Part shown: positions 1 to 64,000 of the stretch, one piece after another
Position numbering within the stretch: position 1 is the first letter of the stretch
Layout of the letters: each line of letters starts with the position of its first letter
DNA from: Crocinitomicaceae bacterium
GTDB lineage: Bacteria; Bacteroidota; Bacteroidia; Flavobacteriales_D; Crocinitomicaceae
Length of the DNA stretch: 64,000 nt
Assembly (NCBI GenBank): GCA_002709305.1
Contig: PAQM01000006.1
Coordinates: forward strand, 310,001 to 374,000
Direction: 5' to 3'
Notes under the pieces: generated by a model
The model's input: only the letters and a program-made list of their open reading frames with translations
Databases searched by the model: none
What the model was told of the DNA's origin: nothing
Program-made: the position numbers and the translations under genes

Positions 1-346
1 AGCAAAAGTCATCGCAACCTCATTTGCTGACATAGGATTTGATGTGGACATTGGACCATTATTTCAGACACCTGAAGAAGTAGTCAAACAAGCAATAGAA
101 AATGATGTTCACATTATAGGTGTATCATCTCTTGCTGCAGGACATAAAACTCTTATCCCAGAAGTAATTTATGAATTAAAAAAATTAAAACGTAAAGACA
201 TTATTGTTATAGCAGGAGGTGTAATTCCACAGCAAGATTATAATTTCTTATACAAACATGGTGTATTTGGTATATTTGGACCTGGAACAAAAATATCAAT
301 AGCAGCAAAAGATATATTAAGTTTATTAATACAAAGTTTTGATTAA
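1..346 (+). CDS. mutB: methylmalonyl-CoA mutase large subunit, C-terminal end (5' truncated)
   Basis: The reading frame is open from base 2 and begins [19 protein letters not shown], the part of the cobalamin-binding domain that directly follows the DGHDRG motif of methylmalonyl-CoA mutase. [12 protein letters not shown] and [10 protein letters not shown] are further family-conserved blocks. The enzyme interconverts methylmalonyl-CoA and succinyl-CoA using adenosylcobalamin in the cytoplasm (propionate metabolism). Only about the last 115 residues are present; the catalytic barrel and the B12-ligand histidine lie outside the window. A GTG at 44 is internal, not a start. The nearby divIC-like gene fits the order often seen in Flavobacteriia (divIC next to the mutase genes). 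Confidence 0.93.
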
Positions 347-419
347 AAAATAATTACTTTAATTTTAAATACTTTTAGGTATAAAATTTGATTATATATT
401 TTATTAAAAAATAAAAAAT

Positions 420-1157
420 ATGAAAACTATATTTACAATTCTCTTTATTTATTCTGCAAAATTAATTCTTAGCCAATCACCAAACTACGATGACTTAAAA
501 ATACTTTACGCAGACACCAAATATGAAAAACTTTCCAAAGTAGCAGCACATTATACACAAAAGGATAAAACATCTAAAGATGTATTACCATATATATGGT
601 TATCTAAAGGTTTATATAAGATTTCATTATCTGGAAGCGATAATCCAAAATTTAAAAATGCATATAAGGATGCAATAAAATATCTCTCAAAAGGAATTAA
701 ATATGATGTAAAATATAATAATGGTTCAACATTTGAAGATGATCATAAGGAATTTCTAGATGAATTTCAGTTCAGCTTACAAGAAATCATTGATAATGAA
801 ATGAGCTCTAATAATGTAAAACGAGCATTTAGTTGGGCAATTAAATATCAAAAAATAACAATGAATCCGATTGGAGCAAACTATATTATGGGAGCTTGCA
901 AATTTATGGACCAAGATAAAACAACTGCAAGAGCATACTGGCAAAAAGGTGATGCCATGATGGAAGACATTAAGACAATTAATAAGTTTAGTGAAGCAGA
1001 TAGATTAATGTTTAAAAATGGTGTTTTATCAACAGCTGAAGCAATGGTAAAAAGTAGACAAATTAAAAGTGCTAAAATATTATTAAACAAAGCTTCACAT
1101 TGGTTCGAAAAAGATGAAGATTGGAAAGAAATTTATGATGAAATACTAAATGAATAA
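420..1157 (+). CDS. secreted helical protein of unknown function
   Basis: I do not recognise this 245-residue protein. It starts with a clear signal peptide (MKTIFTILFIYSAKLILSQS, cleavage expected after the SQS region), so it should be exported to the periplasm or outer membrane. The rest is rich in Lys, Tyr and Asp and looks almost wholly alpha-helical, with aromatic/alanine spacing (for example AFSWAIKYQ, ARAYWQKGDAMM, SAKILLNKASHWF) that resembles degenerate TPR-type repeats. There is no catalytic motif. It lies 73 bp after the mutase gene and 88 bp before the divIC-like gene on the same strand, so co-transcription is possible. The TPR suggestion is inference only. Confidence 0.75.
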   Translation: MKTIFTILFIYSAKLILSQSPNYDDLKILYADTKYEKLSKVAAHYTQKDKTSKDVLPYIWLSKGLYKISLSGSDNPKFKNAYKDAIKYLSKGIKYDVKYNNGSTFEDDHKEFLDEFQFSLQEIIDNEMSSNNVKRAFSWAIKYQKITMNPIGANYIMGACKFMDQDKTTARAYWQKGDAMMEDIKTINKFSEADRLMFKNGVLSTAEAMVKSRQIKSAKILLNKASHWFEKDEDWKEIYDEILNE

Positions 1158-1245
1158 AATAATATTCTAATTTGTTAACATAAAGCAATTAATAAAATTG
1201 ATTAATGTTACTTATCAGTTAATTCATAATCAATATATTTAACCT

Positions 1246-1530
1246 ATGAATATTTTTTTTGGATACTTAAAAAATAAATTCCTTCTAACTACTAGTATTT
1301 TTCTTCTTTATACATTATTCTTAGATGAACAAGATATATTCTCTATATTTTCACAAAAACAAAAATTAAATAAATTATCGGTGAAAAAAGAAAGAATTAA
1401 ATCTAAATTAATTGAGACTCGCAATACTTTAAATAAATTAAATCAAATATCTGAAGTTGAAAGATATGCTCGTGAAAAAAAATATTTCAAAAAAGATAAT
1501 GAAGATATTTTTGTAATATTTTCTGAATAA
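1246..1530 (+). CDS. septum formation initiator, DivIC/FtsB family
   Basis: This 94-residue protein has the DivIC/FtsB architecture: a short cytoplasmic N-terminus, one membrane helix (about residues 11-26), a coiled coil (about 35-70, rich in Lys, Leu and Glu) and the conserved tail YAREKKYFKKDNEDIFVI. Family members are bitopic divisome proteins that join FtsL and FtsQ and help activate septal peptidoglycan synthesis. The tail motif with KDNEDIFVI is the form usual in Bacteroidota. Its position close to methylmalonyl-CoA mutase agrees with synteny known from Flavobacteriia. The product is certain at family level; whether to call it divIC or ftsB is convention. Confidence 0.88.
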   Translation: MNIFFGYLKNKFLLTTSIFLLYTLFLDEQDIFSIFSQKQKLNKLSVKKERIKSKLIETRNTLNKLNQISEVERYAREKKYFKKDNEDIFVIFSE

Positions 1531-1583
1531 TTTTCATCTCTTCTAATAGAATTCGTCTATCTTTCACTTCACAATCCATAGGA

Positions 1584-2747
1584 TCAATGAAGTATTTTTT
1601 TTTGTTTAATGAGTCTATTTTTAAAAAAATTGATTATTCTTATATTACTATAATAATATGATGCGATCTGTTTATAATCATAACCTAAATCAGCCATTTT
1701 CATTGCTCCTTCTTGACAAAGACCAACACCATGACCAAAACCATAGCCATTTAATAATACATCATTACCATCAATTCTTGAACTAAAAAATGTTGACTTT
1801 AGCTTAAACTCTTTCCTTAAATCTCTTAGTGGAATACCGAGTGATGGATGAATATAAAACGCCTTACGATCTATTTGTCTAAAATTATAAATCAAGTCAC
1901 CATAGTCTTCTTCTAAAACACCATATTGATCACTTAAAAATGAAGACCATCTTTTTTTTGAAATCCGTTTTATCCAATTTGACTGTTTAGTATTACAACA
2001 AAAAGTATCCTTAAAAGTGGATAAATAATCAACTGAATTATTCCAAACATAAGAAGGATCACATGTTTGTCCACCACAATTAGAAGAAAAAAAAGTTGTA
2101 ACTAGACTACCATTAATATCTACTATAACTTCATTAGAAGTAGATTCAACAGCTTTTTTAATATTTGAATTATCAATAGAATGATTACGATAAACTTGGC
2201 AATGTTGATTATCGCATAGATGATATCCTTCTTTATGATGTCTATTTTTATTCTTTAATGCATACGTTCTACTAATTAATGATTGAACCTTATAATATTC
2301 TATATGTCTTCCCCTACCTCCTTCAGCCTCAACTACACCACATAAATAATCATTCATGTTAACTAAATTAACCAACTTTAAATATCCATCTTGAACTGTA
2401 ATTTCAATAGTATCTTTATAAGTATATTTTGATGATTTAATAGAATTTGGAAATAGACTTAAAATTGAACTTTTTTTCTTGGGAACTAAAAAAATCTTAG
2501 AAAGATTAGTATATCTTGATCCAATAAATTCGACGGAAATTTTAGAATTCATTACACTTACTTCTATTATACTATTTATAGGTATCGATGAAACAAAAGA
2601 TGAATCACAAATAATATTATAAGCCCCATAATTACTTTTTATTTCTATAGAATTTACATTTAAAGCCGTGAGAACCCCTATCCTCATTTGTTGAGAAAAA
2701 ACAAATGTTATTTTAACACAAAAAATAATTGCAAAAATAATTTTCAT
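1584..2747 (-). CDS. SpoIID/LytB-domain cell-wall protein
   Basis: This 387-residue protein has a signal peptide (MKIIFAIIFCVKITFVFSQQ) and then the SpoIID fold. The conserved blocks are all visible: YLCGVVEAEGG (the acidic catalytic region), QSLISRTYAL, CDNQHCQVY, FFSSNCGGQT and GFGHGVGLCQEGAMKMA near the C-terminus. SpoIID-type proteins are lytic transglycosylases acting on stem-peptide-free glycan strands, or enhancers of amidases; here it should act in the periplasm. It begins 18 bp after lpxB on the same strand, so the two are probably one transcript. Bacteroidota carry such proteins although they do not sporulate, and the exact substrate is unknown. Confidence 0.87.
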   Translation of the reverse strand: MKIIFAIIFCVKITFVFSQQMRIGVLTALNVNSIEIKSNYGAYNIICDSSFVSSIPINSIIEVSVMNSKISVEFIGSRYTNLSKIFLVPKKKSSILSLFPNSIKSSKYTYKDTIEITVQDGYLKLVNLVNMNDYLCGVVEAEGGRGRHIEYYKVQSLISRTYALKNKNRHHKEGYHLCDNQHCQVYRNHSIDNSNIKKAVESTSNEVIVDINGSLVTTFFSSNCGGQTCDPSYVWNNSVDYLSTFKDTFCCNTKQSNWIKRISKKRWSSFLSDQYGVLEEDYGDLIYNFRQIDRKAFYIHPSLGIPLRDLRKEFKLKSTFFSSRIDGNDVLLNGYGFGHGVGLCQEGAMKMADLGYDYKQIASYYYSNIRIINFFKNRLIKQKKILH

Positions 2748-2765
2748 GATTTTGAAATTAAAAAT

Positions 2766-3896
2766 CTAACTATTTATAAGTAGGTCTTTTAACAAAAATT
2801 GTGCAACTTTTTCACTAGCACCAACTTCACCTAATTTTTTTTCAAGCTCTTGATAATTATTTTTTATTTCATTTTGATAATGTAAATCATGAATTATTTT
2901 TCGTGCTTCTTTTTGAATTGTATATGAATTACAATCCTTTTGTATTAATTCTTTAACAACTTCCTTATGCATTATTAAATTAACCAAAGAAATAAAATTA
3001 ACTTTAATTAACATTTTAGCTATATAATAAGAAATTAATGAACTTTTATAACAAACAATTTGTGGAACTTTAAATAAAGCTGTTTCTAAAGTTGCAGTCC
3101 CTGAAGTAACAACTGCTATACTAGCATTAGAAAGTAAATCATATGTTTTATTAAAAACAACATTTATATCTGGATCAATTGATTTATAAAAATCTAATGA
3201 TAAATTCGATACACCTGCAACTATTATTTGGTGCGATCTAAACACCTCTAACCCTTTTAACATTTCAGGCAATAATAAAGATATCTCTTGCCTTCTACTA
3301 CCTGGAAGAACTGCTATAATAGGCAAATCACCAAGATTATTTGAATTCATAAAAAAATTGTGATTATTAGATGAATTAAATTTAGATATTTCATCTAGAA
3401 GGGGATGACCAAAATATTGAACTTGAAAATCAAAACTTTCAAAAAAATCTTTTTCAAAAGGCAGAATAACAAACATGCAATCTACATTTTTTTTAATTTG
3501 ATAGACTCGATTTTTTTTCCAAGCCCATACTTGAGGAGAAATGTAATAATAAACTTTAATACCCATTAATTTTGCCCATTTAGCAATTCGCAAATTAAAG
3601 CCTGGATAATCAATTAAAATAATTGCATCAGGATTATAACAACGAATATCGTCTTTACAAAACTTAAAATTTCGAAGTATTTTATTAAGGTTTAAAATCA
3701 CTTCAATAAATCCCATAAATGACAATTCACTTATATGTTTAACCAATCCATTTTTTTGAATAGATTTCATTCTATCACCACCCCAAAAACGAAAATCAAC
3801 ATTTGTATGTTTATCTAGAATAGATCGCATCAAATTGCTAGCATGAAGATCACCTGAAGGTTCACCTGCAATTATATATATTTTCATTTTTTTCAT
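2766..3896 (-). CDS. lpxB: lipid-A-disaccharide synthase
   Basis: LpxB transfers GlcN-2,3-diacyl-1-phosphate from the UDP-linked form to lipid X, making the lipid A disaccharide at the inner face of the cytoplasmic membrane. The N-terminal motif AGEPSGDLHASNLM, the block SFMGFIEVILNL, the region YYISPQVWAWK and the C-terminal SGTATLETALFKVPQIVCYK are diagnostic. I place the start at the ATG ending at 3896 (MKKMKIYIIAGEPSGD, 376 aa); MKIY at 3887 is equally possible. An upstream ATG at 3935 would add residues not seen in the family and would overlap the preceding gene. The gene follows a small membrane protein gene and precedes the SpoIID-like gene. Confidence 0.95.
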   Translation of the reverse strand: MKKMKIYIIAGEPSGDLHASNLMRSILDKHTNVDFRFWGGDRMKSIQKNGLVKHISELSFMGFIEVILNLNKILRNFKFCKDDIRCYNPDAIILIDYPGFNLRIAKWAKLMGIKVYYYISPQVWAWKKNRVYQIKKNVDCMFVILPFEKDFFESFDFQVQYFGHPLLDEISKFNSSNNHNFFMNSNNLGDLPIIAVLPGSRRQEISLLLPEMLKGLEVFRSHQIIVAGVSNLSLDFYKSIDPDINVVFNKTYDLLSNASIAVVTSGTATLETALFKVPQIVCYKSSLISYYIAKMLIKVNFISLVNLIMHKEVVKELIQKDCNSYTIQKEARKIIHDLHYQNEIKNNYQELEKKLGEVGASEKVAQFLLKDLLINS

Positions 3897-3900
3897 CAGT

Positions 3901-4206
3901 TTAAAAAAACTTAATAAATATGATATATGGAGCAAACATTAGAGACCCTATTATAACACCCATTGAGATATTATATATTTCTTTATTCAAGAAAAGATAA
4001 AACCAACCCAGATTAGAAATAATCGAAATTGTTAAAATCTTTATTTGATAAGAACTGTTATTCATAAATTTATACCATAATTGTTCAAAATAATAACCTT
4101 GTAAATAAGAAAAAAGGCATAAAATAATTGGTAAAAAAATCAACGGAGTTATTAATGCTATCAAAACTCCCTTTGTGTGATCAATTGACCATTTTTTTAA
4201 ATTCAT
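3901..4206 (-). CDS. small three-helix membrane protein of unknown function
   Basis: This 101-residue protein is almost entirely hydrophobic. Three membrane segments are visible, at about residues 14-36, 55-74 and 82-101, the last running to the C-terminus. The N-terminus is basic (MNLKKWSIDHTKG), which predicts an inside orientation. I do not recognise a family. It lies only 4 bp upstream of the preferred lpxB start on the same strand, so it is almost surely transcribed and possibly translationally coupled with lpxB. A role at the inner membrane near lipid A synthesis is guilt-by-association only. Confidence 0.7.
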   Translation of the reverse strand: MNLKKWSIDHTKGVLIALITPLIFLPIILCLFSYLQGYYFEQLWYKFMNNSSYQIKILTISIISNLGWFYLFLNKEIYNISMGVIIGSLMFAPYIIFIKFF

Positions 4207-4313
4207 AAAATAATAAATTAAGAACTTTTACTAAAGTAACTAAAGTTATGTTAATCTTTCATTATAAATAATGAGTAATATAAATGAATTAATTATTTTT
4301 GAGCATACAATAA

Positions 4314-4922
4314 ATGAATGACTTTATAATGGCTGCTATTGGAATGACAACAAATAATTTAATCAATATTGCAACAGAAATTACTCAAGCTAATATATCC
4401 ATAGTAAAAAATTCTATAAAAAGTATGTCTTCAGGCCAATTAAATTGGAAAGTATCTAAAAATACATGGAATATAAATGAAATATTAGCCCATTTGAATG
4501 AATATAGTAAACACTACCATGATACATTTCTTCATAAAATTGAAAATACTCGTTTTAAATCTTCAAAAGAAGGTTTCATAAGTTCACCACTAGGAAAAGC
4601 TGCTTGGAGAGCAATGAAATTAGGTAATGCCAATAATATAAAACGAAAATTCAAATCACCTAAAGAGTATAACCCTATTCTTTCACCCAATATTCTAAAA
4701 GGAAATCAAATTAATAATTTTCTTAATCAACAAAAAAAATTATTACACATAATAGAGAAATGTACAACCGTAAATATTCGACGTATTAAAATACCAACAT
4801 CAAGGTCTAAAGTGGTAAGATTAAGATTAGGAGATGCTCTTCTATTCGTTGTATATCATAATGAAAGACATGTACAACAAATTATTAATTTAAAACAAAA
4901 TACCTGTTTCCCTAGTAAATAA
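4314..4922 (+). CDS. DinB-family protein
   Basis: The protein (202 aa from this start) resembles the DinB/DUF1569 four-helix metal-binding fold. It contains WNINEILAHLNEYSKHYHD near residue 60 and RLGDALLFVVYHNERHVQQI near the C-terminus, where HNERH gives the usual HxxxH metal ligands that go with the earlier histidine. Known family members include bacillithiol- or mycothiol-dependent transferases; many have no known reaction, and I assign none here. The start is uncertain: MTTNNLINIATEIT at 4344 would fit the family equally well. The stop codon shares its last base with the ATG of the next gene, so the two are likely translationally coupled. Confidence 0.75.
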   Translation: MNDFIMAAIGMTTNNLINIATEITQANISIVKNSIKSMSSGQLNWKVSKNTWNINEILAHLNEYSKHYHDTFLHKIENTRFKSSKEGFISSPLGKAAWRAMKLGNANNIKRKFKSPKEYNPILSPNILKGNQINNFLNQQKKLLHIIEKCTTVNIRRIKIPTSRSKVVRLRLGDALLFVVYHNERHVQQIINLKQNTCFPSK

Positions 4923-5677
4923 TGAGTAAATTTTATGCTTATTGTAAGGTTAGTATCTCTCCCATTCGTTTGGAATCAAAAGATCAAAGTGAAATAATTT
5001 CTCAATTATTATTTGGCGAATTAATCGAGGTATATAACATCAATAAACCTTGGGCAAAAATTCAAACATTAGAAGATAATTATGAAGGTTTTATAGACTA
5101 TAAACATTTTAATATATTAAACGATAAAGAATTTGAAAAATGGTCAAGTGAAATTTCAATATTAAAAATTCGAGAATGTAAATTATCTACCCCTTGGGGA
5201 AAGCAAAGAATTTGTAGAGGCTCATATATTTCATCTAAAAAAATGAACTTTAATATTGGAAATGACAACTTTCAAATAATTGAAAACACACAATGTGATT
5301 TAAAAACAGTTTGGGAGTATGCAATAGATTATATAAATACTCCTTATCTATGGGGAGGAAAATCACCTTTTGGAATTGACTGTTCGGGTTTGGTTCAAAT
5401 AATCTATAGAATATTCAATATAAATCTTCCGCGTGATGCAGATAAACAATCCAAGATTGGAGAAAAAATTCATCTAAATGAAATATCCTCAGGTGATTTA
5501 GCCTTCTTTAAAAACGATAAAGGAGAAATCATTCATGTAGGTATATGTAATGAGAATAGAGATATTATCCATGCATCTGGTAAAGTTAAAAAAGATAAAT
5601 TAACAAGTAATGGAATAATAAATACTGAATCCAATATTTTAACTCATAAATTAGCATCCATAAAAAGAATTACATAA
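4922..5677 (+). CDS. NlpC/P60 (C40) peptidase with SH3-like N-terminus
   Basis: This 251-residue protein joins an N-terminal SH3-like region (about 1-125, with PWAKIQTLEDNYEGFIDY) to an NlpC/P60 domain. The catalytic cysteine is Cys154 in GIDCSGL, the histidine is His205 in EIIHVGI, and His217 in DIIHASG supplies the third polar position. Such enzymes cleave gamma-D-Glu-diaminopimelate bonds in peptidoglycan stem peptides. There is no obvious signal peptide, so it may act on recycled muropeptides in the cytoplasm or use an unrecognised export route. The gene starts within the stop codon of the DinB-like gene, and glyA follows 24 bp later. Confidence 0.9.
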   Translation: MSKFYAYCKVSISPIRLESKDQSEIISQLLFGELIEVYNINKPWAKIQTLEDNYEGFIDYKHFNILNDKEFEKWSSEISILKIRECKLSTPWGKQRICRGSYISSKKMNFNIGNDNFQIIENTQCDLKTVWEYAIDYINTPYLWGGKSPFGIDCSGLVQIIYRIFNINLPRDADKQSKIGEKIHLNEISSGDLAFFKNDKGEIIHVGICNENRDIIHASGKVKKDKLTSNGIINTESNILTHKLASIKRIT

Positions 5678-5701
5678 TATTAAAAGTTAAAACATACAAT
5701 T

Positions 5702-6976
5702 ATGTCTAGAGACGAAATAATTTTTAATTTAATTGATGAAGAAAAAAAAAGACAACTTCAAGGAATAGAATTAATAGCATCTGAAAATTTTGTTAGTAAT
5801 GATGTTATGTTATCTATGGGTAGCATACTAACAAATAAATATGCTGAAGGCCTACCTGATAAAAGATATTATGGTGGATGTGAAATAGTTGATCAAGTTG
5901 AAAAAATTGCTATAAAAAGAGCATGTAAATTGTTTGGGGCTGAATGGGCTAATGTTCAACCTCATTCTGGAGCACAAGCTAATGCTTCAGTATTATTAGC
6001 CTGTTTAAACCCTGGAGATAAAATTTTAGGCTTTGATTTATCTCATGGTGGACATTTAACACATGGATCTACAGTTAATTTTTCAGGTAAATTTTACAAA
6101 TCTTTTTTCTATGGTGTCAATAAAAAAACCGAATTAATTGACTACGAACAAATGGAAAAAATTGCTAAAAAAGAACGACCTAAATTAATTATATGTGGTG
6201 CATCTGCATATAGTCGTGATTGGGATTATCCTCGAATTAGACATATCGCTGATAAAATAAATGCACTAATTTTGGCTGATATTTCTCACCCGGCTGGTTT
6301 AATTGCTACAAAACTATTAAACGATCCTCTAAAACATTGTCATATTATTACTTCAACAACTCATAAAACACTTCGTGGTCCTAGAGGAGGAATTATTATG
6401 TTAGGACAAAATTTTGAAAATCCATTTGGTTTAAAATGGAAAAATGGAAATCTGAAATCAATGGCATCATTATTAGATTCTGCCGTTTTTCCTGGAACTC
6501 AAGGAGGACCATTAGAACATGTTATTGCATCAAAAGCTGTTGCTTTTGGTGAAGCTTTGACCGAGGAATACAAAACATACATGAAACAAGTTCAAAAAAA
6601 CTCATCATTGATGGCTAAAGAATTAATCAATAGAAATTATTCAATTATTTCTGGAGGCACAGATAATCACTCAATATTAATTAATTTAAATTCTAAAAAT
6701 GTTACTGGAAAAATGGCCGAAGATAAATTATGTAAAGCTGATATTACGGTCAATAAAAATATGATTCCATTTGATAAAGAATCACCTTTTATAACTTCTG
6801 GTATTAGAATTGGAACGCCAGCTATAACAACACGTGGAATTAAAGAAAATGAAATAAGTACAATTGTCGATATGATTGACAAGGTCATATCAAATATAAA
6901 TAATGATAAAATAATTAGTGAGGTAAAAATTGAAGTAAATAAATTGATGGTAAACCGACCATTATTTGCATGGTAA
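5702..6976 (+). CDS. glyA: serine hydroxymethyltransferase
   Basis: GlyA is a cytoplasmic PLP enzyme that converts serine and tetrahydrofolate to glycine and 5,10-methylene-tetrahydrofolate. The length (424 aa) matches the family. Visible signatures are [36 protein letters not shown] and [14 protein letters not shown] with the PLP lysine at residue 222. [14 protein letters not shown] is also conserved. It is on + after the NlpC/P60 gene and meets the SDR gene tail to tail with 12 bp between. Nothing is unusual. Confidence 0.97.
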
Positions 6977-6988
6977 AAATAAACATAA

Positions 6989-7777
6989 TTATTTACTAGA
7001 TTGTTTTCTTATAACTTTCCAAAATAATTTTGGAAAAAACTTCTTTAATGTTACTGCTTTAATCTCTTTATTTCCAATAAAGATTTCTTTTTTATTTTTA
7101 ATAACTGCATTTAAAATTTTATGAACACAATCATCAACACTCATACCTCCATGTTGGTTATTATCCATAACTCCATGCTTTAATCCATCTGAATTTAATG
7201 CATTTAAAGATATATTTGTCTTAATCTTACCAGGGCAAACAATAGTTACTTTTAATCTATTTTCTTCTTCCTCTAAAAGTAAACTCTCATAAAATCCATG
7301 TAATGCATGTTTAGAAGCACTATAAGAGCTTCGTAAGAAGAAACCAAACTTACCAACAATACTTGATATAACTATTATATGGCCATTTTTTTTATTTCGC
7401 ATATATGGTAAGACAGCTTTTGTTAAAGCAATATTTCCAAAATAATTTATCTCCATAATTCTTCTATCCACTTCCAAAGGAGTATCTCTTGCATTTGAAC
7501 GTTGAGATAATCCACCATTATTAAATAAAAAATCAATAATTCCATATTTATTAATCACTTGAGTAGCCAAATATTCAAATTCATTAGACTTCTCAAGATC
7601 TAATGCTAACACAAAATGTTTTTCTGGATTTTTTAATTTCAATCTTATTGATTCCAACTGATCATAATTTCTTGAAGATATAATAACTTTAGCTCCTGCC
7701 AAATCAAGTTGCTTAACGATTTCAAAACCAATTCCTGAAGAAGCACCTGTAACCCAAGCAACCTTATTTAAAAACAT
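6989..7777 (-). CDS. short-chain dehydrogenase/reductase (classical SDR)
   Basis: This 262-residue protein is a classical SDR. The cofactor loop TGASSGIG is at residues 10-17, NNGG is at about 87-90, the catalytic serine is Ser139 in ISSIVG, and the YxxxK pair is Tyr152/Lys156 in SYSASKHAL. SSRN after beta strand 2 suggests NADP(H) preference, which is inference. Substrate cannot be predicted; close relatives in Bacteroidota are annotated simply as SDR oxidoreductases and resemble DHRS7-like enzymes. The gene lies 32 bp downstream of the small secreted protein gene at 7810-8235 on the same strand. Confidence 0.9.
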   Translation of the reverse strand: MFLNKVAWVTGASSGIGFEIVKQLDLAGAKVIISSRNYDQLESIRLKLKNPEKHFVLALDLEKSNEFEYLATQVINKYGIIDFLFNNGGLSQRSNARDTPLEVDRRIMEINYFGNIALTKAVLPYMRNKKNGHIIVISSIVGKFGFFLRSSYSASKHALHGFYESLLLEEEENRLKVTIVCPGKIKTNISLNALNSDGLKHGVMDNNQHGGMSVDDCVHKILNAVIKNKKEIFIGNKEIKAVTLKKFFPKLFWKVIRKQSSK

Positions 7778-7809
7778 AAAGAAGAAATTTAAATCTTAAA
7801 AGAAGAAAA

Positions 7810-8235
7810 TTATAAATCAGTTGGTAAAATAGCAGGTTTATATCCCTTTTTTTTTGGTTTTAATTGATCTATAAAAACAATTTTAAATTTTTCAGAATCT
7901 GAATTATAAATCATTTCTGTTATACCATTCATGATAATTGGCGGATTTTTTTTTGAATTAAAAAAATTATTATTCATCATCTCATAAGTATTATCATCAT
8001 ATTGTAAAAAAATGGATACAATTAAACCATTTTCTACTCTTGCTTTTCCTGATATACAATAAGAACCTCCACCATCTTCAAAATAACTTATAATAACATT
8101 TCTATGCATATCATCAGATACAGAATAAGACCCTCTATCATCAAATGCTCTTTGTAATTTAACAAAACAATCTTCCTGAGCAATAAATTTTAAACTTATA
8201 AAAAGAAAGAACAGTAGTAATATTTTTTTTTCCAT
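7810..8235 (-). CDS. small secreted protein of unknown function
   Basis: I do not recognise this protein (141 aa from the ATG ending at 8235). It begins with a typical signal peptide, MEKKILLLFFLFISLKFIAQ. The mature part is short, has two cysteines (in EDCFVKL and SYCISG) that could form a disulfide, and ends in a Lys/Pro-rich tail. A longer reading from 8283 would put hydrophilic residues ahead of the signal peptide and is unlikely. A TAnnTTTG promoter element lies upstream at 8272-8279. Close Flavobacteriales homologues probably exist as hypothetical proteins, but I cannot name a function. Confidence 0.7.
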   Translation of the reverse strand: MEKKILLLFFLFISLKFIAQEDCFVKLQRAFDDRGSYSVSDDMHRNVIISYFEDGGGSYCISGKARVENGLIVSIFLQYDDNTYEMMNNNFFNSKKNPPIIMNGITEMIYNSDSEKFKIVFIDQLKPKKKGYKPAILPTDL

Positions 8236-8271
8236 AATGAAATTGTTTTTAATAAGAAACTCACCTATATC

Positions 8272-8279
8272 CAAATATA
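8272..8279 (-). promoter_or_regulatory. candidate -7 box for the secreted protein gene
   Basis: Read on the minus strand the sequence is TATATTTG, a full match to the Bacteroidota -7 consensus TAnnTTTG. It lies 36 bp upstream of the preferred ATG ending at 8235. No good -33 TTG/TTTG is seen at the expected distance, so confidence is limited. Confidence 0.35.
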
Positions 8280-8294
8280 GCAAGTTTGAATTAA

Positions 8295-8328
8295 TTTGTG
8301 CTATCTGAATTTAATTTATTTATTTTTG
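8295..8328 (+). promoter_or_regulatory. candidate promoter for gmhA
   Basis: TTTG at 8295-8298 and TATTTTTG at 8321-8328 are separated by 22 bp, which fits the Bacteroidota housekeeping pattern TTTG-N(17-23)-TAnnTTTG. The -7 box ends 12 bp before the gmhA ATG, so the message would have a very short leader. Confidence 0.45.
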
Positions 8329-8340
8329 AATTACTAAAAA

Positions 8341-8940
8341 ATGATTATGACTATAATTACAAAAAAAATTGAAAATCAATTCTCACAATCTTTAGAAGTT
8401 TTAAAGAAATTTAATAAGCTTGAAAACTTCTCTAAAATAGAAAATGCTAGTACCACAATCTTAAATGGATTAAAAAAAGGAGGTAAAATAATTAGTTGCG
8501 GAAATGGAGGTTCAATGTCTGATGCAATGCATTTTGCTGAAGAACTAACAGGTAAATATAGAGAGGAAAGACCTTCTATTCCTGCTATTTCTATTTCGGA
8601 TCCAAGTCATATTACTTGTGTTGGTAATGATTATGGATTTGACTTTATTTTCTCTAGATACATTGAAAGCATAGGAAGCAAAAATGATATACTTCTCGCG
8701 ATATCAACATCTGGAAATTCTAAAAATATAATAAATGCAATTAAAGCCGCTAGACAAAAAAAAATGGAGGTTATTGCCTTAACTGGATTTAATGGAGGTA
8801 AAATTGCAGAATTATGTAAGTATGATAAATCTATTAATGAAATAAGAGTACCCCACAACGAATACTCTGACCGAATACAAGAAATTCACATAAAGATAAT
8901 CCATAGTTTAATAAAAATCATCGAAGATAAATTAAATTAA
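8341..8940 (+). CDS. gmhA: sedoheptulose-7-phosphate isomerase
   Basis: GmhA converts sedoheptulose 7-phosphate to D-glycero-D-manno-heptose 7-phosphate, the first step to the ADP-heptose of the LPS core. The 199-residue SIS-domain protein shows [20 protein letters not shown], the block [20 protein letters not shown], the phosphate-binding [10 protein letters not shown], and the C-terminal [11 protein letters not shown]. It stands alone: no other heptose genes are within the window. It is divergent from the small secreted protein gene at 7810-8235. The first codons (MIMTIITKK) leave ATG 8341 or 8347 as start. Confidence 0.92.
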
Positions 8941-8947
8941 AGATATA

Positions 8948-8977
8948 TTGAATACGATATTTTAGAGAGTATATTTG
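8948..8977 (+). promoter_or_regulatory. candidate promoter for the fur-STAS-purA run
   Basis: TTG at 8948-8950 and TATATTTG at 8970-8977 are separated by 19 bp, an excellent fit to the Bacteroidota consensus. It would give a leader of about 90 nt before the fur-like ATG at 9072. A second -7-like element, TAAATTTG at 9046-9053, has no matching -33. Confidence 0.55.
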
Positions 8978-8986
8978 TATATAAGT

Positions 8987-9036
8987 TGTTGAAAACTCAC
9001 TTTTTTGATTATGTCGACTTAGAGGATTTATCAACA
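8987..9036. repeat. inverted pair of DnaA-box-like 9-mers
   Basis: TGTTGAAAA (8987-8995) and TTATCAACA (9028-9036) are opposed copies of the relaxed DnaA box TT(A/T)TCAACA. They share the inverted core TGTTGA/TCAACA and are 32 bp apart in the otherwise AT-rich leader of the fur-like gene. They could be DnaA sites, a regulator operator, or chance in AT-rich DNA. Confidence 0.35.
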
Positions 9037-9071
9037 TAAATTTTTTAAATTTGGTTTATTCATTTCAGACT

Positions 9072-9515
9072 ATGATTGAAGAAGAATTACATATTAAAGT
9101 AAAAACTATTTTTTCAGCATATCTTAAGCAAAATAGCCACAGAAAAACACCTGAAAGGTTTGCTATACTAGCTGAAATATATAATTACAAAGGTCATTTC
9201 GATATTGAGTCATTATATATCAAAATGAAAAATCAAAATTATCGAGTTTCTCGAGCTACACTCTATAATACAATAGAGTTACTATTAGCATGTAATTTAG
9301 TTAGAAAACACCAATTTGGGAAAAATATTGCTCAATTTGAAAAATCACATGGATCAAAACAACATGATCATATATTATTGACTGATACAGGAGAAATGAT
9401 TGAGTTCTGTGACCCTCGTATTCAGAGTATTAAAAGAAGTATTGAAGAAAATTTTGATATTGAAATTCAACACCATTCACTTTATTTTTACGGAGTGAAA
9501 GGAAAAAAAAGATAA
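9072..9515 (+). CDS. Fur-family transcriptional regulator
   Basis: The protein (147 aa) has the Fur winged-helix domain (about 20-85) with [14 protein letters not shown] and the recognition-helix region [15 protein letters not shown], then the dimerisation region with KQHDHILL and MIEFCDPRI. Fur proteins are metal-dependent repressors of iron, zinc or peroxide genes. An upstream TTG at 9051 is possible but the ATG at 9072 starts where relatives do. Oddity: the structural zinc CxxC after HDH is replaced by Leu103 and Thr106, and no C-terminal CxxC exists. It leads a row with the STAS gene, purA and the OstA-like gene, an arrangement known in Flavobacteriia. The target metal cannot be stated. 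Confidence 0.9.
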
Positions 9516-9516
9516 T

Positions 9517-9861
9517 TTGAAAATAGAATTTGAAATAGAAGTCAAAGATCTTGTAATTATATACAAAATAAAAGGTAAAATTACTTCTGATATAGATTTT
9601 GAAGAAATTGAAAAAGAAGTATTTAAGAATATTAACAAAAATTATTTTCGAATTATATTCAACTTAGATGAATTAACACATACAAATTCTATGGGAATTA
9701 GTTTTTTCATGAGAACACTAACCAAATCTAGAATTATGGGGGGAGAATTAATCCTTTGTAATGTAAGAGGAAATGTTGATAAGATTTTCAAAATAGCTAA
9801 ACTTAATGAAATATATACTATCTACAATAGCCAGAAAGAAGCAATTAAACACTTTAATTAA
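9517..9861 (+). CDS. STAS-domain protein (anti-sigma-factor-antagonist type)
   Basis: This 114-residue single-domain protein has the STAS layout: a beta-rich N-terminus (MKIEFEIEVKDLVIIYKIKG), then FNLDELTHTNSMGISFF, where Ser58 is at the site phosphorylated in SpoIIAA-like proteins, then GGELILCNVRGNVDKIF. Such proteins usually switch partner kinases or anti-sigma factors. The start is TTG at 9517, one base after the fur stop codon; no ATG or GTG is available before residue 59. There is no kinase, phosphatase or sigma factor gene in the window, so its partner is unknown. It is probably co-translated with fur and purA. Confidence 0.82.
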   Translation: MKIEFEIEVKDLVIIYKIKGKITSDIDFEEIEKEVFKNINKNYFRIIFNLDELTHTNSMGISFFMRTLTKSRIMGGELILCNVRGNVDKIFKIAKLNEIYTIYNSQKEAIKHFN

Positions 9862-9876
9862 TAAAAAAATGAAAAA

Positions 9877-11151
9877 ATGAAAGTAGATGTACTATTAGGG
9901 TTACAATGGGGAGATGAAGGAAAAGGTAAAATTGTAGATGTACTTACACCAAAATACGATATAATAGCACGTTTTCAGGGTGGACCAAACGCTGGACATA
10001 CTTTAGAATTTGAAGGCATAAAGCATGTCCTTCATACTATTCCATCTGGAATTTTTAGAGAAAATGTAATAAACTTAGTAGGAAATGGAGTTGTTATTGA
10101 CCCACTTATTTTGCAAGAAGAATTAAAAAAATTAGAACCTTTTAATATCAATTATAAAGAACGTCTATTAATATCTAAAAAAGCACATTTAATTCTTCCT
10201 TCTCATAAGTTATTAGATGCAGCATCAGAACAATCGAAAGGAAAAAATAAAATTGGATCAACATTAAAAGGAATTGGACCAACATATATGGATAAAACTG
10301 GTAGAAATGGCATAAGATTTGGAGATATTTTTTCAAAAAACTTTAAAGCTAAATATAATGCACTAGTTGAAAAACATAAAACAATGCTAGAACGTTATCC
10401 TGATTTCAAATATGATTTATCTGAAATAGAAAAGGAATGGATGTCTGCAATCAATAATTTAAAAGAACTTAAAACAGTTGATAGTGAACATTATATAAAT
10501 AATGCTATAAAAAATGGACAAAAAATTTTAGCAGAGGGCGCACAAGGAACTATGCTAGATGTTGACTTCGGTACATATCCATTTGTAACATCATCTAATA
10601 CAGTCACAGCAGGTACATGCACAGGGTTAGGTGTTCCACCTAATAAAATTGGAAATGTTATAGGTATTTTTAAAGCATATTGCACTCGTGTTGGAAGTGG
10701 TCCATTCCCTACTGAATTAAAAAATAAAATTGGTGAAAAAATACGTAAAGAAGGTTTTGAATTTGGAGCAACAACAGGACGTGCAAGAAGATGTGGCTGG
10801 ATCGACTTACCAGCTTTAAAATATGCTATTATGATAAATGGAACTTCTGAACTTTCGATGATGAAAGCGGATGTATTGGATAATTTTGAATCAATTCGTG
10901 TTTGTACACATTACATAATTAACGGTAAAAAATATGATTATTTTCCATACGATATTTCAAATATTGAAGCCACTCCAATATATGAGAATATAAAGGGATG
11001 GAGCTGTGATACAACAAAATTATCATCATTTAATGACGCACCAATTGAATTAAAATCTTATGTCTCATATTTAGAAGATAAATTAGGTGTTCCAATTACA
11101 ATTATATCAGTTGGACCTGATAGAGAACAAACATTGAACAATAAAAAGTAA
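9877..11151 (+). CDS. purA: adenylosuccinate synthase
   Basis: PurA joins IMP and aspartate using GTP to give adenylosuccinate in AMP synthesis. The 424-residue length is normal. Signatures are LQWGDEGKGKIVD at the N-terminus (catalytic Asp13 and P-loop-like glycine run), GPNAGHTL with the catalytic histidine, GIGPTYMDKTGR, EGAQGTMLDVDFGTYPFVT and GATTGRARRCGW. It follows the STAS gene by 15 bp and is followed by the OstA-like gene 10 bp later, so the four genes from 9072 to 12700 look like one operon. Confidence 0.97.
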   Translation: MKVDVLLGLQWGDEGKGKIVDVLTPKYDIIARFQGGPNAGHTLEFEGIKHVLHTIPSGIFRENVINLVGNGVVIDPLILQEELKKLEPFNINYKERLLISKKAHLILPSHKLLDAASEQSKGKNKIGSTLKGIGPTYMDKTGRNGIRFGDIFSKNFKAKYNALVEKHKTMLERYPDFKYDLSEIEKEWMSAINNLKELKTVDSEHYINNAIKNGQKILAEGAQGTMLDVDFGTYPFVTSSNTVTAGTCTGLGVPPNKIGNVIGIFKAYCTRVGSGPFPTELKNKIGEKIRKEGFEFGATTGRARRCGWIDLPALKYAIMINGTSELSMMKADVLDNFESIRVCTHYIINGKKYDYFPYDISNIEATPIYENIKGWSCDTTKLSSFNDAPIELKSYVSYLEDKLGVPITIISVGPDREQTLNNKK

Positions 11152-11161
11152 TATTACTAAT

Positions 11162-12700
11162 TTGAGTATAATTTTAAATAGTTTAAACAAACTAATAATT
11201 TGTAGCATCTTTTTTTTAATACCAATTCAAACAATTGCACAAAAAGATATTTTAGAATTATTGCCAGGTTCTGAAATACTTGAGTATAATGAAGCTAATG
11301 GCTTTCACCGACTAATAGGGAATGTAAATTTTATATATCAAAATAATTTAATGTATTGTGACTCAGCTCATTATTTTGAAAAAAATCAAATTGTAAGAGC
11401 TTATGGAAAAGTTCATATAAATAAAAATGATACACTAAATTTTTATTGTGATTCTCTTTTTTTTGATGGAAAAAAAGGAAAATCAATACTTTGGGGGAAT
11501 GTGAGAGTTATTGATAATGAATATAAACTATTGACTGATACGTTAAAATATGACTCAAAAAAAACTAATGCATATTACCAAAATGGAGGAAAAGTTATAA
11601 ATACAGTAACTAAAGAGACTTTGACAAGTAAAATAGGTTACTTCCACCCCAAATCTAAAAACTTTTTTTTTAGTTATAATGTTCTTTATAAAGGTAAAAA
11701 TTCAACTATTCAAACAGATACGTTACAATATATTTATAATGAAAAAAAAGCTATATTTCTCGGTAAAACTGACATCCAAAATAAAAACACTAAAATGTAC
11801 TGTGAGTCAGGATGGTATAAAACAAATTCTGAAGAGGGATCACTTATAAAAAATGCATATATATCTAGACAAGAAGAATATATTTCAGGAGATACATTAA
11901 TATATGATTCAAAAAAAGGAATTTCTATTGGAAAAGGAAATATTTATTATACTGATTTAACTCAAAAATTAGAGTTTAATGGCGAATATGCCTATACTTC
12001 AGATAGTTTAAATTATTCTTTTATAACAGGAAATGCTATAGCAACTAAAATAATGAAAGATGACACTTTATATTTACATGCAGATACTTTAATAAAAAGT
12101 TCTTTAGACAGCATTAATATTATAAAAGCATATAAAAATTCAAAAGTTTTTTCTACAAAAGTACAATGCGTTGCTGATAGTATAGTTTATAAGTCTAACT
12201 CTATGAAACTATACGATAATCCTATTGTATGGTCCTATGGAGCTGAACTAAAAGGTGATTTTATAGAAATAAGCATAAATGACTCCATAATTGACTCTAT
12301 TAATATTCAGAATAATTCTTCTATTTTAATGGAAATTGAGCCTAATTTATATTACAATCAAATTTCTGGTAAAAATATAATAGCATACTTTAAAGAAAAT
12401 AAGCTTTATAAAACTTATGTTAAAGGTAATGCAATAACATTATTTTATCCCGAAGAAGAAATACGTTCAGATTCAACCCTAACAAAAAAACGTATTGGAA
12501 TGAATAGATTATATTCAAGTAATTTACGTATTGACATAAAAAATAACAAAATCAAAGGTATAAATTATATACAATCTCCTGATGGTGTATTTTATCCAAT
12601 CGAAAAAATAAAAAAAGAAGAAAAATTTATTCAAAACTTTGTTTGGAAAGAAGCACTTAGACCAAAAACAAAAGAAGAAATTCTAATTGAAAAAAATTAA
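11162..12700 (+). CDS. OstA-like LPS-transport protein
   Basis: The protein (512 aa) has a signal peptide (SLNKLIICSIFFLIPIQTIAQ) followed by repeated OstA/LptA-type beta segments, such as YCDSAHYFEKNQIVRAYGKV, YCDSLFFDGKKGKSILWGNV and ISGDTLIYDSKKGISIGKGN. The pattern (D-T/S-L-x-Y-D ... G-x-V) is that of the beta-jellyroll which binds LPS in the periplasm, here in several tandem copies. Its place directly after purA is conserved in Flavobacteriia. The start is TTG at 11162; no other start codon precedes the signal peptide. I infer a role in carrying LPS across the periplasm; it is longer than Escherichia coli LptA and lacks the LptD barrel. Confidence 0.85.
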   Translation: MSIILNSLNKLIICSIFFLIPIQTIAQKDILELLPGSEILEYNEANGFHRLIGNVNFIYQNNLMYCDSAHYFEKNQIVRAYGKVHINKNDTLNFYCDSLFFDGKKGKSILWGNVRVIDNEYKLLTDTLKYDSKKTNAYYQNGGKVINTVTKETLTSKIGYFHPKSKNFFFSYNVLYKGKNSTIQTDTLQYIYNEKKAIFLGKTDIQNKNTKMYCESGWYKTNSEEGSLIKNAYISRQEEYISGDTLIYDSKKGISIGKGNIYYTDLTQKLEFNGEYAYTSDSLNYSFITGNAIATKIMKDDTLYLHADTLIKSSLDSINIIKAYKNSKVFSTKVQCVADSIVYKSNSMKLYDNPIVWSYGAELKGDFIEISINDSIIDSINIQNNSSILMEIEPNLYYNQISGKNIIAYFKENKLYKTYVKGNAITLFYPEEEIRSDSTLTKKRIGMNRLYSSNLRIDIKNNKIKGINYIQSPDGVFYPIEKIKKEEKFIQNFVWKEALRPKTKEEILIEKN

Positions 12701-12720
12701 AAGATAAATAGATATTGAAT

Positions 12721-14925
12721 CTATGACTTTCTTTCCACCCTTTGAACTCCTTGGACTTGTTCAAACTTAAGCATTAATTGATTTAAATGTTCTGTATCAA
12801 ATACTAAAACCTTAATTTTACCTTCAAAAACACCATCATTTGTATCAAAGGAAATAGATTTCATATTAACATCATGTTGATTTGAAATAATCTCAGTTAA
12901 TCTATTAACAAGACCAAGACAATCAATACCGTAGACAGTAATATCAGCTATATTTTCTTTTAAATCAGAATTCTTCCATGTTGCTTTAATACATCTGTAA
13001 GCCATTTTAGATTGAAGATGTTCAGCGTTTGAACAACTATGACGATGAATCTTAATACCATCGTTAATTGTAGTGAATCCAAAAACACTATCTCCAGGAA
13101 TAGGATTACAACAAATAGCCAAACTATAATCAATATCCATATAATCATCACCAATAAGGACTACATCTTTTAATCTATTCATATTAGAATTCAAAGATGT
13201 TTTTTTTCTTCTGTCCTTGTTAGGATTCTTTTTTAATTTAAGAAGACCATTTTTATTTTCAACTTCTCTAATCTTAGTTAAATCAATTTTACCTTTTGCT
13301 ATTCTAAAATAAAGTTCTGTGGCACTAGGCATTTTATAAAACTTCTCTAAAACTGATAAATTACCTGATGTATATCTTATATTGTGTTGTTTAAATTTTC
13401 GCTCCAAGATTTCCCTTCCATCCATTGCAATTCGCTTACGTTCATCATTTAAAGAAGATTTAATCTTCTGTTTTGCTCTTGCAGTTACAACAAATCTAAT
13501 CCATTCTTCATTTGGCTTCTGTTTTGATGAAGTAATAATTTCAACTTGATCACCACTATCTAATTGATGACTCAAAGGAACTAATCGATTATTAACTTTT
13601 GCCCCAATACAACTATCCCCAATATCAGTATGAATATCATATGCAAAATCAAGTGTTGTTGCACCTATTGGTAAAACCCTAAGGTCTCCTTTGGGAGTAA
13701 AAATATATATTTCTTCACTAAATAAATTTAACTTAAACTCATCAATAAAATCCATTGCATTTAAATCTGAATTTTCCAACAAATCTCTTATTTCAGATAT
13801 CCATCTATCAAATTTAGACTCTTTTGTTTTAGACTCTTTATAACGATAATGAGCTGCAAATCCTTTTTCTGCAATTTCATCCATTCTATTTGAACGAATT
13901 TGAACCTCAATCCATTTACCCGTAGGTGACATTACAGTAGTATGTAAAGACTCATATCCATTAGCTCTAGGTGTTGAAATCCAATCACGTAATCTATCAG
14001 GGCTAGGCTGATAAAAATCAGTCACAATACTATAAATTCTCCAACTATCAGGTTTTTCTAGTTCTAAAGGAGTATCTACAATAATTCTTATTGCAAAAAC
14101 ATCATAGACTTCTTCAAATGGAATACCTTTAATCTGCATTTTTCTATAAATAGAAGAAATAGATTTAGTACGAACTTTTATCTTAAAAATATAGCCTTCA
14201 TTTAATAATTGTTCACGTATTGGTTTTGTGAATTTTCTTATAAATCTATTTCTTGCAGCTTTAGAAGATTTTAATTTATCTTGAATTTCTTTGTAAATTG
14301 AAGGATCTGTATATTTCAATGCTAAATCTTCTAATTCACTTTTCACAGAATATAAACCTAATCGGTGTGCTAAAGGTGCGTATAAAAATTTAGTCTCTGA
14401 AGAAATTTTAACTTGCTTCTGATAACGCATACCATCCAATGTACGCATATTATGTAGCCTGTCGGCAAGTTTAATCAATACAACACGTATATCATCAGAT
14501 ATTGTTAAAATCATTTTACGAAAATTTTCTGCTTGAACCGAAGCATTTTCATCAAAAACTTCAGGAATTTTGGTCAAACCATCAATAATCAATCGAATTT
14601 TTGATCCAAACAAATCCTCAATATCATCTAAAGTAATATGTGTATCTTCAACCGTATCATGTAATAAAGCGCAAATAATAGCCGTTGTTCCTAACCCCAT
14701 ATCATCAGCACAAATTCTAGCTACAGCAATTGGGTGATAAATATAAGGTTCACCGGATTTTCTACGCATTTCTTTATGCGCTTCTAAGGCAACATCAAAA
14801 GCCTTTCTAATTAATTTCGTGTCTTCTCTACTTCTATCTTTATATGCACGTAGTAATCCCCTAAACGCATTTAAAATATCTTTTCGTTCTTGTTCTATAT
14901 TAATTTTAGGAATTACCTTGCTCAT
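12721..14925 (-). CDS. bifunctional (p)ppGpp synthetase/hydrolase
   Basis: This 734-residue RelA/SpoT homologue has an intact HD hydrolase domain (His64, His89-Asp90 and the HDTVED motif, plus LADRLHNMRTL), an intact synthetase domain (RANGYESLHTTVM and WIEVQIRSNRMDEIAEKG), a TGS domain (about 395-455, FTPKGDLRVLPIGATTLDFAY) and a C-terminal ACT domain (about 655-734). It therefore should both make and degrade the stringent-response alarmone, as usual when Bacteroidota carry one long RSH protein. It starts only 2 bp after the fahA stop codon, so the two are co-transcribed. Its C-terminus faces the OstA-like gene. Confidence 0.95.
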   Translation of the reverse strand: MSKVIPKINIEQERKDILNAFRGLLRAYKDRSREDTKLIRKAFDVALEAHKEMRRKSGEPYIYHPIAVARICADDMGLGTTAIICALLHDTVEDTHITLDDIEDLFGSKIRLIIDGLTKIPEVFDENASVQAENFRKMILTISDDIRVVLIKLADRLHNMRTLDGMRYQKQVKISSETKFLYAPLAHRLGLYSVKSELEDLALKYTDPSIYKEIQDKLKSSKAARNRFIRKFTKPIREQLLNEGYIFKIKVRTKSISSIYRKMQIKGIPFEEVYDVFAIRIIVDTPLELEKPDSWRIYSIVTDFYQPSPDRLRDWISTPRANGYESLHTTVMSPTGKWIEVQIRSNRMDEIAEKGFAAHYRYKESKTKESKFDRWISEIRDLLENSDLNAMDFIDEFKLNLFSEEIYIFTPKGDLRVLPIGATTLDFAYDIHTDIGDSCIGAKVNNRLVPLSHQLDSGDQVEIITSSKQKPNEEWIRFVVTARAKQKIKSSLNDERKRIAMDGREILERKFKQHNIRYTSGNLSVLEKFYKMPSATELYFRIAKGKIDLTKIREVENKNGLLKLKKNPNKDRRKKTSLNSNMNRLKDVVLIGDDYMDIDYSLAICCNPIPGDSVFGFTTINDGIKIHRHSCSNAEHLQSKMAYRCIKATWKNSDLKENIADITVYGIDCLGLVNRLTEIISNQHDVNMKSISFDTNDGVFEGKIKVLVFDTEHLNQLMLKFEQVQGVQRVERKS

Positions 14926-14927
14926 AT

Positions 14928-16241
14928 CTAATTACTTGGTAAAACTTTTGCTTTAACTTCACCAAACCCAATCCTTACACCATCTTTTTCAGAAAAACCT
15001 CTTATAATTACCGTATCATAATCATTTATAAACTTTCTTTCTGAACCATCTTTCATTTTAAATGGTTTTGTTCCTTTCCATGAAATTTCCAACATGGAAC
15101 CAAACTCTCCTTCTTTAGGACCTGAGATTGTACCTGAACCATAACAATCTCCTATCCTCATATTACATCCATTAATTGTATGGTGAGCTAATTGCTGATT
15201 CATATTCCAATACATATATTTAAAATTAGATCTAGTCACAATATTTTCTTCCCCATTCTCTGGTTTTATAACAACTTCAAGATTAATATCTAGGTGTTTG
15301 TCACCGGTATATTCTAAATATCGCTGAACTTCTGGAGATTGTTCAGGACCTGATGTTCTAAATGGTTCAAGAGCATCTAAAGTAACAATCCAACAAGAAA
15401 TATGTGTTGCAAAATTTTTACCTAAAAAAGGCCCTAATGGCACATATTCCCAACCTTGTATATCTCTAGCACTCCAATCATTTAATAAAGCCATACCAAA
15501 AATATACTCATCTGCTTCAGAAGTTGAAATAGAACTCCCTAGAGGCTTTCCTTCATATGTAAAAAAAGCAGTCTCTAATTCAAAGTCAAGTAGATTAGTC
15601 TCCCCAAAAATAGGAACCGAAGATGTAGGAGGCTTCTTTTGGCCTTTTGGTCTTTTAAAATTAAACCCAGAAGGTAAAATTGAGCTAGACCTTCCATGAT
15701 AACCAACAGGGATATGCTTCCAATTAGGAAGTAAAGCATTTTCAGGATCTCTAAAAAGACATCCAACATTAAAAGCATGTTGTTCACTTGAATAAAAATC
15801 TGTATAATCCCCAATAGAAATAGGCATTAATACTTCAACTTCATTAATATCAATCAAACATGAGCTTAGTCGATCTTTAAGATTTTTAAAATGCGGTAAT
15901 TCTTCATTCTTAATAGCACCATCTTTTCTAAACAACTCTGAAATTATATCCCTTAATGCACGAGTTCCCTCCTTACCATGGCGCATCATATTATTTAATG
16001 AATCTGTATCAAAATCGTCTATGGAAAAATAAACACCGGAAGGTATTTTGATACTAAGAAAATCTTCTTTAAATAACCTTTTTAAATCAATAACCTTATC
16101 ACCTATACGTGAAGCAACTCTAGGACGTTTATCTGTTTTTGTTCTAATAATTCCAAATGGAATGTTTTGTATCGGAAAATCGGAATCTAAAGGTACCTCT
16201 ATCCATGTTTCTCTTCTAGGATCATTTGCTTCTATTGTCAT
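14928..16241 (-). CDS. fahA: fumarylacetoacetase
   Basis: Fumarylacetoacetase hydrolyses 4-fumarylacetoacetate to fumarate and acetoacetate, the last step of tyrosine and phenylalanine breakdown. The 437-residue length is that of the full enzyme with its N-terminal SH3-like domain (FGIIRTKTDKRPRVASRIGD). Metal and active-site segments include IGDYTDFYSSEQHAFNVG, PVGYHGRSSS, DFELETAFFT, LNDWSARDIQGWEY and PLGPFLGKNFAT. The remaining tyrosine-degradation genes (hppD, hmgA) are not in the window. It forms an apparent two-gene operon with the RSH gene downstream. Confidence 0.96.
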   Translation of the reverse strand: MTIEANDPRRETWIEVPLDSDFPIQNIPFGIIRTKTDKRPRVASRIGDKVIDLKRLFKEDFLSIKIPSGVYFSIDDFDTDSLNNMMRHGKEGTRALRDIISELFRKDGAIKNEELPHFKNLKDRLSSCLIDINEVEVLMPISIGDYTDFYSSEQHAFNVGCLFRDPENALLPNWKHIPVGYHGRSSSILPSGFNFKRPKGQKKPPTSSVPIFGETNLLDFELETAFFTYEGKPLGSSISTSEADEYIFGMALLNDWSARDIQGWEYVPLGPFLGKNFATHISCWIVTLDALEPFRTSGPEQSPEVQRYLEYTGDKHLDINLEVVIKPENGEENIVTRSNFKYMYWNMNQQLAHHTINGCNMRIGDCYGSGTISGPKEGEFGSMLEISWKGTKPFKMKDGSERKFINDYDTVIIRGFSEKDGVRIGFGEVKAKVLPSN

Positions 16242-16289
16242 AATTATCTTATTTAATATCTTGTTTTAACTTTTAATTAATATTCTATT

Positions 16290-17387
16290 TTAAACATTAA
16301 ATCTAAAATGCATTATATCTCCATCTTCAACAATATAATCTTTACCTTCTATTCTAAATTTCCCAGCATCTTTTACCGCAATCTCACTTCCATAATGTAC
16401 AAAATCATTATACTTAATAACTTCAGCACGTATAAATCCTTTCTCAAAATCAGTATGTATAACTCCTGCAGCTTCAGGCGCTGTAATTCCTTTTCTTATT
16501 GTCCAAGCTCTAACCTCCTTATCACCCGCTGTGAAATATGTATCTAAGTTTAATAATTTATATGCAGATCGAATCAAACGATTTACACCAGGCTCTTCTA
16601 ACCCAAGTTCATTTAAAAACATGTTACGTTCATCATAAGTATCAAGCTCCATAATATCAGCTTCAATTCCAGCACCAATAATCAGTACTTCTGCCTCTTC
16701 GTTAGAAACTGATTTTTTTACTTCTTCAACATAATTATTACCATTAATTACAGAACCTTCATCAACATTACATAAGTACATTACTGGTTTTGATGTAATC
16801 AATTCCATATTTTTCACTATTTTTTCTTCCAATTCATCAAATTCAATTGATCTTACTGATTTACCGGATTGAAGAACAGACAAAATTTTATTTGCTATTT
16901 CATGTTCTTTAATTGCATCCTTATCTCCTGATTTAACAATGCGAGATAGAGAATTTAACCGTTTTTCAATACTTTCTATATCTTTCAATTGAAGTTCAAC
17001 ATCAATTATCTCTTTATCTCTTACAGGATCTATTGAACCATCAACATGCACAATATTATCATTATCAAAACATCTCAAGACATGAATAATTGCATCAGTT
17101 TCTCGAATATTTGCTAAAAATTTATTTCCTAAACCTTCTCCTTTGGAAGCACCTTTAACAAGTCCAGCTATATCAACAATTTCTATTGTGTTTGGAACAA
17201 CACGCTCAGGTTTCACTAATTCTTCTAACTTAACTATTCTTTGATCTGGTACTGATATTGTACCAATATTTGGCTCAATTGTACAAAATGGATAATTAGC
17301 CGATTGAGCTTTCGCATTCGAAAGACAATTAAACAAAGTTGATTTACCTACATTAGGTAATCCTACAATACCACATTTCAATGCCAT
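16290..17387 (-). CDS. ychF: ribosome-binding ATPase YchF
   Basis: YchF (365 aa) is an Obg-family P-loop NTPase that prefers ATP and binds ribosomes. The P-loop is [12 protein letters not shown] near residue 10, the G3 region is [20 protein letters not shown], and the C-terminal TGS domain contains TFFTAG-type residues ([20 protein letters not shown]) and [14 protein letters not shown]. The NVDE in place of NKxD agrees with ATP preference in the family. It is a monocistronic-looking gene; a promoter match lies just upstream at 17404-17434. Confidence 0.96.
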
Positions 17388-17403
17388 TTAATTTATTTTT
17401 AAA

Positions 17404-17434
17404 CAAAGATAACAGTATGGATTAAAGCAAAAAA
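17404..17434 (-). promoter_or_regulatory. candidate promoter for ychF
   Basis: On the minus strand TTTTTTG (17434-17428) is followed after 16 bp by TATCTTTG (17411-17404), a perfect TAnnTTTG -7 box. The box ends 16 bp before the ychF start codon. The spacer is slightly short for the consensus. Confidence 0.45.
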
Positions 17435-17490
17435 CTTTATGTCAAATCATATTTAAAATTGCATTAAATTTAAACTTTAAAAATAAAAAC

Positions 17491-18855
17491 ATGAGATTAC
17501 TTTTACTTATTATTTTTTCAGTCAATACTTATTTAAGTTTTACACAAAACGACTCTATCCAAATCAAATCATTTTACAATGCTGCACTCACTAATGGTAA
17601 AGCTTATGAAGACTTAAGATCTCTATGTAAAGATATTGGTCCAAGACTTACAGGTTCAGCTGAAGCTGAAATGGCAATAGAATGGGGTAAGAACAAAATG
17701 GAAGAATATGAATTTGATAAAATATACTTACAAGAAATATTAGTTCCACATTGGGAAAGAGGAACAAAAGAATCTGGTTGGATAAGAACATCGAAAGGAA
17801 AAATAAAAAAAGTTAATCTTCTGGCATTAGGTGGATCAATTGGGACTAATGGATTAATTGAAGCAGATGTTGTTATGTTTAATTCATTAAGTGATTTGAA
17901 AAAAGCTAATAAAAAATATGTAAACAATAAAATAGTATTTATAAATCAACATATGGATGAACAACAAATAAATACTTTTAAAGCTTATGGTGGTTGTTTT
18001 GCAATTCGTGGATATGGAGCTGTAGAATCAAGCAAGCTTGGAGCAAAAGCTGTTATAATTCGTTCACTAGGCCTGCCCTTAAATAAAGACCCACATACTG
18101 GCTCAATGTATTATGTAGATAGTATAAAAAAAATCCCAGCTGCTGCAATAAGTACAGAAGATGCTAATGAACTTGAAAAATCGATCAATGAAGGGAAAAC
18201 TTCATTTCTTTTAGAAATGGACTGTAGAGATTTTCCTGATGTAACATCTTATAATGTAATTGGTGAAATAATTGGTAATAAAAATCCAAATAATATAATA
18301 ACATTTGGTGGACATTTAGACTCTTGGGATACAGGTGAAGGAGCTCATGATGATGGTGCAGGAATTGTACATTGCTTAGAAGCTATGAGAATAATAAAAA
18401 ACTCGAAATACAAACCAAATAATACACTTCGTCTAGTTTTCTTTATGAATGAAGAAAATGGAAATAATGGAGGTAAATCATATGCAACGTGGGCAAAAAA
18501 ACAAAAAAATGAAAATCATATTGCTGCAATAGAAAGTGACAGAGGGGGATTTGCTCCTAGAGGTTTTCATTGCGACGGGCCGGAAAAATACATTAGTTTA
18601 TTAAAAACATTTGAAAATAAACTAAAACATTATGATTTACACATATTTGAAAAAGGATATGGTGGAGTTGATATTGGACCACTAAAAAAAGAATTTGAAG
18701 GTATACCTCTTTTTGGATTTGTACCAGACTCACAAAGATATTTTGATTTTCATCATGCTCCTAGTGATATTTTTGAAAATGTAAATAAACGAGAATTAGA
18801 ACTCGGATGCGCCGCAATTGCATCCATATTATACTTACTAGATCAAAACTTGTAA
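17491..18855 (+). CDS. secreted M28-family metallopeptidase
   Basis: This 454-residue protein starts with a signal peptide (MRLLLLIIFSVNTYLSFTQN) and carries an M28 di-zinc peptidase domain. Zinc ligands are seen in GGHLDSWDTGEG and AHDDGAG (near residue 273-288), FMNEENG supplies the catalytic and bridging acids, and FDFHHAPSD holds the C-terminal histidine. A PA-like insert lies around residues 120-200 (VIIRSLGLPL). Overall it resembles plasma glutamate carboxypeptidase (carboxypeptidase Q), so it probably trims dipeptides or peptide ends in the periplasm. It is flanked by divergent ychF and by the alpha-oxoamine synthase gene on the same strand 105 bp away. Confidence 0.92.
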   Translation: MRLLLLIIFSVNTYLSFTQNDSIQIKSFYNAALTNGKAYEDLRSLCKDIGPRLTGSAEAEMAIEWGKNKMEEYEFDKIYLQEILVPHWERGTKESGWIRTSKGKIKKVNLLALGGSIGTNGLIEADVVMFNSLSDLKKANKKYVNNKIVFINQHMDEQQINTFKAYGGCFAIRGYGAVESSKLGAKAVIIRSLGLPLNKDPHTGSMYYVDSIKKIPAAAISTEDANELEKSINEGKTSFLLEMDCRDFPDVTSYNVIGEIIGNKNPNNIITFGGHLDSWDTGEGAHDDGAGIVHCLEAMRIIKNSKYKPNNTLRLVFFMNEENGNNGGKSYATWAKKQKNENHIAAIESDRGGFAPRGFHCDGPEKYISLLKTFENKLKHYDLHIFEKGYGGVDIGPLKKEFEGIPLFGFVPDSQRYFDFHHAPSDIFENVNKRELELGCAAIASILYLLDQNL

Positions 18856-18904
18856 TATATCATCTTTCACCAAAACTATGTTGATATCTTATTAATCGAA
18901 AAAT

Positions 18905-18934
18905 CTTGTATTCAATTAAAATGAACTAGATTTG
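18905..18934 (+). promoter_or_regulatory. candidate promoter for the alpha-oxoamine synthase gene
   Basis: TTG at 18906-18908 and TAGATTTG at 18927-18934 are spaced by 18 bp, matching the Bacteroidota consensus. The -7 box is also part of a short palindrome, TAGATTTGAAATCTA. The start codon is 26 bp downstream. Confidence 0.48.
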
Positions 18935-18960
18935 AAATCTAATATTACTTTATAAACAAT

Positions 18961-20229
18961 ATGGCAATAGACATATTTGAAAAAATAAAAAAAAACAGAG
19001 GGCCTTTAGGTCAATACTCTAAAGGTGTTCACGGATATTTTACATTTCCAAAACTAGAAGGAGAAATTGGAAACAAAATGATATTTCGTGGAAAAGAATG
19101 TTTAGTATGGTCAGTTAATAATTATTTAGGATTAGCAAATCATCCTGAAGTCAGAAAAGTTGATGCAGAAGCATCTACTGAATGGGGATTAGCATACCCT
19201 ATGGGTTCTAGAATGATGACAGGACAAACTGGAATTCATGAAGCGTTAGAAAATGAGATATCAGACTTTATGGATAAAGAGGATACAATACTTCTAAACT
19301 TTGGTTATCAAGGTATGGTTTCAGCTATTGATTCTCTTGTTGATCGAAATGATGTAATAGTTTATGACAGTGAATCACATGCATGTATATTAGATGGAAT
19401 GAGACTTCATGCTGGTAAACGTTTTGTTTTCCAACATAATGATATGGAAAGTTTTGATAAACAAATGTCTCGTGCTACTAAAATTATTGAAAAAACTAAT
19501 GGAGGAATTTTAGTAATTACAGAAGGTGTTTTTGGAATGGCTGGAGATCAAGGAAAATTAAAAGAAATAATTGAATTCAGAAAAAAAGAAAAATACAACT
19601 TTAGATTGTTTGTTGATGATGCTCATGGATTTGGTACTGTAGGTGATAGAGGTCAAGGTGCCGGAGAAGCACAAGGTGTTCATAAAGAAATTGACATTTT
19701 ATTTGGAACATTTGCTAAATCAATGGCTTCTATTGGTGCTTTTATCTGTGCAGAAGAACATATTGTTGAATTTCTTCGATACAACATGAGATCTCAAGTA
19801 TTTGCTAAATCAATCCCTATGCCTTTAGTTGTAGGAGCTAGAAAAAGACTAGAATTATTAAAAAATGAACCAAAACATAAAGAAAATCTTTGGAAGATTG
19901 CTACTGCCCTTCAAAATGGATTAGTAAAATCAGGATTTGACATAGGAGTTACTAATTCTTGTGTTACACCTGTCTTCCTAAAAGGGAACTTAGCTGAAGC
20001 AACAAATCTAACTTTTGATTTACGAGAAAACTATAATATTTTCTGCTCAATTGTAATATATCCAGTTGTACCAAAAGATGTAATTATGTTAAGATTAATA
20101 CCTACAGCTGTTCATACTCTTGAGGATGTAAGTTATACAATAGATACCTTTGTTAAAGTGAAAAATAAACTGGATGATGGTGAATATAAATCAGAGGAAA
20201 TGGCTTCAGTTGAAGTAGATAGTAAATAA
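18961..20229 (+). CDS. alpha-oxoamine synthase (serine palmitoyltransferase- or cysteate acyltransferase-like)
   Basis: The 422-residue protein is a PLP enzyme of the alpha-oxoamine synthase family. Key residues are His140 in DSESHACI, Asp220 and His222 in FVDDAHGFGT, and the PLP lysine Lys253 in GTFAKSMASIGAF. The family condenses an amino acid with an acyl-CoA or acyl-ACP. This sequence type, beginning IFEKIKKNRGPLGQY, is widespread in Bacteroidota and clearly differs from the BioF encoded 2 kb away. From family knowledge the candidates are serine palmitoyltransferase (sphingolipids) and cysteate acyltransferase (sulfonolipids/capnines, linked to gliding); 2-amino-3-ketobutyrate CoA ligase is less likely. 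The amino acid substrate cannot be read from the sequence. No other sphingolipid gene is adjacent. Confidence 0.85.
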   Translation: MAIDIFEKIKKNRGPLGQYSKGVHGYFTFPKLEGEIGNKMIFRGKECLVWSVNNYLGLANHPEVRKVDAEASTEWGLAYPMGSRMMTGQTGIHEALENEISDFMDKEDTILLNFGYQGMVSAIDSLVDRNDVIVYDSESHACILDGMRLHAGKRFVFQHNDMESFDKQMSRATKIIEKTNGGILVITEGVFGMAGDQGKLKEIIEFRKKEKYNFRLFVDDAHGFGTVGDRGQGAGEAQGVHKEIDILFGTFAKSMASIGAFICAEEHIVEFLRYNMRSQVFAKSIPMPLVVGARKRLELLKNEPKHKENLWKIATALQNGLVKSGFDIGVTNSCVTPVFLKGNLAEATNLTFDLRENYNIFCSIVIYPVVPKDVIMLRLIPTAVHTLEDVSYTIDTFVKVKNKLDDGEYKSEEMASVEVDSK

Positions 20230-20231
20230 AT

Positions 20232-21968
20232 TTATTCTATAATCATTTTCTTTTCAATTGATCCATCACTATAGATATAAAACAATACTGTATTTTTCAT
20301 TTCTTTAACTTCTTTACCTAAGACATCTGTAATCTTGATTAATTTATTTTTACTATTAGGATTCTTCTCTGTCATTAAATTATTAGTACTTATATCAAAA
20401 CATTTCGCTTCAACTTCAATATTATAATAAAAATAATAATACCCTGGTAATGATGCGCTTGATCCTGTTATATTGATCATATTGCCTATATTATAAGGAT
20501 AATTAGCTCCAGAACTATTTCTATATAAACCAGAATTATTTGCTGAAATACCTAACTGCAGATCAGATGCATTAGGAACATCAAAATTTAAATTAATTTT
20601 TTGTTTACCCGATGATACCGAAAGAGTTGTATCATCAATAACAACACCATTATTATCACGAATCTCAAATGTAATAATGTTATTGCTTTCAGCATAAACC
20701 TCGGCAGATTTGATAACACATTCTTCTGAACTATTAAAGATTAAATATTGATTATTATAAAAATAAGAACCATCACCAGTAGTATTATCTAATAAACCAC
20801 CTTTAAAAATAGAAACATTTGCAGCAGGATTAAAATTACTGGCAGTTGGATTTTGACAACCTAAAACTGCAGCAATGCAACTTCCATCATCAAAACAAGC
20901 TAAACTATCATAATTAACTGAATATGGATCAGTACAACCTGATACATAACAACAACTTCCATCGTCACTTATAGCATTTGGATCATAATTAACAGCATTT
21001 GTATCAGTACATCCACAACTTTGACTTAATTTATAATTATATAGAGTTGTAGGATAATTAGATGTAATAGTATTTTGACCTAATAAAAAGTATACATCGC
21101 ACCCAATAACAAAACTACCAGGAGCCCATATCGCATCACCTGGATGAGAAGATAATTGAGTCCAAGTATCTATATCTGGTGAATATTCCCAAAATTCTCC
21201 TGTGTCTAGAGGACCATGATCATCTCCATCTCCACTAAGAATATATCCTTTTCCATTAAACGAAAATTGTGTTCCAGCTACTCTTGCTTCAGAAGGGAAA
21301 TTTTGGAGCTCTAACCATGAGTCAGTATTAGGGTCATAACGATAAAAATCGTTATATATATATGAACTAGAACTTGGGTTACTACCTGGTCCAAAATTAC
21401 TACCATGACCAAATCCAACATACGCATAATCACCAATACCAAAATAATATGGATGGTGTCGGTTATAACCAATAAAATCTGACTTTTGAGACCATTCATC
21501 AGTAATAACATCGTATTCCCACCAATCTCCTAAATTACCATTACTATTACTTCCACAGCCAACATAAATCTTATTATTAACTGGAATCATAGCAGGATGA
21601 TTCCTTCCATATCCGGGGAAACTTTGGAGTTGAAACCAAGTATCAGTATCCATATTATATTCCCACCAATCATTTGGAAAATCGCCATTATCAGTAGAAC
21701 CAAATCCCATATATGCTTTATTTCCAATTGTTACTCCATATGAATAACCACGACCGATAAATGGGATATCTTGAAGTTGCATCCAAACATCATTTAACTT
21801 ATCATATTTATAAGCATCATTTAGATAACTTCCAGAAAAAACAAAACCAAAATCATCATTAGAAAAAGTAATTGGATGATGTCTTCCAGGACCAATAAAG
21901 CTGGATGATTGATTCCAAGTTTGAGAAAAAACTATACATGGGAATAAAATAAATAAAAGTATTTTCAT
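20232..21968 (-). CDS. secreted kelch-repeat protein with Cys-rich GCTD repeats and probable T9SS tail
   Basis: This 578-residue protein has a signal peptide (MKILLFILFPCIVFSQ), then about six kelch-type repeats to residue ~320, each with a Y-x-G-x-G or similar glycine pair and a W-Q/E-L-x-x-F-P phrase, predicting a beta-propeller. Two clear repeats of the form GCTDxxAxNYDxxAxxDDGSC and a third degraded one (GCQNPTASNFNPA) follow at about 320-375. A beta-sandwich region comes next (380-520), and the end (about 525-578) resembles a type A T9SS sorting domain (IKITDVLGKEVKEM ... SDGSIEKKMIIE). I infer export by the type IX system to the cell surface. Function is unknown; kelch propellers usually bind proteins or sugars. 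Confidence 0.88.
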   Translation of the reverse strand: MKILLFILFPCIVFSQTWNQSSSFIGPGRHHPITFSNDDFGFVFSGSYLNDAYKYDKLNDVWMQLQDIPFIGRGYSYGVTIGNKAYMGFGSTDNGDFPNDWWEYNMDTDTWFQLQSFPGYGRNHPAMIPVNNKIYVGCGSNSNGNLGDWWEYDVITDEWSQKSDFIGYNRHHPYYFGIGDYAYVGFGHGSNFGPGSNPSSSSYIYNDFYRYDPNTDSWLELQNFPSEARVAGTQFSFNGKGYILSGDGDDHGPLDTGEFWEYSPDIDTWTQLSSHPGDAIWAPGSFVIGCDVYFLLGQNTITSNYPTTLYNYKLSQSCGCTDTNAVNYDPNAISDDGSCCYVSGCTDPYSVNYDSLACFDDGSCIAAVLGCQNPTASNFNPAANVSIFKGGLLDNTTGDGSYFYNNQYLIFNSSEECVIKSAEVYAESNNIITFEIRDNNGVVIDDTTLSVSSGKQKINLNFDVPNASDLQLGISANNSGLYRNSSGANYPYNIGNMINITGSSASLPGYYYFYYNIEVEAKCFDISTNNLMTEKNPNSKNKLIKITDVLGKEVKEMKNTVLFYIYSDGSIEKKMIIE

Positions 21969-22004
21969 AATAAGATTAGATAACAGTTCTATAAAATTAA
22001 GTAT

Positions 22005-23093
22005 TTAATTATGAATTAAAAACTTATTTAAAATCTCGACCAATAAATTAACTTCAGACTCTTTGTTAAAAGAATGAAAGCATAACCTTATCCTTTCTTT
22101 CCCAATAGGAACAGTTGGAGAATATATAGGTTTAATTGCTATTTGGTGTACATTCAATTTTTGAGTAAGTAATTTCACCTCTTCTATTTTTCCAATTTGT
22201 ATAATTTGGATTGGAGAATTAATGTCAGAAATCAATCTTTCATCATTATATATAGATCTAAAATAACATATTATTGCATGCAACTTTTTTTGCCTTTCTG
22301 TAATTAATAAACTTTTAATTCTACTAAGATTTATATTATATGTATTTGATGGCAATGCTGTTGTATAGATAAAAGATCTTGAGAAATTAATCAGGTAATT
22401 AATTAGATTCTGTTTACCTAAAAAAACTGCTCCGTGTGAACCATAAGCTTTGCCAAAAGTAATTAAACGTGCAAAAACCTCTTTCTCTAATCCTAAATCT
22501 GAAACAAGGCCCATACCTTTCTCTCCATAAACTCCTGCAGAGTGAGCCTCATCAACAATTAAATAAGCTCCATACTTATCACAAATATTCAATATTAACT
22601 GTATATTTGGTATATCTCCATCCATGGAATAAAGTCCTTCTATAGCAACGTAAATAGTTCCTCTAGATATTTTTAATTTAGACTCTAGACTAATTACATC
22701 ATTATGTTTAAATGAAATAGAATTTGCAAAACTCATTCTAATACCATCACGAACACTTGCATGAATTAATTCATCATAAATAATAGTGTCTCCCCTTTCA
22801 GGAATACATGAAAAAAAACCAATATTTGCATCATAACCTGAATTATACATCAATGCAGATTCAGTTTTAAAAAAAGATGCTATTTCTTTTTCTGCATTTT
22901 GTGCCTCAACACAATTCCCAGAAATTAATCTTGATCCAGTTGCTCCTTTTTCTACAAATGAATTAGTAGAGGAATTTGATAAACCTAAATAATCATTAGA
23001 ATAAAAATCCGTATAATCTTTAAAAATAGAAAGGGAACGATATGTTCCCTCATTAATTCTATTATTCAATTTATTAAGAAGAGCATCTTTCAT
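22005..23093 (-). CDS. bioF: 8-amino-7-oxononanoate synthase
   Basis: BioF condenses pimeloyl thioester with alanine, the first dedicated step of the biotin rings. The 362-residue PLP protein shows YSNDYLGLS, TGSRLISGN, the active-site ELIHASVRDG, VDEAHSAGVYG and the PLP lysine Lys215 in ITFGKAYGSHG. It is slightly shorter than Escherichia coli BioF (384 aa). It starts within the bioB stop codon (one-base overlap), so bioB-bioF is a translationally coupled operon. BioA, BioD and the pimeloyl-forming genes are not in the window. Biotin pathway context separates it from the other oxoamine synthase at 18961. Confidence 0.9.
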   Translation of the reverse strand: MKDALLNKLNNRINEGTYRSLSIFKDYTDFYSNDYLGLSNSSTNSFVEKGATGSRLISGNCVEAQNAEKEIASFFKTESALMYNSGYDANIGFFSCIPERGDTIIYDELIHASVRDGIRMSFANSISFKHNDVISLESKLKISRGTIYVAIEGLYSMDGDIPNIQLILNICDKYGAYLIVDEAHSAGVYGEKGMGLVSDLGLEKEVFARLITFGKAYGSHGAVFLGKQNLINYLINFSRSFIYTTALPSNTYNINLSRIKSLLITERQKKLHAIICYFRSIYNDERLISDINSPIQIIQIGKIEEVKLLTQKLNVHQIAIKPIYSPTVPIGKERIRLCFHSFNKESEVNLLVEILNKFLIHN

Positions 23094-24196
23094 TAAAGGG
23101 CATCAATAATTTTTATCTTTCTTGGTTGAAAACCTTTAACATTTGCTCTTGCAGTTTTTAATTCCGCTAATCTTTCTAATTCCTTAATCTTTCTTTTTTC
23201 TATGATAGGATCAGGTTTTGTTTCAGGTTTTTTTGAATCTGCAAATGCTTCTTTTGGAATTAAACCTAATGTTTTAAACATTTCCATATCTTCATTATAC
23301 TCTGGATTTGGAGTTGTTAATAGCTTATCACCAGCAAATATTGAACTTGCACCTGCCATAAAACACAAAGCTTGACCTTCCATTGTCATTTTTGTTCTTC
23401 CAGCAGATAAACGAACAACTGATTTAGGAAATGCTATTCTTGTAGTTGCAACCATACGTATCATTTCCCACTGTTCAATAGGTTTTTGATCTTGCATTGG
23501 TGTACCCTCTACAGCAACTAACGCATTAATTGGAATGGATTCAGGAGGAGTATCCATTGCCATATAACTCATTAATAACCCTATTCTATCTTCAACGGCT
23601 TCTCCCATACCTATAATACCACCTGAACAAACTGAAATTCCGGCTTTACGTGCATTAGAAATTGTATTTAGACGATCTTCATATTCTCTTGTTGAAATTA
23701 CATCATCATAATAATCTTTAGATGTATCTAAGTTATGATTATATGCAAATAAACCTGCATCTTTCAAACGCTTGGCTTGATTTTCATTCATCATACCCAA
23801 AGTACAACAAACCTCCATATCTAAATTATTAACAGCTTGAACCATCTCAATTACTCGATCAAAATCTCTATTGTCTCTTACTTCTCTCCAAGCAGCTCCC
23901 ATACAAAGTCTTGAAGACCCATTTTCTTTTGCATTTTTCGCTTGATTTACAACAGAATCTAGAGTCATTAACTTATGAGCCTTAACATCAGTATGATACC
24001 TTGCAGCTTGTGGACAATAACCACAATCTTCAGCACATCCACCAGTTTTAATACTTAATAAAGATGACATCTGAACCTCTCTAGGATTATGATACTTACG
24101 ATGAACTGTAGCTGCTTCAAAAATTAATTCTAATAAAGGTTTATTATAAAGATTTAATAAATCTTGTTTTGAAGTGTATTCTTGATTTGATATCAT
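23093..24196 (-). CDS. bioB: biotin synthase
   Basis: BioB is the radical-SAM enzyme that inserts sulfur into dethiobiotin. The SAM-cluster cysteines are Cys54, Cys58 and Cys61 in GGCAEDCGYCPQ. Further signatures are CMGAAWREVRDNRDFD, VCCTLGMM, YNHNLDTSKDYY, CSGGIIGMGE and the arginine of VRLSAGR, which ligates the auxiliary [2Fe-2S] cluster. The enzyme is 367 aa, with a charged C-terminal extension of roughly 40 residues beyond the barrel (rich in Lys and Glu), as in many Bacteroidota BioB proteins. It leads the bioB-bioF operon, and a -7 box lies at 24214. Confidence 0.96.
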   Translation of the reverse strand: MISNQEYTSKQDLLNLYNKPLLELIFEAATVHRKYHNPREVQMSSLLSIKTGGCAEDCGYCPQAARYHTDVKAHKLMTLDSVVNQAKNAKENGSSRLCMGAAWREVRDNRDFDRVIEMVQAVNNLDMEVCCTLGMMNENQAKRLKDAGLFAYNHNLDTSKDYYDDVISTREYEDRLNTISNARKAGISVCSGGIIGMGEAVEDRIGLLMSYMAMDTPPESIPINALVAVEGTPMQDQKPIEQWEMIRMVATTRIAFPKSVVRLSAGRTKMTMEGQALCFMAGASSIFAGDKLLTTPNPEYNEDMEMFKTLGLIPKEAFADSKKPETKPDPIIEKRKIKELERLAELKTARANVKGFQPRKIKIIDAL

Positions 24197-24213
24197 TATT
24201 TTAATTTGTTAGA

Positions 24214-24221
24214 CAAATATA
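24214..24221 (-). promoter_or_regulatory. candidate -7 box for bioB-bioF
   Basis: On the minus strand the sequence is TATATTTG, an exact TAnnTTTG match, 17 bp upstream of the bioB ATG. No convincing -33 element is present. No obvious BirA/BioR-type palindrome was found next to it. Confidence 0.35.
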
Positions 24222-24263
24222 AATATATCTTCTATCTAATTTAACTATAGTAGAAAGAAAAAT

Positions 24264-24740
24264 CTACTTATTTAATAAACAAACAGCATAAGCTTTAATC
24301 GCTTTTGATTTTCCAAAAGAATCAACATTTTCGTGAGTCGTCGCCTTCAAAGAAACAAGGTTTTCATCAATATTTAAAATCTCAGAAATAATCGATTTCA
24401 TAAGAGGTATCTTGGAGCTTAATTTAGGTTTTTCTAGAACTATTGTACAATCTATATTAACTATAAAAAATCCTTCTTTTTGAATAAGATTCTTTACTTC
24501 TTCTAATAAAATTTTACTATCTATTCCTTTGTATATAGGATCTTTATCTGAAAAATGATAACCAATATCTCTCAAATTAGCTGCTCCTAATATAGCATCA
24601 CAAATAGCATGTAACAATACATCTGCATCAGAATGGCCAACTGCACCTATATTAGATTCAATTTTAACCCCACCAATAATTAATGGTAATGATTTTTCTA
24701 AACGATGAACGTCAATACCGTATCCTATTCTAAGATTCAC
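24264..24740 (-). CDS. ispF: 2-C-methyl-D-erythritol 2,4-cyclodiphosphate synthase
   Basis: IspF forms the cyclic diphosphate intermediate of the MEP isoprenoid pathway. The 158-residue length is standard. Zinc ligands are Asp10 and His12 in GIDVHR, and His44 in DVLLHAICDAI. GHSDAD, ANLRDIGYHFSD and the C-terminal SLKATTHENVDSFGK are conserved. Its first 11 bases overlap the end of porV on the same strand, so it is translated from the porU-porV message. PorV-IspF adjacency has been noted in other Bacteroidota and is probably only a shared transcript. Confidence 0.96.
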   Translation of the reverse strand: MNLRIGYGIDVHRLEKSLPLIIGGVKIESNIGAVGHSDADVLLHAICDAILGAANLRDIGYHFSDKDPIYKGIDSKILLEEVKNLIQKEGFFIVNIDCTIVLEKPKLSSKIPLMKSIISEILNIDENLVSLKATTHENVDSFGKSKAIKAYAVCLLNK

Positions 24741-26031
24741 CCTTTACTGAAGATTGAGAATTCTTTCCATCTGTATTACGACCCAAAATCATTCTTAAAG
24801 AAAAACGAATTGTATTTGCTAATGGATTAGCTCTTTTTAATGCTGCTAAATATGAAATATCAACGCCAAATCTATTATACTTAAATCCAGCCCCTAAATT
24901 AAAATATTGTCTATCTCCTTTGTTTTTATTTTCATAGAAAAATCCGGCACGGATTGCAAGAATATTATTATACCAATATTCTAAGCCCAAGGCTAAATTA
25001 ATTTCTGTTAATTCTTCTTTAAATTTACTACCATTTACAACTTCATAGGATCCATCTGCATTTTGAATCGGATCTCCAGCATCATCTCTTGCAACTACTC
25101 CAGGTGCATCATAAAAGGACTGTAGCATACCTGAAATAACACCAACATTATTAGATTTTCCTGAAAGTAAAACTGTTTCACCATTAATTTCTTCATACAA
25201 TGCAGGAGTAGGAACTAATAATTTTTGAATATCAAAAGATACAGTCAACACATTATATTTATCAAATTTCGCTTTATATGCATTTCCAATTTTTAAATTC
25301 ATAGGTAAAAAATCTCCGGGACTTGCAGACCCCACATCAGTATATTTTATTTTATTTCCAATATTATTAATTGTAGTTGCAAACGTATACTCTCCTTTTA
25401 AATTTCCTATTCGTGAATCATCATCTAAAAAAGTAAATGAGAGGTCTGCAGCTCCGGCTATACCTGGTTTAGTTGTAACACCAGCAACAGGTAGACCTCC
25501 AGTTAGATTAGAATACGCAAATTTACCATTTAACCCTACACTAGTTCGTGGTGAAGTTCTAAACGCATAACCAGCAACAAATTCAAATTCAGACGGCTTA
25601 TCATCACGGATAACCTCTCCCTGAATATCAGTAAAAGTAATTTCTCCTAGACTAAAAAACCTTAAGCTACCACCGACAGAATGACGGCCATTAAAATTAT
25701 AGTATCCTGAAACATATGAAAGATGAATATCATTTGTTAATTGTCTTAACCAAGGTGTATAAGAAACGCTTATTTCAGATTTTTCACTTGCAAAATTTAA
25801 CATTGAAGTATTCCAATATAATGAAAAGGAGGATGCACTCAAAGCAGAACCAGCATCTCCCATAGCACCAGCTCTTGAATCCGGAGTAATTGCAAGAAAT
25901 GGAAGTGCTGATGTGATAGTATTCAATTGCAAGTCTTGATTTGATGCTCCATTACCTGAAGTTGGCTGACTAAAAGAAATAATTGTAATTAAAGAAAATA
26001 TTACTAATATAAAATGTTTCATCACTTTCAT
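24730..26031 (-). CDS. porV: type IX secretion outer-membrane protein PorV
   Basis: PorV (LptO) is the outer-membrane beta-barrel that collects cargo from the T9SS translocon and delivers it to PorU. The 433-residue protein has a signal peptide (MKHFILVIFSLITIISFSQ), then ITSALPFLAITPDSRAGAMGDAGSALSAS, a hallmark of the family, and repeated amphipathic strands up to the terminal FSLRMILG strand. A flexible Ser/Gly tail follows. The start may be the first (26031) or the second Met (three codons later). It lies 43 bp after porU on the same strand and overlaps ispF. Confidence 0.95.
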   Translation of the reverse strand: MKVMKHFILVIFSLITIISFSQPTSGNGASNQDLQLNTITSALPFLAITPDSRAGAMGDAGSALSASSFSLYWNTSMLNFASEKSEISVSYTPWLRQLTNDIHLSYVSGYYNFNGRHSVGGSLRFFSLGEITFTDIQGEVIRDDKPSEFEFVAGYAFRTSPRTSVGLNGKFAYSNLTGGLPVAGVTTKPGIAGAADLSFTFLDDDSRIGNLKGEYTFATTINNIGNKIKYTDVGSASPGDFLPMNLKIGNAYKAKFDKYNVLTVSFDIQKLLVPTPALYEEINGETVLLSGKSNNVGVISGMLQSFYDAPGVVARDDAGDPIQNADGSYEVVNGSKFKEELTEINLALGLEYWYNNILAIRAGFFYENKNKGDRQYFNLGAGFKYNRFGVDISYLAALKRANPLANTIRFSLRMILGRNTDGKNSQSSVKGES

Positions 26032-26074
26032 AATTTACTGTAAATATAATTAAATAGAATACTTTATTGTGTTG

Positions 26075-29000
26075 TCATTTTAAAATAACTAATTTTTCTA
26101 ATTTCTCATCCTTTTCACCGTTGGGTGTTTCAACTGTTAAACGATAAACATATATACCTTTAGCAAGTTGATCACCAAAATCATCCTTACCATCCCAAGG
26201 TATTCCCTCTGAACGAAAACCTTCTGTATTTACATATTTATTAATTGTCTTAACTAATTTTCCGGAAATAGTAAAGATCTGAATTTGTGCTTCTAACTGA
26301 CTACATACTTGATTATGTTCAAAATAAAACTCAGTAGATGTTGTGAAAGGGTTAGGATAATTAAGTACATGTGCTAAACTCATTTCTTGTTTATCTTGAA
26401 CAAGAAAATTAATATCTACCTCAGAAGAATTATTATTAACATCCCAAACTTTAACACTTAAGTTATGTTCTCCTACCTCAAGTTTACTAAAATTATATCT
26501 AATTTCTCCAGATTGATAATCATCTAAAGCAGCTGAATAATAATCATTTAATATTATCGGATTTGCTGATTCTCCATCTAAAATGGCAACTAAATCATGG
26601 CCAACACCGTTTCCTACAGCATTAATTCCATTTTCATCAAAAAGATTAACAATCAGAATAGGTGTTTCATCCGTAATACCACCATTAACAAAACTCTCAT
26701 CATTTAAAAATACATCAATTTGAGGTCCTTGGTTATCATTAATCCCATTCTCATCAATTCCCCCAACATAAACACTTTTCTCAAAGCCAATAGCATCTAT
26801 AAGTCCATTATCTGCATAATAACTTATCTTACCATAATCAATTGAATAATTTATATCCTTTGGAACAATAAATGTAAATTCAAAAAAACCATTTATTACA
26901 CTTGCTTTACCACGATATAATTTATTTGATTGAAGCTCAAAATTAACTAATGGAGCTCCAGGATCATTCTGTAATGTTGTTTGTATTTTTGGTTTATCAA
27001 ATACAGTAGGTGAAACTACCCCATTAAATTCATTCAAAAGTAAACCATTAAAATCTTCAATATGACCTTTAACTATAACTTTACTCAATGCTTTTAGTGT
27101 ATCAACAAAAATATCTGGTGCAAAACCATTAATACTGTCTGTAACTATATTCATTTCAGGAAGAGCTATTCGTAAAGCTGGATCTCCGATTAGAGTAAAA
27201 CTTCTTTTATTATTTGAAAATCCTGCCTCATTTTTTGTTCGCATAATTATCTCACCAAATGTTTTTGGTTTAAAATTATTATCGCGCTTAAATACATTTG
27301 AATAAAATGCTCTTCCTGTTGCTTCATTAACTTCATAATAAACAGACCTTGTAGTTGTCATCAAAGCAATTGCTGCACCATATGGATTAATAGAAGCCCA
27401 CTCTCCAGCAGAAATACGATCAGGGTCATCAAACTTTGTAAACTCACATGTAGCAGAAACTAATAAAGGCATTTGATCAATATTTCGCCAACTTTGAATT
27501 TGAGGAACAGTTATCACTCGTTCTTCTGCAACACCAACTTCACCACCATGACCTACATAATTTACGATTAGTGCTCCACGATTAATTCTATCATTAATTG
27601 CTTTATTTACTTCAGGATACCTCTCACCTCCTGCTGTTGATATTTGTTGAAATGCATCCAAATAAATTTTATCACAATTCATTTCTGGATAATTATTAGT
27701 AACAGAATCATATTGAGCCTCACAATCTTCGCCTATAAACTGAAATTCTTCATCATCAGCAATTTGGACATATCTTGTTCTCCAATCCCCAAAAGTTACA
27801 GATCCATTATTAGAATTACAATTTGTATTAGTTGTAGAATACAAATTTGATCCATTTTTCATATAATGCTCAATTTTATCAACTTGTTGTTTTGCCATAT
27901 TATTATCTGAAATTAATAATCGACCAATCCCTATATCCAATAAATCTGAAGCTAAAAATGATTCTGTATCATCTAACATTCCATAATAATCATCTGACAC
28001 CAAAGCTGAAATATGATTTTCTGAATTTTCAACCTGATAAGTCAAAATAAAATTATTATTATTAGCAACTCGATTTTTAGGATCATAAGTACCATCTCCA
28101 AAAAGAAGCAAATACTTTGGCTTATCTTCGGGGTATAAGGCAGATCTATCATAAAACATTTTCACAAAACTCCTAATTGCTGTAGCATCTAACATACCTG
28201 AACTAAATTCATTATATACCTGTTCTGCCGTAACCACATGAACAGTCAATCCATTTTCTGTATGAAGTGATGCCAAACGATTCGCTTGATTTATAAAATT
28301 TTCATGAGTTATAATTAAATAGTCTGCTGGACCTAAAGAATGAAGATTTTGAAAACTTACCGACCCAATTATTGTTGGAACAAAAAAATTAACTCCATCG
28401 GAAGCAACAAAAGACCTTAGAGAATCCGAATCTAATTCAAAGATAAAATCACTTCCCAAAAATGAACCTGAAATTAAATTGGGAATATGACGATTAGTCA
28501 CTTCCCAAACAAAGCCAGAATTAGGTAGGCCCGACAAAGAATATTGAGAAACATTACCTATGCCAACAGAGTTTAAATCTCTAAATCTAAACTGATTATC
28601 CATAAAAACTAAATCTCTCCTTGTATTTAACAAAATACGATCTAAATATGTTAAAACATCTGGTGTATTTCGAGTTATCGAAATATCTAAAGTTATAAAG
28701 TCAGATGGATTATTATAATTCATTGTATTAACACTGCGACCAAAATCACTACCAACAGGAAGAGTTGAGGATAACAATGTATTACCCCCAATACTATAAG
28801 TTTGAGATGTTCCAATGCTAGTATTACAGTTCGATGCAATAGACACCTCAAATTCAACAGAAGTAGATGAAGTAATATTAGGAATATAAAAATTAAAACT
28901 TTGATAGAGATCAGTATCAAACAACTCACCATACCAACGTTGCCCTCCATTAACTAATGATATATTATCCTTTTCATAAACTGAAAAGTAATCATAGGTA

Positions 29001-29911
29001 TTTACCACATTGGTAATGGGATTATTTGAATTTTGAATTTCATTAATACGCAAAGGAGTATCTGAAGAATTTATATTAATAAAATAACAGGATATATCTG
29101 AATAAGGGTTACGATCTTGGTTAAAACTATTTAAATCTTGATACCATTTATGAGGTCCCCAAGCATAAAATAAAATATAATCTTCATCATCAAAAACACC
29201 ATCGTCTCCGCCGATTATTTTTATTGCATTTTTTGCTAAATCATCTACTCTTGGTAAAGAATTATCCTCAGGAAGCCTACCAGAACCATTACCATAAATA
29301 TTTATATCATTAGGGGAAATAGTAGCAACATCAATGCCACAAGATTCTAAAAAATATTTGTCAATCTTATGTATACCGTCTCTTGATACAGAAATTTTAT
29401 ACCAACTTCCACTTCCTGGTTTCAATACAGAATTTGTAACATAATCCTTTTCAAGAGAAATATCTGTTGGTATAGCCTGAGAATATTTTAACTTGATGGC
29501 TGTAATTCTTTTTAACAAACCATTTTCTCTAACAAATGGCATAAGGTTTAAAACAATATACTTTTCATTTCGAGCATTTGACAAAGAAACACTAGCATCA
29601 AAATCATTAACATCAATATAATTAGAATTTAAATATAATTGATCTAAATCAGTAGCTGGAATAGTTGATAATAATTCAGCTTCAACATCAAAAGAAATAT
29701 TACTTTCAACTTTTTTTTGCCAAAAATAATTTGGAATCTGACCAATAAAATCCTGACCAATAATTACAGGAACACTAATTGATTTATTGCCCTCAGTTAA
29801 AATTCTATTTTCGTCCCACTGAATAGATATAATCTCTTCAGTCTGAGAAAAAACAAAATTAACTGAAAAAAGAAAAAATATTATGCAACAAATTAACCCT
29901 TTTATATACAT
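26075..29911 (-). CDS. porU: type IX secretion sortase PorU (C25 peptidase)
   Basis: PorU cuts the C-terminal sorting signal of T9SS cargo and attaches the cargo to anionic LPS at the cell surface. The 1278-residue protein has a signal peptide, a propeptide-like beta domain (to about 500), and a gingipain-type C25 domain (about 525-910) with catalytic His788 in VNYVGHGGEVG and Cys822 in SATCEFTKFDDP. A beta-sandwich region follows, ending in a FlgD-like/CTD-like part (LNYPNPFTTSTEFYF ... WDGKDDFGDQLAKGIYVYRL). PorU is itself known to keep a CTD. It forms an operon with porV and ispF and is divergent from the porP-like gene. Confidence 0.96.
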   Translation of the reverse strand: MYIKGLICCIIFFLFSVNFVFSQTEEIISIQWDENRILTEGNKSISVPVIIGQDFIGQIPNYFWQKKVESNISFDVEAELLSTIPATDLDQLYLNSNYIDVNDFDASVSLSNARNEKYIVLNLMPFVRENGLLKRITAIKLKYSQAIPTDISLEKDYVTNSVLKPGSGSWYKISVSRDGIHKIDKYFLESCGIDVATISPNDINIYGNGSGRLPEDNSLPRVDDLAKNAIKIIGGDDGVFDDEDYILFYAWGPHKWYQDLNSFNQDRNPYSDISCYFININSSDTPLRINEIQNSNNPITNVVNTYDYFSVYEKDNISLVNGGQRWYGELFDTDLYQSFNFYIPNITSSTSVEFEVSIASNCNTSIGTSQTYSIGGNTLLSSTLPVGSDFGRSVNTMNYNNPSDFITLDISITRNTPDVLTYLDRILLNTRRDLVFMDNQFRFRDLNSVGIGNVSQYSLSGLPNSGFVWEVTNRHIPNLISGSFLGSDFIFELDSDSLRSFVASDGVNFFVPTIIGSVSFQNLHSLGPADYLIITHENFINQANRLASLHTENGLTVHVVTAEQVYNEFSSGMLDATAIRSFVKMFYDRSALYPEDKPKYLLLFGDGTYDPKNRVANNNNFILTYQVENSENHISALVSDDYYGMLDDTESFLASDLLDIGIGRLLISDNNMAKQQVDKIEHYMKNGSNLYSTTNTNCNSNNGSVTFGDWRTRYVQIADDEEFQFIGEDCEAQYDSVTNNYPEMNCDKIYLDAFQQISTAGGERYPEVNKAINDRINRGALIVNYVGHGGEVGVAEERVITVPQIQSWRNIDQMPLLVSATCEFTKFDDPDRISAGEWASINPYGAAIALMTTTRSVYYEVNEATGRAFYSNVFKRDNNFKPKTFGEIIMRTKNEAGFSNNKRSFTLIGDPALRIALPEMNIVTDSINGFAPDIFVDTLKALSKVIVKGHIEDFNGLLLNEFNGVVSPTVFDKPKIQTTLQNDPGAPLVNFELQSNKLYRGKASVINGFFEFTFIVPKDINYSIDYGKISYYADNGLIDAIGFEKSVYVGGIDENGINDNQGPQIDVFLNDESFVNGGITDETPILIVNLFDENGINAVGNGVGHDLVAILDGESANPIILNDYYSAALDDYQSGEIRYNFSKLEVGEHNLSVKVWDVNNNSSEVDINFLVQDKQEMSLAHVLNYPNPFTTSTEFYFEHNQVCSQLEAQIQIFTISGKLVKTINKYVNTEGFRSEGIPWDGKDDFGDQLAKGIYVYRLTVETPNGEKDEKLEKLVILK

Positions 29912-30075
29912 TTAAACATTAATTTTCATTAAACAAATATCATATGATTTCATGAAAGCAACAAAAAAACGAAATAATTCTTTGATTATTATGCTTCAAA
30001 TCGCAATATTTGTAACTTTATAACTTATATTTCGTTATTATATTTTAGGATTATAAAATTAAAATACAAGTTTAA

Positions 30076-31047
30076 ATGAATAAATTGAAGAACTTACTTG
30101 TACTGCTTTTATGCTTAACTGCTAACACTGCGATTAGTCAAGATCCTCAGTTTACTCAATTTTATGCAAATCCAATTTATCTCAATCCTGCACTAGCGGG
30201 TTCCCATGGTTGCTCTCGTTTTTCAATGAATTATAGAAATCAATGGCCTAGTTTATCTGGAAACTATGTCACATATAGTTTATCCTATGATAATTACATA
30301 AAAAAAATTAAAAGTGGTATTGGATTAATTGCATTACATGACCAACAAGGTCAAGGTACAATATATACAACATCTTTAGGTCTAGTTTATTCATATCACT
30401 TAAAAGTAAACCGAAAATTCTCTTTATTATTTGGTGTTAAAGCAGCAATGACAAATAAATACCTAGATTGGGACAAGTTAACATTTGGTGATATGATTGA
30501 TCCAAGAAGAGGATTCATTTATCAAACGGGAGATGTCCCAAGAGGTCCGGAGAGTGGAAGATTCTTCTTTGACGCATCAGCAGGAATGGTTGGATATAGT
30601 AAGAATTTCTTTTTTGGGGTTGCTGTCCACCATTTAAATACCCCTGATGAATCAATGATTAGAGGAACTTCTAAATTACCTATGAGATTTACAGGCCACA
30701 TTGGAGCGGATATTAAGCTTGGAAAACAGTCAGTATATAGCAACACTACTTCTATTATGCCAAATATAATTTATCAATATCAAAATGGATTTCAAGAAAT
30801 ATGTATTGGTACTTACGTAAAATATGGTGTATTTAATGTGGGGGCTTGGTATCGGAATAGAGATGCTTTTATTTTAGCTATTGGTATTAACACAGGTAGC
30901 TTTAAAATTGGATATAGTTATGATGTAACCGTATCTAAACTTAATAATGGAGTTTCAGGAGGTTCGCATGAAATTTCCTTGGGACTTAATTTAAATTGTA
31001 AAGATAAACCAACGTCATTCAGGACAATATCCTGCCCGTCGTTTTAA
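30076..31047 (+). CDS. PorP/SprF-family type IX secretion membrane protein
   Basis: The protein (323 aa) begins with a signal peptide (MNKLKNLLVLLLCLTANTAISQ) followed by DPQFTQFYANPIYLNPALAGS, the standard opening of the PorP/SprF family. The remainder is a 14- or so stranded outer-membrane barrel with alternating strands ending HEISLGLNL. PorP-type proteins anchor secreted adhesins or the PorE/PorK ring, and SprF serves SprB. The gene stands 71 bp ahead of gldJ rather than beside gldK-N or a large adhesin, so I do not assign porP or sprF. No partner adhesin is in the window. Confidence 0.92.
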   Translation: MNKLKNLLVLLLCLTANTAISQDPQFTQFYANPIYLNPALAGSHGCSRFSMNYRNQWPSLSGNYVTYSLSYDNYIKKIKSGIGLIALHDQQGQGTIYTTSLGLVYSYHLKVNRKFSLLFGVKAAMTNKYLDWDKLTFGDMIDPRRGFIYQTGDVPRGPESGRFFFDASAGMVGYSKNFFFGVAVHHLNTPDESMIRGTSKLPMRFTGHIGADIKLGKQSVYSNTTSIMPNIIYQYQNGFQEICIGTYVKYGVFNVGAWYRNRDAFILAIGINTGSFKIGYSYDVTVSKLNNGVSGGSHEISLGLNLNCKDKPTSFRTISCPSF

Positions 31048-31118
31048 AAAATAATAATGTAACTTTTCAAATTGAATACGTTTTACAAATTGAGAAAGCA
31101 TAAAAAAATTAACTAAAA

Positions 31119-33146
31119 ATGAAAACTAAAACATATAATATGAGATTTTTAAAATTTTTATCTATTGCATTAGTAGGATCATTTATTATAAGTTCATGTA
31201 GTGAAGATGTATCTAGTACTACAGGTTGGGGATTTAATAATCCAAAAACAGGTGGCTTTCAAAAAGTACCATATGTTGATCAGGAAACAGGTCCGGGTTT
31301 ATTACTAATCGAAGGCGGTACATTTACAATGGGTAGAGCTGAACAAGATGTTATGTTTGAATGGAACAATAGACCTTCTAGAGTAACTGTATCTTCATTT
31401 TATATGGATCAAACAGAAGTAACAAACTTTCATTGGTTAGAATATCTCTATTGGATTGGTAGAGCATATAATGAAACTTACCCAATGGTATATAAAAATG
31501 CTCTTCCTGACACTCTTGTTTGGAGATCAGAATTAGGCTTTAATGAAAAATATGTAGATTATTATTTAAGACATCCTGCCTACAGAGATTACCCAGTAGT
31601 TGGTGTTTCTTGGTTACAGGCAAATGATTATTGTAAATGGAGAACTGATAGAGTTAATGAGTATATTTTAATTCGTGAAGGTATTCTAAACTATAATGTT
31701 GAACAACGAGATGACAATACTTTTAATACAGATGCTTATTATGCTGGAAAATATGAAGAAGGATTAGCTAGAAATATTACTGATCTTGATCCATCTCGTG
31801 TAAATGGCAGAAAATTAGGCACTAGAATTGTACGACTAGAGGACGGTATATTACTACCTAGCTATCGTCTACCAACAGAAGCTGAGTGGGAATATGCGGC
31901 AACTGGCTTAATTGGAAATTTACAAGAAGATTCAGAAAATATTACTGAAAGAAGACTATATCCATGGAATGGTCATTGGGTTCGTCAAGATGATGGACAA
32001 TTTACAGGGCAAATTAGAGCCAACTTTGTTAGAGGTCGTGGTGATTACATGGGAGTAGCAGGAGCTCTTAATGATGGAGCAGATATAACTGCCCCTGTTG
32101 AATCTTATTTACCTAACGATTATGGTTTATATCATATGGCAGGCAATGTTTCTGAGTGGGTTATGGATGTTTATCGACCTCTTACTAGTGAAGCATATGA
32201 TGAATTCCGTCCTTTTAGAGGTAATGTTTTTAAAACAAAATTACTTAATAATGAAGGTCAAATAGAAAGCAAAAATTCTCAAGTCATATATGATGTTCAT
32301 GGAATGAAAGAATATTTAAATGAATTTGAAAGAATTAGATATCAAAGAATTTCTGCAGAAATTCATGACCCTAATGATTCGATAATATCTATTGGTAAAG
32401 CTGCCAACATTAAATCTAGAAATCCATCTCGAAGAGGTTATGCTCCAGACCCTTTCTATGTGTCACATGGTAAAGTCAAAGATTCTGTTGAATTAGAATT
32501 ATTAGCAAGAATAAATGTAGTTCTAAATGAAGCAATTGAATTCAAAAATGAACAACTTGAAATAGAAGCTTCAATGAAAATTCAAGATGATTTATTTGAT
32601 GGTATATTTGCTGATGAACTTAGAGAAGGTCCTGAAGGTGAGTATGCATTTGAAATCATATCAATGCTAAGAGAAGGTTTTACTGACTTTATTATTGATA
32701 CTCCAGGAAAATTAAAGTATCGTAATGTGACTGAAGAAGAAAATATTGGCAGATTAAATTATCGTAAAGATGATTATATTGATTATCTAGATGGAGATAT
32801 AGAAAGTTCTATATACTTTAAAAATGATGACAAAAAGAATAGAATTAATCAAGCTTCACAGGATCCAGATTTAGTAATGTATCAAAATAAACATGAAGAA
32901 TTTGGTTTAGATGGAGTTCGTGTTAAACCTGGAGGAGAAGGTAGAACATCTTGGCCAACAACATTAATATCAGATAAATCAAGAGTTTATAAAGGCGGAT
33001 CTTGGAAAGATAGAGCCTATTGGCTAATTGCAAGTAATAGACGTTTTTTAGATGAGGACCAATCTACAGATGCTATTGGATTTCGATGTGCTATGGATCG
33101 TCTTGGTTCACCAACTGGTATGAACTATGAAAGAAAAAAGAAATAA
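31119..33146 (+). CDS. gldJ: gliding motility lipoprotein GldJ
   Basis: GldJ is an outer-membrane-associated lipoprotein needed for gliding and for stability of GldK and the T9SS in Flavobacterium. The signal peptide ends in a lipobox with Cys27 (FIISSC). An FGE-sulfatase fold follows: LLLIEGGTFTMG, YMDQTEVTNFHWLEYL, YPVVGVSWLQANDYC, YRLPTEAEWEYAA, MAGNVSEWVMDVYRP and, far downstream, RVYKGGSWKDRAYW with GFRCAMD. Between about residues 365 and 615 there is a long charged helical insertion splitting the fold. The total of 675 aa is longer than the Flavobacterium johnsoniae protein (about 560 aa from memory). A strong terminator follows, then murF, as is usual in Flavobacteriia. Confidence 0.93.
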   Translation: MKTKTYNMRFLKFLSIALVGSFIISSCSEDVSSTTGWGFNNPKTGGFQKVPYVDQETGPGLLLIEGGTFTMGRAEQDVMFEWNNRPSRVTVSSFYMDQTEVTNFHWLEYLYWIGRAYNETYPMVYKNALPDTLVWRSELGFNEKYVDYYLRHPAYRDYPVVGVSWLQANDYCKWRTDRVNEYILIREGILNYNVEQRDDNTFNTDAYYAGKYEEGLARNITDLDPSRVNGRKLGTRIVRLEDGILLPSYRLPTEAEWEYAATGLIGNLQEDSENITERRLYPWNGHWVRQDDGQFTGQIRANFVRGRGDYMGVAGALNDGADITAPVESYLPNDYGLYHMAGNVSEWVMDVYRPLTSEAYDEFRPFRGNVFKTKLLNNEGQIESKNSQVIYDVHGMKEYLNEFERIRYQRISAEIHDPNDSIISIGKAANIKSRNPSRRGYAPDPFYVSHGKVKDSVELELLARINVVLNEAIEFKNEQLEIEASMKIQDDLFDGIFADELREGPEGEYAFEIISMLREGFTDFIIDTPGKLKYRNVTEEENIGRLNYRKDDYIDYLDGDIESSIYFKNDDKKNRINQASQDPDLVMYQNKHEEFGLDGVRVKPGGEGRTSWPTTLISDKSRVYKGGSWKDRAYWLIASNRRFLDEDQSTDAIGFRCAMDRLGSPTGMNYERKKK

Positions 33147-33179
33147 TTAAGACTAAACATATAAACGTTAATAATTTTC

Positions 33180-33213
33180 AAAAAAGCTCAGTGTAATAAT
33201 ACTGAGCTTTTTT
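33180..33213 (+). terminator. rho-independent terminator after gldJ
   Basis: GCTCAGT (33186-33192) pairs with ACTGAGC (33201-33207) around an 8-nt loop, followed by six Ts; the preceding A run lengthens the stem. It separates gldJ from murF, 12 bp before the murF start codon. Confidence 0.88.
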
Positions 33214-33225
33214 AATTTTATATAT

Positions 33226-34515
33226 ATGAATAAAAATTTATTTAATGTTTTTTACTCATGTAAAGGAATTTCTACTGACACTAGAAATATAAAATTAGAT
33301 TCTCTATTTATATGTATTAAAGGTAATAACTTTGATGGAAATGAATTTGCATTAAAAGCACTACAAAAAGGAGCAAAACATATAATAGTAGATAATAAAA
33401 AATATTTTTTAGATAATGGTAGAATGACACTAGTTAAAAATAGTATTGAATACCTACAAAAATTAGCTCAATTTCATCGTAATAAATTTAAAATACCTAT
33501 AATTGGAATAACAGGGAGTAACGGAAAAACAACAACTAAAGAATTGTTAAATAGTGTTTTAAGTAAAAAATACAACATTCTTTCAACTATTGGAAATCTA
33601 AATAACCACTTAGGAGTTCCCTTTACAATATTAAGAATGAACGAATCACATGATATTGCTATCATTGAAATGGGAGCAAATAAATTTGGTGATATTAAAG
33701 AATTATGTGAAATCTCTAGACCTACTCATGGCATTATTACTAATATTGGAAAAGCTCATTTAGAAGGCTTCATAAATTTTGAAGGTGTTCTAAAAACTAA
33801 GAAAGAACTTTATGAATCAATTCAAAAATCAAATGGTATCATTGTTGTTAATAATGATGATCAAGTTCTAAAATCAAATATACCAAAAGGTATAAAAACA
33901 TACTTATATGGAACAAATAGTAAAAATATTAGTGGAGAATTAACTGGCTTATCTCCTTTTATTCAAATGTATTGGAAATATGATTCTTTTAAAAGTGATA
34001 TCATTTCAACAAAAATGATTGGAAAATATAATTTTTATAATTTTCTATCAGCTATAACATTTGGTGTAATTTTTAAGGTTCCATTTAAAGATATTTCTCA
34101 AGCAATAATAGATTATTCTCCAGAAAATAATCGTTCTCAAGTAAAAAAAACAAAATTAAACACAATTATTCTTGATTGCTACAACGCCAATCCATCTAGT
34201 GTTAAAGAAGCAATTGAAAGTTTTGCGATAAGTTCTAACTCAAATAAATTTTTTATTCTTGGTGAGATGAAAGAATTAGGTGACAAATCTTATTTAGAAC
34301 ATCAAAAAATTATCAAAATAGCAGAAAAATTAAAATTAAAAGGTTACACTGTAGGAAATGAATTTAAAAAAATTAAATCAAATACTATTTTAAAACATTT
34401 TAAAGATACACCTGATCTTATCAAAAACATAAAAAAAAGCCCTTTAAAAGACAAGTTAATTCTGATAAAGGGGTCGAGAAGCGTAGAACTTGAAATACTA
34501 GAAAAACACCTATAA
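33226..34515 (+). CDS. murF: UDP-N-acetylmuramoyl-tripeptide--D-alanyl-D-alanine ligase
   Basis: MurF adds D-Ala-D-Ala to the UDP-MurNAc-tripeptide in the cytoplasm, completing the peptidoglycan precursor. The 429-residue protein shows ISTDTRNI near the N-terminus, the ATP loop GITGSNGKTTT with Lys101, STIGNLNNHLGVP, IIEMGANKFGDI, ITNIGKAHLEGF, and DCYNANPSSVKEAI. It is separated from gldJ by a terminator, so it needs its own promoter inside the short AT-rich gap (TATATATG region) or depends on read-through. The gldJ-murF order is common in Flavobacteriia. Confidence 0.95.
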   Translation: MNKNLFNVFYSCKGISTDTRNIKLDSLFICIKGNNFDGNEFALKALQKGAKHIIVDNKKYFLDNGRMTLVKNSIEYLQKLAQFHRNKFKIPIIGITGSNGKTTTKELLNSVLSKKYNILSTIGNLNNHLGVPFTILRMNESHDIAIIEMGANKFGDIKELCEISRPTHGIITNIGKAHLEGFINFEGVLKTKKELYESIQKSNGIIVVNNDDQVLKSNIPKGIKTYLYGTNSKNISGELTGLSPFIQMYWKYDSFKSDIISTKMIGKYNFYNFLSAITFGVIFKVPFKDISQAIIDYSPENNRSQVKKTKLNTIILDCYNANPSSVKEAIESFAISSNSNKFFILGEMKELGDKSYLEHQKIIKIAEKLKLKGYTVGNEFKKIKSNTILKHFKDTPDLIKNIKKSPLKDKLILIKGSRSVELEILEKHL

Positions 34516-34524
34516 ATCCAATAA

Positions 34525-35667
34525 TTAATCTTTTAAAATATTTCGTGAAATTACAATTTTCTGAATTTCAGATGTTCCTTCATATATCTGTGTTATTTTG
34601 GCATCACGCATTAAACGTTCTACATGATACTCCTTAACAAAACCATAACCACCATGAATTTGAACAGCCTCAACAGTATGTTTCATAGCAACCTTAGAAG
34701 CATATAATTTGGCCATAGCACTAGATTGATCATAACTTTTACCAGTATCTTTATCTATTGCAGATTTATAAACCAATAAACGAGCAGCTTCAATATCAGT
34801 AGCCATATCAGCTAATTTGAATGAAATTGATTGATGTTTGTAAATTTCTTTTCCAAAAGCTTTCCGCTCTTTAGAATAAGCTAGAGACAACTCATATGCT
34901 CCTGCAGCTATTCCTAATGCCTGAGATGCAATACCAATTCTACCCCCAGAAAGTACTTTCATTGCAAATTTAAACCCAAAACCATCTTCACCTATTCTAT
35001 TCTCCTTAGGAACTTTAACATCATTAAACAACAAAGTATGAGTGTCAGATCCTCTAATACCAAGTTTATCTTCTTTTGCTCCAATTATAAATCCATCCAT
35101 TCCTTTTTCTATTATAAATGCATTTATTCCCTTATGTCCAGCTTGAATATTAGTTTGAGCTATAACTAGGTAAATAGAGGCTGATGAACCATTAGTTATC
35201 CAATTTTTTGTACCATTAATTAAATAATGATCACCCATATCTATAGCAGTAGTTTTTTGAGATGTCGCATCAGATCCAGCTTCAGGTTCAGAAAGACAAA
35301 AGGCACCAATCTTTTCACCCTTAGCAAGAGGAATTAAATATTTTTGTTTTTGTTCTTCATTTCCAAACTTCTCAAGCCCCCAACATACAAGAGAATTATT
35401 AACAGACATACATACGGATGTAGAAGCATCTACTTTTGAGATTTCTTCCATTGCCAAAACATATGACAAAGTATCCATACCTGAACCACCATATTTGGGA
35501 TCTACCATCATTCCTAAAAAGCCTAACTCACCTAATTGACGAATTTCATCTTTTGGAAATCTTTGTTCATTATCACGATCAATAACACCCGGCTTTAATA
35601 CATTTTCAGCAAAATCTCTTGCTGCCTCCTTAACGGCTAAATGTTCTTCTGATAACTCAAATTTCAT
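34525..35667 (-). CDS. acyl-CoA dehydrogenase
   Basis: This 380-residue FAD enzyme oxidises an acyl-CoA to the 2-enoyl-CoA and passes electrons to ETF. Conserved blocks are GFLGMMVDPKYGGSGMD, GAFCLSEPEAGSDA, NWITNGSSA (FAD region), FGKEIYKHQSISFKLADM and the catalytic glutamate Glu363 in QIYEGTSEIQ. The overall form is that of the short/branched-chain group, for example butyryl-CoA dehydrogenase, but chain-length preference is inference. It meets murF tail to tail. Upstream, minus-strand TAGATTTG (35696-35703) and TATTTTTG (35688-35695) are both possible -7 boxes. Confidence 0.95.
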   Translation of the reverse strand: MKFELSEEHLAVKEAARDFAENVLKPGVIDRDNEQRFPKDEIRQLGELGFLGMMVDPKYGGSGMDTLSYVLAMEEISKVDASTSVCMSVNNSLVCWGLEKFGNEEQKQKYLIPLAKGEKIGAFCLSEPEAGSDATSQKTTAIDMGDHYLINGTKNWITNGSSASIYLVIAQTNIQAGHKGINAFIIEKGMDGFIIGAKEDKLGIRGSDTHTLLFNDVKVPKENRIGEDGFGFKFAMKVLSGGRIGIASQALGIAAGAYELSLAYSKERKAFGKEIYKHQSISFKLADMATDIEAARLLVYKSAIDKDTGKSYDQSSAMAKLYASKVAMKHTVEAVQIHGGYGFVKEYHVERLMRDAKITQIYEGTSEIQKIVISRNILKD

Positions 35668-35736
35668 TATGTAATAGTTTTAATTTACAAAAATACAAAT
35701 CTAAGGCTTTAATTTAATTTTTTACCTTTAAAAAAT

Positions 35737-36804
35737 ATGAGTTATTATTCGATATTAGGATTAATGTCTGGTACTTCAATGGATGGTTTAGATATTGTTC
35801 ATATAACATTTTATTTGTCTAAAAAAAATGAGTGGACATTCAAGATTCACAACAAAAAAACTTATCCATATAAAATTGATACTATAAATAAATTAAAAAA
35901 AAGTAAAAACCTATCGACAATAGAAATTTTAGAATTTGACAAATATCTTGGGAAGATATTCTCAAATCACGTAAATAATTTTATTAAAACAAATAAAATA
36001 AATAAAAAAGATATTCACGCTATTGGCTCACATGGTCATACTGTTCATCACCGACCTGATATTGGATTCACACAACAAATTGGTTGTGGAGATACTATAG
36101 CATTTAATACAGGAATAAATGTAGTGAACAATTTTAGACAGAAAGATATTATAGCAAATGGACAAGGAGCTCCATTAGTACCTATTGGAGATAAATTACT
36201 TTTTATAAAAAAAGCAAATGCATTTTTAAATATTGGCGGATTTGTAAATATATGTGTGATAGGGGAAAAAATAATAGCATTCGATATTTGCCCAGGAAAT
36301 CTTCCATTAAATAAAGTAATAAATAAATTAGGGTTAGATTTTGATAATAAGGGAATACTTTCAAGTCAAGGAAAAATAAATATTAAAATTCTTCATAAAT
36401 TAAATTCACTTAAATTTTATGATAAAAAAAATCCTAAGTCACTTGGAACAGAATGGTTAGAAAAAAATTTCTTTCCTATAATAAATAAAATTAATTCTCC
36501 AGAAGATCAATTAAGAACAATAATCGAACACATTGCGATTCAAGTTTCTAATACATTTAAAAAATTAAATGTCAAAAAAATATATATAACTGGAGGAGGT
36601 GCCCTAAATGAATTTCTAATTAGTAGAATAAAAGCAAACACAAACGTTAAAATAATAATTCCAAATAAAACTATAATTAACTATAAAGAAGCTATAATAT
36701 TTGGTTTTTTAAGTGTTCTTTTCTTAAGAAAAGAGATTAATTGTCTAGCAGATGCAACTGGAGCTAATAAAGATACTATTGGGGGTGTTCTCCATATTCC
36801 ATAA
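35737..36804 (+). CDS. anmK: anhydro-N-acetylmuramic acid kinase
   Basis: AnmK opens and phosphorylates 1,6-anhydro-MurNAc to MurNAc-6-phosphate during peptidoglycan recycling. The 355-residue protein shows LGLMSGTSMDGLDI at residues 7-20, GSHGHTVHHRP, the catalytic-aspartate region NFRQKDIIANGQGAPLVP, LNIGGFVNIC, FDICPGNLPLN and the ATP-site YITGGGALNEFL. It fits the flavobacterial neighbourhood of acyl-CoA dehydrogenase, anmK and Glu/Leu dehydrogenase. No anhydromuropeptide permease or murQ is present here. Confidence 0.95.
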   Translation: MSYYSILGLMSGTSMDGLDIVHITFYLSKKNEWTFKIHNKKTYPYKIDTINKLKKSKNLSTIEILEFDKYLGKIFSNHVNNFIKTNKINKKDIHAIGSHGHTVHHRPDIGFTQQIGCGDTIAFNTGINVVNNFRQKDIIANGQGAPLVPIGDKLLFIKKANAFLNIGGFVNICVIGEKIIAFDICPGNLPLNKVINKLGLDFDNKGILSSQGKINIKILHKLNSLKFYDKKNPKSLGTEWLEKNFFPIINKINSPEDQLRTIIEHIAIQVSNTFKKLNVKKIYITGGGALNEFLISRIKANTNVKIIIPNKTIINYKEAIIFGFLSVLFLRKEINCLADATGANKDTIGGVLHIP

Positions 36805-36865
36805 AATATGAATTAAAAGAGAAAATAAAGTCTTTTTTGTATTACATATGGTATAAATAGTTTAT

Positions 36866-36873
36866 TAACTTTG
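36866..36873 (+). promoter_or_regulatory. candidate -7 box for the Glu/Leu dehydrogenase operon
   Basis: TAACTTTG matches TAnnTTTG exactly and lies 25 bp before the ATG. A TTTG exists at 36836-36839, but the 26-bp spacer is longer than the consensus, so only the -7 element is annotated. Confidence 0.35.
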
Positions 36874-36898
36874 GGGAGCTAAAATTTTTTGATAATTA

Positions 36899-38128
36899 AT
36901 GAACGATTTATTAGAAAAATTTGAAAATAAAAAACCAGAAATTGTTTTTGAATGGAAAGACTCAGAAACTGAAGCTGAAGGCTGGGTGGTAATAAACTCC
37001 TTAAGAGGTGGTGCTGCAGGTGGTGGTACTCGAATGAGAAAAGGACTTGATAAAAGAGAAGTAGAATCTCTTGCCAAAACAATGGAAGTTAAATTTACTA
37101 TTGCAGGTCCTGCTATAGGTGGTGCAAAATCAGGAATTAATTTTGACCCTCAAGATCGACGTAAAGAAGGTGTGTTAAGAAGATGGTACAAAGCTGTAAC
37201 TCCATTACTTAAATATTATTATGGGACAGGTGGAGATTTAAATGTAGATGAAATAAATGAAGTAATTCCTATAACAGAAGACTGTGGAATATGGCATCCA
37301 CAAGAAGGAGTTTTCAATGGTCATTTTCAACCAAGTAAAGCACAAAAAATTCATAGAATAGGTCAATTAAGGCAAGGTGTTTTAAAAATTATAGAAGACC
37401 CTACATACTCTCCTGACACCAATAAAAAATATATGGTTGCCGATATGATAACAGGTTACGGAGTTGCTGAATCTGTTAAACACTTCTACTCTATTTGGGG
37501 AGGGAAAGTAATTGATAAAAAAATTATTGTTCAAGGATGGGGAAATGTTGGATCTTCGGCTGCATATTATTTAGCACAACAAGGAGCTAAAATTATTGGT
37601 ATTATAGATATTAATGGTGGTCTAATAAATACAAATGGATTTTCATTTGAAGAAATAAAAGAATTATTTCTAAATAAAAAAAGAAACAAATTAAATCATC
37701 CTAATATGATGAAATTTGATGAAATTAATTCTAAAATATGGAATTTAAATGCTGATGTATTTATTCCATGTGCAGCTTCAAGATTAATAACAGAAAGTCA
37801 ACTTAACAGTATGATTTCTAAAGGCATAAAACTTATATCTGCAGGAGCAAATGTACCTTTTTCTGATCCTCAAATTTTCTTTGGTCCTATTGCAGAAAGA
37901 GCAGACAATAATCTATCCTTAATACCCGATTTCATATCAAACTGTGGGATGGCAAGAGTATTTGCATACTTAATGAGCAATGACATAAATTCAATTACAG
38001 ATAAACAAATTTTTGCTGATACAAGTGTAACTATAAAAAAAGCACTACAAAATACATTCAACGTAAACTCTTCTAAAACCGGAATAGCTAAAAGTGCTTT
38101 TACAATTGCTCTCAAGCAACTAATCTAA
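36899..38128 (+). CDS. Glu/Leu/Phe/Val dehydrogenase
   Basis: This 409-residue NAD(P)-dependent amino-acid dehydrogenase reversibly deaminates glutamate or a branched-chain or aromatic amino acid. The substrate-side motif is GPAIGGAKSGI with Lys77, and the catalytic aspartate is Asp113 in GTGGDLNVDE. A Rossmann nucleotide site follows with VQGWGNVGSSAAYYLAQQG. PCAASRLI and ANVPFSDP are also conserved. The protein is of the short, Leu/Phe-like type rather than classic 450-residue GdhA, but the preferred substrate cannot be read. It begins the run nhaD-exbB-exbD-tonB-folC with short gaps. Confidence 0.92.
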   Translation: MNDLLEKFENKKPEIVFEWKDSETEAEGWVVINSLRGGAAGGGTRMRKGLDKREVESLAKTMEVKFTIAGPAIGGAKSGINFDPQDRRKEGVLRRWYKAVTPLLKYYYGTGGDLNVDEINEVIPITEDCGIWHPQEGVFNGHFQPSKAQKIHRIGQLRQGVLKIIEDPTYSPDTNKKYMVADMITGYGVAESVKHFYSIWGGKVIDKKIIVQGWGNVGSSAAYYLAQQGAKIIGIIDINGGLINTNGFSFEEIKELFLNKKRNKLNHPNMMKFDEINSKIWNLNADVFIPCAASRLITESQLNSMISKGIKLISAGANVPFSDPQIFFGPIAERADNNLSLIPDFISNCGMARVFAYLMSNDINSITDKQIFADTSVTIKKALQNTFNVNSSKTGIAKSAFTIALKQLI

Positions 38129-38140
38129 ATTTTAAAAATT

Positions 38141-39481
38141 ATGGAAATTTTTATAGTATCAATATTTATTCTGGGTTATTTAGCAATAACATTAGAACAT
38201 AGTTTAAAAATTGATAAATTAATACCTGCATTAATTATGATGGCCCTATCATGGGCTTGCATTGCACTGGGATTAGAAACATTTACAACTTGGTTTGACA
38301 GCCATAACAGTGAAATGGTTAATGATTTTGCTGCATTACCATTAAATGGAGAACACAATAGTAAATTTTCATGGTTTGAAACAACACTCTTACATCACTT
38401 TGGTAAAACATGTGAGATTTTAATTTTCTTAGTTGGCGCGATGACTATTGTGGAAATCATTGATTGCTTTAATGGATTTGAAACAATAAAAAAAGCAATA
38501 CGAACAAAGAAAAAATCCACACTTTTATGGATTGTTTGTATACTAGGATTTATTTTATCAGCAATTATAGATAATCTAACTGCTACTATTGTACTAATCA
38601 CAATTTTACGTAAAATGATATCTAATAATAATCTACGTATATGGTACGCTGGTTTAATAATTATTGCTGCAAATGCTGGGGGAGCTTGGTCACCAATAGG
38701 TGATGTAACAACAACAATGCTATGGATGGGAAATAAAGTAAGTGCTGTTGAACTATCTAAATATTTATTACTGCCATCTATTATCTGTATGATAATACCA
38801 ACATTTATTGCAACATTTCTACCTGTTTTCAAAGGTGAAATAGAAAAATCAAATGATGAAATTCATATAAATAAAAACAGCAGTAAAATATTAATTATTG
38901 GTTTATCAATGATTGTTTTTGTTCCAATATTTAAGACTATTACTCACTTACCTCCTTATATTGGAATGATGTTATCATTAGGTGTTGTTTCTTTAGTTGC
39001 TGAATTTATGTCAAATAAAGAATTCTCTTTAACAAATATTGAAAACCATAATAATAGTCCAACATTTAAAGCTTTAAGCAAAATTGAGATGCCCTCTATC
39101 CTATTCTTCTTAGGTATATTAATGACTGTAGCTGCTCTTGAGTCACTAGGCTTAATATTCATATTTGGTGATAATGTTATTAATTCAGGAATTAATATTA
39201 ATATATTTATAAGTTTGATGGGTATTGGCTCAGCCATAATTGATAATGTTCCTTTAGTAGCTGCATCTATGGGAATGTTTCAAGAACCAATAGATGCGAA
39301 AATATGGCATTTTATTGCATATGCAGCTGGAACAGGTGGTTCAATGTTAATTATTGGATCTGCTGCTGGAGTTGTAGCTATGGGAATGGAAAAAATTTCA
39401 TTCTTTTGGTATTTCAAAAAAATTGCATGGCTAGCGCTAATTGGTTATTTTGCAGGAATTATAGTTTTCTTGTTAATGTAA
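38141..39481 (+). CDS. nhaD: NhaD-type Na+/H+ antiporter
   Basis: This 446-residue inner-membrane protein has 10 to 12 predicted helices and the arsenite/NhaD permease fold. Conserved pore residues occur in IIDNLTATIVLITIL, ANAGGAWSPIGDVTTTMLW and AIIDNVPLVAASMGM, where paired DN motifs are characteristic. NhaD exports Na+ in exchange for H+ and is common in marine and alkaliphilic bacteria. It begins 12 bp after the dehydrogenase and is followed 32 bp later by exbB, so it lies in the same transcription unit. This suits a Na+-rich habitat, which is inference. Confidence 0.94.
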   Translation: MEIFIVSIFILGYLAITLEHSLKIDKLIPALIMMALSWACIALGLETFTTWFDSHNSEMVNDFAALPLNGEHNSKFSWFETTLLHHFGKTCEILIFLVGAMTIVEIIDCFNGFETIKKAIRTKKKSTLLWIVCILGFILSAIIDNLTATIVLITILRKMISNNNLRIWYAGLIIIAANAGGAWSPIGDVTTTMLWMGNKVSAVELSKYLLLPSIICMIIPTFIATFLPVFKGEIEKSNDEIHINKNSSKILIIGLSMIVFVPIFKTITHLPPYIGMMLSLGVVSLVAEFMSNKEFSLTNIENHNNSPTFKALSKIEMPSILFFLGILMTVAALESLGLIFIFGDNVINSGININIFISLMGIGSAIIDNVPLVAASMGMFQEPIDAKIWHFIAYAAGTGGSMLIIGSAAGVVAMGMEKISFFWYFKKIAWLALIGYFAGIIVFLLM

Positions 39482-39513
39482 AATATAAATTAAAAATAAA
39501 CGTTTAAATTATT

Positions 39514-40206
39514 ATGATTTCATCTTTCTTACTTCAGATTGAAACTGTTGGTCAAAATTCAACAGGAGTAAAAGACGTTCCACTTTGGGAAATAATTGGT
39601 GCTTCAAGTCAAGGTTTTGGCTTGATTATTAATATAATACTTGCTTTAATGTTGGGTTATGTAATCTTTATATTTGTTGAAAGATATCTTGCATTACGTA
39701 AAGCTACTAAAGAAGATCAAGGATTTATTAAAAGAATAAAAGACTACATTATTAACAATAAAATAGACTCAGCTAAAGATTATTGTTCAAGTTCTAAATC
39801 ACCCTCAGCTAGAATGATTGAAAAAGGAATATCACGATTAGGTCGTCCAATGGAAACTATTTCTGCATCTATCGAAAATGCTGCAAAATTAGAAATATTG
39901 AGACTAGAACAACGTTTAAGTTTTTTAGCTACAGCTGCTGGCGCTGCTCCAATGATTGGCTTTCTTGGTACAACAGTTGGTATGGTAATGGTATTTATAG
40001 ATTTACAAAATGCAACTTCGTTAGAATTAAAAATAATTGCACCAGGTATTATGACTGCAATGATTACAACTGTTGCAGGTCTTATTGTTGGAATAATATC
40101 TTATGTAGGATACAATTTTTTAGTTGCTAAAATTGGTAAAGTAGTTTATCAAATGGAAAATGATGCACTAGATTTTATGGATTTGTTACACGAACCAGGA
40201 AAATAA
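39514..40206 (+). CDS. exbB: MotA/TolQ/ExbB proton-channel protein
   Basis: This 230-residue inner-membrane protein has three helices (about 25-50, 135-160, 175-205) and the ExbB/TolQ signature RLSFLATAAGAAPMIGFLGTTVGM, here given in part as APMIGFLGTTVGMVMVF, followed by ITTVAGLIVGI. With ExbD it uses the proton gradient to drive TonB. It begins a tight cluster exbB-exbD-tonB, each 4 bp apart. TolQ is an alternative name, but a TonB-like protein rather than TolA/TolB follows, so ExbB is favoured. Confidence 0.93.
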   Translation: MISSFLLQIETVGQNSTGVKDVPLWEIIGASSQGFGLIINIILALMLGYVIFIFVERYLALRKATKEDQGFIKRIKDYIINNKIDSAKDYCSSSKSPSARMIEKGISRLGRPMETISASIENAAKLEILRLEQRLSFLATAAGAAPMIGFLGTTVGMVMVFIDLQNATSLELKIIAPGIMTAMITTVAGLIVGIISYVGYNFLVAKIGKVVYQMENDALDFMDLLHEPGK

Positions 40207-40210
40207 GATT

Positions 40211-40621
40211 ATGAATTTAGGGTCAAAAAATAAAATAAAAATTGAAGGAGGAATGGCATCTATGACTGATTTAGTTTTTTTGCTATTAATATTCTTTATT
40301 ATAATGAGTTTGATGAGTAATAATCAAACACCTATTGATTTGCCTGAAGCTACAGAATCTTTACCTGCTTCTTCAAATCCTGTTGAACCAACTGTTATAA
40401 TTACTCAAGATGATCTCTACGTTGTTATGCCTGGAGGGTCATTAGATAAACCTATGAGCTACGAGGAAATAAAAATTTTAGCTGCCGATATTGTTGATAA
40501 ATCTGGGAAAATGAAGCTAAAAATAGCTGGACATAGAGAAGCTAGTTATAAAGCTGTTTTTAAAGTTCTTGCTCTTTCACAAGCTAATGGATGGGATCCA
40601 GTATTAGCATACGATAAATAA
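40211..40621 (+). CDS. exbD: biopolymer transport protein ExbD
   Basis: ExbD (136 aa) has a short cytoplasmic N-terminus, a single membrane helix with the proton-carrying aspartate in MASMTDLVFLLLIFFII, and a periplasmic domain (about 50-136). It should form the channel complex with the ExbB just upstream. Start and stop are 4 bp from its neighbours, so the three proteins are made from one message. Confidence 0.93.
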   Translation: MNLGSKNKIKIEGGMASMTDLVFLLLIFFIIMSLMSNNQTPIDLPEATESLPASSNPVEPTVIITQDDLYVVMPGGSLDKPMSYEEIKILAADIVDKSGKMKLKIAGHREASYKAVFKVLALSQANGWDPVLAYDK

Positions 40622-40625
40622 AATT

Positions 40626-41363
40626 ATGCCAACATTACCAATAGTAAATAACCTTGACAAAAGAAAAGGCATTATTACTGCTTTTGTAACAATGTTATTG
40701 TTATTATTATACTTAAGGTTTGCAACGTTAGAAATGGCTGACCCACCACCACAAGATATTCTAGTTGAAGCAACAACTGAATTCCCAAAAGAAATAGTTC
40801 TTAAAGATTTAAAAATTGAAGGCGGTTCAGGTTCAGGTAAATCATCAAACAATCCAATAGAAAAATTTAATGAACAAACAGAACAAATTATTACAAAAAA
40901 AGAGAATAAAAATACAAAAGTAAACTCTGGAAAGGCTAACAAAACAAACACCACGGAATCAAAAAACTCAAGTACAACAACTAATCAATCTACTGACCCA
41001 TTTGCATCAGGAGGAAATAGTAATGGTAATAACGGTGGTTCTGGTAATACATTTGGATCTGATTCAGGAACCGGTACTTCTACAAATAAAGGTGTTGGAA
41101 GTGGAGATGGTAGAATTAGACTTAATGATCCAATAATGGATAATTTATCTTCTAATGTAAATGCTACTATTCACTTGATATTAACAATAGATTCAGAAGG
41201 CAATATTATTTCAGCTTCAAGTTTAAAGGCAAAGACGACAACTACAAATCAAATATTGATTAATAAAGTTATTAATGAAGTGAAAAAACAGGTTAAATAT
41301 AATAAACAACCTGGAGCTCCACTTGCTAAACAATACATGTCTGTCAAAATCAAAGCTCAATAA
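40626..41363 (+). CDS. tonB: energy transducer TonB-like protein
   Basis: The 245-residue protein has an N-terminal membrane helix (IITAFVTMLLLLLYLRFA), a PPPQ segment, a long low-complexity Lys/Asn/Gly/Ser linker (about 75-165) and a C-terminal TonB-like domain (about 175-245, with NVNATIHLILTIDSEGNI and VINEVKKQVKYN). Such proteins span the periplasm and pull on TonB-dependent receptors. Linker composition is Gly/Ser/Asn-rich instead of the Pro/Lys/Glu linker of Escherichia coli TonB, which is usual for this group. The C-terminal domain is divergent, so symbol use is by context with exbBD. Confidence 0.85.
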   Translation: MPTLPIVNNLDKRKGIITAFVTMLLLLLYLRFATLEMADPPPQDILVEATTEFPKEIVLKDLKIEGGSGSGKSSNNPIEKFNEQTEQIITKKENKNTKVNSGKANKTNTTESKNSSTTTNQSTDPFASGGNSNGNNGGSGNTFGSDSGTGTSTNKGVGSGDGRIRLNDPIMDNLSSNVNATIHLILTIDSEGNIISASSLKAKTTTTNQILINKVINEVKKQVKYNKQPGAPLAKQYMSVKIKAQ

Positions 41364-42588
41364 AGAATATTCTGAAACATTGAACTGGTTGTTTCATCAA
41401 TTCCCTATTTATCAAAATATAGGAGAAGAAGCTCTCAAATATAAACTAGACAACGTAAAAAAGATATCAAAAGCTCTTAATGAACCTGAAAAATCATTAA
41501 AATTCATTCATATTGCAGGTAGTAATGGAAAAGGTTCTACAAGCTCAATGTTAGCATCTATTCTATATGAATCAGGATACAAAGTTGGATTATTTACCTC
41601 ACCTCATATAAAAAAATATACAGAAAGAATTAAAATAAATGGTGAAGAAATTACTGAAACATATGTAACAAGTTTTATTAAAAGAATTAAAGAAAGTAAA
41701 TTAAATTTCAATCCTTCTTTCTTTGAATTGACATTTGGTTTAGCACTAGATTATTTTAATTATAAAAAATGTCAAATATGCGTCATTGAAACAGGTCTAG
41801 GAGGGCGACTAGATGCAACAAATATAATTAAACCTATACTCAGTGTAATAACAAATATAAGCCTAGAACATACTGATATTTTAGGAAATACTATTGCAAA
41901 AATAGCCAAAGAGAAGGCCGGAATAATAAAGAAAGATACTCCTATAGTTATAGGAGATATGAAAATAGAAGCAAAAAAAATAATAGAATCCGAAGCAATA
42001 AAATTGAATTCAAAAATTATTGAATCAACTAAATTTAAATCAAAATTAAAATTATTTAACCTTCCATTATTAGGTGATTATCAACTCAATAATCTTTTAA
42101 CAGTTATTGCATCATTATCAGAATTAAATAGTATGAAATTTAAATCTAATAATGACATAATTCAACGAGGATTAAATAATATTATAAGAAACACTGGTTT
42201 CGTACCTAGAATGCAAATTATATCAAAAAAACCTCTAATCATTTATGATGTTTCTCATAATGTAGAAGGAATTTCAATCTCTTTAGATACTATAAAAAAT
42301 ATTCAACAAGGAGATTTACACATAGTGTTTTCATCAAGTAAAGAGAAGGATATAGAAAGTATACTAAAAATTTTTCCAATAAAATCTAATATGTACTTCA
42401 CAAAAAGTAGCAACGAAAGGTCAGTATTAATTAGTGATTTTAAAAAAATATCAAAAAAAATAAATTTTTCAACTAAAAAATATTTTAATGATGCTAAAAG
42501 CGCACTAAAAAATGCAAAAGATTCTTCTTCTTCCAATGATACTATTCTAGTAATAGGATCATTTTTCTTAATTTCAGATTTTTTATGA
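41323..42588 (+). CDS. folC: dihydrofolate synthase/folylpolyglutamate synthase
   Basis: FolC adds glutamate to dihydropteroate and folates, a Mur-ligase-like reaction. The protein shows FIHIAGSNGKGSTSSML (ATP loop), GLFTSPHIKKYTERI, FELTFGLALDYF, VIETGLGGRLDATN, ISLEHTDILG, KEKAGIIK and YDVSHNVEGI. The start is unclear: TTG 41323 overlaps the tonB end by 41 bases, while TTG 41380 lies 17 bp after the tonB stop and gives MNWLFHQFPIYQ, a few residues shorter than relatives. No ATG or GTG is available in this stretch. It is the last gene of the nhaD-exbBD-tonB run and precedes tRNA-Val. Confidence 0.92.
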   Translation: MLNNTCLSKSKLNKEYSETLNWLFHQFPIYQNIGEEALKYKLDNVKKISKALNEPEKSLKFIHIAGSNGKGSTSSMLASILYESGYKVGLFTSPHIKKYTERIKINGEEITETYVTSFIKRIKESKLNFNPSFFELTFGLALDYFNYKKCQICVIETGLGGRLDATNIIKPILSVITNISLEHTDILGNTIAKIAKEKAGIIKKDTPIVIGDMKIEAKKIIESEAIKLNSKIIESTKFKSKLKLFNLPLLGDYQLNNLLTVIASLSELNSMKFKSNNDIIQRGLNNIIRNTGFVPRMQIISKKPLIIYDVSHNVEGISISLDTIKNIQQGDLHIVFSSSKEKDIESILKIFPIKSNMYFTKSSNERSVLISDFKKISKKINFSTKKYFNDAKSALKNAKDSSSSNDTILVIGSFFLISDFL

Positions 42589-42618
42589 AATTTATGCTAT
42601 CAATAAAAAAATTCAAGT

Positions 42619-42626
42619 TATATTTG
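42619..42626 (+). promoter_or_regulatory. candidate -7 box for tRNA-Val
   Basis: TATATTTG is an exact TAnnTTTG match 32 bp upstream of the mature tRNA 5' end. No TTG is found at the -33 position, so the tRNA might also be expressed by read-through from folC. Confidence 0.3.
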
Positions 42627-42658
42627 CCTTCCAAGTTATTAGTTAAAATAAACTATTT

Positions 42659-42733
42659 GGGGAATTAGCTCAGTTGGTTTAGAGCACCTGCCTTACAAGC
42701 AGGGGGTCACTGGTTCGAATCCAGTATTCCCCA
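42659..42733 (+). tRNA. tRNA-Val (anticodon UAC)
   Basis: The cloverleaf is complete: acceptor arms GGGGAAT and ATTCCCC, D-arm around TTAGCTCAGTTGG, anticodon stem CCTGC/GCAGG with loop CTTACAA (anticodon TAC), and TPsiC arm around GGTTCGAATCC. The discriminator is A, and the CCA end is not encoded. A run of six Ts follows at once and may help termination. Confidence 0.97.
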
Positions 42734-42758
42734 CTTTTTTATGAATAAAAAACTGTAA

Positions 42759-43163
42759 ATGAGATCATTATCATTTTCTATTAATTCGGACAAAATAGGT
42801 ATTATTTCAAGTACTTTATGCCTTGTTCACTGTATCATTACACCCTTCATATTTATTATAAAAGCATGTTCACATACCTGCTGTTCACAATCACCTATTT
42901 GGTGGCAATCAATAGATTATTTATTCTTAGGTATAGCATTTATTGCAATTTTCTATGCGACACAAAAAAAAATGAAACATTGGCTTAGAATTTCATTTTG
43001 GTTATCATGGTCTCTATTATTAGTAGTAATATTAAATGAATCACTTCAAGTTTTACATTTATCTAATTATTTGCTTTATATACCTGCTTTTCTTATTATT
43101 ACTCTACATTTTTACAACATGTTTTTTTGTAAATGCTCTAATGATGCTTGTTGTCACAAATAA
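42759..43163 (+). CDS. MerC-domain membrane protein
   Basis: This 134-residue protein has four membrane helices and the MerC-like N-terminal layout: DKIGIISSTLCLVHCIITPF with a CxxxHC pair in the first helix, as in mercuric transport protein MerC. Additional cysteines occur in CSHTCC and in the C-terminal CKCSNDACCHK, suggesting metal or heme-copper binding. Relatives in Bacteroidota are chromosomal and not part of mer operons; no merA or merR is present here, so mercury resistance is not implied. A role in metal uptake or homeostasis is inference. Confidence 0.85.
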   Translation: MRSLSFSINSDKIGIISSTLCLVHCIITPFIFIIKACSHTCCSQSPIWWQSIDYLFLGIAFIAIFYATQKKMKHWLRISFWLSWSLLLVVILNESLQVLHLSNYLLYIPAFLIITLHFYNMFFCKCSNDACCHK

Positions 43164-43197
43164 TATTAACATCCTATATAATAAAAAAATAGTTACA

Positions 43198-43761
43198 ATG
43201 AAAAAAATTATTTTATCATTAGTAATCATACTTATAACTTCACTTATAAGTTATGGTCAGAAAAAAACAATAAATATTTCAAAAAGTAATGTTTTTTGGG
43301 AAGGTCATAAAATAACTGGAAGTCATGAAGGTTTAATGATGTTCAAATCTGGTCATTTAAATTTTGAAAACAATAAATTAACAGGAGGGTCTTTTATAGT
43401 TGACATGCAATCAATATCATGTACTGATTTATCAGGGAATTCAAAGAAAAGTTTTGAAAAACATCTCAATTCAGAAGACTTTTTTGGAACAGACAAACAC
43501 CCTACTTCAAAGCTTTTGATTACTAAAGTAGAAAAGAGAAAAAATAAAAACTTATTCAAATGTTCCGGTGATATAACCATAAAAAATATCACCCAAAAAA
43601 TATATTTCGATATAAAAATAGAAAAGAACAAAGCTTTTGTTAAAACAAAAATTGATAGATCAAAATTTAATATCAAATATAAATCAGGTAGTTTTTTTGA
43701 CGGACTTGGTGATAGTCTAATTTATGACGAATTTGATTTGAAAATCAATCTGTTTTTTTAA
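43198..43761 (+). CDS. YceI-family periplasmic lipocalin-like protein
   Basis: From the ATG at 43198 the protein is 187 aa with a signal peptide (MKKIILSLVIILITSLISYGQ). The YceI beta-barrel follows: SNVFWEGHKITGSHEG, FIVDMQSISCTDL, HLNSEDFFGTDKHPTSKL, CSGDITIKNITQKIYF and DRSKFNIKYKSGSFFDGLGD. YceI proteins bind isoprenoid-type lipids, for example polyisoprenoid quinones, in the periplasm. A longer reading from 43036 would overlap the MerC-like gene and is not likely. It lies 34 bp after that gene. Confidence 0.93.
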   Translation: MKKIILSLVIILITSLISYGQKKTINISKSNVFWEGHKITGSHEGLMMFKSGHLNFENNKLTGGSFIVDMQSISCTDLSGNSKKSFEKHLNSEDFFGTDKHPTSKLLITKVEKRKNKNLFKCSGDITIKNITQKIYFDIKIEKNKAFVKTKIDRSKFNIKYKSGSFFDGLGDSLIYDEFDLKINLFF

Positions 43762-43804
43762 TTTATTATCAGTATTTTTTCTTATTTATATACACTTTAT
43801 TAAG

Positions 43805-43826
43805 TCTATAACTTTTTATAGATTTT
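43805..43826 (+). terminator. possible weak terminator after the YceI gene
   Basis: TCTATA (43805-43810) and TATAGA (43817-43822) form a 6-bp AT-rich stem with a 6-nt loop and are followed by four Ts. Its low GC content makes it doubtful. Confidence 0.3.
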
Positions 43827-43884
43827 ATATATTATTAATTAAATAAAAATACTAATGTAACCGCATCAACACAAAAACTAGGTT

Positions 43885-45126
43885 ATGAAAGTAATCAACC
43901 TATTTTTAGCAATTATTATATCATTTTATAATATGTCTCAAAATTATGTAGCACCATTTGCAAACAAAGGTCTATGGGGATATGTTCTTTCCAACGGAAA
44001 CGTACTAATAAATAACATTTATAAACATGCTGATCCATTCAATGATGGTTTAGCATTTGTATTTAATATTAAAAGTAAACGATGGATGATAATAGATAAA
44101 TACAATAATGAAATTAATGTAGATGCAAAAAATTATATTCCTAAAAACTATTTTGGGTTTGGTAGAAAAGGATTCATAGATAGTTTAGCTCAAATTAGAG
44201 TGAAAAATAAATTTGCATGTATTAATACTAAAGGCAAATTTATACATAAAGCAGAATATGATAAATTATCAGAATTCAAAGATGGTTTCGCAATTGGAAG
44301 AATAGACCAACAATTCTATCTTTTAGGGAAAAAAGGAGAAAAAATAAAAATTAATGGATCAATTAACGGAGTAAATTATGTGAAAAATGGATATGCTCCA
44401 TTCAAAAATAAAGAAGGAAATTTTGGTTTTATAGATACAAAAGGTGAAATAATTATACCAGCAAAATTTGAAAATGTAGGTTATTTTTATAATAATCTTG
44501 CATGGGCTAGAAAAATTAATGGAAAAATAGGTTTTATAAACATTAATGGAGATTGGGTTATAGAACCCGTATTTGATAAAGTTACCAACTTTGAAGGTAA
44601 TGATAAAATTGCAAGTGTAAAAAAAGAGGATAGATGGATATTTTTAAGAGCTTCTGGAGAAACATTTGAAATAAAAAATACTATTGCTATTGGAAAATTT
44701 AATAACGAAAGATGTTGGGTTAAAACAATTAACAATAAAGTAGGATTTATTGATAAAAAAGGCAATTGGATTGTAGAACCTAAATACGAAGCTGCTAAAA
44801 ATTTTGAATATGGTCTGTCAAGAGTAAAGAAAAATGGTCTTTGGGGACTAATTAATACAAGTGGAGAAATAATTGCTGATTGTATATACAAGAAAATTGG
44901 AAAAATAACAGAATACCCAATTGAAATATTAAGATTTGATTTATGGGGGTTTATCAATCATGATGGTTCTATATTAGTTGAACCAAAATATTCAGACACT
45001 AGAACATTCAAAGAAAATTACGCTGCTGTTAGAACTAACAATAAATGGGGGCTTATAGATATAAAAGGAAAAGAAGTAATTAAACCAAAATACTTAAAAT
45101 TTAAAAGTGGATCATCAATTGAATAG
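43885..45126 (+). CDS. WG-repeat protein, probably secreted
   Basis: This 413-residue protein begins with a hydrophobic leader (MKVINLFLAIIISFYNMSQ) and is then built of about nine WG repeats of 35-40 residues. Typical repeat units are FGFIDTKGEIIIPAKFE, IGFININGDWVIEPVFD, VGFIDKKGNWIVEPKYE and WGLIDIKGKEVIKPKYL. WG (KWG Leptospira-type) repeats form beta structures and are found in many Bacteroidota surface or periplasmic proteins; no enzymatic role is known to me. It stands alone between the YceI gene and tRNA-Ser. Residue composition is Lys/Asn-rich like its neighbours. Confidence 0.9.
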   Translation: MKVINLFLAIIISFYNMSQNYVAPFANKGLWGYVLSNGNVLINNIYKHADPFNDGLAFVFNIKSKRWMIIDKYNNEINVDAKNYIPKNYFGFGRKGFIDSLAQIRVKNKFACINTKGKFIHKAEYDKLSEFKDGFAIGRIDQQFYLLGKKGEKIKINGSINGVNYVKNGYAPFKNKEGNFGFIDTKGEIIIPAKFENVGYFYNNLAWARKINGKIGFININGDWVIEPVFDKVTNFEGNDKIASVKKEDRWIFLRASGETFEIKNTIAIGKFNNERCWVKTINNKVGFIDKKGNWIVEPKYEAAKNFEYGLSRVKKNGLWGLINTSGEIIADCIYKKIGKITEYPIEILRFDLWGFINHDGSILVEPKYSDTRTFKENYAAVRTNNKWGLIDIKGKEVIKPKYLKFKSGSSIE

Positions 45127-45145
45127 ATTGATAGATATATTTAAT

Positions 45146-45172
45146 AAAAAAAAGGTTCTGAAAATCAGAACC
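45146..45172 (-). terminator. rho-independent terminator after tRNA-Ser
   Basis: GGTTCTGA (45154-45161) pairs with TCAGAACC (45165-45172) around a 3-nt loop. On the minus strand the stem is followed by eight Ts, just 10 bp downstream of the tRNA 3' end. Confidence 0.85.
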
Positions 45173-45180
45173 TTATCTCA

Positions 45181-45266
<86 letters not shown>

Positions 45267-45270
45267 GGGC

Positions 45271-45300
45271 CAAAGGTAATTTGTTTTTATTTATTGACAA
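45271..45300 (-). promoter_or_regulatory. promoter of tRNA-Ser
   Basis: On the minus strand TTG (45300-45298) and TACCTTTG (45278-45271) are 19 bp apart, an excellent match to the Bacteroidota consensus. The -7 box lies 4 bp before the mature 5' end of the tRNA, so the primary transcript has almost no leader. Confidence 0.6.
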
Positions 45301-45382
45301 TGTTTTTTCCAAATAATTTAATTTATTGATTGTATATATAAGAAATAAAATAAGTTTCTCTTTTTGTAACTTTACAAAAGTT

Positions 45383-46828
45383 ATGAGATATATACTTTTA
45401 ATTTTGGGTGTTTTTATTTTTGCAATTCAATTAAATGCAAAAAAAAATAACTATTCAAAAGAAGTTCGTGCCTATATTGATAGCAAAAATTACTATGCTC
45501 CTGGATATGGGAATTACATAGAATTCCAAATAAAGTTTATTGGAAGTTCATTAAATTATGTCTACAACGAATCTGGAATTTCAGCTGAGGTTCTCATTCA
45601 AATGGAAATAAAAAACCAAGATAGTATTATTATATCTGATGCGTACCGACTCTCCTCCCCTTTATTCAAGGATAGTATTACTTATGATTTTTATGACATA
45701 AAAAGATTTATTATTGAGCCAGGTTCATATGATTTCAAAATTAAAATCCTTGATTTAAATAACGACAAAGACAAGAAACCTCTTGAAGCCAATAAAAAAA
45801 TTATAATACAAGAACTTGGTAATAATGTTAGTATATCTGACATACAAATAGCACAAAGTGCATCAAAAACGAAAACTGGATTTGAATCTTCTATATTCTA
45901 CAAATCTGGTTATGAAATAATACCTTATTTATCTACATTCTATCCAAAAGAAATATCTTTTATACCAGTTTATTTAGAAATATATAATACTGATAAATTA
46001 GAAAATGATGTTTTTGCAATTAAACAGACATTAATCAATTCTGAAACTGAATTAGAACTTCAAGAACTAACAACCTTCTCAAAACATGATACTGCTAAGG
46101 TAGTAGTTTTTGTCCGTGAGATTGATATTAAAAATATACCAACAGGTAAATATATGTTACAATATTCTGTACTTAATAAAAATATGACTGAGTTATATTC
46201 TCAATCATATGAATTTGATCGCAGTAATGACCTTGAAGTCAACTATCAATCTAATGAAATTATTTTAGATCCTTCTTTTAAAAATTCAATAAAAAATGAC
46301 TCTTTAAATTTTTATTTAGAAAGCTTAATACCTATTTCGACAAGATCTGAGATTAATAACATTTTAAAAATTACAAAACAAAAAAATATAAATTTAAAAA
46401 GACGATATCATCAACAATATTGGAAAAAAACTTCACCAAATAACACTTATGAGAACTGGATTAAATACAAGAAACAAGTTGATTTTGTAGAAAAATTATA
46501 TTCCACAAATATTCAATCTGGTTATGAAACTGATAGAGGTCGTACCTACTTAAAATATGGTTCTCCTTCAAATGTGATTCAAAGAGAATATTCTCCCACA
46601 GAATATCCATATGAAATATGGGTTTATGATAATATCAAAACATTCACAAATAAAAGATTTGTTTTTTATAACCCTTCAATGGCAAATAATTCATACCAAC
46701 TATTACACTCTGATATGATTGGAGAAATACAAAATTTAAATTGGCCATCAGAAATATCAAAAAATGGCAGTATCAATAATCCTAACTCTAAAGGAGATTA
46801 TGGGGGATCTGCTGGTAGAGATTATTAA
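45383..46828 (+). CDS. GWxTD-domain protein
   Basis: From the ATG at 45383 the protein has 481 residues and a signal peptide (MRYILLILGVFIFAIQLNA). The C-terminal third is a GWxTD domain: it holds QSGYETDRGRTYLKYGSPS and PYEIWVYDNIKTF, the conserved segments of the family. The N-terminal two thirds look like beta-sandwich domains. GWxTD proteins are exported in Bacteroidota and related phyla and have no established function. A longer start at 45326 adds residues in front of the signal peptide and is unlikely. The glycosyltransferase gene follows 23 bp later. Confidence 0.88.
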   Translation: MRYILLILGVFIFAIQLNAKKNNYSKEVRAYIDSKNYYAPGYGNYIEFQIKFIGSSLNYVYNESGISAEVLIQMEIKNQDSIIISDAYRLSSPLFKDSITYDFYDIKRFIIEPGSYDFKIKILDLNNDKDKKPLEANKKIIIQELGNNVSISDIQIAQSASKTKTGFESSIFYKSGYEIIPYLSTFYPKEISFIPVYLEIYNTDKLENDVFAIKQTLINSETELELQELTTFSKHDTAKVVVFVREIDIKNIPTGKYMLQYSVLNKNMTELYSQSYEFDRSNDLEVNYQSNEIILDPSFKNSIKNDSLNFYLESLIPISTRSEINNILKITKQKNINLKRRYHQQYWKKTSPNNTYENWIKYKKQVDFVEKLYSTNIQSGYETDRGRTYLKYGSPSNVIQREYSPTEYPYEIWVYDNIKTFTNKRFVFYNPSMANNSYQLLHSDMIGEIQNLNWPSEISKNGSINNPNSKGDYGGSAGRDY

Positions 46829-46851
46829 AATATTAATAGATTTAAAGTTTT

Positions 46852-47880
46852 ATGTCACTTAACCATATATCTGTAGTAATTTTAAATTGGAATGGTAAAG
46901 AATTATTAGAAACTTTTCTTCCATCAGTCATCGCTAACTCGGGAGATGCAAAAATCATTGTAGCAGATAATGGATCTACTGATGATTCCATAAAATTTGT
47001 AAAAGAAAATCATCCAACAGTTGAAATAATAATAAATAAAACTAATTCTGGTTTTGCTAAAGGGTATAATGATGTGCTCCAAAAAATAAATAATGAAATA
47101 TATGTTCTATTAAATAATGATATTGAAGTAACACATAACTGGCTTATTCCTTTATCAAAAATTATGGAAGATAAAAAGGTAGCAGCTTGCCAACCAAAAA
47201 TTTTATCTTACAAAAACAAAAAATTATTTGAACATGCTGGTGCTTCAGGGGGATTTATTGATAAAAATTACTATCCATTTTGTAGAGGAAGAATTTTTAA
47301 TAAAGTTGAAGAAGATACTAAACAGTATGATAAAAAAATAGAAATATTTTGGGCTACAGGTGCATGTTTAATGATACGTTCAAATTATTTTCATGAAATA
47401 GAAGGTTTTGATGAAGATTTTTTTGCACATATGGAAGAAATTGATTTATGTTGGAGATTAAAAAAATTAAATCTAAAAATCATTGCGTGTCCTGATTCTA
47501 AAGTGTTTCACCTTGGAGGAGGAACATTACAATATAATTCACCTAAAAAAGTTTATCTAAACTTCCGAAATAGCTTAATGATGATAACGAAGAATCATGA
47601 AGGATATATACTACCCAAAATTATTCTACGTTTAACTTTAGATGGTCTTGCAGCATTTACATTCCTGTTGAAAAATGGTGAGATTTTTAATTTTACAGCC
47701 ATTTTTAGAGCACATTTATCTTATTATCTTAAACTAAGATTATTATTAAGAAAACGTCGACAAATCAAATCAAAAAAATCAACCTTCAATTCAAAAGGAA
47801 TTTATAAAGGAAGCATAATAACATCTTATTTCTTAAAAAAGAAAAATAAATTCTCAAATCTGGATCAAAAATTATTTTAA
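46852..47880 (+). CDS. family 2 glycosyltransferase
   Basis: The 342-residue protein is a GT-A, GT2-type glycosyltransferase similar to rhamnosyl-transferase WbbL-like enzymes. It shows ISVVILNWNGKELLETFLPS, VADNGSTDDS (nucleotide site), NSGFAKGYND, VLLNNDIEV (DxD-equivalent), FWATGACLMIRSNYF and FDEDFFAHMEEIDLCWRL (catalytic acid region), then FHLGGGT. The C-terminal part (about 255-300) is hydrophobic and may associate with the inner membrane. Donor and acceptor are unknown; LPS or cell-surface polysaccharide is likely. The last 9 bases overlap aroQ, which is convergent. Confidence 0.9.
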   Translation: MSLNHISVVILNWNGKELLETFLPSVIANSGDAKIIVADNGSTDDSIKFVKENHPTVEIIINKTNSGFAKGYNDVLQKINNEIYVLLNNDIEVTHNWLIPLSKIMEDKKVAACQPKILSYKNKKLFEHAGASGGFIDKNYYPFCRGRIFNKVEEDTKQYDKKIEIFWATGACLMIRSNYFHEIEGFDEDFFAHMEEIDLCWRLKKLNLKIIACPDSKVFHLGGGTLQYNSPKKVYLNFRNSLMMITKNHEGYILPKIILRLTLDGLAAFTFLLKNGEIFNFTAIFRAHLSYYLKLRLLLRKRRQIKSKKSTFNSKGIYKGSIITSYFLKKKNKFSNLDQKLF

Positions 47881-48288
47881 ATTACCAATAAAATAGTCAA
47901 TAGCTAATTCATAAGCATTTAATCCAAAACCAAAAATACAACCAACCACAACTGGTGAAATTAAAGATGTATGCCTAAAAGATTCTCTTTTAGTTATATT
48001 GCTAATGTGCACTTCAATAACGGGTGTTTCAATTGCACTAATACAATCTCTTATAGCGATACTTGTATGAGTATAAGCTCCTGCATTAAGAATAATTCCA
48101 TTATGATTTGAACTTTGTATTTTATCAATTATTTCACCTTCAATATTAGATTGAAAATAATCTAATGAAATAGTTTTTTTTATTTTTAACTCATCAAAAT
48201 ATTTATCAAAAGAAAGATTTCCGTATATTTCTTTTTCACGTTGACCAATTAAATTTAAATTTGGTCCATTAATAATTAATACTTTCAT
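47872..48288 (-). CDS. aroQ: type II 3-dehydroquinate dehydratase
   Basis: AroQ dehydrates 3-dehydroquinate in the shikimate pathway. The 138-residue protein shows INGPNLNLIGQRE with the catalytic loop beginning, the catalytic tyrosine region after IYG, NAGAYTHTSIAIRD and VEVHISN with the general-acid histidine, and the terminal ISPVVVGCIFGFG. It is slightly shorter than the usual 145-150 aa at the C-terminus. The ATG ends at 48288, only 2 bp from the suggested xerD start on the opposite strand, so the two genes share a very short divergent start region. Confidence 0.95.
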   Translation of the reverse strand: MKVLIINGPNLNLIGQREKEIYGNLSFDKYFDELKIKKTISLDYFQSNIEGEIIDKIQSSNHNGIILNAGAYTHTSIAIRDCISAIETPVIEVHISNITKRESFRHTSLISPVVVGCIFGFGLNAYELAIDYFIGNLK

Positions 48289-48290
48289 TT

Positions 48291-49202
48291 ATTTCGTATT
48301 GGGATCACTATATTAAGAATTTTGTTTCATTCTTGAAAATCGAAAGAGGATTAGCTGATAATTCTGTTAATGCATATAAAGATGATATACTTAAACTAAA
48401 AGTATTTTCAGAAGAACAAAACATAGAACCAAAAAAAATCACTTCAGAATTTTTACAAAATTTTATAAGTAATCTTTATGATATAGGTTTAAGCGCTCGA
48501 AGTCAATCAAGAATTATTTCTGGTATAAAACAGTTTTTTAACTTTCTAATTTTAGAAGATGAATTAGAAAAAGATCCAAGTAAATTACTTGAACTTCCCA
48601 AAATTGGACGAAAACTTCCCGAAGTATTAACTATCGAAGAAATCGATTTAATTATTTCAAAAATAGATCTTAGTTCAAATGAAGGACATAGAAATAAGGC
48701 AATATTAGAAACACTCTATAGTTGTGGACTTCGAGTTTCTGAATTAATTAATCTTAGATTTGAAGAACTTTTTTTCAATGAAGGTTTCATTCGAATAATA
48801 GGAAAAGGAAATAAACAGAGACTTGTTCCAGTAAGTAAATCAGTAGAAAAAGAAATAAATATTTATGTAAATAATTTTAGACGTCATAAAAAAATAAAAC
48901 CTTCACAAGAAAGTTACGTTTTTTTAAATCGAAGAGGATCCCAGTTAACAAGAGTAATGATATTCACGATAGTTAAAAAACTAGCAGATAAAGCCGGAAT
49001 TATTAAAAATATTTCTCCTCATACATTCAGACATTCATATGCTACACACTTGCTAGAAGGTGGGGCGAATTTACGTGCTATTCAAGAAATGTTGGGACAT
49101 GAATCAATAACTACGACAGAAATTTACACACATTTAGACAAACAATTTATTAGAGAAGCAATAATCTCATATCATCCTAGAAATAAAAAAAAAGAAATCT
49201 AA
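48291..49202 (+). CDS. xerD: site-specific tyrosine recombinase XerD
   Basis: XerD resolves chromosome dimers at dif. The catalytic residues are visible: Arg in CGLRVSEL, the beta-hairpin Lys region IGKGNKQRLVP, HTFRHSYATHLLEGG, and GHESITTTEIYTH with the nucleophilic Tyr. The first ordinary start codon is TTG 48333 (289 aa), but the frame is open upstream and encodes YWDHYIKNFVSF before LKIERGLADNSVNAY, which is the conserved XerD N-terminus. I therefore extend the gene to ATT 48291, giving 303 aa, close to the usual ~300. No ATG, GTG or TTG precedes this in frame. The ATT start is inference; see findings. XerC is not in the window. Confidence 0.88.
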   Translation: MSYWDHYIKNFVSFLKIERGLADNSVNAYKDDILKLKVFSEEQNIEPKKITSEFLQNFISNLYDIGLSARSQSRIISGIKQFFNFLILEDELEKDPSKLLELPKIGRKLPEVLTIEEIDLIISKIDLSSNEGHRNKAILETLYSCGLRVSELINLRFEELFFNEGFIRIIGKGNKQRLVPVSKSVEKEINIYVNNFRRHKKIKPSQESYVFLNRRGSQLTRVMIFTIVKKLADKAGIIKNISPHTFRHSYATHLLEGGANLRAIQEMLGHESITTTEIYTHLDKQFIREAIISYHPRNKKKEI

Positions 49203-49234
49203 AATAAAGGAATTAATATTATATCTTTAAATAC

Positions 49235-49696
49235 ATGAAAAAATTTACTTCAAAAATTTATTTATTCATCTCTTTATTTTGCATAGTAATATCATGCGCA
49301 ACACCAAAAAAAAATTCAGATAAGACTACAGTAATAGAAAAGAATCAAAATTATAGAAAAATTAAAGCAAAAATTGGAGAACTAAATAATAGTGATCCCT
49401 TTGATATTAAAAACATAGAAATGCAAAATAATACTTTACTAATTAGTTTATCTTATACAGGAGGATGTGGAGAGCATTCCTTTGAAATGATTGGTAGTGA
49501 ATCATTATTAAAAACAAATCCTCCTAAAAGAAAAGTTAAATTAATCCATAAAAATCATGAAGATTATTGTAAAAAGATAATAAATGAGGAAATATCTGTT
49601 TTTATTTCAGATTTATCTTGCACCAAAATGAAAGGTGCTGAAACAATATTATTACTTGATGGATGGGATAAAGAAATTAAATACATTTATAAATGA
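49235..49696 (+). CDS. small lipoprotein of unknown function
   Basis: This 153-residue protein has a signal peptide with a lipobox-like end (FCIVISC, Cys21), so it is likely lipid-anchored in the envelope. The mature part holds the phrase LLISLSYTGGCGEHSFEMI and two or three further cysteines (DYCKK, LSCTK), consistent with disulfides and a small beta fold. Similar lipoproteins with a TGGCxEHxF motif occur in Flavobacteriales, but I know no function. Its stop codon overlaps the ATG of elbB by 4 bases, so the two are translationally coupled. Confidence 0.8.
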   Translation: MKKFTSKIYLFISLFCIVISCATPKKNSDKTTVIEKNQNYRKIKAKIGELNNSDPFDIKNIEMQNNTLLISLSYTGGCGEHSFEMIGSESLLKTNPPKRKVKLIHKNHEDYCKKIINEEISVFISDLSCTKMKGAETILLLDGWDKEIKYIYK

Positions 49697-50370
49697 AAAT
49701 TGGAGTACTATTATCTGGATGCGGTGTATATGATGGAGCTGAAATACAAGAATCTGTTTTAACACTTTTAGCAATTGAAGAAATAAATGCAGAAGCAGTA
49801 TGTATTTCTATTGATAAACCTCAACATCATGTAATTAATCATATAAGTGGAAAAGAGATGAAAGAATCTCGAAATATTTTGATTGAAAGTGCAAGAATAA
49901 CAAGAGGTAAAATCAAATCAATTAGTGACATACAACCTAGTGATATAGACGCATTAGTAATTCCAGGTGGATTTGGAAGTGCGAAGAATCTAACAGATTG
50001 GGCATTTAAAGGTCCTGAAAGCATTATTATACCTGAGGTAAAACTACTTATTGTTAACTTAATTAATGTAGGAAAACCTATTGTCGCATTATGTGTAAGT
50101 CCTGTAGTAATTGCTAAAGCTCTAGAAGGATATATTGAAAGTCATATGACAATTGGGACAAATGATAAAAAATCAGAATATGATATTTCTGAATTCACTT
50201 TAGGTATTGAAAAGACAGGTGCAAAAACAGAAATGAAATCAATTAAAGAAATTTGTATTGATAAAAAAAATAAAATAGTTACAACCCCATGTTATATGAT
50301 GGAAGGTAATATATTAGACATTAGAAAAAGTATTCTTTCAGCAGTAAAAGCAATTAAAGATTTAATATAA
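49693..50370 (+). CDS. elbB: ElbB-family glyoxalase (DJ-1/PfpI superfamily)
   Basis: The 225-residue protein begins MKIGVLLSGCGVYDGAEIQE, typical of ElbB, and carries DKPQHHVINHISGKEM, VIPGGFGSAKNL and the nucleophile elbow ALCVSPVVIAKAL with the catalytic cysteine. Family members have glyoxalase III-type activity and were linked to isoprenoid synthesis in Escherichia coli by genetics only. Its ATG lies in the stop of the upstream lipoprotein gene. A 174-bp AT-rich gap with repeats separates it from pckA. Confidence 0.92.
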   Translation: MKIGVLLSGCGVYDGAEIQESVLTLLAIEEINAEAVCISIDKPQHHVINHISGKEMKESRNILIESARITRGKIKSISDIQPSDIDALVIPGGFGSAKNLTDWAFKGPESIIIPEVKLLIVNLINVGKPIVALCVSPVVIAKALEGYIESHMTIGTNDKKSEYDISEFTLGIEKTGAKTEMKSIKEICIDKKNKIVTTPCYMMEGNILDIRKSILSAVKAIKDLI

Positions 50371-50440
50371 AAAATCTTTAAATATCATTTATATAATAAA
50401 GAATATCTAAAGTAACTAGAAAATTAATCAAAATAAATGT

Positions 50441-50528
50441 TAACAATATTTTACATTAAATTGTTAGAAACTATAAATACTTAAACCAACTTATTTTTTT
50501 ATTAAACATTAAATTTGTCTAACAATAT
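50441..50528 (+). repeat. repeat cluster upstream of pckA
   Basis: TAACAATAT occurs at 50441-50449 and again at 50520-50528. ATTGTTAGA (50460-50468) is the exact inverse of TCTAACAAT (50518-50526). The right arm abuts a TAAATTTG -7 box (50510-50517) and lies 16 bp before the pckA ATG, a position where a repressor could act. Confidence 0.4.
50510..50517 (+). promoter_or_regulatory. candidate -7 box for pckA
   Basis: TAAATTTG is an exact TAnnTTTG match 27 bp before the pckA ATG. No clear -33 element is seen, which could mean activator dependence or chance. Confidence 0.35.
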
Positions 50529-50544
50529 GCTATAAACTCAAATT

Positions 50545-52155
50545 ATGAATAGATTTGGTAAATATGGGATAAATGCCAATTTAAAAGAATCAATTGGTAT
50601 AGAAAACAATAGCAATCAGTTCTGGAACCTAACTCCGAAAGATCTTGTTAAAGATAGTATCGATAAAGGACACGGGACTATTACAGATACTGGAGCTATT
50701 GCAATTAAAACAGGTGAATTTACTGGTCGTTCTCCAAAAGACAGGTTCATTGTTTGTGACCAAAAAACAGAAAAAAATATTTGGTGGGGAGACATAAATA
50801 TCAAATTTGATTCTAAAAAATTTGATGATTTATATGATAAAATAAAGGAATATTTAAAAAATAAAGATATATATATTAGAGATGCATATGCATGTGCAGA
50901 CCAAAAATATAGATTAAACTTAAGAGTTATAACTGAATTACCATGGTCTAATCATTTTGCATATAATATGTTTCTTCGACCAAAAGAAGAAGAATTAGAT
51001 AACTTCTGTCCTGAATGGCATATTGTATGTGTACCAGGTTTTAAAGCTGACCCAAAAATTGATAAAACACGTCAACACAATTTTGCTATCATCAACTTCA
51101 CTAAGAAGATGATTATCATTGGCGGGACTGGATATACTGGTGAGATAAAAAAAGGTATATTTTCCGTGTTAAATTTCATTTTACCATACGAGAAAAATGT
51201 TCTTTCAATGCATTGTTCAGCAAATGTTGGAAAGGATAATGACACAGCTATATTTTTTGGATTATCAGGTACAGGAAAAACAACACTTTCATCCGATCCA
51301 AATAGAAAATTAATTGGCGATGATGAACATGGATGGGCAAATGAGTCTGTATTTAATTTTGAAGGAGGATGTTATGCAAAGACAATAGATTTATCTAGGG
51401 AAAAAGAACCTCAAATTTTTGATGCTATTAAAGATGGTGCGATATTAGAAAATATAGGTTTTAAAGATTCAACATCTACTCCTGATTACACTTGTACTAA
51501 AATCACTCAAAATACTCGAGTTTCATATCCAATTAATCATATAGACAACATAATGGTTCCATCTATTGGAGGAAGTCCAACAAATATATTCTTTCTAACA
51601 TGTGATGCTTTTGGAGTTTTACCACCAATATCTCTTCTAAACACAAATCAAGCAATGTATCATTTTATGTCAGGATATACAGCTAAAGTTGCTGGAACTG
51701 AAATGGGAATAACCGAACCTCAAACAACTTTCTCTGCTTGTTTTGGAGCAGCTTTTTTACCGTTACATCCAGCAAAATACGCAAAATTACTTGGAAAAAA
51801 ATTAAAAACATGTAATGTTAAAGTTTGGTTAATTAACACAGGATGGTCAGGAGGACCGTACGGTGTAGGTAATAGAATAAAATTATCATATACAAGATCA
51901 ATCATTACGGCAGCAATGGAAGGTGAATTAGATAATATTGAATTTGAGAAACAACCAATTTTTGATTTATTAATACCAAAATCTTGTCCAAATGTCCCTT
52001 CTAATATTTTAAACCCAAAAGATACATGGGTTAATAAAAATGATTTTGATAAAACAGCAAATAAATTAGCAGAAAAATTTGTTGAAAACTTCGAAAAATA
52101 TGAGTCGAAGACTAGTAATGATATCCTTTCAGCTGCACCTAAAATAATGGCATAG
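50545..52155 (+). CDS. pckA: phosphoenolpyruvate carboxykinase (ATP)
   Basis: PckA turns oxaloacetate and ATP into PEP, CO2 and ADP, the entry to gluconeogenesis. The 536-residue length is normal for the ATP-type enzyme. Signatures are TGEFTGRSPKDRFIV, IIGGTGYTGEIKKGIFS, the kinase loop GLSGTGKTTLSSDPNR, IGDDEHGW with the Mg/Mn aspartates, NFEGGCYAK and TSGYTAKVAGTE-like MSGYTAKVAGTE. It is a single gene with a repeat-rich promoter region and ends 4 bp from the convergent peptidase gene. Confidence 0.97.
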   Translation: MNRFGKYGINANLKESIGIENNSNQFWNLTPKDLVKDSIDKGHGTITDTGAIAIKTGEFTGRSPKDRFIVCDQKTEKNIWWGDINIKFDSKKFDDLYDKIKEYLKNKDIYIRDAYACADQKYRLNLRVITELPWSNHFAYNMFLRPKEEELDNFCPEWHIVCVPGFKADPKIDKTRQHNFAIINFTKKMIIIGGTGYTGEIKKGIFSVLNFILPYEKNVLSMHCSANVGKDNDTAIFFGLSGTGKTTLSSDPNRKLIGDDEHGWANESVFNFEGGCYAKTIDLSREKEPQIFDAIKDGAILENIGFKDSTSTPDYTCTKITQNTRVSYPINHIDNIMVPSIGGSPTNIFFLTCDAFGVLPPISLLNTNQAMYHFMSGYTAKVAGTEMGITEPQTTFSACFGAAFLPLHPAKYAKLLGKKLKTCNVKVWLINTGWSGGPYGVGNRIKLSYTRSIITAAMEGELDNIEFEKQPIFDLLIPKSCPNVPSNILNPKDTWVNKNDFDKTANKLAEKFVENFEKYESKTSNDILSAAPKIMA

Positions 52156-52159
52156 CAAA

Positions 52160-53098
52160 TTAAAGTTTCTTCATCAAAAAATTATAAATATCAACCATTG
52201 CGATTATATCATTTTTAAAAACTTTTTCATTAGGTGTATGAACATTATCTTCTGGTGCACCAATAAAACACCAGTCTATAGGTAGATATGACTTTTGAAG
52301 TACTCCCCCATCACTTCCTCCAGTTGATTCAACTTCTAATTGAAATTTAATACCTGATTGATTAGCTAAATCAATAATCTTATTTAAAAATAATTTTCTT
52401 GGTAAATTATAATCTCGCATTGAAATAACCACTCCTTCATTGTGCAATATACCAGAAGTAACCCAAGTTATATCAGAAATTAAAGACTGATATATATTAT
52501 AGTTTTCCATTAAATATTTAGCACAAAAAGATACTGAATTACCTCCATGCTCTTCATAAGTTGAAAAAACTATTGCTCCATCTTCAAGATTCTTTGCTAC
52601 TATTAATGCATTCCAAACGCCAAGTCGATTATCTAAGTATGGAGACTGAACATATTCATCATTTTCTCTAAAACAAGGTTTAAATGTAAGAATAGTTCCT
52701 CTATCTATTTCACGGTTAAATATATATTTTATTCTCTCAGAACCATCTTCATCTTCAATTAACATTAAATCTACCTCTATCTCTCCCCGACTATCACTTC
52801 CAACTAATTTAGTGCCATCAATAACTTTTGGACCACCTATTTTTATTAATTCAGAGTCATATCCTACAGAAAAACCTATAGTATCCATATGAGCATAAAT
52901 AGCTGTTCTAGGCTCTCCAAAAACTAAAATGATACAATCTTGAAATCCATCACCTTCAATAATCTTAGGTTCAACTTTCCAAGTTGATTTTTCATTTACT
53001 ATGTAATCTAAGATGAATTTTTTTATTCTAAATTCATCACTAGATGCAGATCTTACTTTTATCAATTTATTTAATAAGTCTAAATCTATCTGTTTCAT
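52160..53098 (-). CDS. M42-like zinc aminopeptidase
   Basis: From the ATG ending at 53098 the protein has 312 residues. Metal and catalytic motifs of the M20/M42 clan are present: AHMDTIG (His70, Asp72), SPYLDNRLGVW with the bridging aspartate, TYEEHGG with the base glutamate, and VHTPNE with the last histidine. The insert between (about 85-150) resembles the M42 dimerisation/PDZ-like domain. Substrate is unknown; M42 enzymes are cytoplasmic aminopeptidases or deblocking enzymes. A longer start at 53128 would overlap the upstream IMPACT gene by 20 bp and is less likely. Confidence 0.85.
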   Translation of the reverse strand: MKQIDLDLLNKLIKVRSASSDEFRIKKFILDYIVNEKSTWKVEPKIIEGDGFQDCIILVFGEPRTAIYAHMDTIGFSVGYDSELIKIGGPKVIDGTKLVGSDSRGEIEVDLMLIEDEDGSERIKYIFNREIDRGTILTFKPCFRENDEYVQSPYLDNRLGVWNALIVAKNLEDGAIVFSTYEEHGGNSVSFCAKYLMENYNIYQSLISDITWVTSGILHNEGVVISMRDYNLPRKLFLNKIIDLANQSGIKFQLEVESTGGSDGGVLQKSYLPIDWCFIGAPEDNVHTPNEKVFKNDIIAMVDIYNFLMKKL

Positions 53099-53108
53099 AA
53101 TATTTTGA

Positions 53109-53717
53109 TTAATATATACCTTTTTCAATAATTTTAATAGAAGATATTTTTTTTAATTCTAATTTTATTTTCTCTGCTTCATTTATTTTGATAAAAGTGG
53201 TCAATTTACATATTTCTTCAAAAGAATTATCTGTAAAATTAAGCTTATGTTTTTTTAATATATTCATAACAAAAGGCATATCTTCATATGAAAATATTAA
53301 ATGAACCCAATCATAAACTATTAGTGGAATAATATCACCATTTTCAATTGCAGATTTAGCAGCTTCTCTATATGCCTTTATAAGACCACCTACACCTAAA
53401 TTAGTACCTCCATAATAACGAATAACGGTAATAATGACATTAGTTAGATTAAAAGAATTAATTTGACCAAGTATTGGTTTTCCAGCAGAGTTAATTGGTT
53501 CACCATCATCGTTAGTTTTATATATTAATCCATCGACACCAAATTTATAAGAATAACAAAAATGCTGTGCTTTATGATATTCACTTTTCAAATTTTTCAA
53601 TATTAATAATGCGTCTTCCTCTTTATTACATGGTGATACAATACCTATAAATTTTGACCCCTTATCTCTATATAGACCTATACTTTCTTTTGTTAAAGTA
53701 AAAAAATTTGAAACCAT
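53109..53717 (-). CDS. IMPACT/YigZ-family protein
   Basis: This 202-residue protein shows KGSKFIGIVSPCNKEEDAL, EYHKAQHFCYSYKFG, NDDGEPINSAGKPIL and VIRYYGGTNLGVGGLIKAY, which are the core motifs of the UPF0029/YigZ (IMPACT) family, plus a C-terminal DUF1949-like ferredoxin-fold part. Its bacterial function is not established; eukaryotic IMPACT regulates the Gcn2 kinase. It precedes the M42-like peptidase on the same strand with 10 bp between. Confidence 0.92.
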   Translation of the reverse strand: MVSNFFTLTKESIGLYRDKGSKFIGIVSPCNKEEDALLILKNLKSEYHKAQHFCYSYKFGVDGLIYKTNDDGEPINSAGKPILGQINSFNLTNVIITVIRYYGGTNLGVGGLIKAYREAAKSAIENGDIIPLIVYDWVHLIFSYEDMPFVMNILKKHKLNFTDNSFEEICKLTTFIKINEAEKIKLELKKISSIKIIEKGIY

Positions 53718-53820
53718 GAATACAATATTATCAGTTTACTAAATGATCTGTTCTGTCTTATTGATAGGTTCTTGACTGTAAAGTGTTAAACTTAAAATAA
53801 TAGTGTAATCTATTTTAATT

Positions 53821-53847
53821 AAAAAAAACCATCAATTTACTGATGGT
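53821..53847 (-). terminator. rho-independent terminator after dnaA
   Basis: ACCATCA (53828-53834) pairs with TGATGGT (53841-53847) around a 6-nt loop. On the minus strand the stem runs into eight or more Ts, 8 bp after the dnaA stop codon. Confidence 0.8.
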
Positions 53848-53854
53848 CATTATT

Positions 53855-55285
53855 TTATTGAATTGTCAATTTTTTTTCTAAGTCTTCTAAATAGGCTCTA
53901 AACTGCTTGTCTGTTTCAGAAAGATTCATTACTGTTCTACATGCATGTAAAACAGTAGCATGATCTTTACCTCCACAATGTGCTCCAATATTAGCTAGTG
54001 ATGACTTTGTCATTTTCTTAGAAAAATACATTGAAATTTGTCTAGCTTGAACAACTTCTCTTTTTCTTGTTTTAGATTTAAGAATCTCAAGTGCTAGATC
54101 AAAATAGTCACAAACAACTTTTTGAATATATTCAATAGAAACTTCACGTGCCGTATTCTTAACAAATTTATCTACCATTTGTTTAGCAAGTTCTAATGTA
54201 ATTGTTTTTTTATTCAAAGATGCTTGAGCTAATAAAGTATTTAATGCACCTTCCATTTCACGTACATTTGTGTTAATTGAATAAGCTAAATATTCTGTAA
54301 CATCCTTAGGAAGATCAATACCATTTCCATACATTTTCTTTTCCAAAATAGCCATTCTAGTTTCTAAATCAGGTGCCGCCAAATCAGCTGATAATCCCCA
54401 CTTAAATCTTGAAAGTAATCGCTGTTCCATACCTTGCATCTCTACAGGGGGTTTATCACTTGTTAAAATAATCTGTTTACCATTTTGATGTAAATGATTA
54501 AAAACATGAAAAAATACATCTTGTGTTTTCTCCTTTCCTGAGAAAAACTGAACATCATCTATAATAAGAACATCTATCATTTGATAAAAATGAATGAAGT
54601 CATTTGTTGTTTGATTTTTAATTGCATCAATAAATTGATGAGCAAACTTTTCTGAACCAACATATAGAACAGTCTTATTTGGAAATTGATTTTTAATTAA
54701 AATACCTATAGCATGAGCTAAATGTGTTTTACCTAAACCTACTCCTCCATATATCAATAAAGGATTAAATGCTGTACCACCAGGTTTATTAGCTACAGCA
54801 TAACCAGAAGCTCTAGCTAAACGATTACAATCACCTTCTACAAAATTATCAAACGAGTAAGATGGATTTAAATTTGAATCTACATTGACTTTCTTTAAAC
54901 CAGGAATAATAAAGGGATTTCGAATCTGTTTTTCACTTACATTAAGTGGCATTGATACAGGTGAATTTTTTAAAGTCTTACTGTTTAATGCAGGTAACTT
55001 AACCGTATAAGGTGTTGATTTTGTTGTATTATTTTCCATTATAATACTATACTCTAATCTTCCTTCAGGACCAAGTTCTTTCTGTATTACTTTTTTAATA
55101 AGAGAAATATAATTCTCTTCTAACCATTCATAAAAAAAATGTGATGGAACCTGAATAGTTAATACATTATCCTCTAATTTAACAGGAACTATAGGTTCAA
55201 ACCAAGTTTTAAAAGCTTGTAAAGAAACGTTATCCTTAATTATTCTTAAGCATGCCTCCCAAGTTGGTTCATGATTCTTAATCAT
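53855..55285 (-). CDS. dnaA: chromosomal replication initiator DnaA
   Basis: DnaA (476 aa) has domain I (about 1-85), a short linker, the AAA+ domain with Walker A GGVGLGKTHLA, Walker B VLIIDDVQFF, the arginine-finger region QGMEQRLLSRFKWG, and the C-terminal DNA-binding helix-turn-helix with GGKDHATVLHACRTV. It starts replication at oriC. The gene ends in a terminator and has a 331-bp upstream gap. The dnaN gene is not next to it, which is usual in Bacteroidota, and no DnaA-box cluster is seen upstream. Confidence 0.97.
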   Translation of the reverse strand: MIKNHEPTWEACLRIIKDNVSLQAFKTWFEPIVPVKLEDNVLTIQVPSHFFYEWLEENYISLIKKVIQKELGPEGRLEYSIIMENNTTKSTPYTVKLPALNSKTLKNSPVSMPLNVSEKQIRNPFIIPGLKKVNVDSNLNPSYSFDNFVEGDCNRLARASGYAVANKPGGTAFNPLLIYGGVGLGKTHLAHAIGILIKNQFPNKTVLYVGSEKFAHQFIDAIKNQTTNDFIHFYQMIDVLIIDDVQFFSGKEKTQDVFFHVFNHLHQNGKQIILTSDKPPVEMQGMEQRLLSRFKWGLSADLAAPDLETRMAILEKKMYGNGIDLPKDVTEYLAYSINTNVREMEGALNTLLAQASLNKKTITLELAKQMVDKFVKNTAREVSIEYIQKVVCDYFDLALEILKSKTRKREVVQARQISMYFSKKMTKSSLANIGAHCGGKDHATVLHACRTVMNLSETDKQFRAYLEDLEKKLTIQ

Positions 55286-55616
55286 ATTTGCATTTTTTTT
55301 ATAAAATTAGTGGCCAGAAAAAATAATAAATTATTCCTTTTCTGTTAGTGTTAAATAGTGTCATATAAATAACAAGACAAATATTCAGAAAATAAAGTTT
55401 AAAAAAAAGTGTTTTACCTATTGATTTTTACAAAAGTTTTGACTATAAAAATACATTAATTTGTGTTTTTTTTTAAAAAAAAACGTTGTAACCTATTATT
55501 TTACAGCATCCTAAGAATGAGCACTTTAACATACACATAAATATTTCAACTTATAGTAAGTTTTATAATAAAATCATTATTTTAATTTTACAAAAATTAT
55601 CTTTAGTAATAAATTA
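55286..55616. other. 331-bp AT-rich region between divergent dnaA and thioesterase genes
   Basis: No gene, RNA or terminator is recognised here. I see no TTATCCACA-type or TTATCAACA-type DnaA box. The main structural feature is a perfect palindrome at 55465-55484 (G, nine Ts, nine As, C), which would give intrinsically curved or stiff DNA. Promoters of both divergent genes must lie here; TATCTTTA about 15 bp before the thioesterase start is a near match to the -7 box. Confidence 0.5.
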
Positions 55617-56036
55617 ATGAAGCTAAACTTTAAACACTCAAATAAACTAAGAGTAAGGTATAGTGAAACAGACCAAATGGGCTACTGTTATTATGGAAAT
55701 TATGCACAATATTTTGAAGTTGGAAGAGTAGAAACATTAAGAAAAATTGGAATAAGCTACAAACAACTCGAAGAAAGAGGCATAATGTTACCTGTAATTG
55801 ATTTTCATGTCAAATATGAAAAACCTGCTAAATATGATGATAATCTTACCATTCAAACTAAAATAATTGAAATTAAAGGCGCTAAAATAATATTTGAATA
55901 TACTATTATCAATGAATCAAATGAAACTATTGCTATATCTTCAACGACTTTAGCTTTTATTTCAAAAAAAACAATGCGCCCAATAACACCACCCAAAGAT
56001 TTTATTGAACTCTTAAGCCAATATATAGTCAACTAA
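55617..56036 (+). CDS. acyl-CoA thioesterase, 4-hydroxybenzoyl-CoA thioesterase type
   Basis: This 139-residue hot-dog-fold protein has the YbgC/FadM signature: RVRYSETDQMGYCYYGNYAQYFEVGR, shown here as YSETDQMGYCYYGNY, with the conserved Asp (general base) in ETDQMG. It should cleave an acyl-CoA thioester in the cytoplasm; acyl preference is unknown. Adjacent dnaA and thioesterase genes are a familiar flavobacterial pair. Its last 4 bases overlap the end of tspO on the other strand. Confidence 0.93.
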   Translation: MKLNFKHSNKLRVRYSETDQMGYCYYGNYAQYFEVGRVETLRKIGISYKQLEERGIMLPVIDFHVKYEKPAKYDDNLTIQTKIIEIKGAKIIFEYTIINESNETIAISSTTLAFISKKTMRPITPPKDFIELLSQYIVN

Positions 56037-56500
56037 TTGAACAAATAAATATATATATTAAGAGATGAAGCTATTAATAACCACAAAAAGTATGGTAATA
56101 TAAATATTGACCATAATTTAATTAACTTATAGTACCTGTATAAAAAGAAAAAAATTATACTTGTTAAACAAAGTATTAAAATTAATCCTATTTCAATATT
56201 TCTAAAATAGAAAAATATTGGATTCCAAATAAAATTTAAAAACCACTGCACAATAAACAGAATAAATATTTCTTTTTTTGACTTACTATCAGTATATAAT
56301 TTTGACATATAAAAACCGAAGCAAATCATTATAAATAACCAAAAAAGACCAAATAAATATCCAGGTGGGGTCCATGGAGCTTTATTTAATTCCTGATACC
56401 AAATAGAACTAGCTCCAATACGAGTATAGATAGCTCCAAATAATAAACCAAGAAAATTAATTAGTACAAAAATTAAAACTCCAAAAACAAACTTCATCAT
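56033..56500 (-). CDS. TspO/MBR-family membrane protein
   Basis: The 155-residue protein has five hydrophobic helices and the TspO motifs: WYQELNKAPWTPPGYLFG near residue 35-52 and the helix with QWFLNFIWNPIFFYF. TspO proteins bind porphyrins, cholesterol or similar ligands and affect stress responses; in bacteria the role is mostly in tetrapyrrole handling. The end (ASSLNIYIYLFN) matches the usual A-x-x-LN-x-x-IxxLN pattern. A strong hairpin with a 16-base T tract on its coding strand lies 12-57 bp upstream of its start codon. Confidence 0.93.
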   Translation of the reverse strand: MMKFVFGVLIFVLINFLGLLFGAIYTRIGASSIWYQELNKAPWTPPGYLFGLFWLFIMICFGFYMSKLYTDSKSKKEIFILFIVQWFLNFIWNPIFFYFRNIEIGLILILCLTSIIFFFLYRYYKLIKLWSIFILPYFLWLLIASSLNIYIYLFN

Positions 56501-56512
56501 ATTACATAGATC

Positions 56513-56557
56513 AAAAAAAAAAAAAAAAGAAAAAGAGGCTTTAATTATAAAGCCTCT
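56513..56557 (-). terminator. terminator-like hairpin with 16-base T tract upstream of tspO
   Basis: AGAGGCTTTA (56534-56543) and TAAAGCCTCT (56548-56557) form a perfect 10-bp stem with a 4-nt loop. On the minus strand the stem is followed by a T-rich stretch ending in sixteen Ts (56528-56513). No annotated minus-strand gene ends here: tspO starts 12 bp downstream and the next gene up is divergent. It may end a small RNA or act as an attenuator of tspO. Confidence 0.65.
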
Positions 56558-56724
56558 AATATTTTAACCTTAAAATAGTTAAATAAATCGATTTTAAATA
56601 TAAACGATTTTTCAATAAAAAGGTTGCGTATTTATCTATTAGCTTAAAATTAACATTTACACATTAAAAAGTTTTTAAACCAGTAAAATAATATAGTGAG
56701 ATCAACATTATCTTTAGAGTGATA

Positions 56725-57609
56725 ATGGAAAATAAAAGCGACATAAAAGCCCTAGTTCAATTATGCGATGATCCAGATGAAAATATCTATAATCAAATAA
56801 AACATGAACTTATTAGCTATGGAAAAGATGCTATACCATTTCTAGAAGAATCTTGGATACATAATGATTACGATTTACTATTCCAATCTCGAATAGAAAA
56901 ACTAATTCCAGAAATACAATATAATTCTATAAAAAATGATTTGAAAACTTGGATTAATAAACCAAATAAGAGTTTATTAGAAGGTGCACTATTGATAGCA
57001 AGCTATCAATATCCAAATATTAATAAAGAAAAAATACGATCAGAAATTAAATATATTCGAGATAGCATATGGTTAGAATTAAACGATAGGCAAACAGCAT
57101 TTGAAAAAGTAACTATTTTTAATAAGATATTTTATGGACAGCATAAATTTATAGGAGACAAAAAAAACTACAATTCTCCAATGAATTCTTATTTAAATAC
57201 AGTGATAGAAACAAGAAAAGGAAACCCATTAAGTCTTTCTATACTTTACTCCTTAATTGCACAATCTTTAAAGATGCCAATATTTGGAGTAAATCTTCCA
57301 AATCATTTTATATTAACATATATAGACGAAAACAAAATAAATAATTTAATTAAAAAAAATAATAATCACGGTACTTTGTTTTATATAAATGCTTTTTCAA
57401 AAGGAACTATTTTTGAGGAAATGGAAATTGATAGTTTTTTAAAAAAAATAAATCTTCCATATTCTCGTGAATACTATGAACCGTGCTCTAATTCAACCAT
57501 TATATACCGAATGTTAAGCAACTTAATTAATTCACACAAAAAAAATAATCAAAAAAAACGTGTTAGAGATTTAACAGAGCTTAAAAACTTATTTAATAGA
57601 ATAATCTAA
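56725..57609 (+). CDS. SirB1-like transglutaminase-family protein
   Basis: From the ATG at 56725 the protein has 294 residues (GTG 56719 is possible). It resembles SirB1/Transglut_core2 proteins: an N-terminal helical part with HEAT-like character (about 1-75), then NKIFYGQHKFIGDKKNY, LNTVIETRKGNPLSLSILYSLIAQ and LPNHFILTY. A TPR-like C-terminal end follows. The transglutaminase-like fold lacks an obvious catalytic Cys in the expected LSLSILY position (serine instead), which is common in this family and suggests a non-enzymatic role. Its end overlaps dnaE by 21 bases tail to tail. Confidence 0.85.
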   Translation: MENKSDIKALVQLCDDPDENIYNQIKHELISYGKDAIPFLEESWIHNDYDLLFQSRIEKLIPEIQYNSIKNDLKTWINKPNKSLLEGALLIASYQYPNINKEKIRSEIKYIRDSIWLELNDRQTAFEKVTIFNKIFYGQHKFIGDKKNYNSPMNSYLNTVIETRKGNPLSLSILYSLIAQSLKMPIFGVNLPNHFILTYIDENKINNLIKKNNNHGTLFYINAFSKGTIFEEMEIDSFLKKINLPYSREYYEPCSNSTIIYRMLSNLINSHKKNNQKKRVRDLTELKNLFNRII

Positions 57610-60600
57610 TTTTAATTCTTCTAACTTTTTAAATAAAGAATTATTTAAATCTACTTTGAATGTTTTTGAAGGCATACGAACTTCTATATTTTCCAAATGA
57701 TTATAAACCGTAAAATTAACATCAGATGAACCTTTATTTTCATTAAATAATACAAATAAATTTTCTACCATTATCTCAGATAAAACACTTGAAGATATTC
57801 TTATATCAACCCTACTAGCTTTTGAAGCTTTTAAATTAGAAAGTAAATCAATTGAATTAATCACAAATTCCAGATCTGAACGACGATAAGGAACTTCAAT
57901 TCTTCCACTTAAAGAAATAAAAGTTCCTGGATTTAAGAAATGTTTATATTTCAAATAATTTTCTCTCCATAAAAATAGTTTAGTCTGTCCCCTATAATCT
58001 TCAATATACATTACTCCAAAAGGATCACCTTTTCTTGTTGTACGATGTTCAGTTTCAGTTATAACTGCAGGAATCAATATTTTCTTCCCTTTATGTTCTG
58101 TAAGATTATTCAACATTTCAACATCGCCATTACAGAAAGCATTTATTTCGATTTTAAAATCATCGAGTGGATGACCAGAGATAAAAAAACCAACAACTTC
58201 TTTTTCTTTATTTAATGCATAAATATTACCCCATTCTTCAGTTTTAGGTATTAAGGGTTCAGGCAATTTTATACCAGTACTTTCACCAAACAAAGAAGCT
58301 TGAGTTGAGTTTTTACTATCTTGAAAACCCGAACCAAAACGAATAACATTCTCAATAAATGAACGGCCATTTGTGTCTTCGTTAAAATACTGAGCTCTAT
58401 GAATATTACCAAACGAATCAAAACCTCCAGCATAAACTAAGCTTTCAAAAACTTTTTTACTACAAACACGTAAATTAACTCGTTTAGCAAAATCAAAAAC
58501 ATTTTCAAAAAACCCATTTTTATTACGATCAGAAATAATTAATTCAACAGCTGAAGATCCAATTCCCTTTATAGCACCTAGACCAAAACGAATAGAACCT
58601 TTGTTATTTACAGTAAATTGATATTTTGATTCATTAATATCAGGTCCAAGAACTTCTATACCCATACGCTTACATTCATCCATAAAAAATGTAACCTGTT
58701 TAATATCACTCATATTATTACTTAAAACAGACGCCATATATTCAGCAGGATAATTTGCTTTTAAATAAGCAGTTTGATAAGCAATCCAAGCATAACAGGT
58801 AGAATGAGATTTATTAAAAGCGTATGATGCAAATGCTTCCCAATCTTTCCATACTTTCTCTAGTATATCAATATCATAACCATTTTCACCTCCTCTTTTA
58901 AGAAAAGAGGGTTTCATTTTATCCAAAATATACTTTTGTTTTTTACCCATAGCTTTACGAAGAGTATCAGCTTCACCTTTTGAAAATCCAGCTAACTTTT
59001 GGGATAAAAGCATAACCTGTTCCTGATAGACAGTAATTCCATAAGTCTCTTTTAAATATTCTTCACATTCAGGAAAATCATATACAATCTCTTCATCTCC
59101 ATGTTTACGTTTAATAAAAGAAGGTATATACTCTAGTGGGCCCGGACGATACAATGCATTCATAGCAATTAAATCACCAAATACACTAGGTTTCAATTCT
59201 CTCATGTACTTTTGCATTCCAGGGGATTCATACTGAAAAATACCTATAGTTTCTCCTCGCTGAAAAAGCTCATAAGTTAATTTATCATCAATTGGAAAAT
59301 TATCAGGAAGCAATTCAATATCATGTCTTTCTTTTACATTTCTAATAGCATGCTTAATCAAAGTAAGTGTTTTTAATCCTAAAAAATCCATTTTTAATAA
59401 TCCAGCATCCTCAGCAACAGAATTATCATATTGAGTACAATACATATCTGAATCTTTAGCTAAAGCTACTGGCACAAATTTCGTTATGTCATCTGGAGTA
59501 ATAATTACACCACAGGCATGAATACCTGTATTTCTAATATTACCTTCAAGCTTCCTTGCTTGATTAATTACTTTGGCATGAAGATTAACACCATTTGATA
59601 TTGATTTTAGCTCATTTACATTCTTAAGATCATCCTGATTATTCTTTAACTTATTTCTTAATCCATAGTCATCTAGTTCAAATAATTGGCCTAATGAAAT
59701 ATTTGGAATTAATTTAGCAAGCCTATCAGCTTCAGATAATGGCAAGTCAAGTACTCTTGCAGTATCTCTTATAGATGATTTTGCTGCCATTGATCCATAA
59801 GTAATAATCTGTGCAACCTGATTAGCCCCATACTTATTGATGACCCATTCTATTACGCGATGACGTCCCTCATCATCAAAATCAATATCAATATCAGGCA
59901 TAGATATTCTATCTGGATTTAAAAAACGCTCAAAAAGTAAATCATATGTAATAGGATCTATATTCGTTATTTGAATACAATAAGCAACAACAGAACCAGC
60001 TGCAGAACCACGACCTGGACCAACAGAAACACCCATTTCACGAGCAGCTTTACAAAAATCTTGTACAATTAAAAAATAACCTGGATAACCTGTTTTTTCT
60101 ATAGTTTCAAGCTCAAAGTCTAAACGTTCTCTTATATCATCAGTAATTTCTTTATAGCGAAATTTTGCGCCCTCATATGCTAAATGTCTTAAATATTTAT
60201 TCTCACCTCGCTTTCCACCATCTTTGCTATCTTCTTTATTAATAAATTCATTTGGAATATTGTAATCTGGCAATAAAACATTACGAGCCAATTCATAATG
60301 TTCAATTTTATCAATAATTTCATCTATAGATTTAATTGCTTCTGGAATATCCAAAAACAAATTCTTCATTTCTTCTTGTGACTTAAAATAATATTCTTCA
60401 TTTTCTAATCCATATCTAAAACCTCTTCCTCTACCCTTTGGAGTTGAAACTAATTCGTTGTTCTTTACACATAATAAAACATCATGTGTCTCAGCATCCT
60501 CTTTATTTAAATAATATGTGTTATTTGTTGCAACTAATTTAACACCATACTTTTTAGCTAATTTAACTAATGATTCATTTACATGATTTTCATTTTCTTG

Positions 60601-61935
60601 ACCATGACGCATTAATTCAATATAAAAATCATCTTTAAAAATTGATTTCCACCAAATAAGTGATTCTTCAGCTTGAACCTCACCAACATTTAATAATAAA
60701 CTTGGTATTTCACCATATAAATTCCCTGTCAAAACAATAATATCCTTACAATATTTTTCAATTACTGATTTATCAATTCTAGGAACATAGTACATACCTT
60801 CTGTATAAGCTAATGAAGCTAATTTTATCAAATTATCATAACCGCTTTTATTCTTTGCTAAAAAGACAACCTGATATCCATTATCTTTCTGGGTCTTATC
60901 ACTCATGTCCTTGCAGACATTAAACTCACAACCAATAATAGGCATTATTTCAACAGAATCAAGAACATCATTTTCTTTCTTTTTTTCTTTTAAAGTCATA
61001 TTATAATTAGCAACTTCTCTTTCAAAATGAAAAGCTGCCATCATATTACCGGTATCAGTTATAGCTACAGCGCGCATATTGTTCTCTGATGCCTTTTTCA
61101 CCAAAGCACTTACATCAATAGTAGATTGAAGAATAGAAAATTGTGTATGATTATGTAAATGAGCAAAACTATATTCTTCTAATTCTTTAGAAACAGAATC
61201 TTTATTCGGAATATTAGAATTATTATCGTCTTTAATTTGAATGAACTTCAAACTTTCTTCCTTAAGGTTCAAATGCTTTATTCCTACAAGTTCAATTGAT
61301 GGATTATTTTTTTTAAAATTCTGAATATAATCTTCGTCTTTTCCTAATTGATCAGAAGAGAATATCGAACTTCTAATTAATTCAAAAAAACATCTTGCAG
61401 TTGCTTCAACATCAGCAGTAGCATTATGAGCTTCTTGAAAAGATTCATTAAATAAAAAACTATATAACTCTGTTAATGTTGGTAACTTAAAACCACCTCC
61501 TCTACCACCTGGAATCTCACAAAGTTTAGCGGTAACTTCTGTACAAGTATCAAGTATAGGTATATTGCTCATATGAGTATCAAGATTCAATCGATAATAT
61601 TCACAGCTAAGAACATTAATATCAAACTTTACATTTTGACCAACAATAAACTGAGCTTTTTTCAATGAAATATTGAATTCTTGTAATACTTCTATTAAAT
61701 CAAATCCTTTATTTTCAGCTAACAAAGTAGAGATACCATGAATTTTCTCTGAATCATATGGAATATTATAACCATTTGGTTTGATTAAATAATCTTTCGC
61801 TTCAACCAATTCTCCCATATCATTATGAAGCTGCCAAGCAATCTGAACAACCCTTGGCCAATTAGAAACATCAGAAATTGGAGCATTCCAATTCCTTGGC
61901 AAACCAGTTGTTTCAGTATCAAAAATAATGTACAT
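57589..61935 (-). CDS. dnaE: DNA polymerase III alpha subunit with N-terminal exonuclease
   Basis: This 1448-residue polymerase starts with a DEDDh exonuclease domain (about 1-190: FDTETTGLP, GQNVKFDINVL and HNATADVEATA), then a PHP domain (HLHNHTQFSILQS), the C-family palm with catalytic acids in PDIDIDFDDEGRHRV and GPGRGSAAGS, the finger region (NALYRPGPLEYIPSF), the helix-hairpin-helix part (GLGAIKGIG) and an OB fold (about 1310-1390). It copies the chromosome as the replicase core. A fused exonuclease is known from many Bacteroidota DnaE proteins, where it may replace or assist a separate DnaQ. DnaE is otherwise ordinary in length and motifs. Confidence 0.97.
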   Translation of the reverse strand: MYIIFDTETTGLPRNWNAPISDVSNWPRVVQIAWQLHNDMGELVEAKDYLIKPNGYNIPYDSEKIHGISTLLAENKGFDLIEVLQEFNISLKKAQFIVGQNVKFDINVLSCEYYRLNLDTHMSNIPILDTCTEVTAKLCEIPGGRGGGFKLPTLTELYSFLFNESFQEAHNATADVEATARCFFELIRSSIFSSDQLGKDEDYIQNFKKNNPSIELVGIKHLNLKEESLKFIQIKDDNNSNIPNKDSVSKELEEYSFAHLHNHTQFSILQSTIDVSALVKKASENNMRAVAITDTGNMMAAFHFEREVANYNMTLKEKKKENDVLDSVEIMPIIGCEFNVCKDMSDKTQKDNGYQVVFLAKNKSGYDNLIKLASLAYTEGMYYVPRIDKSVIEKYCKDIIVLTGNLYGEIPSLLLNVGEVQAEESLIWWKSIFKDDFYIELMRHGQENENHVNESLVKLAKKYGVKLVATNNTYYLNKEDAETHDVLLCVKNNELVSTPKGRGRGFRYGLENEEYYFKSQEEMKNLFLDIPEAIKSIDEIIDKIEHYELARNVLLPDYNIPNEFINKEDSKDGGKRGENKYLRHLAYEGAKFRYKEITDDIRERLDFELETIEKTGYPGYFLIVQDFCKAAREMGVSVGPGRGSAAGSVVAYCIQITNIDPITYDLLFERFLNPDRISMPDIDIDFDDEGRHRVIEWVINKYGANQVAQIITYGSMAAKSSIRDTARVLDLPLSEADRLAKLIPNISLGQLFELDDYGLRNKLKNNQDDLKNVNELKSISNGVNLHAKVINQARKLEGNIRNTGIHACGVIITPDDITKFVPVALAKDSDMYCTQYDNSVAEDAGLLKMDFLGLKTLTLIKHAIRNVKERHDIELLPDNFPIDDKLTYELFQRGETIGIFQYESPGMQKYMRELKPSVFGDLIAMNALYRPGPLEYIPSFIKRKHGDEEIVYDFPECEEYLKETYGITVYQEQVMLLSQKLAGFSKGEADTLRKAMGKKQKYILDKMKPSFLKRGGENGYDIDILEKVWKDWEAFASYAFNKSHSTCYAWIAYQTAYLKANYPAEYMASVLSNNMSDIKQVTFFMDECKRMGIEVLGPDINESKYQFTVNNKGSIRFGLGAIKGIGSSAVELIISDRNKNGFFENVFDFAKRVNLRVCSKKVFESLVYAGGFDSFGNIHRAQYFNEDTNGRSFIENVIRFGSGFQDSKNSTQASLFGESTGIKLPEPLIPKTEEWGNIYALNKEKEVVGFFISGHPLDDFKIEINAFCNGDVEMLNNLTEHKGKKILIPAVITETEHRTTRKGDPFGVMYIEDYRGQTKLFLWRENYLKYKHFLNPGTFISLSGRIEVPYRRSDLEFVINSIDLLSNLKASKASRVDIRISSSVLSEIMVENLFVLFNENKGSSDVNFTVYNHLENIEVRMPSKTFKVDLNNSLFKKLEELKLDYSIK

Positions 61936-62054
61936 AAAAGAAAATTCTAACTACTAAAATTAGAAAAAAAGAGGTTGGAATTATTATAAAAATATGAACA
62001 AAAAGCTAGTGTTTTCAACAAAAAAAGATTAAATGAATTTAAAAATCATTTATT

Positions 62055-62094
62055 TTACAAAAAATAAAATCCGCCAAAAATAAAAGGCGGATTT
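62055..62094 (-). terminator. rho-independent terminator after the DUF1573 gene
   Basis: AAATCCGCC (62067-62075) pairs with GGCGGATTT (62086-62094) around a 10-nt loop. On the minus strand the stem leads into a T-rich stretch. It ends the ruvX-def-DUF1573 run before dnaE. Confidence 0.75.
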
Positions 62095-62142
62095 GATAAA
62101 GAATCTAGTAAATATTACTAATTATAAAATATTCTTAAATAA

Positions 62143-62586
62143 TTACTTATTTGCAGGGGCTCCTGTTTTATTGATTGGTGCACCTGAAGATGGTTTTGGT
62201 TTAACAGTACCTTTAATTCTAATAACCTTTGTAGGTGAATTAACAGCATTAGAAGTAATTGTTACAGATTTATTAATAGCACCAGGACGTTTAGTATCAT
62301 ATTTTACAGATAATGATGACGAGGCACCTGGAGCAACTGGCTCTTTTGGCCATGAAGGTACTGTACAACCACAAGAACCTTTAGCATTTGAAATAATCAA
62401 AGGAGCATTTCCTGTATTAGTAAATTTGAAAGTACATTGACCATTTCCAGCATATTCAACTGTTCCATAATCATGAATTTCTTTTTCAAATTCTATTTTT
62501 GCTCCGTTTGAAACCTCCTGAGAAAATAATTTATTCGCATTTGAGGTAACAACAACAACTAATAACAATAACAATAATTTTTTCAT
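62143..62586 (-). CDS. secreted DUF1573 protein
   Basis: This 147-residue protein has a signal peptide (MKKLLLLLLVVVVTSNANKLFSQ) and one DUF1573 Ig-like domain: HDYGTVEYAGNGQCTFKFTNTGN and the hallmark AKGSCGCTVPSWPKEPVAPG, here with the GSCGCT pair of cysteines. The end is a Pro/Lys/Ser/Ala-rich tail of about 25 residues (PKPSSGAP, repeated A-P-N-K). DUF1573 domains are frequent in Bacteroidota exported proteins, with no firm function. It lies 87 bp after def on the same strand and is followed by a terminator. Confidence 0.92.
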   Translation of the reverse strand: MKKLLLLLLVVVVTSNANKLFSQEVSNGAKIEFEKEIHDYGTVEYAGNGQCTFKFTNTGNAPLIISNAKGSCGCTVPSWPKEPVAPGASSSLSVKYDTKRPGAINKSVTITSNAVNSPTKVIRIKGTVKPKPSSGAPINKTGAPANK

Positions 62587-62673
62587 AAACTTTTTTTAAT
62601 AATTCTTATTAACAAATATAATACCATATTTTTTTTTTAGATAAAAAATTAAAAAGATTTTAAAAAAATAAAA

Positions 62674-63270
62674 CTATCGACTCTTTTTTAAAAGTGGAAA
62701 TTTCATTTTATAATTAACATCAATCTCTCCCTTAGAAATATTTAATAATTTTTTACTAATTATTCGCTTTTTCAAAGGAGATAGATAATCTGTAAACAAA
62801 ACACCTTCTATATGATCGTACTCATGTTGAATAATTCTCGCTGCATATCCATCATATTCCTCTTCTTTTAACTCCCAATTTTCATTGTAATAAGAAATAA
62901 CAACCTTTTCTTTTCTATAAACCTCCTCTCGAATTTTTGGAATAGATAAACATCCTTCACTAAAAGCCCATTCTTTACCACTTTCTTCCTCAATAATTGG
63001 ATTAATAAAAACTTTCTTAAAGTTTTCCATACCCTGTGCCATTGGATCTTCTTCTTGACCTTCTTCAACATCTGAAAACGGGGAACCATCAACAATAAAA
63101 AGACGGATTGATTTACCAATTTGTGGTGCGGCTAAACCCACACCAGAAGCAGCATACATAGTTTCAAACATATCCGATATTAATTGATCTAAATCAGAAT
63201 AACTCTGCTTTATTTCAGAACATTCTTTCTTTAAAAGAACATCACCATAAGCTAAAATTGGTAGAATCAT
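62674..63270 (-). CDS. def: peptide deformylase
   Basis: Def removes the formyl group from new proteins. The 198-residue metalloenzyme shows motif 1 GVGLAAPQIG, motif 2 EGCLSIP (metal Cys) and motif 3 QHEYDHIEG (metal histidines and catalytic Glu). The N-terminus MILPILAYGDVLLKKE is typical of Bacteroidota. A fifteen-or-so-residue acidic loop (EEGQEEDPMAQGM) between motifs 1 and 2 is normal in this group. It lies 84 bp downstream of ruvX on the same strand; a hairpin is found in that gap. Confidence 0.96.
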   Translation of the reverse strand: MILPILAYGDVLLKKECSEIKQSYSDLDQLISDMFETMYAASGVGLAAPQIGKSIRLFIVDGSPFSDVEEGQEEDPMAQGMENFKKVFINPIIEEESGKEWAFSEGCLSIPKIREEVYRKEKVVISYYNENWELKEEEYDGYAARIIQHEYDHIEGVLFTDYLSPLKKRIISKKLLNISKGEIDVNYKMKFPLLKKSR

Positions 63271-63317
63271 ATTATTTAATATGTTTATGTAACAAAACTA
63301 ATCCTTTGATTTTAAAT

Positions 63318-63337
63318 ATAGAACAAATGTGTTCTAT
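63318..63337 (-). repeat. short palindrome between ruvX and def
   Basis: ATAGAACA (63318-63325) and TGTTCTAT (63330-63337) form a perfect 8-bp inverted repeat with a 4-nt centre. It could be a weak terminator, a processing hairpin or an operator. It lies 17 bp after the ruvX stop codon in transcript direction. Confidence 0.4.
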
Positions 63338-63354
63338 TTAAAGATATTTTTTAT

Positions 63355-63765
63355 CTAAAGACTAGACAAATAAGACTGTAAAATTATTGTAGCACTTACT
63401 TTATCTACCAATCTTTTATCTTGTTTATGTTTTTTTCTAGCTCCAGCAGAATGAATAGATTGACTTGCAATTTTTGAAGTAAATCTCTCATCTAATAAAA
63501 TAACTTTGATATTAATAAATTTTTTCTCTAATTCATTCTTCAACAAATAGACATTCTGAGTAATATTAGTATCTTCATTATTTAACCCTTTTGGTAAACC
63601 TAAAATTATTTTATCAATATTTTCTTTCAACATTAATTCTCTCAAAAACACAATTAAATTTTTAGAATCAACAGTATCTAATCCAAATGCGAAAACATTA
63701 AGATCATCAGTAATGGATAACCCTGTTCTTTTTAGACCAAAATCAATTCCTAATATCTTTCCCAT
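63355..63765 (-). CDS. ruvX: YqgF/RuvX-type Holliday junction resolvase
   Basis: This 136-residue RNase H-fold protein begins MGKILGIDFGLKRTGLSITD with the first catalytic Asp, has GLPKGLNNEDTN, LLDERFTSK with the catalytic Glu, and ends with KRLVDKVSATIILQSYL carrying the last Asp. Members act as Holliday junction resolvases or in pre-16S rRNA maturation. It heads the ruvX-def-DUF1573 run and is divergent from dapD, the arrangement known in Flavobacteriia. Confidence 0.94.
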   Translation of the reverse strand: MGKILGIDFGLKRTGLSITDDLNVFAFGLDTVDSKNLIVFLRELMLKENIDKIILGLPKGLNNEDTNITQNVYLLKNELEKKFINIKVILLDERFTSKIASQSIHSAGARKKHKQDKRLVDKVSATIILQSYLSSL

Positions 63766-63820
63766 AATAACAAAGATGACAGAAATATAGCATTAAACAA
63801 AAAAATAGATTATAGATAAC

Positions 63821-63828
63821 TATCTTTG
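63821..63828 (+). promoter_or_regulatory. candidate -7 box for dapD
   Basis: TATCTTTG is an exact TAnnTTTG match 19 bp before the dapD ATG. No TTG is present at the -33 position. Confidence 0.35.
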
Positions 63829-63847
63829 TAAAAATAACAACAATTAA

Positions 63848-64000
63848 ATGAAATCAATTATAGAAGAAGCTTGGAAGAATCGTGAGTTATTAAAAGAAAA
63901 AAAAACAATTCAAACAATTGAAAATGTTATAGAAGGTTTAGATAAAGGTAAAATTAGAGTTGCAGAGCCAATAGGTGATAAAAAATGGCAGATTAATGAA
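63848..64000 (+). CDS. dapD: tetrahydrodipicolinate N-succinyltransferase, N-terminal part (3' truncated)
   Basis: The window ends 51 codons into this gene. The N-terminus (IIEEAWKNRELL, VIEGLDKGKIRVAEP and WQINE) matches DapD, which transfers succinyl from succinyl-CoA to tetrahydrodipicolinate in lysine and diaminopimelate synthesis. The hexapeptide-repeat catalytic part lies outside. The ruvX/def/dapD neighbourhood supports the call. Confidence 0.9.
   Translation, partial: MKSIIEEAWKNRELLKEKKTIQTIENVIEGLDKGKIRVAEPIGDKKWQINE

Follow-up and report, generated by a model that had tools for sequence, protein, structure and literature searches.

The chromosome-maintenance gene xerD in the window, a stretch of 64,000 nucleotides on contig C6 of a 2.3-Mb Crocinitomicaceae genome (29 contigs, 99.73% complete), probably starts at a non-canonical AUU codon, the ATT at 48291-48293 of the plus strand, as judged by comparison with related genes. 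Read from this codon, xerD spans 48291-49202 and encodes 303 residues up to a TAA stop at 49200-49202, which agrees with the normal protein length that an earlier note on this DNA had expected of an ATT start. Upstream, the frame is bounded by two consecutive stops, TAA at 48270-48272 and TAA at 48273-48275, and then runs through 19 open codons (TTA, ATA, CTT, TCA and TTT, followed from 48291 by ATT, TCG, TAT, TGG, GAT, CAC, TAT, ATT, AAG, AAT, TTT, GTT, TCA and TTC) up to its first canonical codon, the TTG at 48333-48335. Direct reading thus confirms that no ATG, GTG or TTG lies in frame between the stop at 48273 and this TTG. A frameshift or a canonical start in another frame was rejected, as the out-of-frame TTG 48299 reaches a stop after four codons. 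The divergent minus-strand gene aroQ (47872-48288), which encodes the type II 3-dehydroquinate dehydratase AroQ, has its ATG at 48288-48286, and the two bases 48289-48290 are all that separates it from ATT, again as previously stated. As to identity, the xerD product scores 338 bits against the XerD equivalog family TIGR02225 of NCBIfam (cut-off 329.6) and 289.3 bits against the XerC family, below the cut-off of 335.15. It also matches E. coli XerD (1A0P) with an E-value of 1.4e-50, and the N-terminal part of this match is ungapped from query residue 8.

The start column across related xerD loci

We assembled 130 related xerD loci, one search for relatives keeping the best 80 of 555 matched places, and retained 110 distinct loci after the removal of identical xerD sequences. 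Six of the 60 genomes searched gave an XerC-level match only (G002, G008 and G010, of the genus; G041, G048 and G052), and four order-level genomes with an XerD-level match (G039, G043, G051 and G057) were left out of the locus set. In the alignment of the 110 loci, ATT 48291 falls in the start-codon column of the family, three codons ahead of an almost invariant tryptophan, which upholds its earlier assignment as the homologous start position. ATG, GTG or TTG is present within -3 to +2 codons of this column in 108 of the 110 loci. Relatives with an ATG at or after the position of TTG 48333, which the earlier note had named as evidence that would tell against ATT, were not what we found, as the relatives start 14 codons before it.

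The two exceptions are the source genome (G000), whose xerD has ATT and no canonical codon at the homologous start, and G014, one of its two nearest relatives, which has CTG. The other nearest relative, G023, carries TTG followed by CTG, with the CTG in the start column, and G015 carries ATG followed by GTG, with the GTG in the column, so that in both genomes a canonical codon stands one position ahead of the column. The remaining 107 of the 110 loci, set apart from the source genome, G014 and G023, have canonical starts, and ATT itself is found in one assembly only. A tree of codons 16-298 unites the source genome, G014, G023 and G015 in a clade with an SH-aLRT value of 100, leaving the order within it open. 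A second candidate for a non-canonical xerD start, the ATA before AAT TGG in the family member G036, was set aside on account of an in-frame TTG two codons ahead of the column.

A base error or local misassembly at 48291 could in principle hide a canonical codon, given a 29-contig assembly of unknown depth in which a single base change would suffice. We consider this very improbable because G014, a separate public MAG assembly (contig CAJJBE010000003.1), likewise lacks a canonical start codon and has different bases in its place; in addition, the xerD frame is otherwise intact over its 303 codons. On these sequences the ATT looks like an inherited weak start rather than a sequencing error, in which case AUU would have taken the place of an ordinary start at the same alignment position.

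The proximity of aroQ is itself widespread, with a gap of 1-7 bp between the two genes in 81 of the 110 distinct loci. The xerD start codons of these 81 loci comprise 52 ATG, 16 GTG, 11 TTG, 1 ATT and 1 CTG, and the remaining 29 loci have 24 ATG, 4 GTG and 1 TTG. Because 29 of the 81 close-gap loci are thus scored as non-ATG (G015 being counted there as GTG though an ATG directly precedes it), against a background of 208 ATG, 16 TTG and 4 GTG among 228 orthologue-supported starts of the source genome, xerD tends by these counts toward non-ATG starts, with the window's clade as the extreme.

The N-terminal peptide and a conserved DNA element

The codons downstream of ATT had been read in the earlier note as the conserved N-terminus of XerD, YWDHYIKNFVSF. 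This reading holds in so far as the peptide contributes helix A and an almost invariant tryptophan, and is weakened as evidence of translation in that part of the stretch is conserved as DNA. Trp4 is kept in 106 and Phe11 in 103 of the 109 other loci, and the frame is open through codons 4-15 in all 110. Among the 20 loci without a close aroQ, 19 of which also lack the DNA element described below, Trp4 is kept in 19 and Phe11 in 16. An AlphaFold2 model built from a 20-sequence alignment (mean pLDDT 82.4, pTM 0.61) predicts a helix over residues 3-18, with block pLDDT values of 87 and 84, and this model together with the 1A0P match indicates that the core-binding domain has its helix A at the N-terminus when the gene is read from ATT.

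These observations bear on whether translation starts instead at TTG 48333, yielding a 289-residue protein without most of helix A. This codon is the first canonical one in frame and is common to G014, and since the DNA upstream of it is conserved for a non-coding reason, part of the peptide's conservation can be accounted for even if the stretch is not translated. We nevertheless judge such a start unlikely, because the TTG corresponds to the family's ordinary Leu15: column 15 is leucine in 102 of the 109 other loci, TTG is its commonest leucine codon (41 of 85), and in 108 of the 109 others a canonical codon stands some 14 codons upstream. Moreover, a protein begun at TTG 48333 would lack Trp4, 12 of the 16 residues of helix 3-18 and thereby most of helix A, and among 298 orthologue-supported starts the upstream context of this TTG ranks at the 6th percentile.

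The DNA-level signal resides in a 24-bp element at 48306-48329, spanning xerD codons 6-13, whose family form is CGCTATATTAAGGATTTTGTTTCA and which occurs here with CAC and AAT variants. Of 257 codon columns scored for synonymous conservation, Arg6, Val12 and Ile8 rank highest, and the top six-codon conservation windows begin at codons 4-8. The Arg6 codon is CGC in 78 of 81 cases, a codon that makes up 2.4% of arginine codons in the source genome's own compared genes and 9% in G014. Where aroQ lies within 24 bp, 86 of 89 loci carry the first 12 bp of the element with up to three mismatches, as does 1 of the 20 other loci (L067, incomplete upstream, is omitted from this table). This link comprises only two to three independent contrasts on well-supported branches, for which a sign test is not significant. 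Brumimicrobium loci whose intergenic gap is long lack the element as well. Conservation of the element is apparently connected with the divergent aroQ, and a role as a putative aroQ promoter or operator is possible, although the element does not contain the TAnnTTTG consensus. A box of this type that would serve aroQ from within xerD is found in 1 of 86 loci and is not supported.

With up to two mismatches, 31 of 34 genomes contain one copy each of the element, namely the one in xerD. We discarded the idea of a regulon motif, as hits at three mismatches are as frequent in kind as those of a reversed-pattern control. A conserved RNA hairpin over codons 8-15 is likewise not claimed: 80% of its cells are paired and it ranks 5 of 7704 same-size helices tried in the gene, so that four helices score higher, and it shows no compensatory pattern. 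Separately, the intergenic region of the Brumimicrobium locus L093 carries TACAATATTAAG, some 20 bp away from the start of aroQ, with 3 mismatches of 12 against part of the element, which could be the element relocated outside coding sequence or a chance match.

This second layer of conservation affects how the 5' codons can be read. Compared with G023, codons 2-14 show 4 non-synonymous and 1 synonymous differences among 13 codons, and the rest of the gene (codons 15-298) shows 51 and 117, respectively, among 284. The non-synonymous count of codons 2-14 is not above the gene rate in comparisons with G023 (P 0.19), G014 (P 0.58) or G015 (P 0.17), and the synonymous count against G023 is below it (P 0.01) because of the element conserved at the DNA level. 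By itself, then, the non-synonymous count of codons 2-14 does not show coding constraint, and because codons 6-13 are conserved as DNA, the peptide HYIKNFVS cannot be taken as clean proof that the stretch is translated. The points still in favour of coding are the retention of Trp4 and Phe11 in loci without a close aroQ, the open frame, the family profiles and the match to the start column.

A candidate promoter inside aroQ and the initiation context

Within aroQ codons 9-11, the plus-strand sequence TAAATTTG at 48256-48263 is a candidate -7 promoter box for xerD and fits TAnnTTTG, the Bacteroidota -7 consensus as given in the cited passages of PMC6847099 and PMC9723704. Among 77 loci with a gap of at most 7 bp and at least 60 aroQ codons, 54 have a TAnnTTTG that begins 27-42 bp ahead of the edge of the aroQ start codon, compared with 17.7 expected from synonymous resampling of aroQ codons. 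Measured from xerD codon 1, the box is at -34 to -36 in 54 of 86 loci. Given this box and the spacing of 4-5 nt between -7 box and start site that the cited part of PMC6847099 reports, the predicted transcription start lies near 48268, which would leave a leader of about 23 nt. For comparison, the cited excerpt of PMC9723704 gives a median leader of 24 and 5.5% leaderless transcripts for F. psychrophilum, and published flavobacterial transcripts, in the excerpts available, are mostly leadered. The almost leaderless initiation deduced earlier from the closeness of the aroQ start is therefore not supported, as the conserved candidate box inside aroQ predicts a leader of this length of about 23 nt.

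The predicted start site also bears on ATA 48279-48281, a near-cognate codon four codons upstream of ATT, at which initiation as AUA would be another way of starting the protein. It is in frame in the source genome, G014 and G023, and its upstream-context score equals that of ATT. Yet this ATA does not fall in the start column of the family, its conservation is explained by the coding of aroQ, to which it is antisense, it would be left with a leader of only about 11 nt from the predicted start site, and in nine of the loci compared an in-frame stop directly precedes the start codon, so the frame upstream is not used there. We accordingly give a start at AUA little credence.

The surroundings of ATT are not favourable to initiation. 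T stands at both -3 and -6, positions at which F. johnsoniae favours A according to the cited portion of PMC6847099. Among the 298 orthologue-supported starts, the upstream context of ATT ranks at the 27th percentile, and about 91% of these starts have a less folded start region. An A at -3 is in fact excluded, because at a gap of 2 bp the CAT of aroQ fills -5 to -3. In the mechanism that we propose, a transcript would begin near 48268 from the promoter inside aroQ with about 23 nt of leader, AUU would be a weak start for initiator fMet-tRNA, the 2-bp head-to-head geometry would add to this weakness by barring the favourable A at -3, and low-level production of XerD would follow. Low output is the natural inference because the context is poor and folded and AUU is itself weak. 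XerD is taken to be needed in small amounts. As a measure of such weakness, AUU and AUA sites of S. aureus drive reporters at about 10% of AUG in poor medium, as the cited part of PMC13009471 has it, and CUG initiation amounts to 0.86% of AUG in the cited part of PMC11497404.

The same weak start, poor context and folded start region could alternatively mean that the gene is in decay and that this lineage has ceased to make XerD. We find this exceedingly improbable in view of the 303 intact codons, the codon differences from G023 in codons 15-298 (117 synonymous, 51 non-synonymous), and a family score above the TIGR02225 cut-off. In addition, R148, K172, H244, R247, H270 and Y279, which we take to be the usual tyrosine-recombinase catalytic residues, are invariant in the 20-sequence alignment.

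If AUU is the start, regulation of xerD initiation by IF3 is possible. A more far-reaching reading, which we regard as doubtful, is that this small marine clade actively keeps the xerD start off AUG, GUG and UUG, and that XerD output depends on the fidelity of initiation (IF3) and on a head-to-head control module common to aroQ and xerD, with a control element of either gene embedded in the 5' coding sequence of the other. In this proposed module, aroQ codons 9-11 would contain the -7 box of xerD, and xerD codons 6-13 the aroQ-linked 24-bp element. Were this reading true, the dosage of chromosome-dimer resolution would be tied to the translation state and to the opposite shikimate-pathway gene. 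Among the matches listed, literature titles included no xerD with a non-canonical start and no aroQ-xerD module.

Known non-canonical starts and a genome-wide control

The xerD ATT, as read here, joins the already known non-canonical starts of infC, pcnB, sigR and ccpN. It resembles infC of Escherichia coli in being a conserved bacterial gene that starts at AUU, as described in the cited passage of PMC5472188. E. coli infC differs, however, in having a feedback reason for IF3 control, namely IF3 autoregulation. We know of no comparable feedback reason for XerD. A further difference is that infC of the source genus starts at ATG in six of the seven genus genomes with a match (nine searched), the source genome (L189) being one of the six and G001 the one that could not be resolved. 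In order-level relatives, infC lacks a canonical codon in L183 and L188, is ambiguous in L190 and could not be resolved in L184. Judging from these genomes, start-codon control of infC may have been lost in the source genus.

The likeness to E. coli pcnB is that AUU limits translation of an enzyme (as cited in the available part of PMC13009471), though pcnB is another gene, from another phylum, in an organism that uses Shine-Dalgarno sites. Streptomyces sigR keeps a non-canonical codon with some variation (GTC in 32 of 34 and GTT in 2, according to the cited part of PMC5472188), much as ATT and CTG vary here, but for sigR the IF3 dependence is shown by experiment, whereas the xerD case is known from sequence, with two genomes that lack a canonical codon. 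Staphylococcus aureus cvfC1 (AUU) and ccpN (AUA) are likewise conserved, with reporter activity of about 10% in poor medium (from the cited portion of PMC13009471); in contrast, they rest on extended Shine-Dalgarno motifs, and Bacteroidota ribosomes do not recognise Shine-Dalgarno motifs, as stated in the cited passage of PMC9976891. If confirmed, the xerD start would therefore be a non-canonical one in a phylum without Shine-Dalgarno sites on its mRNAs. Changes of this kind are rare, with 1 AUG-to-AUU and 2 AUG-to-CUG among 61,358 reconstructed AUG starts in the cited part of PMC5622118, and here two sister genomes show the rare AUU and CUG codons in the same gene. In practical terms, a gene caller limited to ATG, GTG and TTG would trim 14 residues from XerD.

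As a control for odd starts elsewhere in the genome, we compared 414 kb of the source contig (about 18% of the genome) with parts of G014, which gave 334 non-overlapping reciprocal best pairs. Ranked by identical residues ahead of the first canonical codon, xerD comes first in both genomes with 14. Four of these lie in codons antisense to aroQ, and the 10 that are counted from ATT place xerD behind two pairs with 13 and 11, both leading to an ATG common to the two genomes; because these ATG-led pairs outrank it, identity to one relative does not decide the matter. At least four upstream identities are found in 31 pairs in the source genome and 28 in G014. We scanned 29 of the 31 pairs against NCBIfam (two cross a locus edge), and with five lacking a family match, 24 were judgeable. 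Of these 24 testable genes, only xerD has a best family match whose start precedes the first canonical codon by more than one residue: its matches begin 5 residues (TIGR02225, the best) and 9 residues (PRK00283, the second-best) before TTG 48333. For a GMP-synthase-like amidotransferase the match precedes that codon by a single residue, and phosphoglycerate dehydrogenase has an upstream match start only via a second-best family that is below cut-off. A genome-wide relaxation of start choice was thus rejected as an explanation, there being no sign of it among the 24 judgeable genes beyond xerD. A folC-like gene at 41323, entertained as another odd start, proved ordinary: its TTG, common to G014, lies inside the 3' end of a TonB-like gene, which it overlaps by about 40 bp (41323-41363).
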